Below are positions 1 through 64,000 of a DNA stretch of 64,000 nucleotides, one piece after another. Both the position numbers and the translations under genes were made by a program. Source of the stretch: Alphaproteobacteria bacterium. GTDB taxonomy: Bacteria; Pseudomonadota; Alphaproteobacteria; Micropepsales; Micropepsaceae. The stretch spans positions 62,001 to 126,000 of the forward strand of contig CANHNJ010000001.1 of the NCBI GenBank assembly GCA_947462105.1. Reading direction: 5' to 3'. The notes beneath the pieces are model-generated. The model did not search any database, was not told the origin of the DNA, and was given only the letters and a program-made list of their open reading frames with translations. Within the stretch, counting starts at the first letter, position 1. Each line of letters opens with the position of its first letter.

Positions 1-384
1 AACCGCGACACCGGCCAGCCGCTGATCAATTTCAGCATCGCCTTCCTGCCCGCCAACAACCGCTATGTGATGGTGCTGGGCGTGCCGCTGGGCGTCTCGC
101 TCGCGGCGGGCGCGGTGATCCAGACCAACACTTTCGCCACGCCGGTGATGAAGTTCCGCCGTTGCGACCGCGCCGGCTGCTATGTCGAAGCGGCGGTGGA
201 AAAGCCACTGATCGATGCCTTCATGAAGTCCAGCGGCGAAGGCAAGCTGCGCCTCACCGCTGATGGCGAAGACAAGGCCCGCGAGTTCCCGATTTCCTTC
301 AACGGCTTCAACGCCGCCCATGACAACATGGTGGAATCGAACCGTTCGCGCTCCAAGCCTGCTGCTGCGCCCGCCGCGCCGTAA
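1..384 (+). CDS. Invasion-associated locus B (IalB) family protein, 5' truncated
   Basis: The frame is open from base 1 and ends at TAA (382-384), leaving 127 C-terminal residues; the start lies outside the window. The visible part has the IalB features: a stretch around residues 22-30 reading MVLGVPLGVSL, the phrase 'IQTNTFATPVMKFRRCDRAGCYVEA' region with two cysteines about five residues apart, then a lysine-poor 'NGFNAAHD' segment. It ends in an Ala/Pro-rich tail. IalB proteins are periplasmic or envelope proteins first linked to erythrocyte invasion in Bartonella but common in free-living alphaproteobacteria; their biochemical role is unknown. A strong terminator follows directly, so this is the last gene of its transcript. 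Confidence 0.8.
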   Translation, partial: NRDTGQPLINFSIAFLPANNRYVMVLGVPLGVSLAAGAVIQTNTFATPVMKFRRCDRAGCYVEAAVEKPLIDAFMKSSGEGKLRLTADGEDKAREFPISFNGFNAAHDNMVESNRSRSKPAAAPAAP

Positions 385-403
385 GCGAGGTTGTTTTCAA
401 ACG

Positions 404-435
404 AAAAGCCCGCGCAGTGATGCGTGGGCTTTTTT
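404..435 (+). terminator. Rho-independent terminator after the IalB gene
   Basis: AAAAGCCCGCGCA, loop GTGA, TGCGTGGGCTTTTTT: a 13-bp nearly perfect stem starting with four A and ending in six T, 20 bases after the stop codon. The A and T tracts make it usable on both strands, but msrB stops about 190 bases further on, so the IalB transcript is the main client. The rest of 436-626 shows no gene. Confidence 0.9.
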
Positions 436-626
436 GTTAAGCGCGAGCCCGGCAGCGGAGCCGCCGGGCGACCCGCAGCATCCGCCAGCTTCCTTCCCAC
501 TTCGGCGCGAAGCGCCAGGAAGGGGGAAGGTGTCGCAAGAAGGTGTTTGCCACTTGGCAAACCCGACTTGCGACGGATGGGGGTTCAAGAATGAAACGGC
601 AGCCAACGCAGACCGCCCAAACAGTC

Positions 627-1130
627 TCAGGCAGCCGGTATGAACTTCAGCGCCGCGCCATTCATGCAATAGCGCAGGCCGGTGGGCTTGGGCCCGTCAT
701 CGAAGACATGGCCCAGATGCCCGCCACAGCGGCTGCACTGCACTTCCACCCGCACCATGCCGTGGCTGTCATCGCGGTTTTCGATCACCACCGTCTTGGC
801 GATCGGCTGGTAGAAGCTGGGCCAGCCGGTGCCGCTCTCGAACTTGGTCTGGGATGCGAACAGGGGCAGGGCGCAGCCCATGCAGGCGAACACGCCCTTG
901 CGATGCTCCTTCAGCAGCGGGCTGGTGCCGGGATATTCCGTCGAAGCCAGGCGCAGCACTTCATAGGATTCCTTGGGCAGGATTTTCTGCCATTCGGCGG
1001 CAGTTTTGTTCACGGCAAAGGTGGCGGCCAGGGCTTCACCACCGGCGCCGCGCGTCAGCAGGGCGCCGCCGCCAGCCGCCAGGGCGGTGCCGCCCAGCAG
1101 CAGGGTCGTCAAGAACCGGCGTCTATTCAT
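627..1130 (-). CDS. msrB: Peptide methionine-(R)-S-oxide reductase MsrB, Tat-exported
   Basis: This 167-residue protein reduces methionine-R-sulfoxide in proteins. The N-terminus MNRRRFLTTLLLGG with the following Ala/Gly stretch is a twin-arginine signal, so the enzyme probably acts in the periplasm. The mature part has both zinc-binding CxxC pairs (C83/C86 and C132/C135), the substrate-site motif GTGWPSFYQP, the HLGHVF motif and the catalytic cysteine C155 in GLRYCMN, where most MsrB have GxRYCxN. Length after signal removal (about 130 residues) fits the single-domain family. It stands alone. Upstream on the minus strand there is a TATAGT -10-like hexamer but no convincing -35. Confidence 0.95.
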   Translation of the reverse strand: MNRRRFLTTLLLGGTALAAGGGALLTRGAGGEALAATFAVNKTAAEWQKILPKESYEVLRLASTEYPGTSPLLKEHRKGVFACMGCALPLFASQTKFESGTGWPSFYQPIAKTVVIENRDDSHGMVRVEVQCSRCGGHLGHVFDDGPKPTGLRYCMNGAALKFIPAA

Positions 1131-1209
1131 GGTCCGTCTCCATTCCGTGCTGGCACTATACGCGATCTTGTCCCTGTTTGGTTCGTCCGGATGGCGAAAA
1201 AGTTACATG

Positions 1210-1234
1210 GGAACTGCCGGCGCCGTCCCCCGTT
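1210..1234 (+). promoter_or_regulatory. EcfG-type general stress promoter upstream of csbD
   Basis: GGAAC at 1210-1214 and CGTT at 1231-1234 are separated by exactly 16 bases, matching the GGAAC-N16/17-CGTT consensus of the alphaproteobacterial general stress sigma factor EcfG. The distance to the csbD start (about 31 bases from the -10) leaves room for a short leader carrying an AAGGAG ribosome site at 1254-1259. CsbD-family genes are classic general-stress targets, which supports the call. No other GGAAC-N16-CGTT was noticed ahead of a gene in the window. Confidence 0.75.
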
Positions 1235-1265
1235 CTCATGACACCCCACCCCCAAGGAGCATGAC

Positions 1266-1457
1266 ATGGACAAGGATCGTATCGAGGGCTCGGCCAAGCA
1301 GGCCCAGGGCGCGCTCAAGGAAGTTGCCGGCAAGCTCACCGGCGACAGCAAGCTCAAGGCCGAAGGTGCGGCCGACAAGCTGACCGGCAAGCTGCAGAAC
1401 GCGGTCGGCGGCGCCAAGGATGCGCTGCGCGACGCCCTGGACGACGCCAAGCACTAA
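1266..1457 (+). CDS. CsbD family stress-response protein
   Basis: A 63-residue, highly charged, Ala/Lys/Asp-rich protein that begins MDKDRIEGSAKQAQGALKE, the standard start of CsbD proteins, followed by the repeated motif KLTGDSKLKAEG and AADKLTGKLQNAVGGAKD. CsbD proteins are abundant after stress; their molecular function is not known. The start is fixed by AAGGAG seven bases before ATG. An EcfG-type promoter lies upstream and a perfect terminator downstream, so it is a single-gene transcript. Confidence 0.92.
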   Translation: MDKDRIEGSAKQAQGALKEVAGKLTGDSKLKAEGAADKLTGKLQNAVGGAKDALRDALDDAKH

Positions 1458-1477
1458 AGTCTTTCTGCATCACGGTG

Positions 1478-1508
1478 AAAGCCCGGCGACAATGTCGCCG
1501 GGCTTTTC
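1478..1508 (+). terminator. Rho-independent terminator after csbD
   Basis: AAAGCCCGGCGAC, loop AAT, GTCGCCGGGCTTTT: a 13-bp perfect stem with a T tract, 21 bases after the csbD stop. It separates csbD from sppA, which starts 40 bases later. Confidence 0.92.
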
Positions 1509-1548
1509 GTGTGTTATAGCTGCCCAGTCGAACCAGGTGGAGGATTAC

Positions 1549-3315
1549 GTGGGCAAGTTTTTTGGATGGACGAAATCCATCTTCCTCTCCGTCCTGAACA
1601 GCTTGGCCCGCTTCGTCATGGGCCTGATCCTGCTGCTGGCGGTGATCGTGGTGATCGTGCTGGCGCGGGGCGACGGCATGCCGTCCAGCATGGTGCTGAC
1701 GCTCGATCTGCGCGAGGCCATTGCGGATTCGTCCAACGGCCAGGCCGGGCTGCTGATCCCCCAGCCCGTGACGGTGATGGATCTGGTGCTGGCACTGGAA
1801 AATGCCCGCAAGGATGCGCGCGTGAAGGGCGTGGTGCTGCGGCTGGGCAATGGCGCGATCCCGTTGGCCCAGGCGCAGGAGCTGCTGCCATCGCTGGCCA
1901 AGCTGCGCGCCAGCGGCAAGTTCGTGCTGGCGCATGCCTCGGGCTTCAATGGCGCCGGGCTGGGCGACTATGTCACCGCCACCGCCGCCGAAAGCATCTG
2001 GGTGCAGCCCAAGAGTCATTTTGCGCCCGCCGGTGTCGGCCTGGGCCAGGTTTTCCTGCGCGGGCTGTTCGACAAGTTCGAAGCCGAACCGCAGGTCGTC
2101 AAGCGCAAGGAATACAAGAGCTACGCCGACATGTTCATGGAAAAGGGCATGAGCGCGCCCGACCGCGAACAGCTCACCCGCCTGTCCCAGTCGGCCTATG
2201 ACAGCGGCGTCGCCGCCATTGCCGGTGCGCGCAAGCTGACGCCCGACGCGGTGCGCACGGCGCTCGATGCCAGCCCGCAACTGGCGGAGGAGGCGATGGC
2301 CGCCAAGCTGATCGACCGCACCGGCTATGACGACGACCTGATGGCCGAAGCGTTGCGCCGTGCCGGCGCGGGCGCCAGGGCCATCAAGATGTCGGCCTAT
2401 GTCCGCAGCCGCACCGAACCCTACAGCGCCCCCATCGCCATCGTCGAAGCTTCGGGCGAGATCGTTGACGGCACCGCCGGCGATTCCCTGTTCGGCGGCA
2501 GTTCCGGCATCGCCAGCGACGATCTTTCCCGCGCCATCGGCGAGGCGGTGAAGGACAAGGCGGTCAAGGCCATCGTGCTGCGGGTGGATTCGCCCGGCGG
2601 CTCGGTCACCGCCTCCGACCAGATTCTCCATGCCGTGAAGAAGGCGCAGGCGGCAGGCAAGAAAGTCGTGGTCAGCATGGGCGGCACGGCGGCCAGCGGC
2701 GGCTATTACATCGCGCTCAGCGCTGACCGCATCATCGCCCAGCCTGCCACCATCACCGGCTCCATCGGTGTCATCACCGGCAAGGTCTCGGTCAATCGCA
2801 GCCTTGGCCTGGCGGGCGTCACCACCGAGGAAGTCTCGGTCGGCAGGAATGCGCTGATGGATTCGGCGCTGCGGCCCTACACGCCCGAGCAGTGGGCGGC
2901 GGTGAACCGCGAGGCCGATGTCATCTATGACGACTTCACGGCCAAGGTGGCGGCGGGCCGCAAGCTCAGCCGCAGCCAGGTCGAGGACGCGGCGCGCGGC
3001 CGGGTCTGGACCGGCACGGATGCCCGGGCCCGGGGCCTGGTGGACGAGATGGGCGGCTTCTGGACGGCGGCCCAGGCGGCGGCCCGGCTGGCGGGCGTGC
3101 CGCAGGATAACAGCCAGTTCCGGGTCTATCCCCGCGATGCCGGCCTGTTTGGCGGGCTGCGCAGCGCCGTCAGTGGGATGGAGGGCGCAGTCGCCACCCT
3201 GGGCCAGGTCCAGGCCCTGCTGGGCCTGCCGGGGGTGCGGCAGGTGGTGGAAGGGGCGGCTGCGCTGCCCCGGAACGGGGTCGAGTTGCGGGCGCCCCTG
3301 TTGCCGCGAAACTGA
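1549..3315 (+). CDS. sppA: Signal peptide peptidase SppA, 67K type
   Basis: Membrane-anchored serine protease of 588 residues that degrades cleaved signal peptides. The start chosen is GTG at 1549 because GGTGGAGGA lies five bases before it and the product then begins GKFFGWTKSIF followed by one membrane helix at about residues 20-40; the frame continues upstream without support. The long form has two ClpP-like halves. The Lys general base is K190 in EYKSYAD (first half), and the nucleophile is S383 in AASGGYYIA (second half), as in E. coli SppA. The neighbouring TGSIGVITGK motif is intact. No downstream gene is coupled to it. Confidence 0.95.
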   Translation: MGKFFGWTKSIFLSVLNSLARFVMGLILLLAVIVVIVLARGDGMPSSMVLTLDLREAIADSSNGQAGLLIPQPVTVMDLVLALENARKDARVKGVVLRLGNGAIPLAQAQELLPSLAKLRASGKFVLAHASGFNGAGLGDYVTATAAESIWVQPKSHFAPAGVGLGQVFLRGLFDKFEAEPQVVKRKEYKSYADMFMEKGMSAPDREQLTRLSQSAYDSGVAAIAGARKLTPDAVRTALDASPQLAEEAMAAKLIDRTGYDDDLMAEALRRAGAGARAIKMSAYVRSRTEPYSAPIAIVEASGEIVDGTAGDSLFGGSSGIASDDLSRAIGEAVKDKAVKAIVLRVDSPGGSVTASDQILHAVKKAQAAGKKVVVSMGGTAASGGYYIALSADRIIAQPATITGSIGVITGKVSVNRSLGLAGVTTEEVSVGRNALMDSALRPYTPEQWAAVNREADVIYDDFTAKVAAGRKLSRSQVEDAARGRVWTGTDARARGLVDEMGGFWTAAQAAARLAGVPQDNSQFRVYPRDAGLFGGLRSAVSGMEGAVATLGQVQALLGLPGVRQVVEGAAALPRNGVELRAPLLPRN

Positions 3316-3386
3316 GTATTCCACAGTAAAAATTTAGTGGATTGTGACAGATGCAACGCAATTCATGATGCGCTGCAAACCGATCT

Positions 3387-3695
3387 GTGCGAATTACGGA
3401 TGACACACTTTATCCGCCGTCCGCAGGAGTCTTTCCCATCGCCACCGACAAGAAACCCGCCGCCCCCGAGGTCGCCGGTCTCAGCTTCGAGGCGGCCCTG
3501 CGTGAGTTGGAAACCATTGTCGCCCGGCTGGAGCAGGGCGAGGTGGAGCTGGAAGATTCCATCGCCCTCTACGAACGCGGCCAGACGCTGAAGGCCCATT
3601 GCGAGGCCAAGCTGAAGGCCGCCGAAGGCCGCCTGGAAAAGATAGTGCTGGGCGCCAATGGTGCCGAATCGGCCACACCGGTGGATGGCGCATGA
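3387..3695 (+). CDS. xseB: Exodeoxyribonuclease VII small subunit
   Basis: Small subunit of the nuclease that trims single-stranded DNA ends; its partner xseA is at 20122. The core [20 protein letters not shown], then [12 protein letters not shown] and [13 protein letters not shown], is the complete two-helix XseB fold. The only standard start in frame is GTG at 3387 (102 residues), which lacks a ribosome site. A strong AGGAG (3425-3429) sits eight bases before an ATC at 3438 that would give the usual 85-residue protein beginning ATDKK; see findings. The stop overlaps the next ATG as ATGA. The 71 bases upstream are AT-richer than average but show no clear promoter. Confidence 0.93.
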
Positions 3696-3814
3696 GCAAC
3701 CGCCTGATTGGGCTAGCATCTGCAGCGAATCCCCGTCACAATTCTAGCGTGCGTATTGGGGGCATTGCGCATAACGGCCGCGCAGCCGTCCCAAAGAGTG
3801 TGCTTGGGTCATAA
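3692..3814 (+). CDS. 40-residue ORF in the usual place of ispA
   Basis: ATG at 3692 overlaps the xseB stop as ATGA, and the frame ends at TAA three bases before dxs. The product starts [20 protein letters not shown] and has no recognisable domain. In many alphaproteobacteria the gene coupled to xseB by ATGA is ispA (farnesyl diphosphate synthase), followed by dxs. Here that slot holds only this short frame. It may be a translated leader, a coupling device for dxs or a remnant start; nothing in the sequence proves that a protein is made. Confidence 0.3.
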
Positions 3815-3817
3815 AAA

Positions 3818-5752
3818 ATGAGCATTCCGAATACCAAGACGCCGTTGCTGGATCAGGTCGATCTGCCGTCAGACCTGCGCAAGCTCGACAAGTCGCAGTT
3901 GCGCCAGTTCGCCGATGAGCTGCGCACCGACCTGATCGACACCGTGTCGGTCACGGGTGGCCATTTCGGCTCCAGCCTGGGCGTGGTCGAACTCACCACC
4001 GCGCTGCATTACGTCTTCAACACGCCGGACGACCGCATCATCTGGGACGTCGGCCACCAGGCCTATCCGCACAAGATCCTCACCGGCCGCCGCTCGCGCA
4101 TGCGCACCCTGCGCACCGGCGGCGGGCTTTCCGGCTTCACCAAGCGCAGCGAGAGCGAATATGACCCGTTCGGCGCGGCGCATTCCTCCACCTCGATCTC
4201 GGCCGGCCTCGGCATGGCGGCGGCGCGCGATCTGCAGGGCCGGAACAACAACGTCATCGCCGTGATCGGCGACGGTTCGATGAGCGCGGGCATGGCGTAC
4301 GAGGCCATGAACAATGCCGGCGCCGACAAGAACCGCCTGATCGTCATTCTCAACGACAACGACATGTCGATTGCGCCGCCGGTGGGCGCGATGAGCGCCT
4401 ATCTCGCCAAGCTGGTTTCGTCGCGCTCCTATACGGGGCTGCGCAATTTCGGAAAGCGCATGGCCAAGCGCGTGCTGTCGCGCGGTCTGTTCACGATGGC
4501 GCGCCGTACCGAGGAATATGCCCGCGGCATGGCGATGGGCGGCACCCTGTTCGAAGAGATGGGCTTCTATTATGTCGGCCCGATCGATGGCCACAACATG
4601 GATCACCTGGTTCCGATCCTGGAAAATGTGCGCGACACCATCACCGGCCCGGTGCTGATCCACGTCGTGACCAAGAAGGGGTATGGCTATGCCCACGCCG
4701 AATCCGCCCCCGACAAGTGGCATGCGGTCAACAAGTTCACGGTCCTGACCGGCGAGCAGAAGAAAAGCACGCCCAAGGCCCCGACCTACCAGAAGGTCTT
4801 CGGCGAGAGCCTGATCGCGGAAGCCAGGAAGGACGAGAGCATCGTCGCCATCACCGCCGCGATGCCGTCGGGCACCGGCATCGACCTGTTCGGCCAGGCC
4901 TTCCCCAATCGCACCTTCGATGTCGGCATCGCTGAGCAGCATGGCGTGACCTTTGCGGCGGGCATGGCGACCGAGGGCATGAAGCCCTTCTGCGCCATCT
5001 ATTCCACCTTCCTGCAGCGCGGCTATGACCAGGTGGTGCACGACGTCGCCATCCAGAAGCTGCCAGTGCGCTTCGCGATGGACCGTTGCGGCCTGGTCGG
5101 CGCCGACGGCGCCACCCATGCCGGTTCCTTCGACATCGCCTATCTGACGCCGCTGCCCGGCTTTGTCATCATGGCCCCGTCCGACGAGGCCGAACTGGTG
5201 AACATGGTCGCCACCGCCGTCGCCATCGATGACCGGCCTTCCGCGCTGCGCTATCCGCGCGGCGAAGGCACCGGCATCGCCCGGCCTGAGCAGGGCATTG
5301 CGCTGGAGATCGGCAAGGGCCGCATCGTCAAGGAAGGTACGGCCATTGCCATTCTCAGCTTCGGCACGCGCCTGGGCGAAGTGCTGCTGGCATCAGAGCG
5401 CCTGGCTGGCTATGGCCTGTCGCCCACCATCGCCGACGCCCGCTTCTCCAAGCCGCTCGACACCGGCATGATCCGCCGTCTGGCGAAGGAACATGAAGTC
5501 CTCATCACCATCGAGGAAGGCAGCATGGGCGGCTTCGGCGCGCATGTGATGCACTTCATGGCGCATGACGGCCTCTTGGATCGCGGCCTCAAGGTGCGCC
5601 CCATGACCCTGCCGGATATTTTCCAGGATCACGATACGCCGGAGAAGATGTATGCCATCGCCGGCCTCAACGCCGACGGCATTGTCCATACGGCGCTCTC
5701 GGCCCTGGGCCGTGGTGCGGAGGTTGTCCACCTCGAGGGCAAACTTGCCTGA
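3818..5752 (+). CDS. dxs: 1-deoxy-D-xylulose-5-phosphate synthase
   Basis: First enzyme of the non-mevalonate isoprenoid pathway; condenses pyruvate and glyceraldehyde 3-phosphate using thiamine diphosphate. The 644 residues match the family length. Visible are the N-terminal [16 protein letters not shown] region, the thiamine-diphosphate motif [18 protein letters not shown] followed by [15 protein letters not shown], the pyrimidine-domain [18 protein letters not shown] with the activating Glu, and the transketolase C-terminal domain. The ATG is preceded by an A-rich stretch without a clear ribosome site, so translation may depend on the upstream short frame. It would supply precursors for ubiquinone (ubiA, ubiD) and haem O (ctaB), both encoded in this window. 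Confidence 0.97.
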
Positions 5753-5792
5753 CCGGCGCGGTTATTTTTCGTCCTGAGTTCGTCGCGCCGAA

Positions 5793-6848
5793 ATGAGTAT
5801 TTGCCAACACTTCTCCGTCTGCGGCGGCTGCGTCGCGCAGGATGTTCCGCCTACGGAATACCTGGCGCAGAAGCGCGCCCTCGTGGTGCAGGCCTTGGCG
5901 CGCGCAGGCGTGACGGCCGCAGTGGGCGCGGTGGTCGAAACCCCGCGCCATGCCCGCCGCCGCGCCGCCTTCAAGATCGCGCGCACCGCCGGCGGCATCG
6001 CCATCGGCTTCCATGCCGCCAAATCCCACACCATCGTGGACATGCGCCAGTGCGACATCCTCACACCTGGCCTGTTTGACCTGGCGCAGAAACTGCGGGA
6101 TCGCCTTGCCCCCGTCTTCCATGACGGTGAACACGCCGATCTCCATGTCACCGAAGGCGACGATGGCTTCGATGCCGCCTTGCGCTGGGAGCGCAAGCGC
6201 GCGCCGGATCTGGTGGCGCAGTTTGCCAGGGCGCTGAAGGGCCTTTCCATCGCCCGCCTGATCCTCAATGGCGAAATCCTGCTGGAAGACGCCGCCCCCA
6301 CCATCACGCTGGGTGGCGTCGCGGTGAAATTGCCGCCGGGTGCCTTCCTGCAGCCGACCCGCGCAGGCGAAGCAGCCTTGCAGGGCATGGTGCTGGACCT
6401 CGTGGGAAAAGCGAAAAATATCGCCGACCTCTTCTCCGGCCTTGGCACCTTCGCGCTGCCGCTGGCCGCCCGCGCCAAGGTCCATGCGGTGGAGGGCGAC
6501 AAGCCCATGCTCGACGCGCTGGCCGCTGCCGCCCGGAACGCGAAAGGGCTCAAGCCCGTCACCACCGAAGTCCGCGACCTGTTCAAGGCGCCGCTGACGG
6601 TGCTGGAACTGAACCGTTTCGACGCCGTGGTGCTGGACCCGCCACGCGCCGGGGCGCAGGCGCAATGCCGGATGCTGGCCGCCTCGAAAATCCGCCGCAT
6701 CGCCTATGTTTCGTGTGACGCCGCCACCTTCGCCCGCGACGCCCGAATCCTGGCCGATGCGGGCTTTGCCCCCGGCATCGTCACCCCGGTGGACCAATTC
6801 CTCTTCTCGTCCCATATTGAGCTGGTCGCTGGGTTTGAGCGGAAATGA
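5793..6848 (+). CDS. RNA (uracil-C5)-methyltransferase, RlmD/TrmA family, short form
   Basis: A 351-residue SAM-dependent methyltransferase of the rRNA/tRNA m5U family. It starts directly with the iron-sulfur cysteine cluster CQHFSVCGGC (C4, C10, C13), the fourth Cys being in DMRQCDIL, and thus lacks the N-terminal TRAM RNA-binding domain of E. coli RlmD. The C-terminal half has the SAM motif DLFSGLGTFALPLA, the DPPRAGA loop and the catalytic Cys in YVSCDAATFARD, followed by the terminal HIELVA. The target is probably 23S rRNA U1939 or an equivalent uridine, but the site cannot be read from the sequence. The last four bases overlap the next gene. Confidence 0.9.
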   Translation: MSICQHFSVCGGCVAQDVPPTEYLAQKRALVVQALARAGVTAAVGAVVETPRHARRRAAFKIARTAGGIAIGFHAAKSHTIVDMRQCDILTPGLFDLAQKLRDRLAPVFHDGEHADLHVTEGDDGFDAALRWERKRAPDLVAQFARALKGLSIARLILNGEILLEDAAPTITLGGVAVKLPPGAFLQPTRAGEAALQGMVLDLVGKAKNIADLFSGLGTFALPLAARAKVHAVEGDKPMLDALAAAARNAKGLKPVTTEVRDLFKAPLTVLELNRFDAVVLDPPRAGAQAQCRMLAASKIRRIAYVSCDAATFARDARILADAGFAPGIVTPVDQFLFSSHIELVAGFERK

Positions 6849-7618
6849 ACTGGAAAAAATCCCTGGCAGCGTGCGTGGCTGTCATCGCCGTGGCGGTGAC
6901 TGGCTGGTTCGCCTATCCGCTGCTGACGCCGCCGCCACCGCCGCAGCCCTTCTTCGCCGACTGGGCCGCCATCGTGGTGGCGGGCGACTGGCGGGCGCAG
7001 AATGGCCAGCCTTCCGAAGTCTTCGACAATGGCCGCCGCGAGATCGCCAAGAAACTGGTTTCCATCGGCTTCAAGCCCGAGAACATGAAGCAGTTCTCGG
7101 TGCAGCCGCAGAATTATCCCTATCAGGGCATCGAGCCCTCGACCGGCGAGGCCATCACCTATGGCCTGACGAATCTGGGCCGTAAGACGCTGGGCGGCTG
7201 CATGATCTATTTCACCAGCCACGGCACCCATGAAGGCATCATCGTGGGCAACCGGCTGGTCGATCCCACGCCGATGGCCGATCTGGTCGACCTGGCCTGC
7301 GGCGAGCGCCCCGCCGTCATCATCCTGTCGGCCTGTTATGCTGGGCAATTCATCCGGGCGATGCGGGGGCCAAAGCACATCGTCTTCACGGCGGCGCGCG
7401 AGGATCGTTCGTCCTTCGGCTGCGGCGAACAGGACGAATACACCCTCTTCGACGCCTGCGTGCTGCAGGAATTCGACAAGGCGGGCAATTTTTCCGAGCT
7501 GGCGACCAAGGTGGATGCCTGCGTCAGCGCGCGCGAGACGGCGATGAAGGTCAGCCCGCCATCCGAGCCGCAATTCTCCCTCGGCGCGGAAGTGGCGTAT
7601 TCGCTCAACTGGAAATGA
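6845..7618 (+). CDS. Membrane-anchored C13 (legumain-like) cysteine peptidase
   Basis: A 257-residue protein with one N-terminal hydrophobic segment (residues 8-25), a proline run, and a caspase-like domain of peptidase family C13. The catalytic His is H126 in IYFTSHGTHEG and the catalytic Cys is C164 in VIILSACYAGQF, both in the order and context of bacterial C13 proteins. The domain should sit in the periplasm or be anchored there. It is coupled to the upstream methyltransferase by an ATGA overlap. Substrates of bacterial C13 peptidases are mostly unknown; legumain homologues cut after Asn or Asp. Confidence 0.85.
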   Translation: MNWKKSLAACVAVIAVAVTGWFAYPLLTPPPPPQPFFADWAAIVVAGDWRAQNGQPSEVFDNGRREIAKKLVSIGFKPENMKQFSVQPQNYPYQGIEPSTGEAITYGLTNLGRKTLGGCMIYFTSHGTHEGIIVGNRLVDPTPMADLVDLACGERPAVIILSACYAGQFIRAMRGPKHIVFTAAREDRSSFGCGEQDEYTLFDACVLQEFDKAGNFSELATKVDACVSARETAMKVSPPSEPQFSLGAEVAYSLNWK

Positions 7619-7619
7619 A

Positions 7620-8735
7620 CTAGCCGACCTGCGCCCGGTGCCGCAGCGCCGCGTCGGCCAGCACGCAGGCCATCATCGCTTCGCCCACCGGCACGGCGCG
7701 AATGCCGACACAGGGGTCGTGGCGGCCCTTGGTGACGATGCTGGTGTCCGCGCCGCTGACGTCAATCGTCTTGCGCGGCGTCAGGATGGACGAGGTCGGC
7801 TTGACCGCAAAGCGCGCCACCACCTGCTGGCCGCTGGAAATGCCGCCCAGTATGCCGCCGGCATGGTTTGACAAAAACTTCGGACCCACTTTATTTGATT
7901 TGGAAGAGGGGCCCTTGCGCATCTCGTCGGCGTTTTCCTCGCCCGATAGGCGCGCGGCGGCGAAGCCGTCGCCGATCTCCACGCCCTTGACCGCATTGAT
8001 GCTCATCAGGGCGCTCGCCAGCTCAGAGTCCAGCTTGCCATAGATCGGCGCGCCCAGCCCGGCGGGAATGCCATCAGCCACCAGCTCGATCACCGCGCCG
8101 ATAGACGAACCCTTCTTGCGCAGGCTTTCCATGTAGCGGGTCCAGACCGGAACCGCCTCCGCATCGGGGCAGAAGAAATCATTCTTTGCCACCTGCGCCC
8201 AATCCCAGTTGGCGCGGCTGATATCCTTGGCGCCGATGGCGACCAGCGCCCCGCGTACCGTCACCTTCTTGAACAATGAATCCAGAACCTTGCGCGCCAC
8301 CGCGCCTGCCGCCACCCGTGCGGCGGTCTCGCGCGCCGATGAACGGCCGCCGCCGCGATAGTCGCGCACGCCATACTTGGCCATGTAGGTATAATCGGCA
8401 TGGCCGGGGCGGAACTTGTCGCGGATCTCGCCATAATCCTTGGAGCGCTGATCCTCGTTCTGGATCAAGAGCGCGATGGGCGCGCCGGTGGTGACCTGGC
8501 GCTTCATCCGCTCGTCCTGGAAGACGCCGGAAAGAATTTTCACCGTGTCGCTCTCGCGCCGCTGGGTGACGAACTTGGAGGTGCCCGGCTTGCGCTTGTC
8601 CAGCCAGGGCTGGATATCGGCCTCGGTCAGGGCGATGCCGGGCGGGCAGCCATCGACCACACAGCCCATCGCGATCCCGTGGCTTTCACCAAAGGTGGTG
8701 ACGCGGAACAGGTGCCCGAAGCTGTTGTGGCTCAT
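7620..8735 (-). CDS. aroC: Chorismate synthase
   Basis: Last enzyme of the shikimate pathway: converts 5-enolpyruvylshikimate 3-phosphate to chorismate with reduced FMN. The 371-residue protein starts [20 protein letters not shown], the family signature, and contains the conserved [17 protein letters not shown] and the C-terminal [22 protein letters not shown]. The start codon overlaps the fabI stop (ATGA), which fixes it against the longer open frame upstream. The 3' end lies one base from the stop of the convergent C13 peptidase gene. Confidence 0.97.
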
Positions 8736-9547
8736 TCCTTGTTCACGCTGATGTCTGGCGCATCGACCGCCTTCATGCCCACGACATGATAGCCCGCATC
8801 GACATGCAGGTTTTCGCCGGTGACGGCGCTGGAAAGGTCGGAGAGCAGGAAGAGGGCGGAATTGCCGACTTCGCCTTGCGTGACGTTGCGGCGCAGCGGC
8901 GAGTTGTACTCGTTCCACTTCAGGATATAGCGGAAATCACCGATGCCGCTGGCAGCCAGGGTCTTGATCGGGCCCGCCGAGATCGAGTTGACGCGGATGC
9001 CCTTCTTGCCCAGGTCTTCGGCCATGTATTTCACCGAGGCTTCCAGCGCCGCCTTGGCCACGCCCATCACGTTGTAGTGCGGCATCACCTGTTCGGCGCC
9101 GTAATAGCTCAGCGTCACCAGCGAGCCGCCATTCGGCATCATCTTCTCGGCGCGCTGTGCGACAGCGGTGAAGGAGAAGCAGGAGATATCAAGCGTCAGG
9201 CGGAAATTCTCCGCCGTGGTGTCGACATAGCGGCCCTTGAGCTGCTCCTTGTCGGAAAAGGCGATGCAATGGACCACGAAGTCGATCGTGTCCCAGACCT
9301 TGCCCAGTTCGGCGAAGGCGGCGTCCAGCGAGGCGGCGTCGGTGACATCGACATCCAGCAGGGCGGCGGGCTTCATCGGCTCGACCAGCGGCACGACCCG
9401 CTTCTTGAACAGGTCGCCCTGGTAGGTGAAGGCCAGCTCCGCACCGGCATCGTGCAGGGCCTGTGCGATGCCCCAGGCGATCGAATGCTGGTTGGCGACC
9501 CCCATGACGAGCCCGCGCTTGCCCTTCATCAGGCCGTCAAACGCCAT
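8732..9547 (-). CDS. fabI: Enoyl-[acyl-carrier-protein] reductase (NADH)
   Basis: Final reductase of the fatty acid elongation cycle and the target of triclosan-type inhibitors. The 271 residues have the atypical short-chain dehydrogenase fold: N-terminal [19 protein letters not shown] cofactor loop, and the FabI active site with [22 protein letters not shown], in which Tyr and Lys are spaced Y-x6-K. The [15 protein letters not shown] loop is present. It is followed by aroC with a four-base overlap and preceded by the DnaJ-like gene in the same direction, with 71 bases between. Confidence 0.97.
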
Positions 9548-9618
9548 TTTCTTGTTCTCCGAATGGACGGGGATTTTACCCGCTTAAACCCGCGATTCGC
9601 CACCCGAAATGTCAGGAC

Positions 9619-10548
9619 TCAGCGCAGTTTGCTGCGGGGGTCATAGCCGGTATCCCAGCCCTCCACAAAGGCTTTCAGGGCCGGATCGGCCTTATCGGGC
9701 AGGGTGATGACAATGCGTACATACAGGTCCCCGGCCTCTTCCCGGCCGTGGGCGGGCACGCCCTTGCCCTTCAGGCGCAGGGTGGTGCCGGTATTGGCCC
9801 CTTCCGGCACGCTGAGCGCCAGGGTGCCCGACAGGGTGGGAACCGGAACCTTGCCGCCCAGCACCGCCTCTTTCAGGGTCACGGGCAGGTCCATGCGCAG
9901 GTCCCGGCCATCGCGCACGATATAGGGATGGGGCGCCACCGCCACCTGCAGCAGCACATCGCCATTGGGCCCGCCGCTGCGGCCGGCGCCGCCACGGCCC
10001 TTCACCCGGATGGTCTGGCCGTTGTTCACCCCGGCGGGAATCTTCACATCGATCTGTTCGCCATTCTGCATGGCGACGCGGCGGGTGCCGCCGCTGACGG
10101 CCTCGCCCAGGCTGACAGTGACGGTGGCGGTGAAATCCTGTCCCGTTTGCGCCCGCGGCTGCCGCCGTGCGTCACCGCCCATCATGCTGGCAAGGATATC
10201 CTCGAAGCCGCCACCGCCGCCGCCCATGTCGTCGGAGCTGAAATGGAAATCCCTGTTGCCGCCGCCGGCACCAAAACCAAATGGCGAGCCCTGGCGAAAG
10301 CCGCCGCGCGGATCGAAGCCTTTCGCGTTGCCGTCATTGCCGATGGCCCCGGCATCGAACTGGGCGCGCTTGTCCTTGTCGCCCAGGATGTCATAGGCGG
10401 CGGAAATCTCCTGGAACGTCTTCTGCGCCCCGGCGTCGCCGGCATGCTTGTCGGGATGGTGCTTCTTGGCCAGCGCGCGAAACGCCTTCTTGATGTCGGC
10501 TTCGCCGGCATTCCGGGGCACGCCAAGGACTTGGTAGGGGTCACGCAT
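9619..10548 (-). CDS. DnaJ/CbpA-like co-chaperone without zinc finger
   Basis: A 309-residue type II J-protein. The J domain occupies residues 1-65 with HPD at 31-33, which stimulates DnaK ATPase. A Gly/Phe-rich linker (about 85-125) follows, then the two C-terminal substrate-binding beta domains. The CxxCxGxG zinc repeats of DnaJ proper are absent, so it is CbpA-type. An AAGGAG ribosome site precedes the start. A weak TTAGCG-N18-TATATT promoter-like pair lies just upstream on the minus strand; it is too degenerate to list separately. Confidence 0.93.
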   Translation of the reverse strand: MRDPYQVLGVPRNAGEADIKKAFRALAKKHHPDKHAGDAGAQKTFQEISAAYDILGDKDKRAQFDAGAIGNDGNAKGFDPRGGFRQGSPFGFGAGGGNRDFHFSSDDMGGGGGGFEDILASMMGGDARRQPRAQTGQDFTATVTVSLGEAVSGGTRRVAMQNGEQIDVKIPAGVNNGQTIRVKGRGGAGRSGGPNGDVLLQVAVAPHPYIVRDGRDLRMDLPVTLKEAVLGGKVPVPTLSGTLALSVPEGANTGTTLRLKGKGVPAHGREEAGDLYVRIVITLPDKADPALKAFVEGWDTGYDPRSKLR

Positions 10549-10611
10549 GTCGGGATCGAATCTCCTTCCCCAATATAGGGATGGCCTCTCGTTTTCGCTA
10601 AGAGGGAGCTT

Positions 10612-11184
10612 TTAAGGCGTGACGATCAGTGGCGGCGGCGGCACAGTGGGCGGGCCCAGGGCCTTTAACCGCTCTGCCGCCTGGGCCATGCCGCGCCCGG
10701 CGGCACTGGCATACAGCGTCCGCGCCGCGTCGAGATCCTTGGCCACCACCCCGTCCTGGCCGGTCTCGTACATCAGGCCCAACTGGTACTGGGCAATGGG
10801 GTGGTTGGCGGCGGCTGCCGCCTGCAGCAGGGGCAGGGCGGCTTTCGGATTGGGCGGGCCGATCTCGCCTTTCAGCAGCATGTCGGCCAGGTCGGCCTGG
10901 GCGGTGGGCAGCCCGGCCTCGGCGGCCTGGCGGTACATGTCGGCGGCGGCCTGGGCATCCTGTTTCACCCCATCGCCCTTGCGCAGCATCATGGCGACGT
11001 TGCGCATGGCGGCCAGGTCCTGGCTGGAAATCCGGTTCCAGATCGCGAAGGCCCGCGCCTTGTCGCCCGCATCATAGGCGGCGACGCCACTGTCAAAGGT
11101 CAGGGCCAGTTGCGCGCCGCTTTCGGCGGCGCAGGCCGTGAGGGCAAGGCAAAGGCACAGGGCGGGTATGTGGGCGAAGCGCAT
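10612..11184 (-). CDS. Sel1/TPR-repeat lipoprotein
   Basis: A 190-residue exported protein. The signal peptide ends in a lipobox LTAC, so the mature protein is probably lipid-anchored. The rest is helical repeats of the Sel1 type, for example AAMYRQAAEAGLPTAQADLA and AQYQLGLMYETGQDG, which normally bind other proteins. The C-terminus is Pro-rich. ATG at 11184 is preferred over a TTG two codons upstream. The partner is unknown; its nearest neighbour downstream is the DnaJ-like gene. Confidence 0.8.
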   Translation of the reverse strand: MRFAHIPALCLCLALTACAAESGAQLALTFDSGVAAYDAGDKARAFAIWNRISSQDLAAMRNVAMMLRKGDGVKQDAQAAADMYRQAAEAGLPTAQADLADMLLKGEIGPPNPKAALPLLQAAAAANHPIAQYQLGLMYETGQDGVVAKDLDAARTLYASAAGRGMAQAAERLKALGPPTVPPPPLIVTP

Positions 11185-11230
11185 GATCAAAGGCTAGAGT
11201 GCCAAGGCCCGAGATGCTAGGCAACTAAAC

Positions 11231-11860
11231 ATGGCGATAGACGTGCGTGAACTTCTGGACGATGGCGGCATGACCCCCGATGCCGATCCCATTGCCCTGT
11301 TCCGGGACTGGCTGGCCGAGGCTGAAATGTCCGAGCCCAATGACGCCAACGCGATGGCGCTGGCCACCGCCGACGCGTCGGGCCAGCCCAATGTCCGCAT
11401 GGTGCTGCTGAAGGGCGCCGACCGCAACGGCTTCGTCTTCTATTCCAACGCGCAAAGCATCAAGGGCGGCGAGTTGGCGGCCAATCCGCGTGCCGCCGTC
11501 AACTTCCACTGGAAGAGCCTGCGCAAGGCGGTGCGGGTGCAGGGCAATATCCGCGAAGTGACGGCGCTGGAAGCCGACACCTATTTCGCCAGCCGCCCGA
11601 AAGACAGCCAGATCGGCGCCTGGGCCTCGGATCAGTCGCGTCCGATGGAAGGGCGGTTCGTGTTTGAAAAGCGCATTGCGGAGTTTGCGCTGAAATTCGG
11701 CTTCGGCACTGTGCCGCGCCCGCCGCACTGGACCGGCTGGCGGCTGGAGCCGTCGCGCATCGAGTTCTGGCGCGACCGGCCCTTCCGCCTGCATGACCGG
11801 CTGGTCTTCAGCCGCGCCCGCGCTGATGCGGCGTGGACGACGGAACGCCTGTTTCCCTGA
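11231..11860 (+). CDS. pdxH: Pyridoxamine/pyridoxine 5'-phosphate oxidase
   Basis: FMN enzyme that makes pyridoxal 5'-phosphate, the cofactor used by threonine synthase and the glycine decarboxylase P-protein encoded in this window. The 209 residues show the family motifs: [23 protein letters not shown], the FMN-binding [32 protein letters not shown] and the C-terminal [18 protein letters not shown] with the terminal ERLFP. No ribosome site of note precedes the ATG. Confidence 0.97.
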
Positions 11861-11891
11861 AAAATTTTGGTCGCAATTAAAGGATCATGCC

Positions 11892-12476
11892 ATGAAGCTC
11901 TATTATTCCCCCGGCGCCTGTTCGCTTGCCGCCCATATCGTCGCCACCGAAGGCGGCCTCAAGCTGGCGCTGGATAAGGTCAATCTGAAGGAGCACAAGA
12001 CCGAAAGCGGTCATGATTTCTATGGCATCAACCCCAAGGGTTATGTCCCGGCGCTGATGCTGGAGAATGGCGAGCTGCTGACCGAGAATGTCGCGCTGCT
12101 GACCTATCTCGGCGACAAGGCGGGCATGACGCCGGACGGCGAGAAGCGCTACCGCCTGCTGGAATGGCTGGCCTTCATCACGTCCGAAGTCCACAAATCC
12201 TTCTCGCCCTTGTTCCGCAATCCCAGCCCCGAAGTGGCGCAGGCGGCGCGCGAGAAGATTCTCAATCGCCTGGGCTTCATCAACGAGCGGCTGGACGGCG
12301 CGCACCTGATGGGTGCGTCGTTCACCCCGGCCGACGCCTATCTCTATGTCATGCTGCGCTGGGCCGAGAACATGAAGATCGACATTTCCGGCCTGGCCCA
12401 TCTCGACGGCTTCAAGGCGCGCATGGCGGCGCGTCCCAGCGTCCGCGCCGCGCTGACGGCGGAAGGCCTCGCCTAG
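11892..12476 (+). CDS. Glutathione S-transferase, beta class
   Basis: A 194-residue GST that begins MKLYYSPGACSLAAHI; Cys10 in PGACSLA marks the beta class, where Cys rather than Ser or Tyr activates glutathione. The thioredoxin fold includes NPKGYVPALMLENGELLTENVAL with the cis-Pro and the SxE-like glutathione site. An all-alpha C-terminal domain follows. Start ATG at 11892 is chosen over the longer frame because it gives the canonical N-terminus. The stop overlaps the stop of the convergent S46 peptidase (CTAG). Confidence 0.93.
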   Translation: MKLYYSPGACSLAAHIVATEGGLKLALDKVNLKEHKTESGHDFYGINPKGYVPALMLENGELLTENVALLTYLGDKAGMTPDGEKRYRLLEWLAFITSEVHKSFSPLFRNPSPEVAQAAREKILNRLGFINERLDGAHLMGASFTPADAYLYVMLRWAENMKIDISGLAHLDGFKARMAARPSVRAALTAEGLA

Positions 12477-14539
12477 CGCCCGGTCAACTCGCCCACCAGC
12501 GCCCCGTTGCCATACATCTTCTCCAGCGCCTCTGTGATGGCGCTGGTTGCCACCGACACGGCGCGGTTGCTTGCGGGGTCAAAGCCGAAGGCGCCGCCCA
12601 GGCTGTCGATGTTGCCGTCAAAGATCAGGCCGACCACCGCGCCATTGGCGTCGATTACCGGCGAGCCGGAATTGCCGCCGATGATGTCGTTGTCGCTGGT
12701 GAAGTTGAACACCGTGTCGCCATTGACCTTGGACTGGCCGCTTTCCCAGCGCTTGGGCAGGTTGAAGGGGAACTGGCCGGTGGCGCGCGGCCACAGCCCG
12801 GCGAAACGCGTGAACGGCACCACGGTGACGCCGTTGTTTACCCAGCCCGCGACCTTGCCGTAGCTCAGGCGCAGCGAAAAGGTCGCGTCAGGATAGGCGC
12901 TGGTGCCATAGGCGGCGAAGCGGGCGCGGGCGATGCGCTGCTGGGCGCGGTCCACCGGGCCGGTGACGCGTGTCTCCCATTCCTTGCGCACCGCGCGGCT
13001 GGCGGCATCGGTCGCCAGCACATACTGGATCAGCGGATCGTTCGACGCCTTGATGGCCGCCATGCCGCCATCCCACAGCCTGCGCCGCAGGGCGGGATCG
13101 CCCAGGCCGGACTTGGCCAGCCGTGCCGCCAGCACTTCGGGCGAATCTTTTCCCAGGAAGGTCTTGGTCGCGGGCGAGTCCACGGTGAGATATTCGCGCA
13201 GCTTGGACAGCCAGAATTCCAGCGCCGCCTGTTCCAGAACCGGATAGACCGGCGACGGGTCCAGCACCTGCTTTTCCAGCAGCGGCAACTGGCTGTCGGT
13301 ATAGCCGGGCAGGCGCTCGGCATTGGGCTTGGCGCGTTCTTCCGCCGCCCGCACCAGCGCACGGGCATGGGAGAAAAGCTCGGAGCGGAAGCCGCCGCGC
13401 GATTCCTGAATCGTGTAGGCATCATAGAGCGCGCGATAGGCAAGCTGCGCCGTGGCGATTTCGCCCCACCGGTCGCCGATGTCGGCGGCCAGCGTCGGGT
13501 CGGCGGCGACGCGCGCCTTCAGTTCGCTATCGGCCTTGCGCTTGGCGGTGATCAGGGCGGGGTCGACCAGCGCCTTCTGCTGGCCCGACAGCGCCTTGAA
13601 GCTGTTCTCGATACCGAACAGCGTGTCCTCGGCGATGCGGCGGTTCTCGGCGCTCTCGGACGAGAAGCGGATCAGCCGCCCGCGCATCTCCGAATAGAAG
13701 AGCAGGGTGGTGGGCAGCGCCCGGTCGCGCAGCGCCTCCAACTGTTCCGCCGTCAGCAGGCGCTGGGTGGTGCCGGGATTGCCCGCGACAAAGACCGGCT
13801 CGCCCTCCTTCGGCGCGCTGCTGCGCCAGGTCAGATGCGCCGGCGTCGCCATCGCCTGACCGTTCTCGTAGAGCCGCACAAAGGAGAAATCGAGGTCGTA
13901 GCGGGGGAAGTTGAAATTGTCGGGATCGCCGCCGAAGAAGGCGGCCTGCGCTTCCGGCGCCGCCACCAGCCGCACATCGGCATATTTGCGATATTCATAC
14001 AGCTTGTACTGGCCGCCCTGGTACAGCGTGATGACCTGGCAGCGATACTGGGCTTCGCGCCCGGCGCAGCCTTCCTTCTCCACTGCCGCGATCTCGCCAT
14101 CGCGGGCGCGCACGAATTCCTGCCCGGTCTTGGCCAAGCCCGCCTTGATGATGCGGTCGCTGACATCGCCGATGCGGGTGAGGATCTCGGCCTGCATGCC
14201 GGGGCACAGTTTTTCGTTCTCGCGCCGCGCCGCCTGGAAACCATCCTCGATGTAATTGACCTGCGCCGTGGACAGTGCCTGCACACAGTCGCGCACGCAA
14301 TGATGGTTGGTCAGCACCAGGCCGCTGGCCGAAACGACGGAGGCCGAACAGCCCGATGACAGCCGCACCGCCGCGTTCTGCACCCGGGTCAGCCAGGCGG
14401 GCGTGACATCGACATTGTATTTCGTCTTCACGGCGGCGGACGGGAAATTGTCGAAGGTCCACATCCCTTCATCGGCGCGCGCCGCCACGGCCAGCAGCAG
14501 GGCCGGGCCCATCATCAGGGCCATCAATTTCGCGCGCAT
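12473..14539 (-). CDS. S46 family dipeptidyl-peptidase (DPP7/DPP11 type)
   Basis: A 688-residue periplasmic serine exopeptidase that removes dipeptides from peptide N-termini. A signal peptide is followed at once by DEGMWTFDNFP, the start of mature S46 enzymes. The catalytic His is in LVLTNHHCV (79/80) and the nucleophile is S624 in GGNSGSPV. The residue 18 positions after the Ser is Gly (in FDGN); DPP11 enzymes have Arg there for acidic P1 residues, so this looks like the DPP7 hydrophobic-P1 type (inferred). It stands alone, convergent with the GST gene. Confidence 0.93.
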   Translation of the reverse strand: MRAKLMALMMGPALLLAVAARADEGMWTFDNFPSAAVKTKYNVDVTPAWLTRVQNAAVRLSSGCSASVVSASGLVLTNHHCVRDCVQALSTAQVNYIEDGFQAARRENEKLCPGMQAEILTRIGDVSDRIIKAGLAKTGQEFVRARDGEIAAVEKEGCAGREAQYRCQVITLYQGGQYKLYEYRKYADVRLVAAPEAQAAFFGGDPDNFNFPRYDLDFSFVRLYENGQAMATPAHLTWRSSAPKEGEPVFVAGNPGTTQRLLTAEQLEALRDRALPTTLLFYSEMRGRLIRFSSESAENRRIAEDTLFGIENSFKALSGQQKALVDPALITAKRKADSELKARVAADPTLAADIGDRWGEIATAQLAYRALYDAYTIQESRGGFRSELFSHARALVRAAEERAKPNAERLPGYTDSQLPLLEKQVLDPSPVYPVLEQAALEFWLSKLREYLTVDSPATKTFLGKDSPEVLAARLAKSGLGDPALRRRLWDGGMAAIKASNDPLIQYVLATDAASRAVRKEWETRVTGPVDRAQQRIARARFAAYGTSAYPDATFSLRLSYGKVAGWVNNGVTVVPFTRFAGLWPRATGQFPFNLPKRWESGQSKVNGDTVFNFTSDNDIIGGNSGSPVIDANGAVVGLIFDGNIDSLGGAFGFDPASNRAVSVATSAITEALEKMYGNGALVGELTGR

Positions 14540-14608
14540 GTCTGAACCTCAGTCTGAAAAGCAGTCGCAGCCTAGACCGAAATCGCCCGCACGAAAAATC
14601 GGAATTTC

Positions 14609-15508
14609 ATGCTAACAAGCGGCATGGAGAGTCCCGGAAAAGCCGCACTGTTGATGCGCCGCGCCGCTATCGCCTCGGTCTGCGTCGCCGTCACGCTGAC
14701 GCTGCTGAAGGCGGGCGCCTGGTTCACGTCCAACTCGGTGGCGATGCTGGCCTCGATGGCCGATTCCGGCCTCGACCTGCTGGCCTCCGCCGCCAACTAT
14801 GTCGCCATCCGCCAGTCGCTGACGCCCGCCGACCATGAGCACCGCTTCGGCCACGGCAAGGCCGAGCCGCTGGCGGGACTGGGCCAGACCGCCTTCATCA
14901 CGTTCTCCGCCCTGTTCCTGATCCAGCAGTCAATCACGCGCCTGCTGGCGCCCGCCCCGCTGGAAAATTCCGCCGCCGCGCTGGTGGTGATGGGCGTATC
15001 CATCGGTGCGACGGCGGCGCTGGTCTGGTACCAGCACCACGCCATCGTCGCCTCGCGCTCCACCGCCATCCGCGCCGACCGCGCCCATTATGTCGGCGAC
15101 CTGGTTGGCAATATGGCGGTGATATTGGGCATCGCGATGGCGGGCCTGTTCGGCTGGCTGTGGGCTGATCCGGTCTTCGCGCTGGGCGTGGCGGGGATGC
15201 TGCTCTACAGCGCCTTCACGGTGGGCCGCGACAGCCTCGACCAGCTGATGGACCGCGAGCTGCCTGACGATGACCGCAGCCGCATCATCCGCATCGTCGC
15301 GGCGTATCCGCATGTGAAGGGCCTGCGCGATCTCAAGACCCGCATGGCGGGCCTGTCGACCTTCATCCAGGTGAACATCTATCTCGACGGCGCGATGGCG
15401 CTGGAAGAGAGCCACACCGTCACCGATGGGCTGGAACAGGCGCTGGAGAAGGAATTCCCCGGCGCCGAGGTCATCATTCACCAGGAGCCTGCGCCGCAAC
15501 CGGCTTAG
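14609..15508 (+). CDS. Cation diffusion facilitator family metal exporter
   Basis: A 299-residue inner-membrane divalent metal/proton antiporter related to FieF/YiiP. Six transmembrane helices occupy roughly residues 15-205; SMADSGLDLLAS in TM2 supplies Asp for the transport site and the TM5 part has the matching polar residues. HRFGHGKAEPLAGLGQ is the family signature loop, and the C-terminal domain (210-290) is the cytosolic dimerisation domain. An internal ATG at 14624 is an equally possible start. The 3' end overlaps the antiporter remnant on the other strand. Confidence 0.93.
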   Translation: MLTSGMESPGKAALLMRRAAIASVCVAVTLTLLKAGAWFTSNSVAMLASMADSGLDLLASAANYVAIRQSLTPADHEHRFGHGKAEPLAGLGQTAFITFSALFLIQQSITRLLAPAPLENSAAALVVMGVSIGATAALVWYQHHAIVASRSTAIRADRAHYVGDLVGNMAVILGIAMAGLFGWLWADPVFALGVAGMLLYSAFTVGRDSLDQLMDRELPDDDRSRIIRIVAAYPHVKGLRDLKTRMAGLSTFIQVNIYLDGAMALEESHTVTDGLEQALEKEFPGAEVIIHQEPAPQPA

Positions 15509-15728
15509 GCATCCACAGCCTGACATCCTCGATTTCCTGTCCCATGATCCGGAAGCGGCCCACCGCCAGGCCGGTACCGGCGATGACGAAGCTGAACTCG
15601 CCCACCGGCGAGATGATCAGCGAGGTCTTGAGCGCGATCAGGAAGCGCTCGCCCGACAGCATCATCAGCAGCCAGTTGAGGAAGGTCTTGCCGCCCGTCA
15701 CCACCACCAGCGCCGCGCCGATGATCAT
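15474..15728 (-). pseudogene. Remnant of a CPA2-type monovalent cation/proton antiporter
   Basis: The 84-codon frame reads MIIGAALVVVTGGKTFLNWL, then an IALKTSLIISPVGEFSFVIAG segment. The last part resembles the GEFSFV helix of CPA2 (KefB/YbaL-like) antiporters, which are about 380 or more residues long. Only about one sixth of such a gene is present. The frame runs a few codons further upstream inside the truncated sigma gene, and its 3' end lies within the CDF gene, so both ends look like deletion joins. The family call rests on one motif region and is tentative. Confidence 0.5.
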
Positions 15729-16210
15729 GGCGTGCTCGCCTTTATGGCGCTCTCGCTCTGTCCCGTGCGGGCGGCGATGTCGGCGATGCTTATCCCATCC
15801 AGTTTCACGGCGGTGAGCAGCGCGCGCCGCGCCTGTGGCAGCTTGTCCAGCAGCTTGCCGACATCGCGCCGCGCGGTGCGCGCCTCGCTGTCGTCATCGG
15901 CGAAGACTTCATCGTCCAGCGGCACCGAAGCATGGCGCTTGTGACGGCGATAGGCATCCACCAGCTTGTAGCGGGCCAGGCCATGCACCCAGGCGGTCAG
16001 GGGCTGGGCCGCATCATAGGTCGCCCGGCTCTTGTGTATGGCCATCAAGGTTTCCTGCACCGCATCCTCCGCCGCAGTGGCATCCAGCCGCCGCGCGAAA
16101 TAGACCCGCAAGTGTCCGGTCAGCGCCGACAGCAATTGCCGGTATGCGCCGCCATCGCCCGCAAGGGCTGCAACCATCCACGTTCGGTACTGCGCCTCAT
16201 GTGCAATCAC
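15725..16210 (-). pseudogene. ECF sigma factor, cut off in region 4
   Basis: The 161-codon frame has complete region 2 (DATAAEDAVQETLMAIHKSR and PLTAWVHGLARYKLVDAYRR) and most of region 4 (LPQARRALLTAVKLDGISIADIAARTGQSESAIK). The recognition helix normally continues with a segment like VSVHRGLKAL; here it stops after ASTP. The lost end is the part that contacts the -35 box. The type resembles Caulobacter SigF sigma factors, which are followed by an NrsF (DUF1109) membrane anti-sigma gene; none is present here. It may still be transcribed and could give a defective protein. Confidence 0.75.
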
Positions 16211-16225
16211 GCACGTCTCGCTTCA

Positions 16226-16251
16226 CTTCGCGGCAGGGCCCGAAAGGTTAC
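16226..16251 (-). promoter_or_regulatory. SigF-type ECF promoter for the sigma gene (autoregulatory)
   Basis: On the minus strand GTAACC (16251-16246), 15 bases, then CGAAG (16230-16226). This is the same box pair and spacing as the promoter on the plus strand 22 bases away, and resembles the GTAAC/CGAAT-type motif I recall for Caulobacter SigF. The -10 box ends only 16 bases before the sigma start codon, so the leader would be very short. Confidence 0.6.
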
Positions 16252-16272
16252 GGAAGTTTATGCGCGAACAGT

Positions 16273-16298
16273 GTAACCGCAGAATTGGGGCAGCGAAT
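16273..16298 (+). promoter_or_regulatory. SigF-type ECF promoter for the small secreted peptide gene
   Basis: GTAACC (16273-16278), 15 bases, then CGAAT (16294-16298), on the plus strand. The predicted start of transcription is near 16304 and the ribosome site AAGGAG (16315-16320) follows. The match to the minus-strand copy in both boxes and spacing is the evidence; neither box pair was noticed upstream of other genes in the window. Confidence 0.62.
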
Positions 16299-16329
16299 TG
16301 GCGTAGGTCAACAAGAAGGAGCAACCGCC

Positions 16330-16506
16330 ATGAAATCTCTGTTAGGTCTCGCCGTTATCGCCTCGCTCGCCCTGGCCCTGCCGGCTTCTGCCGCCGAAAA
16401 GGCCACCAAGGAGCCGGCCGCCAAGCCTGCCGCCGCGTCTACGATGGCCGCGGCTCCGGCTGCGCCGATGACGCATGCGAAGAAGGAAAAGAAGGTCAAG
16501 CACTAA
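16330..16506 (+). CDS. Small secreted Ala/Lys-rich peptide
   Basis: A 58-residue protein with a clear cleavable signal peptide, MKSLLGLAVIASLALALPASA, followed by a 37-residue low-complexity mature part made almost only of Ala, Lys, Pro, Met and Thr and ending KKEKKVKH. The mature peptide would be strongly basic and periplasmic or released. AAGGAG lies nine bases before the ATG. It diverges from the ECF sigma gene and carries the matching promoter, so it is probably the main target of that sigma factor. No known family was recognised. Confidence 0.7.
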   Translation: MKSLLGLAVIASLALALPASAAEKATKEPAAKPAAASTMAAAPAAPMTHAKKEKKVKH

Positions 16507-16517
16507 CGGCCTGGCGC

Positions 16518-16551
16518 GCGGCGGGTTCGACCACGGCCCGCCGCCGCTTTT
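16518..16551 (+). terminator. Probable terminator after the secreted peptide gene
   Basis: GCGGCGGG-type left arm (16518-16525), 11-base loop, CCCGCCGC right arm (16537-16544), then CGCTTTTCT. The eight-bp GC stem and four T lie 11 bases after the stop codon, just before the stop of the convergent small gene. Confidence 0.6.
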
Positions 16552-16773
16552 CTATTCTTCGGCCGCGTCCAGGATTTCGGTGATCTGGTCCTTGCCCTCG
16601 GCGCTGTGCATCCAGCCTTCGGCGGCGGACAGCGACGGGAATTGCAGCGGCACCCGCTGCGGCTTGTTGCGGCCCGGGACCGGAACCAGCACTTCAAAGG
16701 TGCCGGCCAGCCGGACATCCTTGGTTTCTGCCGCATAGGGCGGCGCAAGCTTGGGCGTCTTGTTCTTTTTCAT
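16552..16773 (-). CDS. Conserved-looking small protein of unknown function
   Basis: A 73-residue acidic/basic soluble protein: MKKNKTPKLAPPYAAETKDV at the start, a central LAGTFEVLVPVPGRNKPQRV beta-like stretch, then SAAEGWMHSAEGKDQITEIL. There is no signal peptide or membrane helix. It lies 55 bases downstream of rluB on the same strand and could be co-transcribed. I do not recognise the family; codon use is like that of its neighbours, so it is probably real. Confidence 0.6.
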   Translation of the reverse strand: MKKNKTPKLAPPYAAETKDVRLAGTFEVLVPVPGRNKPQRVPLQFPSLSAAEGWMHSAEGKDQITEILDAAEE

Positions 16774-16828
16774 GCCGGGCTTTTAGCATTTTTGCCCCGG
16801 AATGCCATCCCGGGCGCGACGGTCCAGC

Positions 16829-17731
16829 TTAATCGTCATCCCGTTTCTTGCGGCCGATTCCCAGCTTTTCCCGCCACAGCCGGGCCGGGATTTCCTCGAC
16901 CTGGCCTTCGGCAAGCTGGCCGAGCTGGAACGGCCCATAGGAAATGCGGATCAGCCGCGCCACTTTCAGGCCCAGGCTTTCCATCACCCGCTTCACTTCG
17001 CGGTTCTTGCCTTCCTTGAGCGAAACCGTGGCCCAGGCATAGACGCCCCGGGCGCGCTCCAGGTTGGCGACGATGGGGCCGTATTGCACGCCGTCGATGG
17101 TGACGCCGGTGGCCAGCGCATCGAGATCCTTCTGCGTCACCTTGCCGAACAGGCGGGCGCGATAGACCCGCACCCAGCCGCTGGCGGGCACTTCCATGCG
17201 CCGTGCGATCTCGCCGTCATTGGTCAGCAGCAGCAGGCCTTCGGAATTGTAATCCAGCCGTCCCACCGAAACGACGCGGCCCAGATTTTCCGGCATGCTG
17301 GCAAAGACGGTGGGCCGCCCCTTTTCATCCTTGTGCGTCGTCACCAGGCCCGACGTCTTGTGGTAGCGCCACATGCGCGCAGATTCCGGCGCCTTCAGCG
17401 GCTTGCCGTCCACCGTCACCAGGTTGGTGGCAGTGACGTTGCGGGCGGGCGACGTGATGACTTCGCCATCCACCTTCACCAGCCCTTCCAGGATCATCCG
17501 TTCGGCGTCGCGCCGCGAACAGACGCCCGCCCGGGCGATGACTTTTGCGATGCGCTCGCCTTCCGCGCGCGGGGCGCTGCTCTCATCGGGAGCAACCGGC
17601 GCGGCAGGCTTTCTGCGAACGGCGCGCTGGTCCGCGTCCACCCGGGGCTGGGCGTCGGTCGTCGGGCTCCAGCCACCCTTTTTGGGAGCGTTCTCGCCTT
17701 TCCTGTTCTTTTCTGCCAAAGGGCTCTCCAT
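16829..17731 (-). CDS. rluB: 23S rRNA pseudouridine synthase, RluB/RsuA family
   Basis: A 300-residue RNA pseudouridine synthase. After a Lys/Pro/Ala-rich N-terminal tail of about 55 residues comes an S4 RNA-binding domain (ERIAKVIARAGVCSRRDAER and onward), then the catalytic domain with Asp in VGRLDYNSEGLLLLTNDG and the C-terminal KEGKNREVKRVMESLGL typical of RluB/E/F and RsuA. Start ATG at 17731 shares bases with the divergent tadA start; a downstream GTG cannot be excluded because no good ribosome site is visible. Confidence 0.9.
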   Translation of the reverse strand: MESPLAEKNRKGENAPKKGGWSPTTDAQPRVDADQRAVRRKPAAPVAPDESSAPRAEGERIAKVIARAGVCSRRDAERMILEGLVKVDGEVITSPARNVTATNLVTVDGKPLKAPESARMWRYHKTSGLVTTHKDEKGRPTVFASMPENLGRVVSVGRLDYNSEGLLLLTNDGEIARRMEVPASGWVRVYRARLFGKVTQKDLDALATGVTIDGVQYGPIVANLERARGVYAWATVSLKEGKNREVKRVMESLGLKVARLIRISYGPFQLGQLAEGQVEEIPARLWREKLGIGRKKRDDD

Positions 17732-18182
17732 GACCGACGAACAAGCCATAGCACTCGCGCTTGCCGAAGCCCAAGCGGCGGCTGCCCGGGGCGAAGTCCC
17801 GGTGGGGGCGGTCCTGCTGGCGCCCGATGGCGCGCTGCTGGCCCGCGATGGCAACCGCATCGTCGAACGGCGCGATCCCACCGCCCATGCCGAGATCCTG
17901 GTGCTGCGGGCGGGCGCGGTGGCGCTGGGCAATGAGCGGCTCACGGGCGCCAGCCTGTTCGTCTCGCTGGAGCCCTGCGCCATGTGCGCGGCGGCGCTGT
18001 CACTGGCGCGGGTGGCGCGGGTGGTGTTCGCGGCTGACGATCCCAAGGGCGGGGCCGTGCTGCACGGGCCGCGCTTCTTCGAACAGCCGACCTGTCATCA
18101 CCGCCCGCAGGTTTCGCGGGCGGGCGATCCGGTGGCGGCAGGCGAAATGCTGAAAAGCTTTTTCCGGGCTAGACGAAGTTAA
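17730..18182 (+). CDS. tadA: tRNA-specific adenosine-34 deaminase
   Basis: Converts A34 to inosine in tRNA-Arg(ACG). The 150 residues carry the zinc-dependent deaminase motif: HAE at 53-55 (TAHAEILVLR) and PCAMC with C83 and C86. EVPVGAVLL at the N-terminus is also characteristic. The ATG overlaps the rluB start on the other strand within a CATG (17729-17732). AAAGGG lies about six bases upstream as a weak ribosome site, inside rluB. The stop overlaps that of the convergent PAP2 gene. Confidence 0.95.
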   Translation: MTDEQAIALALAEAQAAAARGEVPVGAVLLAPDGALLARDGNRIVERRDPTAHAEILVLRAGAVALGNERLTGASLFVSLEPCAMCAAALSLARVARVVFAADDPKGGAVLHGPRFFEQPTCHHRPQVSRAGDPVAAGEMLKSFFRARRS

Positions 18183-18799
18183 TACCAGCCCGGTGCGAAG
18201 GCCGGAAACGCCAGCACCAATACTTCGCGGGCGGTGATCACGCCGATGCCGCCACCGATCAGCACATCGGACAGGAAATGCGCCGTCAGCAGCGCGCGCA
18301 CACCCGCCAGGAACGCCGCGAGGCCGAACCATAGCGGCCACAGCATCGGCGTAACGCAGGTCAGGATGACTGCGACACAGAAGATGGTCAGCGCGTGGCC
18401 GGAGGGAAAGGAATTGAAGTTGGTGTTGAAGGCGAAGGGCACGAAGCCATAGAGCCCCATCTCCATGTCGTCGCGCGGGCGGCGGCGGCCCAGCACCAGC
18501 TTGATGACATGCAGCACGGCGCTGCCCACGGTCAGGCTGGCGATGAAAGCCAGGCTATAATTGGCGAGCATCTCCAGTTTTTGCCCTTGCAGGCCGATCT
18601 GCCGCGCCACCGCCGCGACGATCAGCGCCAGCACCGCTGGACCCAGCCAGTGCCCGGCCTTGGCGGCATGGGTGACGCTGTTCAGCCGCTTGTGATTTCT
18701 GGCGCTGACATGATCGTAGAGAAAATGCGCGATCCTGCGGTCAAGCGGCAGGGCGGCGACGCCCAGCACGATCAGAATCCATCCGGCCCATAGCAACAT
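18179..18799 (-). CDS. PAP2 family membrane phosphatase
   Basis: A 206-residue integral membrane protein with five or six hydrophobic segments and the three phosphatase motifs of the type 2 phosphatidic acid phosphatase family: KLVLGRRRPRD, PSGHA and RALLTAHFLSDVLIGG, the latter with His in place for catalysis. Such enzymes dephosphorylate lipid phosphates (undecaprenyl pyrophosphate, phosphatidate, or lipid A phosphates). The substrate cannot be assigned. It lies nine bases downstream of purD in the same direction, probably in one transcript. Confidence 0.88.
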   Translation of the reverse strand: MLLWAGWILIVLGVAALPLDRRIAHFLYDHVSARNHKRLNSVTHAAKAGHWLGPAVLALIVAAVARQIGLQGQKLEMLANYSLAFIASLTVGSAVLHVIKLVLGRRRPRDDMEMGLYGFVPFAFNTNFNSFPSGHALTIFCVAVILTCVTPMLWPLWFGLAAFLAGVRALLTAHFLSDVLIGGGIGVITAREVLVLAFPAFAPGWY

Positions 18800-18808
18800 G
18801 TCTGTTTG

Positions 18809-20077
18809 TTACCGGTTCAAGGCGCGCCAGCCAATATCCGACCGGCGAAAGGCGCCTTCCCAGTGGATTTTTTCCGCCGCCGCATAGGCACGGGCCCGGG
18901 CCTGCGCCACATCAGCCGCCAGGGCGGTGATGTTCAGAACGCGCCCGCCCACCGCCACGATGGCGTCGCCCCTTCGCTCGGTGCCGGCATGGAAGACCGT
19001 GACGCCGGGCAGGGCGGCGGCTTGGTCCAGCCCGGTGATGACATGGCCCTTCTCGGGTGTGCCGGGATAACCGCGCGACGCCATCACCACGGTCAGCGCC
19101 ACCTCCGTCTTCCAGCGCAGGTCAAGCTTATCCAGCGTGCCGTCCCGCGCCGCCAGCAGCGCCGCCAGCAGGTCGCTGTCCAGGCGCGTCAGCAGCACCT
19201 GCGTTTCGGGGTCGCCGAAGCGGCAATTATATTCGACCAGCTTGGGTCCAGCCTTGGTGATCATCAGGCCGAGGAAGACCGCGCCCATATAGGGCATGCC
19301 ACGCGCCGCCATCGCCGCCACGGTTGGCTTGATGAAGACATCCATCGCCACCTGTTCCAGCGCGGGTGGCAACACGGGCGCAGGCGAATAGGCGCCCATG
19401 CCGCCAGTGTTGGGGCCGGTGTCGCCGTCGCCGACGCGCTTGTGATCCTGTGCCCCCGCCAGCGCGATGACATTCACGCCATCGGACAGGGCGAAGAAGC
19501 TGGCTTCCTCGCCTTCCATGAATTCCTCGACCACGATCTCGTGGCCCGAGGCGCCGAAGCCGCCTTCGAACATGAAGTCGATGGCGCTGTCGGTTTCCGC
19601 CGCGCTTGTTGCGATGATCACACCCTTGCCCGCTGCCAGGCCGTCGGCCTTGATGACGACGGGATAGCCCAGGCCGTGGGCAAAGGTCTTGGCGCTGGCC
19701 GCGTCGCGGAAGCGCTGATAGGCGGCGGTGGGAATATTGAGCTCGGCGCAGAGGTCTTTCACGAACCCTTTGGAGCCTTCCAGCACGGCGGCGGCCTTGC
19801 TCGGCCCCAGGGCGCGGATGCCCGCCGCCTCGAACACATCCCACAGCCCGGCCACAAGCTGGGCGTCGGCCCCGATCACGGCGAAGTCAATTTCATGGTC
19901 CTTGGCGAATCGCGCCAGGGCGGCGAAATCGGTGGCGGGAATCGGCACGCATTCGGCCACACCCGCGATCCCGGCATTGCCGGGGGCGCAATAGAGCCTG
20001 GTCAGCAAGGGGCTTTTGGCCAGCGCCCAGGCCAGCGCATGTTCCCGGCCGCCCGATCCCACCAGCAAGACCCGCAT
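18809..20077 (-). CDS. purD: Phosphoribosylamine-glycine ligase (GAR synthetase)
   Basis: ATP-grasp enzyme of purine synthesis that joins glycine to phosphoribosylamine. The 422 residues begin [20 protein letters not shown], the PurD signature, and contain [20 protein letters not shown] (ATP-grasp) and [14 protein letters not shown]. The C-terminal end of the ATP-grasp core, [17 protein letters not shown], is intact. The gene diverges from xseA with 44 bases between the start codons, a pairing common in alphaproteobacteria. Confidence 0.97.
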
Positions 20078-20121
20078 CGCATTTCCCTTTCCCGACGGCG
20101 GTCCTGTATCATCCCCTGGCC

Positions 20122-21525
20122 ATGAGTGAAACAGCCACCAATCTCCCGGAATTCAGCGTCAGCGAGCTGTCCGGCGCCATCAAGCGGGCGGTGGAGGAGG
20201 GCTTTCCCTTCGTGCGGGTGCGGGGCGAGATTTCCGGCCTCAAGACCGTCGCCTCCGGCCACACGTATTTCGACCTGAAGGACGAGAAGGCGGTTCTCAA
20301 CGCCATCATCTGGAAGCAGTCGTCGCGTTCTATCGCCCTGCGCCCGGAGGCGGGCATGGACGTGGTCTGCACTGGCCGCGTCACCACCTATCCCGGCTCC
20401 TCGCGCTACCAGCTCATCGTCGAGCAGATCGAACTGGCGGGGGCGGGCGCGCTGATGGCGCTGCTGGAAGAGCGACGCAAGCGGCTGCTGGCCGAAGGGC
20501 TGTTCGATCCGTCGCGCAAGCAGGCGCTGCCTTTTCTTCCCGACGTCATCGGTGTTGTCACCTCGCCCACCGGCGCGGTCATCAAGGACATCATGCACCG
20601 GCTGAATGCGCGCTTCCCACGCCGCGTGCTGTTGTGGCCGGTGGCGGTGCAGGGCGAAAAGGCCGCCGCCGAAATCGCCGCCGCCATCACCGGCTTCAAT
20701 GCGCTGGATGGATCGCGGCTGCCGCGCCCCGACCTGCTGATCGTGGCCCGCGGCGGCGGCAGCCTGGAAGATTTGATGGCCTTCAACGACGAGGCGGTGG
20801 TGCGCGCCGCCGCTGCCAGCAGGATTCCGCTGATCTCGGCAGTCGGACACGAAACCGACACCACGCTGATCGATTTTGCCGCCGATGTCCGCGCCCCCAC
20901 GCCCACCGCCGCCGCCGAGCTGGCGGTGCCGGTGCGGGCCGAGCTGATCGCCGCTACGCTGGAGCTGCAACGCCGCATGCTGCGGCATTCCACCAAGAGC
21001 ATGGCGGATCGCCGCCGCCACCTGGCGCAACTGGCGCGCGTGCTGCCCCGGCCCGAAGCGCTGTTCGCCGGTCCACGCCAGCGTTTCGACGCGGCGGCGG
21101 AAAAGCTTTCCGGGGCGCTGCGGCGCAACCTCTCCGCCCATCGCGCCGAGCTGGGGCACGCTGCGGCGCTGCTGCGGCCGCGCGTCATCGCCACCCGTCT
21201 GACGGCGGCGCGCGAGCGGCTGGCCGCGCTGCAGGCCCGCGCCGAACGCGCTTTCCGCAGCCGCCACGCGGTTTCGGCGCAAAAGCTGAACCTGGCAGCG
21301 CGCGTGCTGGACAGCATCTCGTACAAAGCCGTGCTGGAACGCGGCTTCGCGCTGGTGCGGGGCGATGATGGCAGCCTGCGCCGCCGCGCCGGAGCGCTGG
21401 CGGCGGGCGAGGGCCTCACCCTGGTGTTCGCCGATGGCGAGGCCGCCGCCGTCGCGGCAGGCCACAAGCCGGAAAAGCCGGGCAAAGCCAAGAAGCCCGG
21501 AATCGATCAGGGTTCGCTGTTCTGA
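20122..21525 (+). CDS. xseA: Exodeoxyribonuclease VII large subunit
   Basis: Large subunit of exonuclease VII; its small subunit is xseB at 3387. The 467 residues have the N-terminal OB fold ([30 protein letters not shown]), the catalytic core with [38 protein letters not shown] and [28 protein letters not shown], and a coiled-coil C-terminal part that binds XseB. The C-terminus ends in a Lys/Gly tail. A REP-like palindrome follows ten bases after the stop. Confidence 0.97.
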
Positions 21526-21534
21526 ATCGCAGCT

Positions 21535-21565
21535 TGTCATGGCCCGCGAATGCGGGCCATCCAGG
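21535..21565. repeat. REP-like palindromic repeat, single copy
   Basis: TGTCAT at 21535, then GGCCCGCGAATGCGGGCCATCCAGG: an imperfect hairpin (ATGGCCCGC, AAT, GCGGGCCAT) with conserved flanks TGTC and CCAGG. The same flank and hairpin layout occurs twice at 39431-39524. It lies just after xseA and may also act as its transcription or decay boundary. The remaining intergenic sequence to 21626 shows nothing further. Confidence 0.7.
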
Positions 21566-21626
21566 TGATGTCTGCGATGCGCCGGGAATGCTTGTTCTCA
21601 TCCGCGCCAGCCCCTAAATTGCAGCC

Positions 21627-21851
21627 ATGAACAAGATGGAACTGGACGGCAAGGGCGGCGAGGCCCGGCTTGCCTATCATGACGGCGAATTCGAAGTGCT
21701 GACGCCGGGCGCCTATGTCGTCTGCGCTGTCAGCGGCACGCAGATTCCGCTGGAGGCGCTGCGCTATTGGAGCGTCGACCTGCAGGAGCCCTACGCCAAT
21801 CCCGGCATCTCCACGGCGCGGATGCAGGAAAAAGGCCTGGTCCCGAAATGA
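21627..21851 (+). CDS. DUF2093 family protein
   Basis: A 74-residue protein of the alphaproteobacterial DUF2093 family, recognised from EARLAYHDGEFEVLTPGAYVVCAVSGTQIPLEALRYWSVDLQEPYA. It lacks a signal peptide and membrane helices. It lies downstream of xseA, as in many relatives, and its stop overlaps the start of the M23 peptidase gene (ATGA). Function unknown; the single Cys and the aromatic C-terminal part are conserved features. Confidence 0.85.
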   Translation: MNKMELDGKGGEARLAYHDGEFEVLTPGAYVVCAVSGTQIPLEALRYWSVDLQEPYANPGISTARMQEKGLVPK

Positions 21852-22681
21852 CCACCCGCCGGGGCTTTGTCGCCGGGCTGGCCGCCATCGCCGCGTCTCC
21901 CGCTTTCGCACAACCACCGGTGCGTTTCAGTGTCACTGGCGCGATGGAGCAGGGCGCACTGGCGCTGGGCGCCGCGCCGCCCGGTTCGATCGTGGCGCTG
22001 GATGGCCGCCCCCTGCATGTCACGCCGGAAGGCCGCTTCGCCTTTGGCTTCGGCTATGACCAGACCACGGCCAACCTCGTCACCGTGCGTTACCCCGATG
22101 GCGGCGGCGACAGCCGTTCCTTCAAGCCCGCCGCGCGCAGCTATGACGAGCAGCGCGTCAACGGCCTGCCGCAGGCCACCGTGACGCCCGATCCTGCCGA
22201 GACCGCCCGCATCAACCGCGAGGCGGAGGAAATCTTTCTCGCCCGTCTCGACGACACGGCGGGCGGCGACTTCCTCACCGGCTTCGACTGGCCCGCGCCC
22301 GGCATTCTTTCCGGCGTGTTCGGCAGCCGCCGCATCAACAACGGCGTTCCGGGCACGCCGCATTATGGCGTCGACATGGCCGCGCCCACCGGCACGCCTA
22401 TCCACGCGCCGGCCGACGCCATCGTGCGCATCAGCGCCGATCACTTCCTCAATGGCGGCTTCACGCTGCTGGATCACGGCCAGGGCGTCACGACATCCTA
22501 CCTGCACCAGTCGCGGCGGCTGGTGCGCGCGGGCGAGACGGTGCGGCGCGGGCAGGTGATGGGCCATATCGGCGCCACCGGCCGCGCCACCGGTCCGCAT
22601 CTGCACTGGGCGATGAACTGGTTCCAGGTGCGGCTTGATCCGTCGCGTTCGACGCGCACCCCGGCACCCAAACGCCTTTAA
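21848..22681 (+). CDS. M23 family peptidoglycan metallopeptidase, Tat-exported
   Basis: A 277-residue periplasmic LytM-like endopeptidase. MTTRRGFVAGLAAIAASPAFA is a twin-arginine signal. The C-terminal third holds the zinc motifs of an active enzyme: HYGVDMA (H-x3-D) and HLHWAMNW (HxH). The middle region has beta structure with GSRRINNGVPGTPHYG just before the active site. Start ATG at 21848 is fixed by the ATGA overlap with DUF2093. The stop overlaps the lpxL stop on the other strand. Cross-link cleavage in peptidoglycan is the likely role. Confidence 0.92.
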   Translation: MTTRRGFVAGLAAIAASPAFAQPPVRFSVTGAMEQGALALGAAPPGSIVALDGRPLHVTPEGRFAFGFGYDQTTANLVTVRYPDGGGDSRSFKPAARSYDEQRVNGLPQATVTPDPAETARINREAEEIFLARLDDTAGGDFLTGFDWPAPGILSGVFGSRRINNGVPGTPHYGVDMAAPTGTPIHAPADAIVRISADHFLNGGFTLLDHGQGVTTSYLHQSRRLVRAGETVRRGQVMGHIGATGRATGPHLHWAMNWFQVRLDPSRSTRTPAPKRL

Positions 22682-23580
22682 CGCGACATCTGCGCCAGGT
22701 CTTTGGCGCGCGGCCAGCGATTGTGAATCCACAGCCATTGGCCGGGATTGGCGCGCACCAGTTCCTCGATGCGGGCGGTGAGGATGGCGGTGAGGCGCTG
22801 GATATCCGCAGTCTCGTCGCCGCTGGGCGTGAAGTCCGGGCCATCGTCAATGGTGACATGGAAGCGCGCGCCCCGGCGCTGGTTCATCGCGATGACGATG
22901 CGCGCGTTCAGCTTCAGCGCAAAGGCCGCCGCCGCCGGCGTGGTCCAGGCGTCGCGGCCGAAAAAGGGCACCGGCACGCCTTCATTGTTCTTCTGGTCCA
23001 CCAGCATGTAGATCGCCTTGCCGCCGCGCAAGGTCGAGAGCATGCGCCGCGCCGCGTTCTGCTTGACGATCTGGGTCTTGGGGCCGGCGATGCCGCGCTG
23101 GCGTTCGATGTAGCGCGCCACAAAGGGATTGTTGGGCGGGCGCACCATGGTGGCGCCGTCATAGCCCAGTTGCTCGGCCAGGATCGGCATCATTTCCCAG
23201 TTGGCGAAATGGCCCGAGATGAACATCAGCCCGTTGGGGAAGGAATTCTTCGCCACCGGGGTGCGGAAATCGCTGGTGATGCGCGGGTCGTCGCCCAGCG
23301 GCGTGAACTTTCCCAGATGCGGATATTCCGAAACCACGCGGCCCAGATTGTCCCACATGGTCATGCGGATGGCGTCGCGCTCGGCGTCCGATTTTTCGGG
23401 GAAGGACGCCGACAGGTTCTTGCGCGCCGTGCGGTCCGGCGGCAGCAGGGGCCCGAAGGTGCGGCCGATCCAGCCGCCCAGCGCCGAGGCCGTATCCACC
23501 GGCAGCAGCCGGAAGAGGGCCATGAAGAAAAAGAACACGGCCGCTTCCGCGCCATAGCGCAGTGTCTCGCGCAGGGTCAT
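22678..23580 (-). CDS. lpxL: Lipid A biosynthesis acyltransferase (LpxL/HtrB family)
   Basis: Adds a secondary acyl chain to Kdo2-lipid IVA at the inner membrane. The 300 residues include one N-terminal membrane anchor (AAVFFFFMALFRLLP), the acyltransferase motif ISGHFANWEMMPI with the H-x4-E pair, and a second part with YMLVDQKNNEGVPVPFFGRDAWTTPA. Whether it acts as LpxL, LpxM or a late acyltransferase cannot be read. The start overlaps the lpxK stop by four bases. Confidence 0.93.
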   Translation of the reverse strand: MTLRETLRYGAEAAVFFFFMALFRLLPVDTASALGGWIGRTFGPLLPPDRTARKNLSASFPEKSDAERDAIRMTMWDNLGRVVSEYPHLGKFTPLGDDPRITSDFRTPVAKNSFPNGLMFISGHFANWEMMPILAEQLGYDGATMVRPPNNPFVARYIERQRGIAGPKTQIVKQNAARRMLSTLRGGKAIYMLVDQKNNEGVPVPFFGRDAWTTPAAAAFALKLNARIVIAMNQRRGARFHVTIDDGPDFTPSGDETADIQRLTAILTARIEELVRANPGQWLWIHNRWPRAKDLAQMSR

Positions 23581-24527
23581 GCGAGCCCCCGGTCCAGAAG
23601 TTTTTCCAGCGCCGCCAGATCCTCGAAGCGCGCCTGCACCGCCAGCGCCGCAATGCCCGTGCGCTGCGCCTGGTCGATCCGCACCAGGTCCTTTTCCGTC
23701 GTCACCAGTTGCGCGCCCCGGGCCTTGGCGCGCGCCCGCAGGCCCGCCAGCGCGTCGGGGCTGAAGATGTGATGATCCGGAAAGCTTGCCGTCTCCTCGA
23801 CAAAGGCGCCGGCAGCTTTCAGCGTCTCGAAGAATTTCTGTGGCCGTCCGATGCCGGCAAAGGCCAGCACCTTGCGACCGGCAAAATCATGCGGCAGCGG
23901 CTCCAGCCAGGCGCGCAGCACCGGGCCGGTGAAACCGGCAAGGCCGGGATTGCCCGCACCCATGATGACAACCGCATCGGCACGCTTCAAACCTTGCGCC
24001 TCCGGCTCGCGCAGAGGCCCAGCGGGCAGTGCCATGCCATTGCCGAAACCGCCGCCGCCATCCACCACCACCAGCGACAGGTTCTTGGCCAGCGCGAAAT
24101 TTTGATGCCCGTCATCCATCACGATGACATCGGCCTTTTCGTCGCCCGCCAGCGCGCCACCCAGGGCGCGGTCGCGGGAGACGATAGTGGGCGCGGCCCG
24201 TGCCAGCAGCAGCGCCTCGTCGCCCATCAATCTGGCGTCATGATGCGGCTTCACCAGCAGCGGGCCTTGCGCCTTGCCGCCATAGCCACGCGTCAGGAAG
24301 ACCGGCTTCTTGCCGCGCGCCTGCAGAAGCCTTGCGATGGCGATGGCGACCGGCGTCTTGCCGCTGCCGCCCGCTGTCAGGTTGCCGACACACAGCACCG
24401 GCATGGCGGCACGATAGGGACTGGCATGCGCCGCCTTCCACGCGATGCTCATGCCATAAAGGTGGCCCAGCGGCGCCAGAAGTTGCGCCACCGGGCCGCG
24501 ATGTTTCCAGAAATCAGGCGCGCGCAT
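23577..24527 (-). CDS. lpxK: Tetraacyldisaccharide 4'-kinase
   Basis: Phosphorylates the 4' position of the lipid A disaccharide. The 316-residue protein has the P-loop in LTAGGSGKTPVAIAIA, preceded by VLCVGNL, and the conserved TRGYGGKAQGP and DDGHQNFAL motifs of LpxK. It overlaps waaA by 14 bases at its start and lpxL by four at its end, which puts Kdo transfer, 4'-phosphorylation and late acylation in one transcript. Confidence 0.95.
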   Translation of the reverse strand: MRAPDFWKHRGPVAQLLAPLGHLYGMSIAWKAAHASPYRAAMPVLCVGNLTAGGSGKTPVAIAIARLLQARGKKPVFLTRGYGGKAQGPLLVKPHHDARLMGDEALLLARAAPTIVSRDRALGGALAGDEKADVIVMDDGHQNFALAKNLSLVVVDGGGGFGNGMALPAGPLREPEAQGLKRADAVVIMGAGNPGLAGFTGPVLRAWLEPLPHDFAGRKVLAFAGIGRPQKFFETLKAAGAFVEETASFPDHHIFSPDALAGLRARAKARGAQLVTTEKDLVRIDQAQRTGIAALAVQARFEDLAALEKLLDRGLA

Positions 24528-25802
24528 CGGCCAGCATTTCCCGCAACAGCGTCACGGTTTTCGCGACCGCGCCCTGCAGCGCCATCGCGCCGCCACGGGC
24601 GGCCTGTCCGGCGCGCGTCGCGGCATCGGCGTCGGTCAGCAGCTTTGCGGCCGTGGCGGCGATGTCGGTGCTGGATTCCACCGAGCCCAGGCCCTGCGCC
24701 GCCAGGATGGCGTCGAAGGCGCCCTGCGAACTGGCGCGATGCGGCCCGGCCAGCACGGCGCAGTGCAGCGAGGCGGGCTCCAGCGGATTGTGTCCGCCCA
24801 GTGGCACCAGCGTGCCGCCGATGAAGCAGAAGGGCGCCAAGCGATAGAACAGGCCCAGCTCGCCCATCGTGTCGGCGATATAGACGGCGGTGGACGCGGT
24901 GATGGCATCGCCCAGCGCCCGGCGGGCCGCGCCGCGCGTTCCGCACAGCATGGCGATGGCCGCGCCACGCATCGGATGGCGCGGCACGATGATGGTGAGA
25001 AGATCGGGAAACTGGGCCCGCAGCAGGTCATGGGCCGGCAGGATGGTCTCGTCCTCGCCTTCATGGGTCTGGGCCGCGATCAGCAGCGGGCGGCCGCCGA
25101 TCATGTCCTGCAAGGCCGCCAGCGCCTGCGGTTCGGCGGGCAGCGGCGGCGCGTCGGCCTTCAGGCTGCCCACCACCGTGACGTTGCGCGCGCCGATGGC
25201 GCGAAAGCGCACCGCGATCTCTTCATCCTGCGCCAGGCAGAGATCGAACGTACCCAGCAGCGCTGCCGCCATCTTCGGCGCACGCCGCCAGCCTTCCGCC
25301 GACTTGGCCGAGATGCGGGCATTGACCAGCGCCAGCTTGACGCCGCGCACGCGGGCCGCGCCAATCAGGTTGGGCCACAGATCGGATTCCACGAACAGCC
25401 CGGCTTCCGGCTGCCAGTGGTCGAGGAAACGGGCGACCGCGCCGGGCATGTCCAAGGGCACATACTGGTGGATCGCGCCGGAGGGCAGGCGTTGCGCCAG
25501 CAGCGTGGCGCTGGTGACGGTGCCGCTGGTGACCAGCAGCTGGAAGCCATCCGCCATCAGCTTTTCCACCAGGGGCAGGGCCGACAGGCTTTCGCCCACG
25601 CTGGCGCCATGCACCCAGATCAGCCGTCCTTCGGGACGCGGGCGGGCCGCATGGCCCAGCCTTTCATGGCGGCGGCTCAAGTCTTCCTTGCCGCGCGCCG
25701 CGCGCAGGCGCAGCAGCAGCGGCGCCAGGGGCTGCAGCGCCCGCGCCACGCCCGACCAGGCCTTCAGCCCCCAGGGACGGTCTTGGGAAACCGTGGCGGT
25801 CA

Positions 25803-25803
<1 letters not shown>
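24514..25803 (-). CDS. waaA: 3-deoxy-D-manno-octulosonic acid transferase
   Basis: GT-30 glycosyltransferase that attaches Kdo to lipid IVA. The 429 residues contain WVHGASVGESLSALPLVEKL with the catalytic Glu, the DLWPNLIGAARVRGVKLALVNARIS segment, and the C-terminal VPLGGHNPLEPASLHCAVLAGPH nucleotide-sugar site. ATG at 25803 overlaps the msbA stop by one base (TGATG); a GTG one codon upstream is less likely. One or two Kdo additions cannot be told apart from the sequence. Confidence 0.95.
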
Positions 25804-27599
<1,796 letters not shown>

Positions 27600-27664
27600 C
27601 GCCGTCCGTCTAGCACGGGGAACTCTTAGCCGCGAGGGCGAAAAAGCCTTATCCGTGCAACCGT

Positions 27665-27907
27665 TTAGTGGTCTTGATCGTGGTCAGGATCCATCAGGTG
27701 ATGGATATGGACGACGAAATAGCGCATCTGGGCCTGGTCCACCGTGCCCTGCGCCTTGGCGGCCCAGGCGGTGCGCGCCTCGGCGAAGTTGGGATAGACG
27801 CCGACAATGTCGAGCTTGTTCAGGTCCTTGAACTCGGTGCCCTCGGTGCTGACCAGCTCGCCCCCGAACACCAGATGCAGCAATTGCTTGGGGGGAGGTT
27901 TAGCCAT
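27665..27907 (-). CDS. DUF4170 family protein
   Basis: An 80-residue soluble protein with KQLLHLVFGGELVSTEGTEF at the N-terminus, the YPNFAEARTAWAAKAQGTVD middle and a HIHHLMDPDHDQDH His/Asp tail. This matches DUF4170, a family found almost only in alphaproteobacteria beside lipid A genes. ATG at 27907 is used, as the nine extra upstream codons add no family sequence. Function unknown; the conserved place between cysQ and msbA suggests a link to lipopolysaccharide export or to its regulation. Confidence 0.85.
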   Translation of the reverse strand: MAKPPPKQLLHLVFGGELVSTEGTEFKDLNKLDIVGVYPNFAEARTAWAAKAQGTVDQAQMRYFVVHIHHLMDPDHDQDH

Positions 27908-27969
27908 GACCGGTCCGCGTTCGGATTGCCGCATCATTCAAGCGCAATCGCGTGACAGGGCTATCTCTC

Positions 27970-28734
27970 TTATTGTCGCAGTTGCGAGATGATTTGCGCA
28001 TGCAAGGCGGGCCCGGCCGCCACCATGCTGGGCTGCACCGCGTCCGCCCGGTTGTAGACCAGCGGCGCGCCCTGCCGGTCGGTGATCAAGCCGCCCGCTT
28101 CCTGCAGGATGACATCGGCCGCCGCCAGGTCCCAGTCGCGCTTGGCCGAAAGGCTGACCGTGGCGTCGAAACTGCCATCGGCCACCAGCGTCACGCGATA
28201 GGCGACCGAGTTGCGGGTTTCCACCCGCATCGGCGGCCAGGGCGGCGCGGTGAGCATGGTGCGGTCGCCCAGCATGGCGCAACCGGCCAGGCCGTGACAG
28301 GCGCTGACATGGATGGGGGCATCGTTGCAGAAAGCGCCGCCGCCCACCTGCGCTTTGTAAAGATGATCGAGCAGGGGATTGTAGACCACGCCTGCCACCG
28401 GCGCGCCGTCGCGCACCACCGCCGCGCAGACGGTGAAATGGGCGCGGCCTTTCAGGAAGGCGACGGTGCCGTCGATGGGATCGACGATGAACAGCGTGTG
28501 ATACTCCAGGCGTTTGCGGTCATCGACGCTTTCCTCCGACAGCCAGCCATAATCGGGCCGCGCCTGCGTCAGCGTGTGGCGCAGATAGGCATCGACTTCC
28601 AGGTCTGCTTCGGTGACGGGGCTGCCGCCCTGCTTGCTCCAGCTCTTGCAGCCTTCCTGGAAGCGCCGCCGCGCGATCTCGCCCCCGGCGCGGCAGGCCG
28701 CCTCCAACAGCGCGAGATCGTCCGATAGAGCCAA
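27970..28734 (-). CDS. cysQ: 3'(2'),5'-bisphosphate nucleotidase CysQ
   Basis: Inositol-monophosphatase-fold enzyme that hydrolyses 3'-phosphoadenosine 5'-phosphate, a by-product of sulfate assimilation. The 254 residues show the metal site EESVDDRKR, the signature DPIDGTVAFLKGRAHFTVC and the C-terminal KRDWDLAAADVILQEAGG. No ATG starts the conserved region; TTG at 28734 is chosen because GGAG lies seven bases before it and only two bases separate it from the pmbA stop. The related family member inositol monophosphatase cannot be excluded. Confidence 0.9.
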   Translation of the reverse strand: MALSDDLALLEAACRAGGEIARRRFQEGCKSWSKQGGSPVTEADLEVDAYLRHTLTQARPDYGWLSEESVDDRKRLEYHTLFIVDPIDGTVAFLKGRAHFTVCAAVVRDGAPVAGVVYNPLLDHLYKAQVGGGAFCNDAPIHVSACHGLAGCAMLGDRTMLTAPPWPPMRVETRNSVAYRVTLVADGSFDATVSLSAKRDWDLAAADVILQEAGGLITDRQGAPLVYNRADAVQPSMVAAGPALHAQIISQLRQ

Positions 28735-28736
28735 GG

Positions 28737-30083
28737 TTACGCTCCGGCCAGGGTCATTCCATCGATACGCACGGTAGGTGCATTGGTGCCTTGACGGAAC
28801 GCCAGATCGCTGGCGGGCGTCAGCCGGGCATACATGTCGATCAGATTGCCCGCGATGGTGACTTCGGCCACCGGGAAGGCGATCTCGCCATTCTCGATCC
28901 AGAAGCCCGCCGCGCCACGGCTGTAATCGCCAGTCACGCCATTGACGCCCATGCCCATCAGCTCGGTGACATAGAAGCCCTGCTTGATATCGCCGATCAG
29001 CTCCTGCACCGACGCCTTGCCCGCCGCCAGATAGAGATTGGTGATGGAGGGGGAGGGCGGGCCGCCGGTGCCGCGCGCGGCATGACCGGTGGTTGCCAGG
29101 CCAAGCTGGCGCGCGCTGGCGCAATCCAGCAGCCAGCTTGTCAGCTTGCCGTCATCGATCAGCGCGCGGCGCATGTTGGCGACACCTTCGCCGTCGAACG
29201 GCTTGGAGCGCAGGCCGCGCACCCGGTGCGGATCGTCGATGATGGTGATGCCCGGCGCGAAAATACCCGCGCCCATCTTGTCTTTCAGGAACGAGACGCC
29301 GCGCGCTATGGCAGCGCCCGAGATCGCGCCCGCGAAATGCCCCAGCAGGCCCGCCGCCTCGTCGGGATGAAACACCACCGGCACGCTCTGCGATTTCATG
29401 CTGCGCGGATTCAGCCGCCGCACTGCTTTCTCGCCGGCCGTGCGGCCAATGTCTTGGGCGCTGCGCAGGTCGCTGGCATGGCGCGTGCTGGCGTGATCAT
29501 AGTCGCGCTCCATGCCGGTGCCGATCCCCGCCAGCACCGCCACGCCGATGCCGTGGCTGGTGCCGGCATAGCGGCCATAGAATCCCGTCGAAGTCGCCAG
29601 CGCCACGGCGCTGCGCGAGAAAGACGCGCCGCCGCCTTCGGAATTGGTCACGCCCTTGACCGCCAGGGCGGCGCCTTCGACATCGCGCGCCATTTCGACC
29701 AGCCGCTCGGCGCTGGGCTCACCCGCGTCTTCCAGATCGAGGGCGGGAATATCGCGCGCCAGCCTGTCGGTGGGGGCGAGCCCCGCATACTTGTCCTCCG
29801 GCGCCAGCCTGGCCATCGTCACGGCGCGGGCGGGCAGGGCGGCAAGCGCATCGGCGGAGAAATCGGTGGAGGAGACGATGGCGACACGGTTGCCGACAAA
29901 GACGCGCAGGCCCAGATCAGAGCTTTCGGCGCGCTCGACATCCTCCAGCTTGCCCAGGCGATAGGAAACGGAAGAGGAAACGCCTTCGACGAACAGGGCG
30001 TCAGCGGCGTCGGCGCCGGCCTTTTTCGCCGCCGCCAGGACGGCAGCAAGAATGGCCTGCGGGTCTTTTGCGGGAGCTGTCAT
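28737..30083 (-). CDS. pmbA: TldE/PmbA metalloprotease subunit
   Basis: A 448-residue partner of TldD (tldD is at 43228). TldD/TldE forms a heterodimer that degrades unfolded peptides and matures peptide antibiotics and toxins in other bacteria. As expected for the TldE half, the HExxxH zinc motif of TldD is absent; the equivalent place reads VFHPDEAAGLLGHFAG. The N-terminal ribosome-like repeat and ENGEIAFPVAEVTIAGNL are family traits. ATG at 30083 gives the usual start. It heads the cysQ-DUF4170-msbA set. Confidence 0.93.
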   Translation of the reverse strand: MTAPAKDPQAILAAVLAAAKKAGADAADALFVEGVSSSVSYRLGKLEDVERAESSDLGLRVFVGNRVAIVSSTDFSADALAALPARAVTMARLAPEDKYAGLAPTDRLARDIPALDLEDAGEPSAERLVEMARDVEGAALAVKGVTNSEGGGASFSRSAVALATSTGFYGRYAGTSHGIGVAVLAGIGTGMERDYDHASTRHASDLRSAQDIGRTAGEKAVRRLNPRSMKSQSVPVVFHPDEAAGLLGHFAGAISGAAIARGVSFLKDKMGAGIFAPGITIIDDPHRVRGLRSKPFDGEGVANMRRALIDDGKLTSWLLDCASARQLGLATTGHAARGTGGPPSPSITNLYLAAGKASVQELIGDIKQGFYVTELMGMGVNGVTGDYSRGAAGFWIENGEIAFPVAEVTIAGNLIDMYARLTPASDLAFRQGTNAPTVRIDGMTLAGA

Positions 30084-30137
30084 CGGATTGCGATGCCCGA
30101 AAACCGCCCTTGGCGTCAAGCGCCGCGCCAGAACCCG

Positions 30138-31088
30138 TCAGTTCGCCGCGGGTTGCGGCGGCGCGGCCGCTGGTGCGGGCCTTGCCGAAGCCGGCGTGAT
30201 GTAAAGCTTCTTCTCGCCGAAAGCCATGTAGAGATGGAGCTTGCGCAACAGGTCCATGCCGATCACCACTTCCGGCTGGGCAAGCGCATTCTGCAGGGCA
30301 GCGGAACGGTTGCGCGCCGTGGCGGTGATGCTGCCGCTTTCGATGGCGCCGTTCGACACGATGTCGAACTTGATGTTGCGCAGTCCCAGCTGGTTCAGGC
30401 GCAGCATCCCGGTATGGCTTTTGCCGGTCATGCCCTCGCCGAGGCCCAGCACCTTGTCGGCAACCGCGTCCTTGAAGCGCAGGCCCATCGCGGCGGTGTC
30501 GATGACGCCGGTCAGCGCCTTGCCGTCGATTTCCACCGGCACGGTGACGCGGCCCTTGTCGATGGTCATCGGCAGCACGCCGACCACGCTGGCCTGCCAG
30601 TAGAGAACGCCACCGGGACAATGATCCTGCGAGAAGAAGCGCAGCTTGTCGGTGCCGAAATCAACGTCGATGTCGAAAGGCAGCATGTGGCTGAGCGAGA
30701 ACAGGCCGCGTCCGCCCGGCGGCGCGACCGACAGCTCCACATTCGAACCCTGCATCGTGCCCACGGCGAAGCTCTTGGCCGTCACCTTGTTGCTGTGGGC
30801 GTTGCCCCTGGCGTCGTACAGCGCCAGGTCGCTCGGGCTGATCGCCAGGCCAAGGCTCTTGGCGGTGTCTTCGCTGATCTGGGTGGCGGTGCCAGCGGTG
30901 GCAAAGACAAGATTTTGCCTGGTGCCGTCGATCTCGACCGGCACCTGGGATGGTCCTGGCCCACGCGACTCCATCTGGATTTCATTGTCGAGCTTGAGCT
31001 GCTTGGTGCAGGCGGCTTCCTGCGCGGCGGCGGGTCCGGCAAGGACGCAGGCCAGCGGCAGGATAATCAAGAGTTGAGTATGGCGCAC
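30138..31088 (-). CDS. Exported retropepsin-like protein with degenerate active site
   Basis: A 316-residue protein with a signal peptide ending PAAAQ and two copies of an aspartyl-protease (retropepsin) fold. In the first copy the active-site motif is FATAGTATQIS, so the usual D-T/S-G Asp is lost; the second has VIDTAAMG, keeping Asp and Thr. The C-terminal end has GMDLLRKLHLYMAFGEKKL, the typical late beta strand. GTG at 31088 is preferred: GGGGGG ends three bases before it and it places the signal peptide at the very N-terminus. The tail is Ala/Pro rich. Confidence 0.8.
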   Translation of the reverse strand: MRHTQLLIILPLACVLAGPAAAQEAACTKQLKLDNEIQMESRGPGPSQVPVEIDGTRQNLVFATAGTATQISEDTAKSLGLAISPSDLALYDARGNAHSNKVTAKSFAVGTMQGSNVELSVAPPGGRGLFSLSHMLPFDIDVDFGTDKLRFFSQDHCPGGVLYWQASVVGVLPMTIDKGRVTVPVEIDGKALTGVIDTAAMGLRFKDAVADKVLGLGEGMTGKSHTGMLRLNQLGLRNIKFDIVSNGAIESGSITATARNRSAALQNALAQPEVVIGMDLLRKLHLYMAFGEKKLYITPASARPAPAAAPPQPAAN

Positions 31089-31205
31089 GTTTCCCCCCGG
31101 TCCCGTTTTCCCAAGCACGACACAGGGTGCGGCGCACAATCAAGCGGCTTGCAGGCGCAAACGCCGCATTTTGCGAGACGAAAGAGTCACGAATTGTAGC
31201 GGTGG

Positions 31206-32732
31206 CTACTTCCAGATCGGCTTGCCCGGGCCGGGCAGGCCAAGCTTCGCCCATTTTTCCGTGACGCGGCGGACCACATCCTCGTCCATGGCGATCTTCT
31301 GGCCCCATTCGCGGTGGGTTTCGGGCGGCAGCTTGTTGGTGGCGTCCAACCCGATCTTGGAGCCCAGGCCGCTTTCCGGCGAGGCGAAGTCGAGATAATC
31401 GATCGGCGTGCTTTCGATCAGCGTCACGTCGCGCGCCGGGTCCATGCGGGTGGAAACCGCCCACATCACATCCTTCCAGTCCCGCGCATTGATGTCGTCA
31501 TCCACCACGATCACCCACTTGGTGTACATGAACTGGCGCAAGTAAGACCACACCGCCATCATCACGCGCTTGGCATGGCCGGGATAGGCCTTCTTCATGC
31601 TCACCACGGCGATGCGATAGGAACAGCCTTCGGGTGGCAGCCAGAAATCCACGATCTCCGGAAATTGCTGCTTGATGAGCGGAATGAAGACTTCGTTTAG
31701 CGCCTCGCCCAGCACCGACGGTTCATCCGGCGGCCGCGCCGTGTAGGTGGAAAGATAGACCGGCTTTTTGCGCATGGTGATCGCCGTCACCGTGAAAATG
31801 GGGAACGGCTCGACCGAATTGTAATAGCCGGTGTGATCGCCATAGGGGCCCTCGGGCGCATAGTCGCTGAGCGAGACTTCGCCCTCGATCACGATCTCGG
31901 CCTCGGCGGGCACTTTCAGCGGCTGCGACACGCAATCGGCCAGCGCCATCCGCGATCCGCGCAACAGGCCCGCGAACTGGTATTCGCTCAGCGTTTCGGG
32001 CACCGGCGTCACCGCAGCCAGGATCATGCCGGGATCGGCGCCGATCACGGCGGCGGCGGGCAGCGGCACCGGCTTCTCCTTGCCCCAGCGATGATGATGC
32101 TGCGCCCCGCCGCGATGCTTCAGCCAGCGCATGATGGTCTGGTTCTTGTTCAGCACCTGCATGCGGTAGATGCCGAGATTGTAATTGTCATCGCGGGAAT
32201 CCGACGGCCCCTTGGTCACCACCAGCGGCCAGGTGATCAGCGGCGCGGGCTCGCCCGGCCAGCAGGTCATCACCGGCAGCCTGGTCAGGTCGATGTCATC
32301 GCCCCGTAGCACCACCTCCTGGCAGGGCGGGCTGGAAACGGTCTTGGGCTTCATCGCCAGCACGGTCTTGACCAGCGGCAGCAGTTCGGCGGCTTCGCCC
32401 AGGCTGCGCGGCGGCTGCGGCTGGCGCAGTTGCGCCAGCAATTCGCCGACTTCGCGCAGTTGCGGCGCGGCGGTGCGTTCGATGCCGCCCATCGTTACGC
32501 CCAGAGCGACGCGCTTGACCGTGCCGAACAGGTTGACCAGCACCGGCATGTCGGATGGCGTGCCATCGGCGCGGATGGGATTTTCGAAGATCACCGCCGG
32601 GCCGCCCTCGGCGATCAGGCGGGTCTGGATTTCCGTCATCTCCAGCACGGTGGAGACGGGCTCGTGCACGCGCACCAGTTCACCGTCCTTTTCCAGACGG
32701 GCGATGAAATCGCGCAGGGACTTGTAGGCCAT
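31206..32732 (-). CDS. ubiD: UbiD family 4-hydroxy-3-polyprenylbenzoate decarboxylase
   Basis: Prenylated-FMN decarboxylase of ubiquinone synthesis. The 508 residues carry the cofactor region [20 protein letters not shown] and [12 protein letters not shown], the [16 protein letters not shown] loop with catalytic Glu, and the C-terminal [28 protein letters not shown]. The cofactor synthase ubiX is not in the window; ubiA (35867) supplies the substrate. The start lies 19 bases from the end of the permease gene on the same strand, so the two may be co-transcribed. Confidence 0.95.
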
Positions 32733-32751
32733 GAGCCTTCTTAAGCGCGTC

Positions 32752-34197
32752 TTAGTCGCGCTTCAAGGCGTAGCTGGGCGTCCGGGCGTGATGGCGCGCA
32801 TAGAGGAAGTAGATCGTCAGGCCGATGGCGAACCAGATCACCAGCCGGATCCAGGTATCCAGCGGCAGGCCCGCCATCATCGCGCCACAGACCAGGATGC
32901 CGCCGATGGGAACAATCGGAACCCACGGGGTGCGGAAGGGCCGGTGCACATTGGGATGGGTCTTGCGCAGCACCATCACCGAGACACAGACCAGCACGAA
33001 GGCGGCCAGGGTGCCGATGGAGACCAGCTCGATCAGCAGGTCGTGCGGCAGGAAGGCCGACAGCAGGGCCGCCACGCCGCCGATCAGGATGGTGGAGACA
33101 TGCGGCGTGCGGAACTTCGGATGCACCTTGCTGAACAGCGGCGGCAGCATGCCGTCGCGGCTCATGGCGTAGAAGATGCGCGCTTGGCCCAGCAGCAGCA
33201 CCAGCACGACGGTGCCCAGGCCCAGCACGGCGCCGATATTGACCAGCGGCACCAGCCAGGCCAGCGCGCCGCCGGTGGCTTCCACCGCCGTGGCGACGGG
33301 CTGGGGCACGTTCAGGGTGGTGTAGTTGGCCATGCCGGTCATCACGATGCACATCAGCACATACAGGATGGTGCAGATGCCCAGCGAACCCAGGATGCCG
33401 ATGGGCATGTTGCGCTGGGGGTTCTTGGCTTCCTGCGCCGCGACCGAGACGGAATCGAAGCCGATATAGGCGAAGAAGACCACGCCCGACGCACGCAGGA
33501 TGCCGCTCCAGCCATACTGGCCGAAGGTGCCGGTATTTTCCGGGATGAAGGGCGTCAGATTGTCGGCGGTGACGTACTGGAAGCCGAAGCCGATCACCAG
33601 CAGCACCACGATCAGCTTCAGCGCCACCATGACGGCGTTGAAGCTGGCGCTGGCCTTAATGCCGATCACCAGCAGGATGGTCAGCAGCAGGATCAGGATT
33701 GCTGCGGGCAGGTTGATGATGGCGCCCGACAGGTGCATGGTGCCGGTGGCGGCCTCCCAGGTCACGGGCGAAGTCGAAAGATGATCGGGAATGGTGATGC
33801 CGAAATTGGCCATCATGCCCTTGAAGTATCCGGCCCAGCCCACCGCCACGGCGGACCCGGCGGCGAGATATTCCAGGATCAGGTCCCAGCCGATGATCCA
33901 GGCGAAGAACTTGCCCAGCGTGGCGAAGGAATAGGAGTAGGCGCTGCCCGCCACCGGGATCATCGAGGCGAACTCGGCATAGCAGAGCCCGGCCAGCAGG
34001 CAGCCGGTTCCGGCGACCAGGTAGGAGATGACGACGGCGGGGCCAGCATAGTTGGCGGCGGCCTGGCCGGTGGAGACGAAGATGCCCGCGCCGATGATGG
34101 CGCCGATGCCCAGCATGATGAGATGGACCGGCCCCAGGGCGCGCTTCAGTTCGTTGCCGTTGTCTTCGGCGTCCGGATTGAGCGGAATACCAGCCAT
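32752..34197 (-). CDS. APC superfamily amino acid permease
   Basis: A 481-residue transporter with about 12-13 transmembrane helices. [27 protein letters not shown] is the APC signature of TM1, and [21 protein letters not shown] lies in TM6, as in cationic amino acid transporters (CAT/YfnA type). ATG at 34197 is chosen; GGGGG about seven bases before it serves as ribosome site, and a TTG four codons upstream is possible. Substrate not determined. It lies upstream of ubiD. Confidence 0.9.
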
Positions 34198-34249
34198 GAT
34201 TGCCCCCAAGCAAAACCGCGATCACTCTGCCAGAGGGCGGGGGAACCGC

Positions 34250-34885
34250 CTAGCCCCGGACCAATCGATACACGCTGGTTTCGCGGATCTCGCGGTCCTC
34301 AAGGTCGCGCGTCGTCTGCACATTATATGTGCTCAGCTTCTCCACGCCTGCCTTGGGGAAATAGCTGCGTCCCGGATCGCCCATCAGCACCGGGCAGGTG
34401 AGCGGGCCCAGCCAGGCCAGCAGGCTTTCCGCCAGCGGGCGCTCATAGAACAGGTCGCCGACCAGGATCACCTCCCAGGGCGCGTGACCGCCGATCAGGT
34501 TGCAGGTCGCCACCTTCAGCGTCACGCCATTGGCCTGTGCGTTCATCGCGATGGCGGTGGCGGCAAAAGCATCGATGTCTGCCGCGGTCACGGCCTTTGC
34601 CCCTGCCTGCATCGCGGCGATGCCGACCAGCCCGGAGCCGCTGCCGATATCGAGCACGCTTTTCCCCGCCACGACCTGCGGGTTGTCGAGAATGTAGCGC
34701 GCCAGCGCCTGCCCACCGGCCCAGGCAAAGGCCCAGTAGGGCGGCGGCACACCCATCTCCTCCAGTTCCTCCTCGGTCTTCTTCCACAGCGGCACGACTT
34801 CGGTGGCCAGCCGCAGCGTGATCTCCGGCACCAGCGGCGGCGCCAGTGCCAGCGTGTTGTCGCGGATGAAGTCTTGCGGCGTCAT
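34250..34885 (-). CDS. Class I methyltransferase, ETF-beta lysine methyltransferase (METTL20) type
   Basis: A 211-residue SAM-dependent protein methyltransferase. SAM motif I is VLDIGSGSGLVGIAA, with ADIDAFAATAIAMN as motif II. The phrases PPYWAFAWAGGQALARYILDNP at the N-terminal side and VLMGDPGRSYFPK near the C-terminus are the traits of the ETFB lysine methyltransferase family (human METTL20 and its alphaproteobacterial homologues), which modify electron transfer flavoprotein. The start is coupled to the LysE-type gene by an ATGA overlap. No etfAB genes are in the window. Confidence 0.75.
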   Translation of the reverse strand: MTPQDFIRDNTLALAPPLVPEITLRLATEVVPLWKKTEEELEEMGVPPPYWAFAWAGGQALARYILDNPQVVAGKSVLDIGSGSGLVGIAAMQAGAKAVTAADIDAFAATAIAMNAQANGVTLKVATCNLIGGHAPWEVILVGDLFYERPLAESLLAWLGPLTCPVLMGDPGRSYFPKAGVEKLSTYNVQTTRDLEDREIRETSVYRLVRG

Positions 34886-35508
34886 GTGGTCCACGCGAAG
34901 AATATCCCCAATACCAGCATCATCGCGCCGCTGAGGCGTTCGCGCCAAAGGTCGTGATGCGCCGCCGCCAGGCGTCCGCTCCTGGCCGCCAGCCAGCCAT
35001 AACCGCCCAGCACCAGGCCTTCGCCCAGCATCGTTACCACGAACAGCACGGCATATTGCGGCAGCAGTGGCGCGCCGGTGTCGATGAAGGGCGGCAGGAA
35101 GGCGCCGAAGAACAGCATCGCCTTGGGATTGCCGATCTGGGTCAGCAGCGCCTGGACGAATGGCCCCTGCCGCAGCTCAGGCCGCTTGGCGGCGGCATGC
35201 GGGTGGCGGCTGTGCCACAAGGCCGTCGCGCCCAGCCACAGCAGGTAGGCCGCGCCGGCATAGCGCAAGGTGCGCAGGGCATCGGGCCAGCCGGTGACCA
35301 GCGCCCCCAGTCCGGCGGCGAACAGGAGGTACCAGATCGCGTTGCCCAGTTGCACGCCGCCATTGGCCAGCAAAGCGGCGCGCCAGCCGCTGCGGAAGCC
35401 ATAGGCGGTGACCATCGCCACGGTGGGGCCGGGCGAAAGCGAGAACAGCAATTCCCCCACGGTGAAAAGCAGCAGGCCATGCCAGCTCAGGATCGGCAGG
35501 GCGGTCAT
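34882..35508 (-). CDS. LysE family exporter
   Basis: A 208-residue inner-membrane protein with six hydrophobic segments. LFSLSPGPTVAMVTAYGFRSGWRAALLANGG is the RhtB/LysE signature, and the PFVQALLTQIGNPKAMLFFGAFLPPFI loop is also characteristic. Family members export lysine, arginine, homoserine, threonine or leucine; the substrate is not readable here. It is the first gene of the minus-strand run and is coupled to the methyltransferase gene. Confidence 0.92.
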   Translation of the reverse strand: MTALPILSWHGLLLFTVGELLFSLSPGPTVAMVTAYGFRSGWRAALLANGGVQLGNAIWYLLFAAGLGALVTGWPDALRTLRYAGAAYLLWLGATALWHSRHPHAAAKRPELRQGPFVQALLTQIGNPKAMLFFGAFLPPFIDTGAPLLPQYAVLFVVTMLGEGLVLGGYGWLAARSGRLAAAHHDLWRERLSGAMMLVLGIFFAWTT

Positions 35509-35564
35509 GGCCGCGCCCTTTTCAGGCGTTGAGTCCTGGCGCAAGCTGCCGCCGGGAGGTGCGC

Positions 35565-35864
35565 ATGACCTATCGCAGCTTTGCCGAATTCTATCCCTTC
35601 TATCTCAGCGAGCATGCCAGGCGGGCGACGCGGCGGATTCATTTCGTCGGCACTTCGCTGGCGCTGGTGCTGCTGCTGGCGTCGCTGCTGACGGGGCGTA
35701 TCGGCCTGTTCGGGCTGGCGCTGGTCTGCGGCTATGGCTTTGCCTGGTATGGACATTTCTTTTTCGAGAAGAACCGGCCCGCGACTTTCCGCTATCCGCT
35801 CTACAGCCTGATGGGCGACGGGAGAATGTTCTGGGAAATCCTCACCGGCAGGATCGCGTTCTAG
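35565..35864 (+). CDS. DUF962/Mpo1-like membrane protein
   Basis: A 99-residue protein starting MTYRSFAEFYPFYLSEHARRATRRIHFVGT, the typical N-terminus of DUF962 proteins, with two membrane helices and a later WYGHFFFEKNRPATF. The conserved His residues (H17, H26 and the H in WYGHF) match those of yeast Mpo1, an iron-dependent dioxygenase that oxidises 2-hydroxy fatty acids. GGGAGG precedes the ATG by about six bases. It converges with ubiA, two bases away. Confidence 0.88.
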   Translation: MTYRSFAEFYPFYLSEHARRATRRIHFVGTSLALVLLLASLLTGRIGLFGLALVCGYGFAWYGHFFFEKNRPATFRYPLYSLMGDGRMFWEILTGRIAF

Positions 35865-35866
35865 GT

Positions 35867-36799
35867 TCATCCGAACCAGTTGGCGGCGAGGAACGCGATG
35901 GCGATCAGCGCGCCGGTATTGCGGTTGGCGCGGAACAGCACCAACGCACCATCGCCATCCTCGGCCTCCAGCTTTTTCACCTGCCAGGCCAAGTGCGCTC
36001 CCGCCGCCAGCATCAGCGGCGTGAACAGCCAGCCGGTATGGGCGGCATAGCCAGAGGCCAGCACCAGCACGAAGGCGATGACATAGAAGCGCGCCACCCA
36101 AGCCCTGGTGTTGGCGCCGAACAGCCGCGCGGTGGACTTCACGCCGATCAGGGCGTCGTCATCCTTGTCCTGCAGGGCATAGATGGTGTCATAGCCCAGG
36201 GTCCAGAAGATGAGGCCCGCATAGAGCATGGCGTCGGACCAGCCGATGTTGCCGGTCTGGGCGGCGAAGCCCAGCAGCGCCCCCCAGTTGAAGGTCAGGC
36301 CCAGCCAGGCCTGCGGCCACCAGGTGATCCGCTTCATGAAGGGATAGGCCGCCACCAGCAGCAGCGAGCCCGCGCCCAGCGCCACGGCAAAATTGTTGAG
36401 CTGCAGCAGGATGACCAGCCCCGTCAGGCATTGCGCCACCAGGAAGACCAGCGCGGCCTCGACGCTGACGGCGCCCGATGGAATGGGCCGCCCCCGGGTG
36501 CGCGCCACCGCTGCGTCGAACTTGCGGTCGATGATGTCGTTGAAGGTGCAGCCCGCGCCCCGCATCACGATGGCGCCCAGCCCGAACAGGATACTGTAAT
36601 AAAGGTCGCGCCAGTCGGTGAAGCTGCGATCCTGCACAGTGGCCCCCAGCACCAGCCCGAAGACGCAGGGCCAGAACAGCAGCCAGACCCCGATGGGCCG
36701 GTCCAGCCGCATCAGTTGCAGGTAGGGCCGCACGCGCGGGGGCAGGGCCTCCATCCAGGGCGCGGCGATGGCGTCGGCGGGTTGCGCAGTTTGTGTCAT
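35867..36799 (-). CDS. ubiA: 4-hydroxybenzoate polyprenyltransferase
   Basis: Membrane prenyltransferase that joins the polyprenyl chain to 4-hydroxybenzoate, the step before UbiD in ubiquinone synthesis. The 310 residues have about eight membrane helices, the first Asp-rich motif NDIIDRKFDAAVARTRGRPIPSG and the second YDTIYALQDKDDD. RPIGVWLLFWP near the N-terminus is also UbiA-specific. ATG at 36799 is used; it diverges from rsmE with only 17 bases between, so the promoters of both must lie inside or across these coding starts. Confidence 0.95.
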   Translation of the reverse strand: MTQTAQPADAIAAPWMEALPPRVRPYLQLMRLDRPIGVWLLFWPCVFGLVLGATVQDRSFTDWRDLYYSILFGLGAIVMRGAGCTFNDIIDRKFDAAVARTRGRPIPSGAVSVEAALVFLVAQCLTGLVILLQLNNFAVALGAGSLLLVAAYPFMKRITWWPQAWLGLTFNWGALLGFAAQTGNIGWSDAMLYAGLIFWTLGYDTIYALQDKDDDALIGVKSTARLFGANTRAWVARFYVIAFVLVLASGYAAHTGWLFTPLMLAAGAHLAWQVKKLEAEDGDGALVLFRANRNTGALIAIAFLAANWFG

Positions 36800-36816
36800 G
36801 CAGGCTTTAGTCTGGC

Positions 36817-37587
36817 ATGGCTGACGCGTTGATGGAAACGGGCGGGCGTACCCGGCTTTATGTGACTGCCGATCTGGGCGCAGGCGTGGCGCTGCCGCTG
36901 TCGGATGGGCACGCACATTATCTCCTGCATGTGCTGCGGGGCAAACCGGGCGACCGCGTCTGCCTGTTCAATGGCCGCGACGGCGAATGGCTTGCGGAAC
37001 TGGAAACCGTGAGCAAGCGCGGCGGCATCGTGCGGGCGCTGGCGCAGACCGCGCCGCAAGCGCCGGTGCCCGATCTGTGGCTGGTCTTTGCGCCGGTGAA
37101 GAAGACACCGGCTGATTACCTGGCGCAGAAGGCGACGGAGCTGGGCGTGGCGAAACTCCAGCCGGTCTTCACCCGCCGCACCATCGTCAGCCGCGTCAAC
37201 GCGGAGCGCCTGCTCGCCAACGCCATCGAGGCGGCGGAACAGTCGGATCGTGTCTGCGTGCCGCAAATCGCCGCGCCGCTAACGCTCGAAAAGCTGCTGG
37301 CGTCCTGGCCGCAAGAACGGCGGCTTTATTTCTGCGACGAGGGCGGTGACGCGAAGCCAATGGCACAGGCCGCCGCGCCCGCGCCCGCCGCCATCCTCAC
37401 CGGCCCCGAAGGCGGCTTCGATCCGGCCGAGCGCGCCATGCTGCGCGCCCTGCCATTCGTGATGCCGGTGACGCTGGGGCCGCGCATCCTGCGCGCCGAC
37501 ACCGCCGCGCTGGCGGCGCTGGCGATATGGCAGAGCGTGGCGGGGGATTTTCCCGCTGCTCTTGCGCCTGCCTCGCCGGATGCCTAA
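36817..37587 (+). CDS. rsmE: 16S rRNA (uracil-1498-N3)-methyltransferase
   Basis: SPOUT-fold methyltransferase of the small ribosomal subunit. The 256 residues contain the N-terminal PUA-like part HAHYLLHVLRGKPGDRVCLFNGRDGEW, the KTPADYLAQKATELGVAKLQPV motif and the knotted SAM site ILTGPEGGFDPAERAML with LGPRILRADTAALAALA. It is upstream of gshA in the same direction with 31 bases between. Confidence 0.95.
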   Translation: MADALMETGGRTRLYVTADLGAGVALPLSDGHAHYLLHVLRGKPGDRVCLFNGRDGEWLAELETVSKRGGIVRALAQTAPQAPVPDLWLVFAPVKKTPADYLAQKATELGVAKLQPVFTRRTIVSRVNAERLLANAIEAAEQSDRVCVPQIAAPLTLEKLLASWPQERRLYFCDEGGDAKPMAQAAAPAPAAILTGPEGGFDPAERAMLRALPFVMPVTLGPRILRADTAALAALAIWQSVAGDFPAALAPASPDA

Positions 37588-37618
37588 CTAGCGCCCAGGG
37601 ACCCGCCAGAAGGTATTC

Positions 37619-38983
37619 ATGTCCATTCCGCAATCCGCCGGCGGCCTGATCCAGAGCCGCGACGACCTGGTTTTGCATCTCTCCAAGGGCAACAAGCCCC
37701 GGGCCGACTGGCGCATCGGCACCGAGCACGAGAAATTTGTCTACGACCTCAAGACCCGCAAACCCATCGCCTATGACGGCAAGCCCGGCATCCGCCAGTT
37801 GCTGGAAGGCATGGCGCGTTTCGGCTGGGTGCCGCTGAAGGAAGGCGACAACATCATCGGCCTGACCAAGAACGGCGCCTCGCTCAGCCTCGAACCCGGC
37901 GGCCAGTTCGAACTCTCCGGCGCGCCGCTGAAAACGGTGCATGAAACCTGTGCCGAGGTGAACACCCATCTGGAAGAGACCCGCGAAGTCGCCACCGAGA
38001 TCGGCGTCGGCATGCTGGGCTTCGGCTTCGCGCCCGACTGGCGGCTGGACGAAGTGCCGGTGATGCCCAAGGGCCGCTACGGCATCATGCGCCGCTACAT
38101 GCCCACCGTGGGCGGCTATGGCCTGGACATGATGTTCCGCACCTGCACCGTGCAGGTGAACCTCGATTTCTCCTCCGAAGCCGACATGGTGAAGAAATTC
38201 CGCGTCGCGCTGGCGCTGCAGCCCATCACCACGGCGCTGTTCGCCAACTCGCCCTTCCGCGAAGGGCGGCCTTCCGGTTTTCTCTCCTACCGGGCGCAGG
38301 TCTGGACCGATGTCGACAATGCCCGCGCCGGCATGCTGCCCTGGGTGTTCGACGATGGCATGGGCTTTGAGCGTTATGTCGATTACGCGCTCGATGTGCC
38401 GATGTATTTCGTCTATCGCGACGGCAAGTATATCGACGTGGCGGGCAAGAGCTTCCGCAAGTTCCTCGCCCGCGAAATTCCCGAGGTCGCCCATATCGAA
38501 CCCTCGATGAGCGACTGGGCCGATCATCTCACCACCATTTTCCCGGAAGTGCGGCTGAAGTCGTTCCTGGAAATGCGCGGCACCGATGGCGGGCTGTGGC
38601 GGCGCATCTGCGGCATGCCCGCCTTGTGGGTTGGCCTGCTCTATGACGATGTTGCGCTGGATGCCTGCTGGGACCTGGTCAAGGACTGGACGGCGGAAGA
38701 ACGCCAGGCGCTGCGCGATGGCGTCGCCAAGCAGGGCTTCAAGACGCCGTTCCGCAAGGCGACGGTGCACGAACTGGCGCATCGCATGCTGGAAATCTCT
38801 TCGGCGGGCCTCAAGCGCCGCGCCGCGCTGGATGGCGGCGGCATGAGCGAGGACGGTTTCCTCAATCCGCTGCGCGAGCTGGTCAATCGCGGCTATACCC
38901 GCGCCGAAGAGATGCTGAAGAATTATTACGGCGTATGGGGGCGTGATCTCACGCCGCTCTTCACCGAGTATAACTTCCTCTAG
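37619..38983 (+). CDS. gshA: Glutamate-cysteine ligase, plant/alphaproteobacterial type
   Basis: First step of glutathione synthesis, feeding the GST and peroxiredoxin encoded nearby. The 454 residues match the class found in plants and alphaproteobacteria, not the E. coli form: WRIGTEHEKFVYDLKTRKPIAYDG, SLEPGGQFELSGAPLKTVHETCAE, MRRYMPTVGGYGLDMMFRTCTVQVNLDF and the late FKTPFRKATVHELA are present. A clear AGAAGG ribosome site precedes the ATG. gshB is not in the window. Confidence 0.96.
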   Translation: MSIPQSAGGLIQSRDDLVLHLSKGNKPRADWRIGTEHEKFVYDLKTRKPIAYDGKPGIRQLLEGMARFGWVPLKEGDNIIGLTKNGASLSLEPGGQFELSGAPLKTVHETCAEVNTHLEETREVATEIGVGMLGFGFAPDWRLDEVPVMPKGRYGIMRRYMPTVGGYGLDMMFRTCTVQVNLDFSSEADMVKKFRVALALQPITTALFANSPFREGRPSGFLSYRAQVWTDVDNARAGMLPWVFDDGMGFERYVDYALDVPMYFVYRDGKYIDVAGKSFRKFLAREIPEVAHIEPSMSDWADHLTTIFPEVRLKSFLEMRGTDGGLWRRICGMPALWVGLLYDDVALDACWDLVKDWTAEERQALRDGVAKQGFKTPFRKATVHELAHRMLEISSAGLKRRAALDGGGMSEDGFLNPLRELVNRGYTRAEEMLKNYYGVWGRDLTPLFTEYNFL

Positions 38984-39160
38984 TCACGCGCCCTATCCAC
39001 CAGCCGCTTTCGCCGATTTCGCGTGTTGTTTCCGCGTCTTCACGCCGAAATCGGGCTTCCACATATCCCCGTGTTCGCCGCCGCCGTCCTTTCCTACACT
39101 CCTGTCCGAAAGGGATGGCGCATGTGGAGGGGAGGGGCCCTCCAAATTCCGGAGGTTCGA

Positions 39161-39430
39161 ATGGGTGCGAAAATCAAGCCGTGGATTGCACTTAAGAAAA
39201 AACGCGGCGGCCCCGCGCGCGACAGCGCGCCATCGGCCAAAGCTGGCCGCCGCCGTCGCGGCGGCCAGCCCGGCAACCAGAACCGCTTCGTGCACGGTGA
39301 CTATAGCCGCGCGACGCGCGAACATATTGCCGCGCGCCGGGCCTGGCTCGCCGCCTTCCTGGCGCAATGCGATGCCGCCATCGCGCACGCCTTCGCGCTG
39401 CATGCGGAGCGGATGGCGCAACGTTCACAA
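39161..39430 (+). pseudogene. Small ORF with GGQPGNQN motif, stop codon lost into a REP pair
   Basis: ATG at 39161 has an excellent ribosome site (GGAGG at 39151-39155, five bases before). The first 90 codons give a basic protein with KAGRRRRGGQPGNQNRFVHG, resembling the GxPxGNxNALKHG motif of small alphaproteobacterial proteins whose function is unknown. No stop occurs where expected: the frame continues through the REP pair (39431-39524) and then antisense through the aldo/keto reductase to 40795. I read the authentic part as ending near the REP edge and the gene as broken or recently altered. 38984-39160 shows no other gene. Confidence 0.45.
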
Positions 39431-39524
39431 CCTGTCATTCCCGCGAAAGCGGGAATCCTGGGGCAACCTGCGCCAGTACTTGTGGCCCTGGATGGCCCGT
39501 CTTCGCCGGGCCATGACAGTCAGG
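39431..39524. repeat. Inverted pair of REP-like palindromes
   Basis: Left unit 39431-39461: CCTGTCATTCCCGCGAAAGC and GGGAATCCTGG. Right unit 39487-39518, inverted: CCTGGATGGCCCGTCTTCGC and CGGGCCATGACA. Read from its other strand the right unit is TGTCATGGCCCGGCGAAGAC then GGGCCATCCAGG, almost the same as the copy at 21535. The two units face each other around a 25-base spacer and the outer ends (CCTG/CAGG) are complementary, so the whole block can form one larger hairpin, as bacterial REP doublets do. Confidence 0.75.
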
Positions 39525-39526
39525 AA

Positions 39527-40594
39527 CTAGACTTTGGGCGAGGGTATCCCGCCGAACGTGACCGGCTCGCCGGTGTAAAGCCGCGTGCCGTTGTTCCGCT
39601 TCGCCATCCAGTGCGGATATTGCGGCCGGTCGGCGCTGACCGCGTCCAGCGTCGCGATCTCGTCCGCTGTCAGTTCCAGCGTCACCGCTTCCAGATTGTC
39701 GTTCAGTTGCGCCATCGTCTTGGCCCCGATGATGGTCGAGGTGACAAACGGCTTCTGCCGCACCCAGGCCAGCCCCACCCGCGCCACCGATACGCCATGC
39801 GCCGCCGCGATGGGCCGCATCGCCAGCACGATGCGGTCGGCCTGGTCCTTGTCGATCGGCGGGAAGTCGAAACCGGCACGCCGTCCCGGCGCCTGCGCTT
39901 CGCCGCCCGGCGTATATTTGCCCGCCATGTAGCCACCGGCCAGCGGGCTCCACACCAGGCAGCCAATCTGCTGGTCGGCCATCAGCGGCACCAGCTCCTG
40001 CTCGATATCGCGCCCGGCCAGCGAATAATAAGCCTGGTTGGTTTCGATCCGCGTCCAGCCCCGCTTGTCGGCAATGCCGTTGGCCTTCATGATTTTCCAG
40101 GCCTCCCAGTTGGAGACGCCGATATAGCGGACCATGTCCTGGCGCACGAGATCGTCCAGCGCCCGCATGGTTTCCTCGACGCCGGTGGCGATGTCGGACT
40201 GGTGAATCTGGTAGAGGTCGATGTGATCGGTCTGCAGCCGTTCCAGGCTGCGGCCAATGCTGTCCATGATATGGCCGCGCGAAGCCCCGATATCGTTGGG
40301 GCCGGGCGCCATGCGGCCGAACACCTTGCTGGCGATCACGACATCGCTGCGGACCGCGCCCACATCCTTCAGGGCCTGGCCGGTCATGGTTTCGGATTCG
40401 CCCAGCGCATAGACATTGGCGGTATCGATGAAGTTGATCCGCGCTTCCAGCGCCCGGCCGATCAGCTGGGTGGCTTCGGTCTGTGTCTGCTTGCCGACAA
40501 CGCCGCCCAGGAAGTTGGCGCCGGAAAAGGTCATGGTGCCGAAGCAGAGTTCGGAAACCTGCAGGCCGGTATTGCCCAGACGGTTGTATTTCAT
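39527..40594 (-). CDS. Aldo/keto reductase
   Basis: A 355-residue NADPH-dependent oxidoreductase of the AKR superfamily. The catalytic tetrad residues are visible: Asp and Tyr in FIDTANVYALGESE, Lys in VIASKVFGRM and His in LYQIHQSD. TSTIIGAKTMAQLNDNL near the C-terminus binds the cofactor phosphate. It resembles YghZ/YajO-type enzymes with broad carbonyl specificity. ATG at 40594 follows GGGGGAAAA; the open frame continues upstream without family sequence. The gene ends at the REP pair. Confidence 0.93.
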   Translation of the reverse strand: MKYNRLGNTGLQVSELCFGTMTFSGANFLGGVVGKQTQTEATQLIGRALEARINFIDTANVYALGESETMTGQALKDVGAVRSDVVIASKVFGRMAPGPNDIGASRGHIMDSIGRSLERLQTDHIDLYQIHQSDIATGVEETMRALDDLVRQDMVRYIGVSNWEAWKIMKANGIADKRGWTRIETNQAYYSLAGRDIEQELVPLMADQQIGCLVWSPLAGGYMAGKYTPGGEAQAPGRRAGFDFPPIDKDQADRIVLAMRPIAAAHGVSVARVGLAWVRQKPFVTSTIIGAKTMAQLNDNLEAVTLELTADEIATLDAVSADRPQYPHWMAKRNNGTRLYTGEPVTFGGIPSPKV

Positions 40595-40668
40595 TTTTCC
40601 CCCTATCGCCGCCGCGACTGCCACAGCATCACAAGACCTGCTCGCGCGCTTGCGCGCGCCGTTCCTCA

Positions 40669-41544
40669 CTACTCCGGAAGCGGGATGAATTCCTGGTCGT
40701 CGCCGGGGATGGGACCGAAGCGGTTCTCGCGCCAGTCCTCCTTGGCCTGTTCGATGCGGGCGCGGTCTGAGGCGACGAAATTCCACCAGATATGACGCGG
40801 ACCATCGAGCGGCGCACCGCCCACCAGCATCACGCGCGCCGGGGCATGGGCGAACAGCGTCACTTCTTCCTCGGGATAGAGGAACAGCATCGAACCTGCC
40901 ACATGGCGCTCGGTGCCGGAAAGTTCGCCGCCGCTTTCCACTTCGCCCTCGACCACCAGGAAGGCGCGCTCCTTGTGCTCCAGGCCGTAATGCAGGCTGC
41001 CGCCGGCCTCGAATTTCGCGTCGACATACAGGATGGGCGAATAGGTCCGCACCGGCGAGGTCAGGCCAAAGCCCGATCCGGCGATCATGCGCAGCGTCAC
41101 ATCTTTCTCGGTACGCTCGGGCAGCGCGCTGGCGGGGAAGTGCTGGAAGTTGGGGGCGCACTGCTCGTCTGCCTCGGGCAGGCCGATCCAGCTCTGGATG
41201 CCCCACAGGCGATGGCCATGATCGCGCATCGCTGCGCCGGTGCGCTCGGAATGGACGATGCCGCGTCCCGCCGTCATCCAGTTGACGTCGCCGGGCCGGA
41301 TTTCCTGCAGCGAGCCGATATTGTCGCGATGGGTCTGGCCGCCGTCGAACAGGTAGGTGATCGTCGCCAGGCCGATATGCGGATGCGGCCGCACATCAAT
41401 GCCGCGCCCGGGCGGAAATTCCACCGGGCCGAAATAGTCGAAGAAGACGAAGGGGCCGACGGTCCGCCGCCCGGTCTGCGGCAGCAGCCGCCGGACGATG
41501 AAGCCGCCGCCCAGGTCGTGGGCCTTGCCGGGAAGTGGGATCAT
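40669..41544 (-). CDS. Pirin family protein
   Basis: A 291-residue bicupin. The metal-binding His residues are in VRPHPHIGLATITYLFDGGQTHRDN, with the conserved PGDVNWMTAGRGIVHSER following. Bacterial pirins include quercetin 2,3-dioxygenases and redox-sensitive regulators of pyruvate dehydrogenase; the role here is open. It lies 74 bases upstream of the aldo/keto reductase gene, same strand. Confidence 0.93.
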   Translation of the reverse strand: MIPLPGKAHDLGGGFIVRRLLPQTGRRTVGPFVFFDYFGPVEFPPGRGIDVRPHPHIGLATITYLFDGGQTHRDNIGSLQEIRPGDVNWMTAGRGIVHSERTGAAMRDHGHRLWGIQSWIGLPEADEQCAPNFQHFPASALPERTEKDVTLRMIAGSGFGLTSPVRTYSPILYVDAKFEAGGSLHYGLEHKERAFLVVEGEVESGGELSGTERHVAGSMLFLYPEEEVTLFAHAPARVMLVGGAPLDGPRHIWWNFVASDRARIEQAKEDWRENRFGPIPGDDQEFIPLPE

Positions 41545-41666
41545 GCCAAGCCGTATAGCCCGGCCAAGATGGCACGGAAAGCGTCTTTGCGAAGTCGCGC
41601 TTTGGCTGTAGCGTTCGCCGTCAAAGCGGACGCCAGTTCCGCATCGCGTCTTTCAGGGAAACTCAC

Positions 41667-42857
41667 ATGAACCGCAAATCTGTCCTGGTGCTGCTGGCCG
41701 GCGCCGCCATTCTTTCCGCTCCCGCGCTGGCGCAGCGCCGCGACGACGCGTTGCAGATGATCTCGGTCGATGTGGAAGGCGGCGGCGGCACCGTCTTCGT
41801 CACCCCGAACAAGAAGGTCGTGGTGATCGACACCGGCAATCCCGACGCCAGCGGCGCCACCGGCACCTATCCGTCGTCACAGCGCCTGGTCGATGCGATC
41901 AAGGCGGCGGGCGGCACCAAGGTCGATTACCTCATCACCACGCATTATCACGGCGACCATATCGGCGGCCTGGAAGGTTTCATCAGCCGCATCAAGATCG
42001 ACACGTTTGTCGATCATGGCGAGAACCGCGAAATTCGCGGCACGATGGGCACCGGCGGCATGCTGGGCCCGGACTGGCGCGTCATCGGCGCCGATGGCAA
42101 GCCGTCGGCGGGCCGTGGCGGCGTGGTGCCGCCGCCCCCGGCCGATCCGGAAATGCCGCCGCCCAATTCCACCGAGGCGCAGTATCGCAATTACCTGAAG
42201 CAGATCGCTGCCACCGGCGCCAAGCATCGCGTCGTCAAGACCGGCGATCACATCCGCATCGACGGCATGGACATCGCCGTGATCAGCGCCGATGCGAAGA
42301 TGCCGGCCAAGGCGCCGCCGGGTTCACGCGGTGCGGTGCCGGAATGTGCCGCCATGCCCGGCATGGCGTCGAATGGCGGCGAAGAGAACACCCGCTCCAC
42401 CAGCGTCGTCATCACCTATGGCAAGACCAAGATCGCCGCCTTTGGCGACCTGACCTGGGACCGCGAAAAGGACCTCTTCTGTCCCGAAGACAAGGTCGGC
42501 AAGGTCGATGTCTATCTTTCCAGCCATCATGGCACGCAATGGTCGGGCAGCCCGGCGATGGTCAATTCGCTGCAGCCCATCGTCACCATCATGGGCAACA
42601 GCCCGACCAAGGGCGGCGACCCGGACCGGGTGAATGTCATCAAGTCCAATCCGCGCTACCAGGGCCTGTGGCTGCTGCACGCCGCGCGCAATGCGCCGCA
42701 GGTGAACAGCGATTTCAACATGATTGCCAATCCCAACCCGGCGGCTGGCGCGGTGGACAAGGCCTATGGCCTGCGCCTGCGTATCCGTCCCAATGGCGAC
42801 ATCACCGTCATCAACGAGCGCAACGGCTACAACAAGAGCTACAAGGCCGGCGGCTGA
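41667..42857 (+). CDS. Exported metallo-beta-lactamase-fold hydrolase (ComEC/Rec2-like group)
   Basis: A 396-residue protein with a cleavable signal peptide (APALAQ) and an MBL domain: HYHGDHIGG (HxHxDH), D in AAFGDLTWDREKDLF and SSHHGTQWSGS as the later metal ligands. The strand start MISVDVEGGGGTVFVTPNKKVVVIDTG is the type of fold found in the ComEC C-terminal domain and related periplasmic hydrolases. No membrane helices remain after cleavage. Substrate unknown; phosphodiester bonds are likely for this subgroup. Confidence 0.88.
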   Translation: MNRKSVLVLLAGAAILSAPALAQRRDDALQMISVDVEGGGGTVFVTPNKKVVVIDTGNPDASGATGTYPSSQRLVDAIKAAGGTKVDYLITTHYHGDHIGGLEGFISRIKIDTFVDHGENREIRGTMGTGGMLGPDWRVIGADGKPSAGRGGVVPPPPADPEMPPPNSTEAQYRNYLKQIAATGAKHRVVKTGDHIRIDGMDIAVISADAKMPAKAPPGSRGAVPECAAMPGMASNGGEENTRSTSVVITYGKTKIAAFGDLTWDREKDLFCPEDKVGKVDVYLSSHHGTQWSGSPAMVNSLQPIVTIMGNSPTKGGDPDRVNVIKSNPRYQGLWLLHAARNAPQVNSDFNMIANPNPAAGAVDKAYGLRLRIRPNGDITVINERNGYNKSYKAGG

Positions 42858-42871
42858 TTTTCAGCCTGTGC

Positions 42872-42897
42872 GGCGCGCCGTTGCAGAACGGCGCGCC
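42872..42897. terminator. Hairpin between convergent genes
   Basis: GGCGCGCCGTT, loop GCAG, AACGGCGCGCC: an 11-bp perfect stem between the stops of the MBL gene and the DUF952 gene. No T tract follows on either strand, so it is a weak or Rho-assisted two-way terminator, or an mRNA 3' stabiliser. Confidence 0.6.
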
Positions 42898-42898
42898 G

Positions 42899-43231
42899 TC
42901 ACCATATCGGCAAGTGCACGCCGTCCGCGCCGCGCGTCAGCGGCTTTACCCACTGCACGGCGCTGCGGCGCAGGGCAGCAAACAGATGCGGAAAATCCTC
43001 GCCGCGCGACGGTGAGTGTTCCCATTTGAGCGCGGCCCCTAACGCGGCCGCATCCACGGCCAGCAGCACAAGGTCGTTTTGCCCCGCATAATAAAGCCGC
43101 AGCGTCTCGGGCAATTGCGACGCGGTCGAGAAATGCAGGAAGCCGTCGGCCTGGTCGTGCGCCGAGCCGTTATAGTTCTCGCCCGCAGCGTCCCACTCGC
43201 CGCGCGGCACGATCTTGAAAATGATGGTCAT
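42899..43231 (-). CDS. DUF952 family protein
   Basis: A 110-residue protein: TIIFKIVPRGEWDAAGENYN, DQADGFLHFSTASQLPETLRLYYAGQNDLVLLAVD and FPHLFAALRRSAVQWVKPLT are standard DUF952 motifs. The fold is related to ADP-ribosyltransferase-like domains, but no activity is established. The start overlaps the tldD stop (ATGA), so the two are translationally coupled. Confidence 0.92.
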   Translation of the reverse strand: MTIIFKIVPRGEWDAAGENYNGSAHDQADGFLHFSTASQLPETLRLYYAGQNDLVLLAVDAAALGAALKWEHSPSRGEDFPHLFAALRRSAVQWVKPLTRGADGVHLPIW

Positions 43232-44655
43232 GCGGCCTGCGCCGTGCCGCCCACGGTCAGGCCGTCGAGCCGCAGCGTCGGCTGGCCCACGCCCACCGGC
43301 ACGCTCTGGCCGTTCTTGCCGCAGGTGCCGATGCCGGTGTCCAGCTTCATGTCGTTGCCGATCATGGTGACACGGGTCAACGCCTCCGGTCCGTTGCCGA
43401 TCAGGGTGGCGCCCTTGATGGCATGGCCCAGCTTGCCGCCCTCGATGATGTAGGCCTCGGTACAGGAGAAGACGAACTTGCCGTTGGTGATGTCCACCTG
43501 GCCACCGCCGAAATTGGTGGCGTAGATGCCCTTCTTCACGCTGGACAGAATCTCCGCCGGGTCCTTGTCGCCGCCCAGCATGTAAGTGTTGGTCATCCGC
43601 GGCATCACCGGCGAGCCATAGGATTGGCGGCGGCCATTGCCGGTGGGCGCAACGCCCATCAGCCGCGCGTTCTGCCGGTCCTGCATATAGCCTTTCAGAA
43701 TCCCGTCCTCGATCAGCACGGTGCGCGAGGTCGGCGTGCCTTCGTCGTCGATGCTGAGCGAACCGCGACGCCCATCGATGGTGCCGTCATCCACCACCGT
43801 CACGCCCTTGGCGGCGACGCGCTCGCCCAGCAGGCCGGCGAAGGCAGAGGTCTTCTTGCGGTTGAAGTCGCCTTCCAGCCCGTGGCCGATGGCTTCGTGC
43901 AGCAGGATGCCGGGCCAGCCCGGACCCAGCACCACCGTCATCTCACCGGCGGGCGCGGGCACCGACTTCAGGTTGACCAGCGCCTGGCGCAGGGCTTCGT
44001 CCACCGCCGCCTGCCAATAATCGGGATCGAGATAGGTTTCATAGCCGCTGCGGCCGCCGCCGCCGAAGCTGCCGGATTCCTGGCGGCCATTCTCCTCGGC
44101 CACCACCGAGACGTTCAGCCGGACGAGGGGGCGGATGTCGGAATAGCGTTCGCCGCCAGCGCGGATGATCTCCACCCGCTGCCATTCGCCGCCCAGCGAG
44201 GCGGACACCTGCCGCACCCGCGAATCCTTGGCGCGGGCATAGGCATTGATGTCTTCCAGCAGCTTCACTTTTTTCTCGAATCCCGCCGTCTCCAGCGGAT
44301 CGATATCGGCATACAGCTTGATGTTGGTGCGGGCGGGCGGGGCGGTCTGCGTTCCCGAGTAACCCTTGGCCACGGCCTGGACCGTGCTGGCCGCCCGCGC
44401 GATGGCGCTTTCGGAAATTTCGCTGGCATGGGCATAGCCGGTGGCTTCGCCCGCCACCGCCCGCAGGCCGAAACCCTGGCTGGTGTCGAAGGTCGCCGCC
44501 TTCAGCCGCCCATCGTCAAAGGCGAACGATTCGGACTGGCTGTATTCCAGGAAGAGTTCCCCATCGTCGGCGTTCCGCAGGGCCTGGTCCACGGTGCGCT
44601 GCACACTGTCCGGGTCCATGCCGGTACGGGAAAAGAACAGGTCGGTATCGGACAT
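43228..44655 (-). CDS. tldD: TldD metalloprotease subunit
   Basis: Zinc-binding catalytic half of the TldD/TldE peptidase; TldE (pmbA) is at 28737. The 475 residues hold the zinc motif HEAIGHGLEGD (HExxxH) and the C-terminal ligand region ending DTGIGTCGKNGQSVPVGVGQPTLRL. The order tldD, then the cytochrome oxidase operon in divergent orientation, is usual in alphaproteobacteria. The 214-base gap to ctaC (44656-44869) holds both promoters; I see a GGGCC hairpin near 44752-44767 but no clear consensus boxes. Confidence 0.96.
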   Translation of the reverse strand: MSDTDLFFSRTGMDPDSVQRTVDQALRNADDGELFLEYSQSESFAFDDGRLKAATFDTSQGFGLRAVAGEATGYAHASEISESAIARAASTVQAVAKGYSGTQTAPPARTNIKLYADIDPLETAGFEKKVKLLEDINAYARAKDSRVRQVSASLGGEWQRVEIIRAGGERYSDIRPLVRLNVSVVAEENGRQESGSFGGGGRSGYETYLDPDYWQAAVDEALRQALVNLKSVPAPAGEMTVVLGPGWPGILLHEAIGHGLEGDFNRKKTSAFAGLLGERVAAKGVTVVDDGTIDGRRGSLSIDDEGTPTSRTVLIEDGILKGYMQDRQNARLMGVAPTGNGRRQSYGSPVMPRMTNTYMLGGDKDPAEILSSVKKGIYATNFGGGQVDITNGKFVFSCTEAYIIEGGKLGHAIKGATLIGNGPEALTRVTMIGNDMKLDTGIGTCGKNGQSVPVGVGQPTLRLDGLTVGGTAQAA

Positions 44656-44869
44656 GGCGGGTTTTCCTGGAAAACGGGCAAAAATGCGCTTTGGACGCTA
44701 GATATCGGGTGCGACAGCCTATCCCGCAAGCCGTTGGAAACACGGGGGCGTGGGCCGCAGGTGGCCCGTGCTATAAGGTCGCAATGACTTTAAGGGCTTA
44801 ACCCCTCTAAATCCCCCCAAGAATCTGAAAACGGGCGGGGGAAACTCCAGCCCTTATGCGAGGTCGCAC

Positions 44870-47331
<2,462 letters not shown>

Positions 47332-47334
47332 ATC

Positions 47335-48261
47335 ATGTCGCTGTCACACACCCTTCCTGAGCCTCGCGTCACCACGGTCGGCGATTTCTTCTCGCTGCTT
47401 AAGCCGCGCGTGATGTCGCTGGTGGTGTTCACGGGCCTGGCCGGCATCGTTGCCGCGCCGGGCGCCGTCCACCCGCTCACCGCCTTCACCGCGCTGCTCT
47501 GCATCGCGGTCGCGGCGGGTGCGTCGGGCTGCCTCAACATGGCGTATGACAGTGACATCGATGTGCTGATGGCCCGCACGGCGACGCGGCCGATCCCGCT
47601 GGGCCATGTCGGGCGTGACGACGCACTGGCCTTTGGCTGGACCCTGTCGGTGATCTCGGTCGCGATGATGGGCCTGTTCGTGAACTTCCTCGCGGCGGGG
47701 CTGCTGGCCTTCACGGTCTTCTTCTATGTCGTGGTCTACACGCTCTGGCTGAAGCGCCGCACGCCGCAGAACATCGTGATCGGCGGTCTTTCCGGTGCGC
47801 TGCCCCCGGCCATCGGCTGGGCGGCCGTCACCGGTTCGCTCGACCTGGCGCCGCTGCTGTATGTGGCCGTGATCTTCATGTGGACGCCGCCGCACTTCTG
47901 GGCGCTGTCGCTGTGGCGCAGCGATGATTATGCGCGTGCCGGCGTGCCGATGCTGCCGGTGGTGAAGGGCAAGGCCCATACCCGCCTGCAGATCCTGCTC
48001 TATACGCTGGTGCTGGTGCCGCTGGGCCTGGCCCCGGCGCTGGTGGGTGCGGCGGGCTGGCTCTATCTCGCCTGCGCCACGGCCCTGGGCCTGTGGTTCC
48101 TGGCCGCCGCCATCGCCACCTTCCGCGAGCGCGACGCGGCCAAGGAGCCCGCCGCCCGCCGCCTGTTCGGCGTCTCGCTGGTTTATCTGACGGCGCTGTT
48201 CGCCTCTCTCATCATCGAAAAGCTGGTCCAGCTTCCGATGGTGCCGGCATTGTGGTCGTGA
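47335..48261 (+). CDS. ctaB: Protohaem IX farnesyltransferase (haem O synthase)
   Basis: Adds the farnesyl chain to haem B, the first step to haem A for ctaD. The 308-residue UbiA-superfamily membrane protein has the Asp-rich motifs NMAYDSDIDVLMARTATRPIPLG and WSDDYARAGVPMLPVVKG (as LWRSDDYARAG). It starts three bases after the ctaD stop and overlaps the next small gene by GTGA. The haem A synthase ctaA is not in the window. Confidence 0.97.
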   Translation: MSLSHTLPEPRVTTVGDFFSLLKPRVMSLVVFTGLAGIVAAPGAVHPLTAFTALLCIAVAAGASGCLNMAYDSDIDVLMARTATRPIPLGHVGRDDALAFGWTLSVISVAMMGLFVNFLAAGLLAFTVFFYVVVYTLWLKRRTPQNIVIGGLSGALPPAIGWAAVTGSLDLAPLLYVAVIFMWTPPHFWALSLWRSDDYARAGVPMLPVVKGKAHTRLQILLYTLVLVPLGLAPALVGAAGWLYLACATALGLWFLAAAIATFRERDAAKEPAARRLFGVSLVYLTALFASLIIEKLVQLPMVPALWS

Positions 48262-48386
48262 GCGATGGCCAGCAGAACTGGAAACGCGAACGCCGCAAAC
48301 GCAACATCGCACTGGCGCTTTTTCTCAGCGGCTTCGCGGTGCTTATCTATTTCCTTTCCCTCGTGCAGTGGCACGGCGGGCAATAA
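48258..48386 (+). CDS. CoxF-like small membrane protein
   Basis: A 42-residue protein with a charged N-terminus (SDGQQNWKRERRKRNIA) and a single membrane helix (ALALFLSGFAVLIYFLSLVQW). It starts with GTG overlapping the ctaB stop. Alphaproteobacterial oxidase operons carry a comparable small CoxF gene at this place, before ctaG. Too short for clear homology; the call rests on position and topology. Confidence 0.75.
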   Translation: MSDGQQNWKRERRKRNIALALFLSGFAVLIYFLSLVQWHGGQ

Positions 48387-48404
48387 CTACGGGGCTTGAT
48401 ACCT

Positions 48405-49307
48405 ATGTCCAGCGACGCAAAGCACGACTACCACCTGGTTGACCCCAGCCCCTGGCCGATCGTCGGTTCGGCCTTCGCCTTCGTGATGATGGTGGGCGCC
48501 GTCCTGTGGATGCACGAAAGCTATGAAGGCTTCGGCGTCCTGATGGGCAAGCCCTGGATCTTCGTTATCGGCTTTGCCGGCCTGCTCTACACGATGGCCG
48601 GCTGGTGGCGCGATATCGTCAAGGAATCGGTGGAGTTCGGCAACCACACCCCGGTGGTGAAGCTGCATCTGCGCTACGGCATGCTGCTGTTCATCGCGTC
48701 GGAAGTGATGTTCTTCGTGGCCTGGTTCTGGGCCTATTTCAACGCCGCCATCTTCCATGCCGATGTCGGCGTTGCGGCCTGGCCGCCGGCCGGCATCATC
48801 ACGCTGGACCCCTGGCACCTGCCGCTGCTCAACACCCTGATCCTGCTCACCTCGGGCACGACGGTGACCTGGGCGCATCATGCCATCCAGACCGGCGACA
48901 AGAAGGGCGCGGTTCAGGGTCTGCTGCTCACCGTCATCCTGGGCGCGTTCTTCACCGCCGTGCAGGCCTATGAGTATGCCCATGCGCCGTTCACCTTCGG
49001 CTTCAACGGCCTGGTGCGTGCGCCGTTCGAAGCTGGCGCGCACACGCTGCTGGCCGCAGGCGCGGGCAACTTCGCCGCGATCTATGGCTCGACCTTCTTC
49101 ATGGCCACCGGCTTCCACGGCGCGCATGTGATCATCGGCACGATCTTCCTGGTCGTCTGCCTGTTCCGCGCCATGGGCGGCCAGTTCACCCCGGAGCGTC
49201 ACTTCGGCTTCGAGGCCGCCGCCTGGTACTGGCACTTCGTCGACGTGGTGTGGCTGTTCCTGTTCGCCTGCATCTATGTCTGGGGCGCCGGAACTGTCGT
49301 CCACTAG
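48405..49307 (+). CDS. ctaE: Cytochrome c oxidase subunit III
   Basis: A 300-residue membrane protein with seven helices that stabilises subunit I. KHDYHLVDPSPWPIVGS is the conserved N-terminus, MLLFIASEVMFFVAWFWAYF follows in helix 3 and GFHGAHVIIGTIFLVVCLFR and WYWHFVDVVWLFLF in helices 6-7. ATG at 48405 is used; a TTG three codons earlier is possible. In this operon it follows coxF directly, without ctaG. A long palindrome begins at its stop codon. Confidence 0.97.
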   Translation: MSSDAKHDYHLVDPSPWPIVGSAFAFVMMVGAVLWMHESYEGFGVLMGKPWIFVIGFAGLLYTMAGWWRDIVKESVEFGNHTPVVKLHLRYGMLLFIASEVMFFVAWFWAYFNAAIFHADVGVAAWPPAGIITLDPWHLPLLNTLILLTSGTTVTWAHHAIQTGDKKGAVQGLLLTVILGAFFTAVQAYEYAHAPFTFGFNGLVRAPFEAGAHTLLAAGAGNFAAIYGSTFFMATGFHGAHVIIGTIFLVVCLFRAMGGQFTPERHFGFEAAAWYWHFVDVVWLFLFACIYVWGAGTVVH

Positions 49308-49409
49308 GGCGCATCTTTTGCCCGCCGGGTTCGTCGCGCCCGCGCTCGTGTACGTCTTGTACACGTCGCTCGGCGCTCCTGCCCGGACGGCCAAAATCCA
49401 TCGCCCTAG
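49305..49409. repeat. 105-bp imperfect palindrome between ctaE and DUF983
   Basis: The left arm begins TAGGGCGCATCTTTTGCCCG and the right arm ends CCAAAATCCATCGCCCTA; the centre is GTGTAC, loop GTCTT, GTACAC (49348-49364). Interruptions exist, but TAGGGCG/CGCCCTA, TTTTG/CAAAA, CCGCCGGG-like/CCCGGACGG and CGTGTAC/GTACACG all pair. The ctaE stop is part of the left arm. As RNA it would fold into a hairpin of about 49 positions per arm, inside the oxidase operon. Confidence 0.75.
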
Positions 49410-49418
49410 AGGTTCGGT

Positions 49419-49775
49419 TTGAAACCACCCGATACATTGAAAGCCATCTTCTTCGGCCTCTGTCCGCAATGCGGGCAGAGGCCGTTGTTTTCCCGCTATA
49501 TTGAAGTCGCCAAGGGCTGCCCTGCCTGCGGCCTGGACTATGCCATGTTCGATCCCGGCGACGGGCCGGCCGTGTTCGGCATCCTGATCGTGGGCGCCAT
49601 CGTGGCGGGGCTGGCGCTGTGGGTGGAGTTCACCTGGTCGCCGCCCACCTGGCTGCACATGCTGCTGTGGATCCCGCTGATCTGTCTTCTCACCTTTGTC
49701 GTGCTGCGCCTGGCCAAGTCGGCGCTGCTGGTGCTGCAATACAAGCACAAGGCGGGCGAAGGACGGCTTTCATGA
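49419..49775 (+). CDS. DUF983 zinc-ribbon membrane protein
   Basis: A 118-residue protein with a CPQCG and a later CPACG motif (LCPQCGQRPLFSRYIEVAKGCPACGLDY) that can bind zinc, followed by two membrane helices. The family is linked to cytochrome oxidase operons in alphaproteobacteria, between ctaE and surf1. The start is TTG at 49419, fixed by AGAGG six bases upstream. The stop TGA overlaps a five-codon mini-ORF; see findings. The exact assembly role is not known. Confidence 0.9.
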   Translation: MKPPDTLKAIFFGLCPQCGQRPLFSRYIEVAKGCPACGLDYAMFDPGDGPAVFGILIVGAIVAGLALWVEFTWSPPTWLHMLLWIPLICLLTFVVLRLAKSALLVLQYKHKAGEGRLS

Positions 49776-49785
49776 GGTTGTCGGC

Positions 49786-50493
49786 GTGACCTTCCGGCCC
49801 TATCCCGGCCTGACCATCGCGACCGTGATCGCCTTCGTCATCCTGTGTTGCCTGGGCACCTGGCAGCTGGAGCGGCTGCAATGGAAGCTGTCGCTCATCG
49901 CAACCGTGGATCGCAACATGGCGGCGCCGCCCCTGACGCTAGACCAGGCGCTGACCGCGCCGGACATGCCGTATCGCCGCGTGACGCTCACCGGGCATTT
50001 CGATCATGCGCGGGAAAGTTATTTCTTCGCCGCCAGCTCGGCGGGCGAGGGCATCTATCATGTGCTGACGCCGTTCATCGCCGCAGGCGGACGTACTTTG
50101 CTGGTGGATCGCGGGGTGGTGCCGCAAAGCCGTCTTGATCCCGCCACCCGTGCGGCCGGAAACGCAGCCGGTGAAACCCGGCTCACCGGCGTCTGGCGTG
50201 TGCCGGATGCTTCGGGCCTGTTCACGCCAGCGCCGGACCGGGCGCGGCGCATCTGGTACGCCCGTGACGTTGCGGCCATTGACGCCGCGCAGGGCCTGCA
50301 TCTGGCCGCCCCCGTGCTGATCGAGGCCGGGCCCGCGCCCAACCCCGGCGGACTGCCGCTGGGCGGGCAAACGGTGGTGACCTTCCGCAACCAGCATCTG
50401 GGCTATGCCATGACCTGGTTCGGCTTTGCCCTGTGCCTGCTGGGGGTCTGGCTGGCCTATCACATCTCCAAGGCCCGAATTGCCTGGACGTAA
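49786..50493 (+). CDS. SURF1 family oxidase assembly protein
   Basis: A 235-residue protein with one helix at each end (residues about 8-28 and 210-230) flanking a periplasmic beta-rich domain. TIATVIAFVILCCLGTWQLERLQWK at the N-terminus, LLVDRGVVP in the middle and FRNQHLGYAMTWFGFALCLLGVWLAY at the C-terminus are the SURF1 signature. SURF1 inserts haem a into subunit I. GTG at 49786 is chosen with GAGG eight bases upstream. Confidence 0.93.
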   Translation: MTFRPYPGLTIATVIAFVILCCLGTWQLERLQWKLSLIATVDRNMAAPPLTLDQALTAPDMPYRRVTLTGHFDHARESYFFAASSAGEGIYHVLTPFIAAGGRTLLVDRGVVPQSRLDPATRAAGNAAGETRLTGVWRVPDASGLFTPAPDRARRIWYARDVAAIDAAQGLHLAAPVLIEAGPAPNPGGLPLGGQTVVTFRNQHLGYAMTWFGFALCLLGVWLAYHISKARIAWT

Positions 50494-50532
50494 TTTCTGG
50501 CGTGGCAGAAAAGCTCGCTTTATAAGGCCCTC

Positions 50533-51924
50533 ATGAACGCGCACACCTTCATTTCCACCCGGGGACAGGCCCCCGCCGCGTCCTTCGCCGAAGTCCTGCT
50601 GGCGGGGCTGGCGCCCGATGGCGGTCTTTACCTGCCGCAGGCCTGGCCGCAATTTGGCGCCGCCGAGCTGGCGGGGTTTTCTGGTCTTTCCTACCAGGAA
50701 GCGGCGTACAGGGTGCTGTCGCGCTTTACCGGCCCGTCCTTCAGCGAGAGCGAACTGCGCGCAGCCATCGCCGCCGCATATGCCGACTTCGATGCGCCCG
50801 AGATCGCGCCGCTGGTGGAGATTGCGCCCAACCAATATCTGCTCGAACTGTTCCACGGCCCCACGCTCGCCTTCAAGGACATCGCGCTGCAGGTGCTGGG
50901 GCAGCTCTTCAGCCGCGCCCTGGCCAAGCGTGGCGGCCGCGCCACCATCGTGGCGGCGACCAGCGGCGATACCGGTTCGGCGGCGATCGCCGCGCTGGGC
51001 GGTTTGCCCAACATCGATGTCTTCGTGATGCATCCGCGCGGGCGGGTCAGTGATGTGCAGCGCCGCCAGATGACGACGAGCGGCCATGCCAACGTGCACA
51101 ACATCGCACTGGAAGGCACCTTCGACGATGCGCAAAGCATCGTAAAGCAGCTTTTCGCCGACACCGGATTTGCGAACAAGGTCAGCCTGACCGCCGTCAA
51201 CTCGATCAACTTCGCCCGCATCGCGGCGCAGAGCGTCTACTACCTCACCGCCACGGCGGCCCTTGGCAAACCCGCAACCTTCGTCGTGCCCACCGGCAAT
51301 TTCGGCGACATCTTCGCGGGCGAAGCCGCCTGGCGCATGGGGCTTCCCATAGAGCGGCTGGTGATCGCCACCAACTCCAACGACATCATGGCCCGCGCCC
51401 TGAACGAAGGCGTCTATGCCTCCGGCGACGCCCATCCCACCCTGTCGCCCTCGATGGATATCCAGGTCGCGTCCAATTTCGAGCGCGCGCTGTTTGAAGC
51501 CGCCGACCGTGATGCCGACTGGACGGCGGCGGCGATGAACGATTTCACGCGCGAGAAGCGCCTGGGCCTGCCGCAGGAAGTGCTGGCACGGCTTCGCGCC
51601 CGCTACAGCGCCTTCGCCAAGGATGACACCGCCACCATCGACGCCATCAGGGCGGTGCATGCCCAGACCGGCCGCATCATCGATCCGCACACCGCCATCG
51701 GCGTCGCCGCCGCGCGCGACCTGAAGGATATTTCGGGCCCGGTGGTGGTGCTGTCCACCGCCCATCCGGCCAAGTTCCCCGACGCCGTGGCGCGCGCCAT
51801 CGGCGCCGCGCCGCCGGTTCCCAAGCGGCTGCAGGGGCTCGATGCAAAGCCTGAGCGGATGGAGACAATGGCCCGGGACCTGCCTTTGATCCGGGACTTC
51901 ATCTCCTCTAGACTGGGGTCATGA
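50533..51924 (+). CDS. thrC: Threonine synthase
   Basis: Pyridoxal-phosphate enzyme that converts O-phosphohomoserine to threonine. The 463 residues have the cofactor lysine K115 in HGPTLAFKDIALQVLG, the upstream STRGQAPAASFAEVLLAGLAPDGGLYLP of the short-form class, and VPTGNFGDIFAGEAAW for phosphate binding. The homoserine kinase thrB is at 57708. The stop overlaps the M16 peptidase start by four bases, an arrangement often seen in alphaproteobacteria. Confidence 0.97.
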   Translation: MNAHTFISTRGQAPAASFAEVLLAGLAPDGGLYLPQAWPQFGAAELAGFSGLSYQEAAYRVLSRFTGPSFSESELRAAIAAAYADFDAPEIAPLVEIAPNQYLLELFHGPTLAFKDIALQVLGQLFSRALAKRGGRATIVAATSGDTGSAAIAALGGLPNIDVFVMHPRGRVSDVQRRQMTTSGHANVHNIALEGTFDDAQSIVKQLFADTGFANKVSLTAVNSINFARIAAQSVYYLTATAALGKPATFVVPTGNFGDIFAGEAAWRMGLPIERLVIATNSNDIMARALNEGVYASGDAHPTLSPSMDIQVASNFERALFEAADRDADWTAAAMNDFTREKRLGLPQEVLARLRARYSAFAKDDTATIDAIRAVHAQTGRIIDPHTAIGVAAARDLKDISGPVVVLSTAHPAKFPDAVARAIGAAPPVPKRLQGLDAKPERMETMARDLPLIRDFISSRLGS

Positions 51925-53207
51925 ACCCAGAAATATCCATCCTTTTCAACGGCTTGAAGATTGTCAGCGACCCGATGCCGGGGCTGGAATCGGCGGCCCT
52001 GGGCGTGTGGGTCGATACCGGTGCGCGCAACGAGACCAAGGCCCAGATGGGCGTCTCGCACATGCTCGAGCACATGGCCTTCAAGGGTACGGCGCGGCGC
52101 AGCGCCCGCGCCATCTCCGAGGAGATCGAGGCGGTCGGCGGCAGCCTCAACGCCTATACCAGCCGCGAACAGACCGCCTTCCATGCCCGCGTCCTGAAGA
52201 ATGATGTCGGGCTGGCGCTCGACCTCCTGGCCGACATCCTGATCAACCCGGCCTTCGCGCCAGACGAGATCGCGCGCGAGAAGCAGGTGGTGCTGCAGGA
52301 ACTGGGACAGGCCCGCGATACGCCCGACGACATCATCTTCGATCACCTCCAGGCGGCGATCTATGCCGGCCAGCCGCTGGGCTGGTCGATCCTGGGCGAG
52401 GAAGAAACGGTCTCCAATTTCAGCCGCCCGCTGCTGCAGGGCTATATGGCCTCGCAATACCGCGCCGGCAGCATGACGCTGGTGGCATCGGGCGCGGTCC
52501 GCCATGACGAACTGGTGAGCCTGGCGGAAAAACTGTTCGCAGGCCTGGCGCCGGGCGCGGTGACGCCACCGGCGCCCGCGCGCTATGTCGGTGGCGATGT
52601 CCGCTTCGGCGAAGACCTGGAACAGGCGCACATCACCTTCGCCTTTCCCGGCCTTTCCAACGCCGATCCCGACTATTATGTCGGCCAGCTTTATACGGCC
52701 GCACTCGGCGGCGGCATGTCTTCGCGCCTGTTCCAGGAGGCGCGCGAAAGGCGCGGCCTCTGCTACTCGATCTATGCCTTCACCGGCGGGTTCCAGGATA
52801 GCGGTTTTCTCAGCGTCTATGCCGGTACCGGTGAAGCCGAGGCAGGCGAGCTTGCCGCCGTGGTGGCGGGCGAGATGGAAGCTATGGCGGGCAATTTCAG
52901 CGAAGCCGAACTGGGGCGCGCCCGCGCCCAGTTGAAGGCCTCGCTTCTGATGGGGCTGGAGCGGGCCGGCGGCCGCGCCGAGCAGATCGCCGGACAACTC
53001 TTTGCACTGGGCCGCATTCAGTCGCCCGCCGAGATCGTCGCGCATCTCGATGCCATCGATCTCGCCGCCGTGAAATCCTATGCCGCCCGCGTCATGGGGC
53101 AGGGCGCGCCCACCATCGCCGCGCTTGGTCCTGTCTCCCGCCTGGAAAGCCATGACCGCTTCGCGCGGCGCTTCGGCTCGGGCGCGCTTCCGCACGCGGC
53201 GGAATAA
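51921..53207 (+). CDS. M16 family zinc peptidase, processing-peptidase-like
   Basis: A 428-residue protein related to mitochondrial processing peptidase beta. The inverted zinc motif HMLEHMAFKGT (HxxEH) and the distant Glu in the EIEAVGGSLNAYTSREQTAFH region are intact, so it should be catalytic. The second half, with GGGMSSRLFQEARERRGLCYSIYAF, is also typical. No signal peptide is seen, so it acts in the cytoplasm. It is translationally coupled to thrC and shares one base with the acetyltransferase gene that follows. Confidence 0.94.
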   Translation: MNPEISILFNGLKIVSDPMPGLESAALGVWVDTGARNETKAQMGVSHMLEHMAFKGTARRSARAISEEIEAVGGSLNAYTSREQTAFHARVLKNDVGLALDLLADILINPAFAPDEIAREKQVVLQELGQARDTPDDIIFDHLQAAIYAGQPLGWSILGEEETVSNFSRPLLQGYMASQYRAGSMTLVASGAVRHDELVSLAEKLFAGLAPGAVTPPAPARYVGGDVRFGEDLEQAHITFAFPGLSNADPDYYVGQLYTAALGGGMSSRLFQEARERRGLCYSIYAFTGGFQDSGFLSVYAGTGEAEAGELAAVVAGEMEAMAGNFSEAELGRARAQLKASLLMGLERAGGRAEQIAGQLFALGRIQSPAEIVAHLDAIDLAAVKSYAARVMGQGAPTIAALGPVSRLESHDRFARRFGSGALPHAAE

Positions 53208-53827
53208 TGTCGGCGCTGATGAAACAGGGGCCGATCGCCTTCATGCGGGGGCTTACATTCCCCGGCGGGCAGCAGCCTGTGATCAATGGCAGCGAAATCT
53301 ATCTGCGCTATCCGCGCATGGCCGATTACCCGGAATGGGCAAAGCTGCGCGGCCTCAGCCGCGACTTCCTGCTGCCCTGGGAGCCGGTCTGGGCCGATGA
53401 CGAACTCACGCGCGGCGCCTTTCGCCGCCGCATCAAGCGCTATCACAAGGAGACGCGGCTGGATTCCGCCTATGTCTTCTTCGTCATGCGCAAGGCCGAC
53501 AATGCGCTGATCGGCGGCTGCACCTTGTCCAACGTCCGGCGCGGCGTCACCCAGGGTTGCACGCTGGGCTATTGGGTCGGCGAGCCCTTCGCCCGTCAGG
53601 GCTACATGACCGATGCGATCAAGGCGCTGATCCCTTTCGTCTTCCGCACCCTGGGCTTGCACCGGATCGAAGCTGCCTGTCTGACCGCCAATGATGCGTC
53701 CAAGGCCCTGCTGACCCGCTGTGGCTTCCGCGAGGAAGGACTGGCGCGCCGTTACCTGATGATCAACGGCGTCTGGAGCGACCATCTGCTATTTGCTTTG
53801 CTCGCCGACGAGGCGCAGCTAGGTTAG
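53207..53827 (+). CDS. GNAT acetyltransferase, RimJ/RimL type
   Basis: A 206-residue acetyl-CoA transferase. The fold signature is the C-terminal part: TLGYWVGEPFARQGYMTDAIKALIPFVF with the acetyl-CoA loop, then LGLHRIEAACLTANDASKALLTRCGFREEGLARRYLMINGVWSDHLLFAL. RimJ-type enzymes acetylate N-terminal residues of ribosomal proteins, but related ones act on other amines. The start codon shares its A with the upstream stop (TAATG). Confidence 0.92.
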   Translation: MSALMKQGPIAFMRGLTFPGGQQPVINGSEIYLRYPRMADYPEWAKLRGLSRDFLLPWEPVWADDELTRGAFRRRIKRYHKETRLDSAYVFFVMRKADNALIGGCTLSNVRRGVTQGCTLGYWVGEPFARQGYMTDAIKALIPFVFRTLGLHRIEAACLTANDASKALLTRCGFREEGLARRYLMINGVWSDHLLFALLADEAQLG

Positions 53828-53865
53828 CTGCGCCGCAAGGCCCCAAGACGTTTCCCAAGAGATTC

Positions 53866-56763
53866 ATGACCCTACGTCGTTCCCTTGCCGCCGCCTGTCT
53901 CGCTCTTCTGTTGGGCGGGCTCGGCCTTGGCAGCGGCGTCCTGGCCCAGGCGCCGCCGGCACGATCCGAGACGCAGAAGCCGGTGAATTTCGGGTCGCCC
54001 GAAAACATGGTCGCGCTCAAGCCCGCGCTGGCGCCCTATCATGCGCCCGGCGGACCGGAAGCCGACGGTTCCTCCTGGTACATGCTGCCGGTGATGAATG
54101 ACAGCGTGCGGCCTGCGATCCGCGTGCTGGTGGCGGGGCAGCCGCCATCCTCGGCGCTGAAATTCTTCCCGCGCGCGACGCGGCCTGCCATCCTGGCCAT
54201 CGCCAGTTCGGAGTCCGGCGTGACGGTGGAAACCGCCACTGCCTATGGCCGCCGCGCCTGGCGCGTCATCATTCCGCCGGTCACCACGGCGGCGCTGGCG
54301 ATCCGCGTCGGGTCTGCCGACGCACCGCCCGCGCTTTCGGCCTGGACCGAGCCGGCGCTGGCCTCGCACAACCGCCAGCTTGCCATCTTCATCACGGCGG
54401 TGGCGGCCTTGATCGCGGCGGCGATGCTGATCACCGGCGGCCTGGCGGTGCTGATCGGACATTCCGCGCCGCGCTGGGTCGCGATCAGCCTGCTGCTGCT
54501 GCTGCTGAGCTGGCTGGCATCATCGGGCATGTTCGACGGCAGCATCGTGCTGCGCGTGGGCGGCCCTTACGGCCTCAGCGCCATGCTGACCATGTTCGCA
54601 CTGGCGGCGGGCGCACGCCTGGCCAATGCCATCGTGCCGCTGCGCGATGTCTTTCCGCGGTATCATGTGCACTTCATCCGCACCGTCTGGGGTCTGGTTG
54701 CGCTGGGTGTGCTGGCCTATATCGGCCTGCCGGGCGCGACCCTGCTCAGCAACATCGTCGTGGTGATCGCTGGCGGCGCCATCACCGCCTATCTCCTCTA
54801 TTGCGGCCGTCGCGGCATCAAGGCGGCGCAGGTCGTGGCGCCGTCTGCCGCCGCCTTCGCCCTGGTGGCGATGGCGGGCGCAGTGGTGGCCATTGGCGGC
54901 TGGGGCGAGGGGCTGACCGGCCCTGCCGTCACCGGCGGCTTCGCGGCGGCGGGCGCGATCCTGCTGGCGCTGGCGGTGATTGCCAGCGAGGAAATCGCGG
55001 TGCTCCCCTTCCTGCACGGTTCGGGTGCGGCCAAGCTGCTGGAAGCGCGCATACCCGAAGGCACGGTGCTGGATTCGTCCACGCCTTTCGCCAATCTGGC
55101 GCTGGCCGCCATCGGCGCGGCGCATCAGGGCGTCTTTGACCTGGATTTCCGCAGCCAGCTCCTCACCTTGTCGCCGGATGCGGCACAGCTTCTGGGGCGC
55201 GGCCTGCATGAAGTGACGCTGTCCCATTCCGACTTTTTGGTACTGATCCAGTCCGACGACCGCGAAATTTACACCCAGGCGCTGGAAGAATATCAGGCCC
55301 GTCCCGGCGCGGCGTTCCGGCTCGAATTCCGTGTCGCCGCAGGTCAGGGCCGCTGGCGCTGGCTGGAACTGCGCGCCACCATCGTCAGCGAACAGGAAGA
55401 TTTGCCATCAGACTGTCTGGGCCTCTTGGCCGACATCACCCAGCGCAAGGAAAGCGAGGCGCTGTCCGAGACGCAGGATGAGCTCACCGGACTGGGCAAT
55501 CGCATCGGCATGATGCAGGCGCTGGACGGGCTGGGCACCGATCTTTCCGGCGCGCTGTTCGCGCTGATCGACATCGACCGTTTCAAGGCGATACACGCCA
55601 GCCTGGGCGACGAAGGCGCCGACCAGGTGCTGCGCCAGACGGCCCGCCGTCTGGTCGGCCTCAAGGCACGCGTCTTCCGCGCCGGCGGCGACAGCTTCGC
55701 GCTGATCTTTGCCGAAGCGCCGCGCGACACCAAGGCGACAGGCGACAAGGCGGTGGAAGTCTGCGCCCCGCCGCATCTGGTGGCTGGCCGCAGCATCTTC
55801 GCGCCGGTCAGTGTCGGCCTGGCGCGGGGCAGCGATTCCGACGATCCGCTGGCGCTGATCAAGAATGCCGAACTGGCGTTGATCGCCGCCAAGCGGCAGG
55901 GCGGCAATGCCGCGCTGGTTTATGATGCCGGGCTGGAAGACGACGCGCCCGGCGATGCCGTGGAGCTGGAAAGCGAGTTGCGCGAGGCGCTGAAGCACGA
56001 CCAGTTGGAAGTCCATTACCAGCCGATCATGCGTCTGGCGGATGGCAGCGTCGCGGGCTTCGAGGCGCTGCTGCGCTGGCGCCATCCCACGCGCGGGCTG
56101 GTGACGCCGGACGATTTCATCGCCCATTCCGAGGAAACCGGTCTGATCGTGGAGCTGGGCCGTTTCGCGCTGGAACGCGCCACCGCGCAACTTGGCGAGT
56201 GGCAGCGTTTCTTCCCGCTCAAGCCGCCGCTGTTCGTCAGCGTCAATCTTTCCCGCCGCCAGGTGCGTGATGCGGGCCTTGAAGGCCTGCTGAAGACCGT
56301 GCTGGCGGGCAGCAGTATTACGCCGGGCACGCTGCACCTGGAAATCACCGAGAGCACCGTCGCCGCCGATCCGCGCCTGGTGCCGATGCTGGAACGGCTG
56401 CGCGCTGCGGGCGCGGGCCTGTCGATCGATGATTTCGGCACCGGGTCCTCGTCGCTCAGCACGCTGCGCACCCTGCCGTTCGACACGGTGAAGATTGACC
56501 GCAGCTTCCTGGTCCGTCATGGCAGCACCGATATCGATACCGATGGCGAAGTCGTGCTGGCCTCCATCGTGGCGCTGGCGCACGACCTCAAGCGCGCGGT
56601 GGTGGTCGAAGGCATTGAAAGCCAGCGCGATGGCGAATGGCTCACCGGCCTGAAATGCGAATTCGGCCAGGGCTATTATTTCTCCCCGCCGCTGACGCCC
56701 GAAGACGCCCTGGAACTCATCGCCCGGCACTATAACGCCGCCACGGCGCAAGAAAACACCTAA
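53866..56763 (+). CDS. Membrane cyclic-di-GMP phosphodiesterase with degenerate GGDEF domain
   Basis: A 965-residue multidomain protein. A signal peptide (to about residue 28) is followed by a periplasmic region (to about 165), seven or so membrane helices (about 170-375; 7TMR-DISM-like), a PAS domain (about 412-525), a GGDEF domain (about 530-687) and an EAL domain (about 700-961). The GGDEF motif reads GGDSF near residue 607 and no RxxD inhibitory site precedes it, so cyclase activity is doubtful. The EAL domain has EALLRW, NLSRRQ, EITES, DDFGTGSSSL, KIDRSF and VVEGIE in order, so it should hydrolyse c-di-GMP. Confidence 0.95.
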   Translation: MTLRRSLAAACLALLLGGLGLGSGVLAQAPPARSETQKPVNFGSPENMVALKPALAPYHAPGGPEADGSSWYMLPVMNDSVRPAIRVLVAGQPPSSALKFFPRATRPAILAIASSESGVTVETATAYGRRAWRVIIPPVTTAALAIRVGSADAPPALSAWTEPALASHNRQLAIFITAVAALIAAAMLITGGLAVLIGHSAPRWVAISLLLLLLSWLASSGMFDGSIVLRVGGPYGLSAMLTMFALAAGARLANAIVPLRDVFPRYHVHFIRTVWGLVALGVLAYIGLPGATLLSNIVVVIAGGAITAYLLYCGRRGIKAAQVVAPSAAAFALVAMAGAVVAIGGWGEGLTGPAVTGGFAAAGAILLALAVIASEEIAVLPFLHGSGAAKLLEARIPEGTVLDSSTPFANLALAAIGAAHQGVFDLDFRSQLLTLSPDAAQLLGRGLHEVTLSHSDFLVLIQSDDREIYTQALEEYQARPGAAFRLEFRVAAGQGRWRWLELRATIVSEQEDLPSDCLGLLADITQRKESEALSETQDELTGLGNRIGMMQALDGLGTDLSGALFALIDIDRFKAIHASLGDEGADQVLRQTARRLVGLKARVFRAGGDSFALIFAEAPRDTKATGDKAVEVCAPPHLVAGRSIFAPVSVGLARGSDSDDPLALIKNAELALIAAKRQGGNAALVYDAGLEDDAPGDAVELESELREALKHDQLEVHYQPIMRLADGSVAGFEALLRWRHPTRGLVTPDDFIAHSEETGLIVELGRFALERATAQLGEWQRFFPLKPPLFVSVNLSRRQVRDAGLEGLLKTVLAGSSITPGTLHLEITESTVAADPRLVPMLERLRAAGAGLSIDDFGTGSSSLSTLRTLPFDTVKIDRSFLVRHGSTDIDTDGEVVLASIVALAHDLKRAVVVEGIESQRDGEWLTGLKCEFGQGYYFSPPLTPEDALELIARHYNAATAQENT

Positions 56764-56785
56764 CCCTGCAACGGAGACGAAGAAC

Positions 56786-57268
56786 ATGACGATCAAGGTC
56801 GGCGACAAGATCCCATCCACCACGCTGATGGAAAAACAGGAAGGCGGTCCCGCGCCCATCACCACCGACGAGCTGTTCAAGGGCAAGAAGGTGGCGCTGT
56901 TCGCGCTGCCGGGCGCCTTCACGCCGACCTGCTCGGCCAAGCATGTGCCGGGCTTCGTGCAGAATTACGACGCCTTCAAGGCCAAGGGCGTGGACACCAT
57001 CGTCTGCCTGTCGGTCAATGACGCCTTCGTGATGGGCGCCTGGGGCAAGGACCAGGGCGCGGGCGACAAGGTGCGCATGCTCGCCGACGGCAATGGCGAG
57101 TTCACCCGCGCCGTGGGCCTGGAATTCGACGCCAGCAAGTTCGGCATGGGCAAGCGCAGCCAGCGCTATGCCATGATCGTGGATGATGGCGTGGTGAAGG
57201 CGCTCAATGTCGAAGAGCCCGGCGCTTTCGAAGTCTCCAGCGCCGAATACACGCTGCAGCAGCTCTAG
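56786..57268 (+). CDS. Peroxiredoxin, Prx5/AHP1 group
   Basis: A 160-residue thiol peroxidase. The peroxidatic Cys is C49 in [16 protein letters not shown], the Prx5 motif. A second Cys at about residue 74 (TIVCLSVND) is the position usual in this group. [29 protein letters not shown] follows the family pattern. In this class glutathione or glutaredoxin commonly supplies electrons, which fits gshA in the window. The stop overlaps the stop of the convergent rnhA (CTAG). Confidence 0.95.
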
Positions 57269-57711
57269 CCGGCGGCCTGCGTCCGGGATGGAATGGCGGA
57301 GCGGGCCAGCTGGTCCGCTCTTTCATTTTCGGGATGGCCGGAATGGCCGCGCACCCAGTTCCAGCGGATCTGGTGACGGGCCATTTCCACGTCCAGCACC
57401 CGCCACAGATCCTCGTTTTTCACCGGCTTCTTGTCGGCTGTCTTCCAGCCTGTCTTCTTCCAGCCAATGATCCACTTGGCGGCGCCATCCATCACGTAAC
57501 GCGAGTCCGTATAGATCGCGACCGTGACGCCGCGCTTGAGCTTTTTCAGGCCCTCGATCACGGCCATCAGTTCCATGCGATTGTTGGTGGTGTTGCGCGC
57601 GCCGCCGGAAATCTCCGTCTCATGCGCGCCGCTGCGCAGGATCGCGCCCCAGCCGCCGGGCCCGGGATTGCCGGAACAGGCGCCGTCGGTAAAGAGCTGC
57701 ACTTCACTCAC
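57265..57711 (-). CDS. rnhA: Ribonuclease HI
   Basis: Cuts the RNA strand of RNA-DNA hybrids. The 148 residues have all four catalytic acids: D in [19 protein letters not shown] in [14 protein letters not shown] in [12 protein letters not shown] and D in [13 protein letters not shown]. The basic handle region [20 protein letters not shown] is present. The start is GTG overlapping the thrB stop (GTGA). Confidence 0.96.
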
Positions 57712-58664
57712 AGGCCATATTCCTTGGCGTGCTTGACCTTGAGGTGGAAGCGCAGCTTCTTGGAATATTCGCGCGGGTCCTTGGGATGGACCAGGGCATT
57801 GGGATCGTGATGCACCCAGTCGAACAGCCGCGTAAGCAGGAAGCGCAGCGACGCGCCCTGCATCAGGGTGGGAATGGCAGCAACTTCCGCGTCGCTCAGC
57901 GGGCGCACGGCGCGATAGGCGGTCGCCAGTGCCTGGCCCTTGGTGATGTTGTAGCTGCCGTCGGCCTCGAAACACCAGCTGTTCAGCATGACCGCCAGGT
58001 CATAGGCGAACATGTCGTTGCAGGCGAAATAGAAGTCAATCACGCCCGAAACCGCGTTGTTCATGAACAGGACGTTGTCGGGAAACAGGTCGGCATGGAT
58101 GACGCCGCTGGGCAGGTCTGGCCAGGCGGCGGTGATGCCGCTGAACGCGTCGCCGATCAGTTCGCCCAGGCCGGGCTCCACGCCGTCGCCATGCGGCTGG
58201 CAGACTTCCACCAGCGGCTTCCACCCGGCAGGCCCCAGCGCGTTGGCACGGGTGATCGCAAAGCCTTCGCCCGCCAGGTGCAGTTGTGCCAGCGCCGCAC
58301 CTGCGGCGGCACAGTGCACGGGCGCCGGACGGCGCACCGACAGGCCGTTGAGGAAGGTGACGATGGCGCAGGGCCGCCGGTTCAGCGTCGCCGACAGCGC
58401 GCCGTCGCGGGCCGGAACGGGCAGGGGGCAAACGATGCCGCGACGGGCCAGATGCTCCATCAGGCCGAGATAGAAAGGCAGATCGTCGGGGTTTACGCGC
58501 TTTTCATAGAGGGTGAGGATGTAGGCGCCGCGGTCGGTCTGGAGGTAGTAATTGGAGTTTTCCACCCCTTCCGCGATGCCTTTGAAGGCCAGCGGCATGC
58601 CGATATCGTAATTCTGGAGCAGCCGCTCCAGATCCTCGAAAGAGACCTCGGTATAGACCGCCAT
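57708..58664 (-). CDS. thrB: Homoserine kinase, aminoglycoside-phosphotransferase type
   Basis: Makes O-phosphohomoserine for thrC (50533). The 318 residues are the alphaproteobacterial ThrB form with a kinase fold like choline/aminoglycoside kinases: [20 protein letters not shown] at the start, [17 protein letters not shown] as the Brenner (HxDxxxxN) motif and [27 protein letters not shown] for the DFG-like metal site. It precedes rnhA, coupled by a four-base overlap, the usual thrB-rnhA pair. It diverges from the lipoprotein gene over 114 bases with no clear promoter motif. Confidence 0.95.
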
Positions 58665-58778
58665 GATGCCCCGAAAACGGCTTAACAGGCCGGGCGGAAA
58701 ATGCTCTAAGCTGCCGCAGCCTCGCCCGACAAGTCGGCTGCGGGCCTCAGAAAGTCAAGCAAAAGAGCGAATGCTGCG

Positions 58779-59318
58779 ATGACGCCCCGCTTTTCCCTTT
58801 CCGTACCGGTTATCCTGGGCGCAGCCCTGCTGCTGTCGGGCTGCAACGGGCCGCGCGTCCTGCCCTGTCCGGCTGTCGCGATTCTGGCCGACACCGCGAC
58901 CCGGCCGGTGCTGAAGCCCGGCAGCGCCGGTGTCGATCCGTCGGCCCTGCTCTACACGGTGGAAGTCACCGCCATTTCGCAGACCTGCAGCCTCAACACC
59001 CGCGAAGGCGAGTCGAACTCCAATATCCGCCTGTCCTTCCGTGCCACCCGCGCGCCCTCGGGCCAGGCCGCCCGCTATGTGGTGCCGTATTTCGTCGCGG
59101 TGAACCAGGCCGAGCGCATCATCAACAAGCGCCTCTACAATGCGACGGTGGATTTCGCGCCGGGCGTCGCCTCGGTGGTGTTCGAGACGCAGCTCACCAA
59201 CACGGTGCTGCGCTTCGAGAATGGACGCCTGCCCACCGACTACCAGTACCTGGCGGGCCTGGACGTGAATGACGCCGAGCGCAGCTATCTCGCCACGATG
59301 GGCCGCGTCGCGCCATGA
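58779..59318 (+). CDS. Lipoprotein of unknown function
   Basis: A 179-residue protein with a lipobox LLSGC; the mature part begins CNGPRVLPCPAVAILADTATRP. It contains three further Cys residues, VPYFVAVNQAERIINKRLYNA and a C-terminal DAERSYLATMGRVAP. The pattern resembles small alphaproteobacterial lipoproteins but I do not recognise the family. Its stop overlaps the argS start (ATGA), so translation of argS is coupled to it. Confidence 0.78.
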   Translation: MTPRFSLSVPVILGAALLLSGCNGPRVLPCPAVAILADTATRPVLKPGSAGVDPSALLYTVEVTAISQTCSLNTREGESNSNIRLSFRATRAPSGQAARYVVPYFVAVNQAERIINKRLYNATVDFAPGVASVVFETQLTNTVLRFENGRLPTDYQYLAGLDVNDAERSYLATMGRVAP

Positions 59319-61111
59319 CGTCGTTGCGTGCCGCGCTCACGCAGATCGTGGGCGACGCTTTTGAGGCTGAAGGCCTGCCGCACGCCTTCGGCCAGGTGCA
59401 GGATTCCGACCGTCCCGACCTGGCGCAATTCCAGTGCAATGGCGCGCTGGCGGCCGTGAAGTTTTTGAACGGCCGTCCTGCCGATGGCAGTCCGGCGGGG
59501 GCCGCCAAGGCCAATCCCCGCGCCATCGCCGACAAGATTGCGGCGCGCCTGAAGGCCGATCCGCTGTTCGCGAAAGTGGAAATCGCCGGGCCCGGCTTTC
59601 TCAATCTCGATGTCACCGATGCCATGCTGGCAATGCAGCTGGACGCCATGCGCGCCGATGCGCGCCTGGGTACGCCTGATACCGGCGCCGGTCGCACCGT
59701 GATCCTGGATTTTGGTGGCCCCAATATCGCCAAGCCGATGGCGGTGCATCATCTGCGCTCCTCCATCATCGGCGACTGCCTGCAGCGGCTCTACCGCGCT
59801 AATGGCTGGACGGTGATCAGCGACGTGCATCTGGGCGACTGGGGCCTGCAGATGGGCCAGCTCATCACCGAAATCGAGCTGGAAGGCACGGCGCCGATCT
59901 ATTTCGATCCCAATATTACCGGGCCCTATCCGCAAGAGTCGCCCGTGACGATGGAGGCGCTGGAAACGCTCTATCCGCGCGCCTCCGCCGCCTGCAAGGC
60001 CAATCCGGCACGGCTGGAAGCGGCCCGCCGCGCCACGGTGGAGCTGCAGGCCGGCCGCCCCGGCTATCGCGCGCTGTGGAAGCATTTCGTCACGGTCACC
60101 GAAGCGGGCCTGACGCGTGAGTTTGAAAGCCTGGGCGTGAAATTCGACCTGTGGAACGGCGAGTCCAGCGTCGACGGCCTGATCCCACCCATGATCGAAG
60201 ACCTCAAGGCGCGCGGCCTGGCACAGACAAGCGAAGGCGCGCTGGTGGTCGATGTCGCCCGCGAAGACGACAAGAAGCCGATGCCGCCGCTGATCCTGGT
60301 CAAGTCGGAAGGCGGCGTGCTCTACGGCACCACCGACCTGGCCACGGTGATCGAGCGGGTGCGTGATCATGCGCCGGCCTTGATCCTGTACGTGGTGGAC
60401 CATCGCCAGCATGGCCATTTTGAACAGGTGTTCCGCGCCGCGCATCTGGCCGGCTTCGCCGGTCAGGCAGAACTGGAACATGTCGGCTATGGCACCATGA
60501 ATGGGCCGGACGGCAAGCCATTCAAGACCCGCGCCGGCGGTGCGATGAAGCTTTACGACCTGATCGAGATGGGCAAGGCCGAAGCCGAGAAGCGCCTGGC
60601 CGAACAGGGCATCGGGGCGGATTACAGCGCTGCCGAGCGGGCCGGGATCGCGCGCAAGGTCGGCATCGCCACCATCAAGTTCGCCGACCTCTCGAACCAT
60701 CGCACCACGGATTACGTCTTTGACCTGGAGCGCTTCTCCAAGTTCGAAGGCAAGACCGGGCCGTACCTGCAGTATGCGGCCGTGCGCATCCAATCGATCC
60801 TGCGCAAGGCGGGCACATTTGATGGCGTGCCATCGTCGCTGACATCACCAGAGGAACGTGCGCTGGCACTGCACTTGCTGGCGTTGGGCGACGTCCTGGC
60901 GGCGGCGGAAGACAAGCGGGCGCCCAACATGCTCTGCGACTATGTCTTCGAGCTGGCGCAGGTTTTCAGCCGCTTCTATGCCGCCCATCACATCCTGTCC
61001 GAATCGGATGCGACATTGCGCGCCGCGCGCCTTGGGCTTTGCGCGCAGGTCCTGGCGGTGCTGACCAAGGTGCTGGATTTGCTGGGAATCGAGGTTCCTG
61101 AAAGGATGTGA
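59315..61111 (+). CDS. argS: Arginine-tRNA ligase
   Basis: A 598-residue class I aminoacyl-tRNA synthetase. The HIGH box is VHHLRSS in KPMAVHHLRSSIIGD and the KMSKS region is relaxed, as in most ArgS (FKTRAGGAMKLYDLIEM). The N-terminal additional domain (1-110) and the C-terminal anticodon-binding helices are present with SDATLRAARLGLCAQVLAVL. It is the second gene of the lipoprotein-argS pair. Confidence 0.97.
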   Translation: MTSLRAALTQIVGDAFEAEGLPHAFGQVQDSDRPDLAQFQCNGALAAVKFLNGRPADGSPAGAAKANPRAIADKIAARLKADPLFAKVEIAGPGFLNLDVTDAMLAMQLDAMRADARLGTPDTGAGRTVILDFGGPNIAKPMAVHHLRSSIIGDCLQRLYRANGWTVISDVHLGDWGLQMGQLITEIELEGTAPIYFDPNITGPYPQESPVTMEALETLYPRASAACKANPARLEAARRATVELQAGRPGYRALWKHFVTVTEAGLTREFESLGVKFDLWNGESSVDGLIPPMIEDLKARGLAQTSEGALVVDVAREDDKKPMPPLILVKSEGGVLYGTTDLATVIERVRDHAPALILYVVDHRQHGHFEQVFRAAHLAGFAGQAELEHVGYGTMNGPDGKPFKTRAGGAMKLYDLIEMGKAEAEKRLAEQGIGADYSAAERAGIARKVGIATIKFADLSNHRTTDYVFDLERFSKFEGKTGPYLQYAAVRIQSILRKAGTFDGVPSSLTSPEERALALHLLALGDVLAAAEDKRAPNMLCDYVFELAQVFSRFYAAHHILSESDATLRAARLGLCAQVLAVLTKVLDLLGIEVPERM

Positions 61112-61221
61112 GTAAGTTCTGCGGCCGGTCCAGTCGCGTTGACTCACCCACCCCCCTCCTTAAGATGCACTGCAACAGGTCCGTCCGCCGGGAGGCGCGC
61201 GGCCCTGGCCATCACATGATC

Positions 61222-61436
61222 TCTCGCGGGAGAGAGCTTGCAAAAGCCGCCGAAGGAGCAACCGCCCCGGAAACTCTCAGGCAAAAGGACCGCGCGAGGA
61301 ATGAACTTCTGGAAAGCGAACGGCCCTATCGTCGAAATGACCATCTTCGAGAGATAAGTGCCGTTCCACCGAAGGGGTAATCTTCGCCATTTTTGGCGAA
61401 AGGAAATCTCTCAGGTCCCGTGACAGAGGGGTAGCA
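61222..61436 (+). promoter_or_regulatory. Tandem glycine riboswitch upstream of gcvT
   Basis: Two glycine aptamers lie between argS and gcvT. Aptamer I: GGGAGAGAGC (61229-61238), GCCGCCGAAGGAGCAAC (61246-61262), GGAAACTCTCAGGCAAAAGG (61269-61288) and CTGGAAAGCG (61309-61318). Aptamer II: CGAGAGATAAG (61349-61359), CACCGAAGGGGTAATC (61367-61382), a short TTCGCC/GGCGAA hairpin, AAATCTCTCAGGTCCCGTGA (61404-61423) and CAGAGGGG. Binding of glycine should turn on the cleavage operon. A CACGCCC/GGGTGTG hairpin (61436-61455) follows, 24 bases before the gcvT start, and may be the expression platform; no T-tract terminator is seen. The stretch 61112-61221 shows nothing else. Confidence 0.95.
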
Positions 61437-61479
61437 CGCCCAACGAAGGGTGTGTGACCTCATACCTATCGGGAATCTG

Positions 61480-62586
61480 ATGACCGTCACGACTGACATT
61501 CTGCGCCGCACACCGCTCCATGCCCTGCATGTCGAGCTGGGCGCCAAGCTTGTGCCCTTCGCCGGCTACGAGATGCCGGTGCAATATCCGGCAGGCGTCC
61601 TGAAGGAACATCTACACACCCGCGCCAAGGCGGGTTTGTTCGACGTGTCCCACATGGGGCAGGCCTTCCTGGCGGGCGACACCGCCGCGCTGGAGCGCCT
61701 CACCACCGCCGATGTCATCGGGCTGAAGGAAGGCATGCAGCGCTATGGCCTGCTGCTGACCGATGCCGGCACCATCAAGGACGATTTCATGTTTTCGCGC
61801 CTGGCGGGCGAGGCGGACCTTTATCTGGTCGTCAACGCCGGGACCAAGGAAGGCGATTTCGAATACATCACCGAAAAGCTGGGCAGTGCCATCACGCTGA
61901 CGTCGCGCTTTGATCGCGCCCTGCTGGCGCTGCAGGGGCCGGCGGCATCGGCCGTGCTGGAGCGGTTGTCGCCCGGAATTTCCGCACTGACCTTCATGAA
62001 GGTGGTCCGCACCACCGTCGCCGGTGCGCCGGCCATCATCAGCCGCACCGGCTATACCGGCGAGGATGGCTTCGAGATCAGCATCGAGGGCGCCGATGCC
62101 GATCGTGTCGCCCGCGCCCTGCTGGCGGAAGAAGAGGTTCTGCCCATCGGCCTGGGTGCGCGCGACAGCCTGCGGCTGGAAGCCGGTCTTTGCCTTTATG
62201 GCCATGACATGGACGAAAGCACCGACCCGGTGGAAGCCAGCCTGGTCTGGGCCATCGGCAAACGCCGCAAGCTGGAAAAGGGTTTCCCTTCCGCCGACGC
62301 CATCATGGCCAAGGTGGCCAATGGCACAGCGAAGAAGCGCGTCGGCATCAAGCCGGAAGGTCGCGCGCCTGCCCGCGAAGGCACCGAGATCATGGCAGGG
62401 GGCCGCATCATTGGCCGTGTCACCTCGGGCGGCTTCGGTCCGTCGGCTAATGGCCCGGTCGCGATGGGCTATGTCGAAAGCGCCTTTGCTGCCGACGGCA
62501 CAAAAATCGAACTGATGGTGCGTGGCCAGGCCCTTCCGGCCACCGTCGCGCCGATGCCTTTTGTTCCCCACAATTATAAGCGCTGA
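61480..62586 (+). CDS. gcvT: Aminomethyltransferase, T-protein of the glycine cleavage system
   Basis: Transfers the methylene group from the aminomethyl-lipoyl H-protein to tetrahydrofolate, releasing ammonia. The 368 residues carry [28 protein letters not shown] at the start, [26 protein letters not shown] and the [22 protein letters not shown] folate-site motif. ATG at 61480 gives the family N-terminus; a GTG ten codons earlier lies inside the riboswitch hairpin. It is the first gene of gcvT-gcvH-gcvPA. Confidence 0.96.
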
Positions 62587-62596
62587 GAGAAAAGAC

Positions 62597-62971
62597 ATGA
62601 GCGAGACACGATACACCGACCAGCATGAATGGGTTCGCCTGGACGGCAACAGCGCCACAGTGGGCATCACCAGGTTTGCCGCCGAGCAACTGGGCGACGT
62701 CGTCTATGTCGAACTGCCGCCTGCGGGCAAGGCGGTAAAGGCGGGCGCCGAAGCGGCCGTGGTCGAAAGCGTCAAGGCCGCCAGCGAAGTCTATGCCCCG
62801 GTTGGTGGTGAAGTCACCGGCGCCAATGATGTGCTGACCACCGAGCCGTCCAAGGTCAATGACGATCCGGAAGGTGAGGGCTGGTTCTTCAAGCTGAAGC
62901 TTGCCGACACGGGCGAGTTCGCCAAGCTGATGGACGCCGCTGCCTACGCCGCCTTCACGAAGGACCACTGA
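62597..62971 (+). CDS. gcvH: Glycine cleavage system H protein
   Basis: A 124-residue lipoyl carrier that shuttles the aminomethyl group between P and T proteins. The lipoylated lysine is K60 in [53 protein letters not shown] is the standard N-terminal part. AGAGAAAAGA precedes the ATG. The last base of its stop is the first base of gcvPA. Confidence 0.97.
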
Positions 62972-64000
62972 TGCGTTACCTGCCGCTGACCATCGAAGAC
63001 CGCCGCGCCATGATGGCGAAGATCGGCGTCTCAGAGATTGACGCCCTGTTCCGCGATGTGCCCGATGGCGCCATCGCGCCATTGTCGGCCTTCAACCTGC
63101 CCGATACCCAGGGCGAGCTGGAAGTGGACCGCGCCCTGTCGCGCCTGGCGGCGAAGAACATCGCGGCGGGCAGCGCCCCGACTTTCTGCGGCGCGGGTGC
63201 CTACAAGCATCATGTCCCCAGCGCGGTCGATCACCTGATCCAGCGGTCGGAATTCCTCACCAGCTACACGCCTTACCAGCCGGAAATCGCCCAGGGCACG
63301 TTGCAATATCTCTTCGAGTTCCAGACGCAGGTTGCCTTGCTGACCGGGATGGAAGTGGCGAACGCCTCGCTCTATGACGGCTCCACCGCCACCGCCGAAG
63401 CGGTGCTGATGGCGCAGCGCGTCACAAGACGCAGCAAGGCGATCCTGTCGGGTGGCCTGCACCCGCATTATGCCGAGACGGTTGAGACTGTGGCGGGCCT
63501 GTTCGGCGAGATGAAGCGGGTACCGGTGACGCCGGGCAGCGCCGAAGACCTGATTGCGCTGATCGACGAAGAAACCGCCTGCGTCGTGGTGCAGTCGCCC
63601 GATGTCTACGGCCTGATCCGCAACCTGCGGCCCATCGCCGACGCCGCCCATGCCAAGGGCGCGCTGCTGATCGCGGTGGTGACCGAAATCGTCTCGCTCG
63701 GCCTGCTGGAGTCGCCCGGCGCGCAGGGCGCTGACATCGTGGCGGCGGAAGGCCAGAGCATCGGCAATGGCCTGAATTTCGGCGGCCCCTATGTCGGCCT
63801 GTTCGCCACGCGCGAGAAATTCCTGCGCCAGATGCCAGGCCGCCTGACGGGCGAGACGGTCGATGCCGAAGGCCGCCGTGGCTTTGTGCTGACGCTGTCG
63901 ACCCGCGAGCAGCATATCCGCCGTGAAAAAGCGACCAGCAACATCTGCACCAATTCCGGCCTGTGTACGCTGGCCTTTACCATCCACATGACGCTGCTGG
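62971..64000 (+). CDS. gcvPA: Glycine dehydrogenase (decarboxylating) subunit 1, 3' truncated by window
   Basis: The first 343 codons of the two-subunit form of the P-protein, which decarboxylates glycine. [64 protein letters not shown] and [14 protein letters not shown] are GcvPA motifs; THNIC-like [12 protein letters not shown] is near the cut. The cofactor lysine is in the subunit encoded by gcvPB, expected just beyond the window. The frame is open to the last base. Confidence 0.95.

Follow-up and report, generated by a model that had tools for sequence, protein, structure and literature searches.

Introduction

The closest described relatives of the locus analyzed here are the BcrS/AbcS-bcrXQP system of Brucella (PMC8315932), SigF/NrsF of Caulobacter (PMC3511200), EcfF/OsrA of Bradyrhizobium (PMC3420878) and the sigF/nrsF, yedYZ and mrpX genes of perchlorate islands (PMC4623255). 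In Brucella, a methionine-rich peptide gene stands beside an ECF16 sigma gene with promoter boxes that face each other on opposite strands, the sigma gene is followed by that of an NrsF-family anti-sigma factor, and methionine-sulfoxide repair is among the targets (PMC8315932). The ECF16 consensus given there is (T/C)GTAAC-N17-CGAA, the bcrX and bcrS boxes lie on chromosome II at 18520-18545 (minus strand) and 18584-18609 (plus strand), respectively, and the transcript start of bcrXQP was mapped by 5' RACE (PMC8315932). The Caulobacter promoters of sigF and of the CC3254 operon read GTAACC-N16-CGAA, and the gene next to sigF is nrsF, a DUF1109 member (PMC3511200). An ECF16 sigma factor with a DUF1109 anti-sigma factor also controls methionine sulfoxide reductases in Bradyrhizobium, where the system is autoregulated and the published box is GTAAC(g,a) with N14-15 spacing (PMC3420878). 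The perchlorate islands also pair SigF/NrsF with methionine sulfoxide reductases and a peptide rich in Met; in two of these islands, MsrA and MsrB that are predicted to be exported fall into one functional group with sigF/nrsF and mrpX (PMC4623255). Activity of sigF-type promoters that is independent of that sigma has been reported in both Caulobacter and Brucella (PMC3511200; PMC8315932).

The window, meaning the whole 64,000-nucleotide stretch of DNA that was analyzed, contains the divergent control region of such an ECF16 (SigF/NrsF) module. Its mirror-image box layout is usual for this sigma group and nothing special, and the design of the module was already known; what the locus holds is the second copy of a familiar type of switch, in a decayed state. 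It differs from the Brucella system, in which the sigma is intact, by a Met-poor peptide and the loss of nrsF, and the repair system is MsrPQ-like in Brucella, whereas here it comprises a secreted MsrA and a Tat-like MsrB (PMC8315932). The small proteins of Caulobacter belong to DUF2282 and have DUF692/DUF2063 partners, and the spacer is N16 there but 15 in the window (PMC3511200). The Bradyrhizobium system is also intact, and the sections that present it describe no Met-rich divergent peptide (PMC3420878), while the perchlorate genes belong to a perchlorate-reduction island for which the relevant sections describe no truncated sigma (PMC4623255). Judged from the sequence, it is likely that the locus is a decayed ECF16 copy whose boxes are now driven by an intact SigF encoded on another contig, C21, of the same genome.

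The Divergent Control Region

The two boxes are placed as follows.

16227..16251, minus strand: SigF-type (ECF16) promoter box of the sigma gene, GTAACC-N15-CGAA
16273..16297, plus strand: SigF-type (ECF16) promoter box of the peptide gene, GTAACC-N15-CGAA

A preliminary description of this DNA had claimed exact GTAACC-N15-CGAA boxes on both strands with their -35 hexamers facing each other 21 bases apart, and the coordinates (16251-16227 and 16273-16297) bear this out. Exact boxes are expected at 0.04 matches per 64-kb window and two were found; among 100 shuffled windows, none held two exact boxes and none a facing pair. Each box is also correctly placed for its own gene, as had been proposed, with 16 bases between the end of the minus-strand box and the sigma start GTG at 16210, and 32 bases between the end of the plus-strand box and the peptide ATG at 16330. 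In the longer form, the boxes read CGTAAC-N16-CGAA and TGTAAC-N16-CGAA, and they fit the ECF16 promoter type although they are one base shorter than the Brucella consensus.

Single boxes carry little information genome-wide: the GTAACC-type box has eight matches vs. 17 for the reversed pattern, below the control, and (C/T)GTAAC-N16-17-CGAA has nine vs. 23. The preliminary description had also proposed a genome-wide search for the box pair, which found the facing pattern three times in this genome, at two places that are both sigF loci, with no match for the reversed control. Across 61 genomes the facing pattern has 22 matches, of which 17 lie at sigF-like loci; the reversed control, compared by count and not by position, also gives 22, so the count alone is weak evidence and it is the position that carries the signal.

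Conservation was assessed at 21 loci of the genus that encode a close sigma, of which this genome contributes two. When up to one mismatch is allowed, a box is present upstream of the sigma gene on the sigma strand at 20 of the 21 loci and on the opposite strand at 17, and two scrambled box controls gave 0/21 on either strand. The view that these are SigF-type promoters in an intact control region is upheld. A spacer of 15 after GTAACY also occurs on the sigma side in five related genomes (G036, G015, G001, G030, and G011); in G015 and G001, the peptide-side box is absent or imperfect and the scan found no divergent peptide gene. NrsF (PF06532) adjoins the sigma in 19/19 other genus genomes that have a close one (E <= 1e-36), and an NrsF/DUF1109 gene after the sigma gene is missing at the window locus but present in the C21 module.

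The Truncated Sigma Factor

Two features on the minus strand meet downstream of the sigma-side box.

15725..16210, minus strand: sigF truncated to 161 aa, with homology up to residue 157 and the cut inside the -35 recognition helix
15474..15728, minus strand: what is left of an antiporter gene, its C-terminal part; ~36-38 codons are missing internally and the 5' part was lost in the deletion

The window protein has sigma domain 2 (Sigma70_r2, E 2.3e-9) and is 66% identical to C21 SigF and 68% to the G036 protein. It lacks a complete domain 4 with the -35 helix: the match of the 161-aa ORF to Pfam Sigma70_r4_2 stops at position 44 of 54 and the helix is cut after K157. The preliminary description was therefore right that the regulator is truncated in its -35-binding helix, and the protein is classed as a remnant and not as a working ECF16 member. 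Predicted models of C21 SigF and the window protein (mean pLDDT 84 and 83, pTM 0.49 and 0.56, respectively) place the last helix at residues 155-178 in C21 SigF and its equivalent at 153-159 in the window protein; the C21 SigF model resembles known ECF sigmas, with E. coli sigma-E (1or7) as the top match at E 2.1e-6. This helix contacts the -35 element in ECF sigmas. With most of this helix gone, the sigma of this locus is expected to have lost the ability to read its own promoters.

The alignment with intact SigF runs to SESAIK (residue 157) and is followed by ASTP and a stop. Read in another frame, the last codons give GEHAMIIGAALVV, matching KQHAFIILAALVV of the G007 antiporter, and the junction passes from sigma DNA into antiporter DNA. 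In G015 the order is rluB, a 73-aa gene, sigF, nrsF, ~4.6 kb of other ORFs, the antiporter and a fieF-like gene, and the points that are joined in the window lie ~6.2 kb apart there. No second antiporter copy was found elsewhere in this genome at E <= 0.001. The comparison shows at the level of the sequence that a deletion has fused the antiporter gene, by its 3' part, to codon 157 of sigF, taking away nrsF and most of the -35 helix.

Beyond the fieF-like gene, the window has ~2.7 kb (11860-14609) with an S46 peptidase gene between that gene and ORF 11231-11860; in G015, the fieF-like gene directly adjoins the homologue of this ORF.

An Intact Second Copy on Contig C21

The preliminary description had suggested that another sigma may have taken over and that a paralogous sigma should be sought. 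The search yielded an intact module on contig C21 that encodes a 180-residue SigF, NrsF (E 7.1e-57) and a divergent Met-rich peptide, with facing boxes of its own (GTAACT-N16-CGAA and GTAACC-N16-CGTA). This NrsF, after C21 sigF, is the single copy in the genome. The recognition helix of C21 SigF, SETAVKVSVHRAIKSL, differs in two conservative residues from the SESAVKVTVHRAIKSL of G036, G015, G001, and G011. The first 8 kb of C21 have a GC content of 0.647, compared with 0.657 for the window, and the listed contamination of the genome is 0.16%. One further ECF was found by the SigF profile in this genome (contig C16, E 7.8e-13), and its helix differs (GTVKSRLRLAM). The takeover idea is thus strengthened by the near-identical recognition helix, and C21 SigF is probably able to read both window boxes. 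The spacers count against this explanation, both being 15 bases long in the window, compared with 16 (counted likewise) in the consensus of Caulobacter and Brucella.

The Divergent Peptide

16330..16506, plus strand: 58-aa secreted-type peptide that corresponds to the MrpX/BcrX-like peptides of relatives but is poor in Met

This peptide has a signal-like start by eye and only three Met in 58 residues, and is not Met-rich, whereas the C21 peptide is, with Met at 19 of the 131 positions that its contig covers. Ten of the 21 loci have a Met-rich secreted-type peptide (C21, G036, G011, G016, G010, G026, G025, G028, G012, and G004, that of G025 being cut by its contig end), examples being those of G036 (15 of 80 residues are Met) and G026 (21 of 137). 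The G030 peptide is of other make-up (4 Met in 130), G003 has an unrelated 237-residue protein in the divergent position, and the scan showed nothing convincing at the remaining genus loci of the 21. Most likely, the window peptide derives from an oxidant sink rich in methionine and is now a copy in decay. Its assignment as a bufferin (DUF2282) was rejected, given that it has no Pfam family and no Cys and that its counterparts in relatives are often Met-rich.

Predicted Regulon

Six of the nine genome-wide matches to YGTAACN16-17CGAA precede window sigF, the window peptide gene, C21 sigF, an AhpC/TSA gene, msrA and msrB; the other three (C1:9901, C7:76351, and C13:1228) have no obvious gene start after them. 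The further features of this predicted regulon, with this genome denoted G000, are given below.

1182..1207, minus strand: SigF-type box upstream of msrB
627..1130, minus strand: Tat-like MsrB (PF01641), predicted regulon member, signal type by eye
G000:C1:60318-60344, plus strand, outside the window: SigF-type box upstream of msrA
C1:60368-61039, outside the window: secreted MsrA, predicted regulon member, signal type by eye
L039 2080-2106 (G000:C21): SigF-type box before the AhpC/TSA gene that follows nrsF

Msr proteins are known ECF16 targets (PMC3420878). Among the listed MsrA and MsrB matches in relatives, a box precedes MsrA in 14/30 loci and MsrB in 16/30, and a wrong-strand control at these loci gave 0/30 for each. 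In G021, G027, and G028, msrA directly follows sigF-nrsF on the same strand. It is likely that the job of the module is the repair and buffering of oxidized methionine in the envelope. An MsrP target was also considered and rejected: inspection by eye shows no signal-like start in the sole PF00174 protein (G000:C14), no obvious membrane partner is listed among the ORFs of its 3.4-kb locus, and contig C14 has no matched box. In G013, an AhpC/TSA homologue (68% identical) adjoins the sigma gene on the opposite strand, at the position that the peptide has in others.

Recurrent Loss of the Sigma in the Genus

The window is not the only place in the genus where sigF has been broken. In G008, beside rluB and the 73-aa gene, ~15-19 codons from the start of the sigma gene are fused in frame to NrsF, an event independent of the one in the window.

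L166 3165-3801 (G008:C17): destroyed syntenic sigF of G008, with the sigma-side box intact

Boxes also stand before msrA and msrB in G008. No SigF or NrsF was found in G014 (100% complete) or G024 (99% complete), where a box precedes msrA (L118 and L107, respectively) and none precedes msrB, and in G035 no SigF was found and neither msrA nor msrB has a box. Among the matches listed (30 loci for each gene), the msrA box is present in 10/19 loci with a close SigF, 0/3 with a weak match and 4/8 with none, the corresponding figures for msrB being 11/17, 3/5, and 2/8. Contrary to expectation, the link of the msrA box to the presence of SigF is weak. Since this box is about equally frequent without a SigF match as with a close SigF, its persistence is no proof that SigF reads it, and from their retention in lineages in which no SigF was found or sigF is broken the boxes seem to outlive the sigma in some lineages. 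The msrA boxes of G014 and G024 may be orphan promoters or may have a second reader. The genus thus offers a natural series, with two different destructions of sigF (G000 and G008) and genomes that have an msrA box but in which no SigF was found (G014 and G024). Such a series is suited to studying the lifetime of promoters after the loss of their sigma and their possible use by another sigma, which the work on Caulobacter and Brucella leaves unanswered (PMC3511200; PMC8315932).

Probable Decay of the Stub and Competing Explanations

The stub has a branch length of 0.40, the longest in its clade (0.18 for C21 and 0-0.25 for the other six), and the tree of the sigmas shows no clear sister grouping of the window and C21 proteins. 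At columns that are invariant in eight close sigmas it departs at 10/82, and intact genes depart from such columns at 9/81 (G013) and 6/78 (G016). Up to the cut, it retains 51/54 of the residues invariant in 11 intact sigmas, and its frame is open over 157 codons. The codon-position difference ratio of the sigma is 0.42-0.49 for the stub vs. 0.25-0.50 for intact pairs, and that of the antiporter piece is 0.32-0.81 vs. 0.23-0.60, mostly raised. The open frame, the retained residues and the intact-like codon pattern together indicate that decay is slight. These data fit a rather recent loss and would also allow some residual function; most likely, the stub is a pseudogene of fairly young age.

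Under the favored explanation, the locus would be an autoregulatory divergent region of an ECF16 oxidative-damage module, between rluB and the fieF-like gene, in which the deletion fused sigF to the antiporter remnant. C21 SigF would then most likely drive both window boxes together with msrA, msrB and the AhpC/TSA gene, and the trigger, by analogy with the known ECF16 mechanism, may be envelope oxidants that inactivate NrsF. An ECF16 switch would thus have lost one of its two copies while the promoters stayed, with one SigF predicted to serve both. It is also conceivable that the boxes are relics that have not yet decayed since the sigma was cut, so that contact with C21 SigF, if it occurs, would have no consequence. 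The apparently young deletion, the now Met-poor peptide and the persistence of boxes at msrA in G014 and G024 and at the sigma promoter of G008 would all suit this, but both window boxes are perfect despite the long branch of the sigma, and a SigF with a near-identical helix is present; we regard it as unlikely. The preliminary description had raised a new role for the shortened protein, which could still work by domain-2-only initiation at the boxes or as a binding decoy for NrsF or RNA polymerase. In one form of this idea the stub, itself incapable of binding -35 elements, would be kept as an oxidant-induced decoy that occupies NrsF and frees C21 SigF, an anti-anti-sigma factor made from a broken paralogue. 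Its intact domain 2, open frame and well-kept invariant residues could be taken to favor a working protein; on the other hand, about one turn is all that remains of the recognition helix, the last residues of the protein come from antiporter DNA read out of frame, its branch is lengthened and no cognate nrsF is left. No support was found for a new role of this deletion product, joined as it is to a remnant of an antiporter gene, and we give little credence to a working protein in general and equally little to the oxidant-induced decoy in particular.

An error of assembly, with the real genome having an intact sigF-nrsF here, appears least probable of all and would be very surprising. The genome is a draft of 41 contigs and the junction is known from the assembly alone, but the genome holds neither another antiporter copy (at the threshold given above) nor a second NrsF, the joined antiporter piece has its further internal gap, and the outer genes are collinear with those of G015 on both sides.
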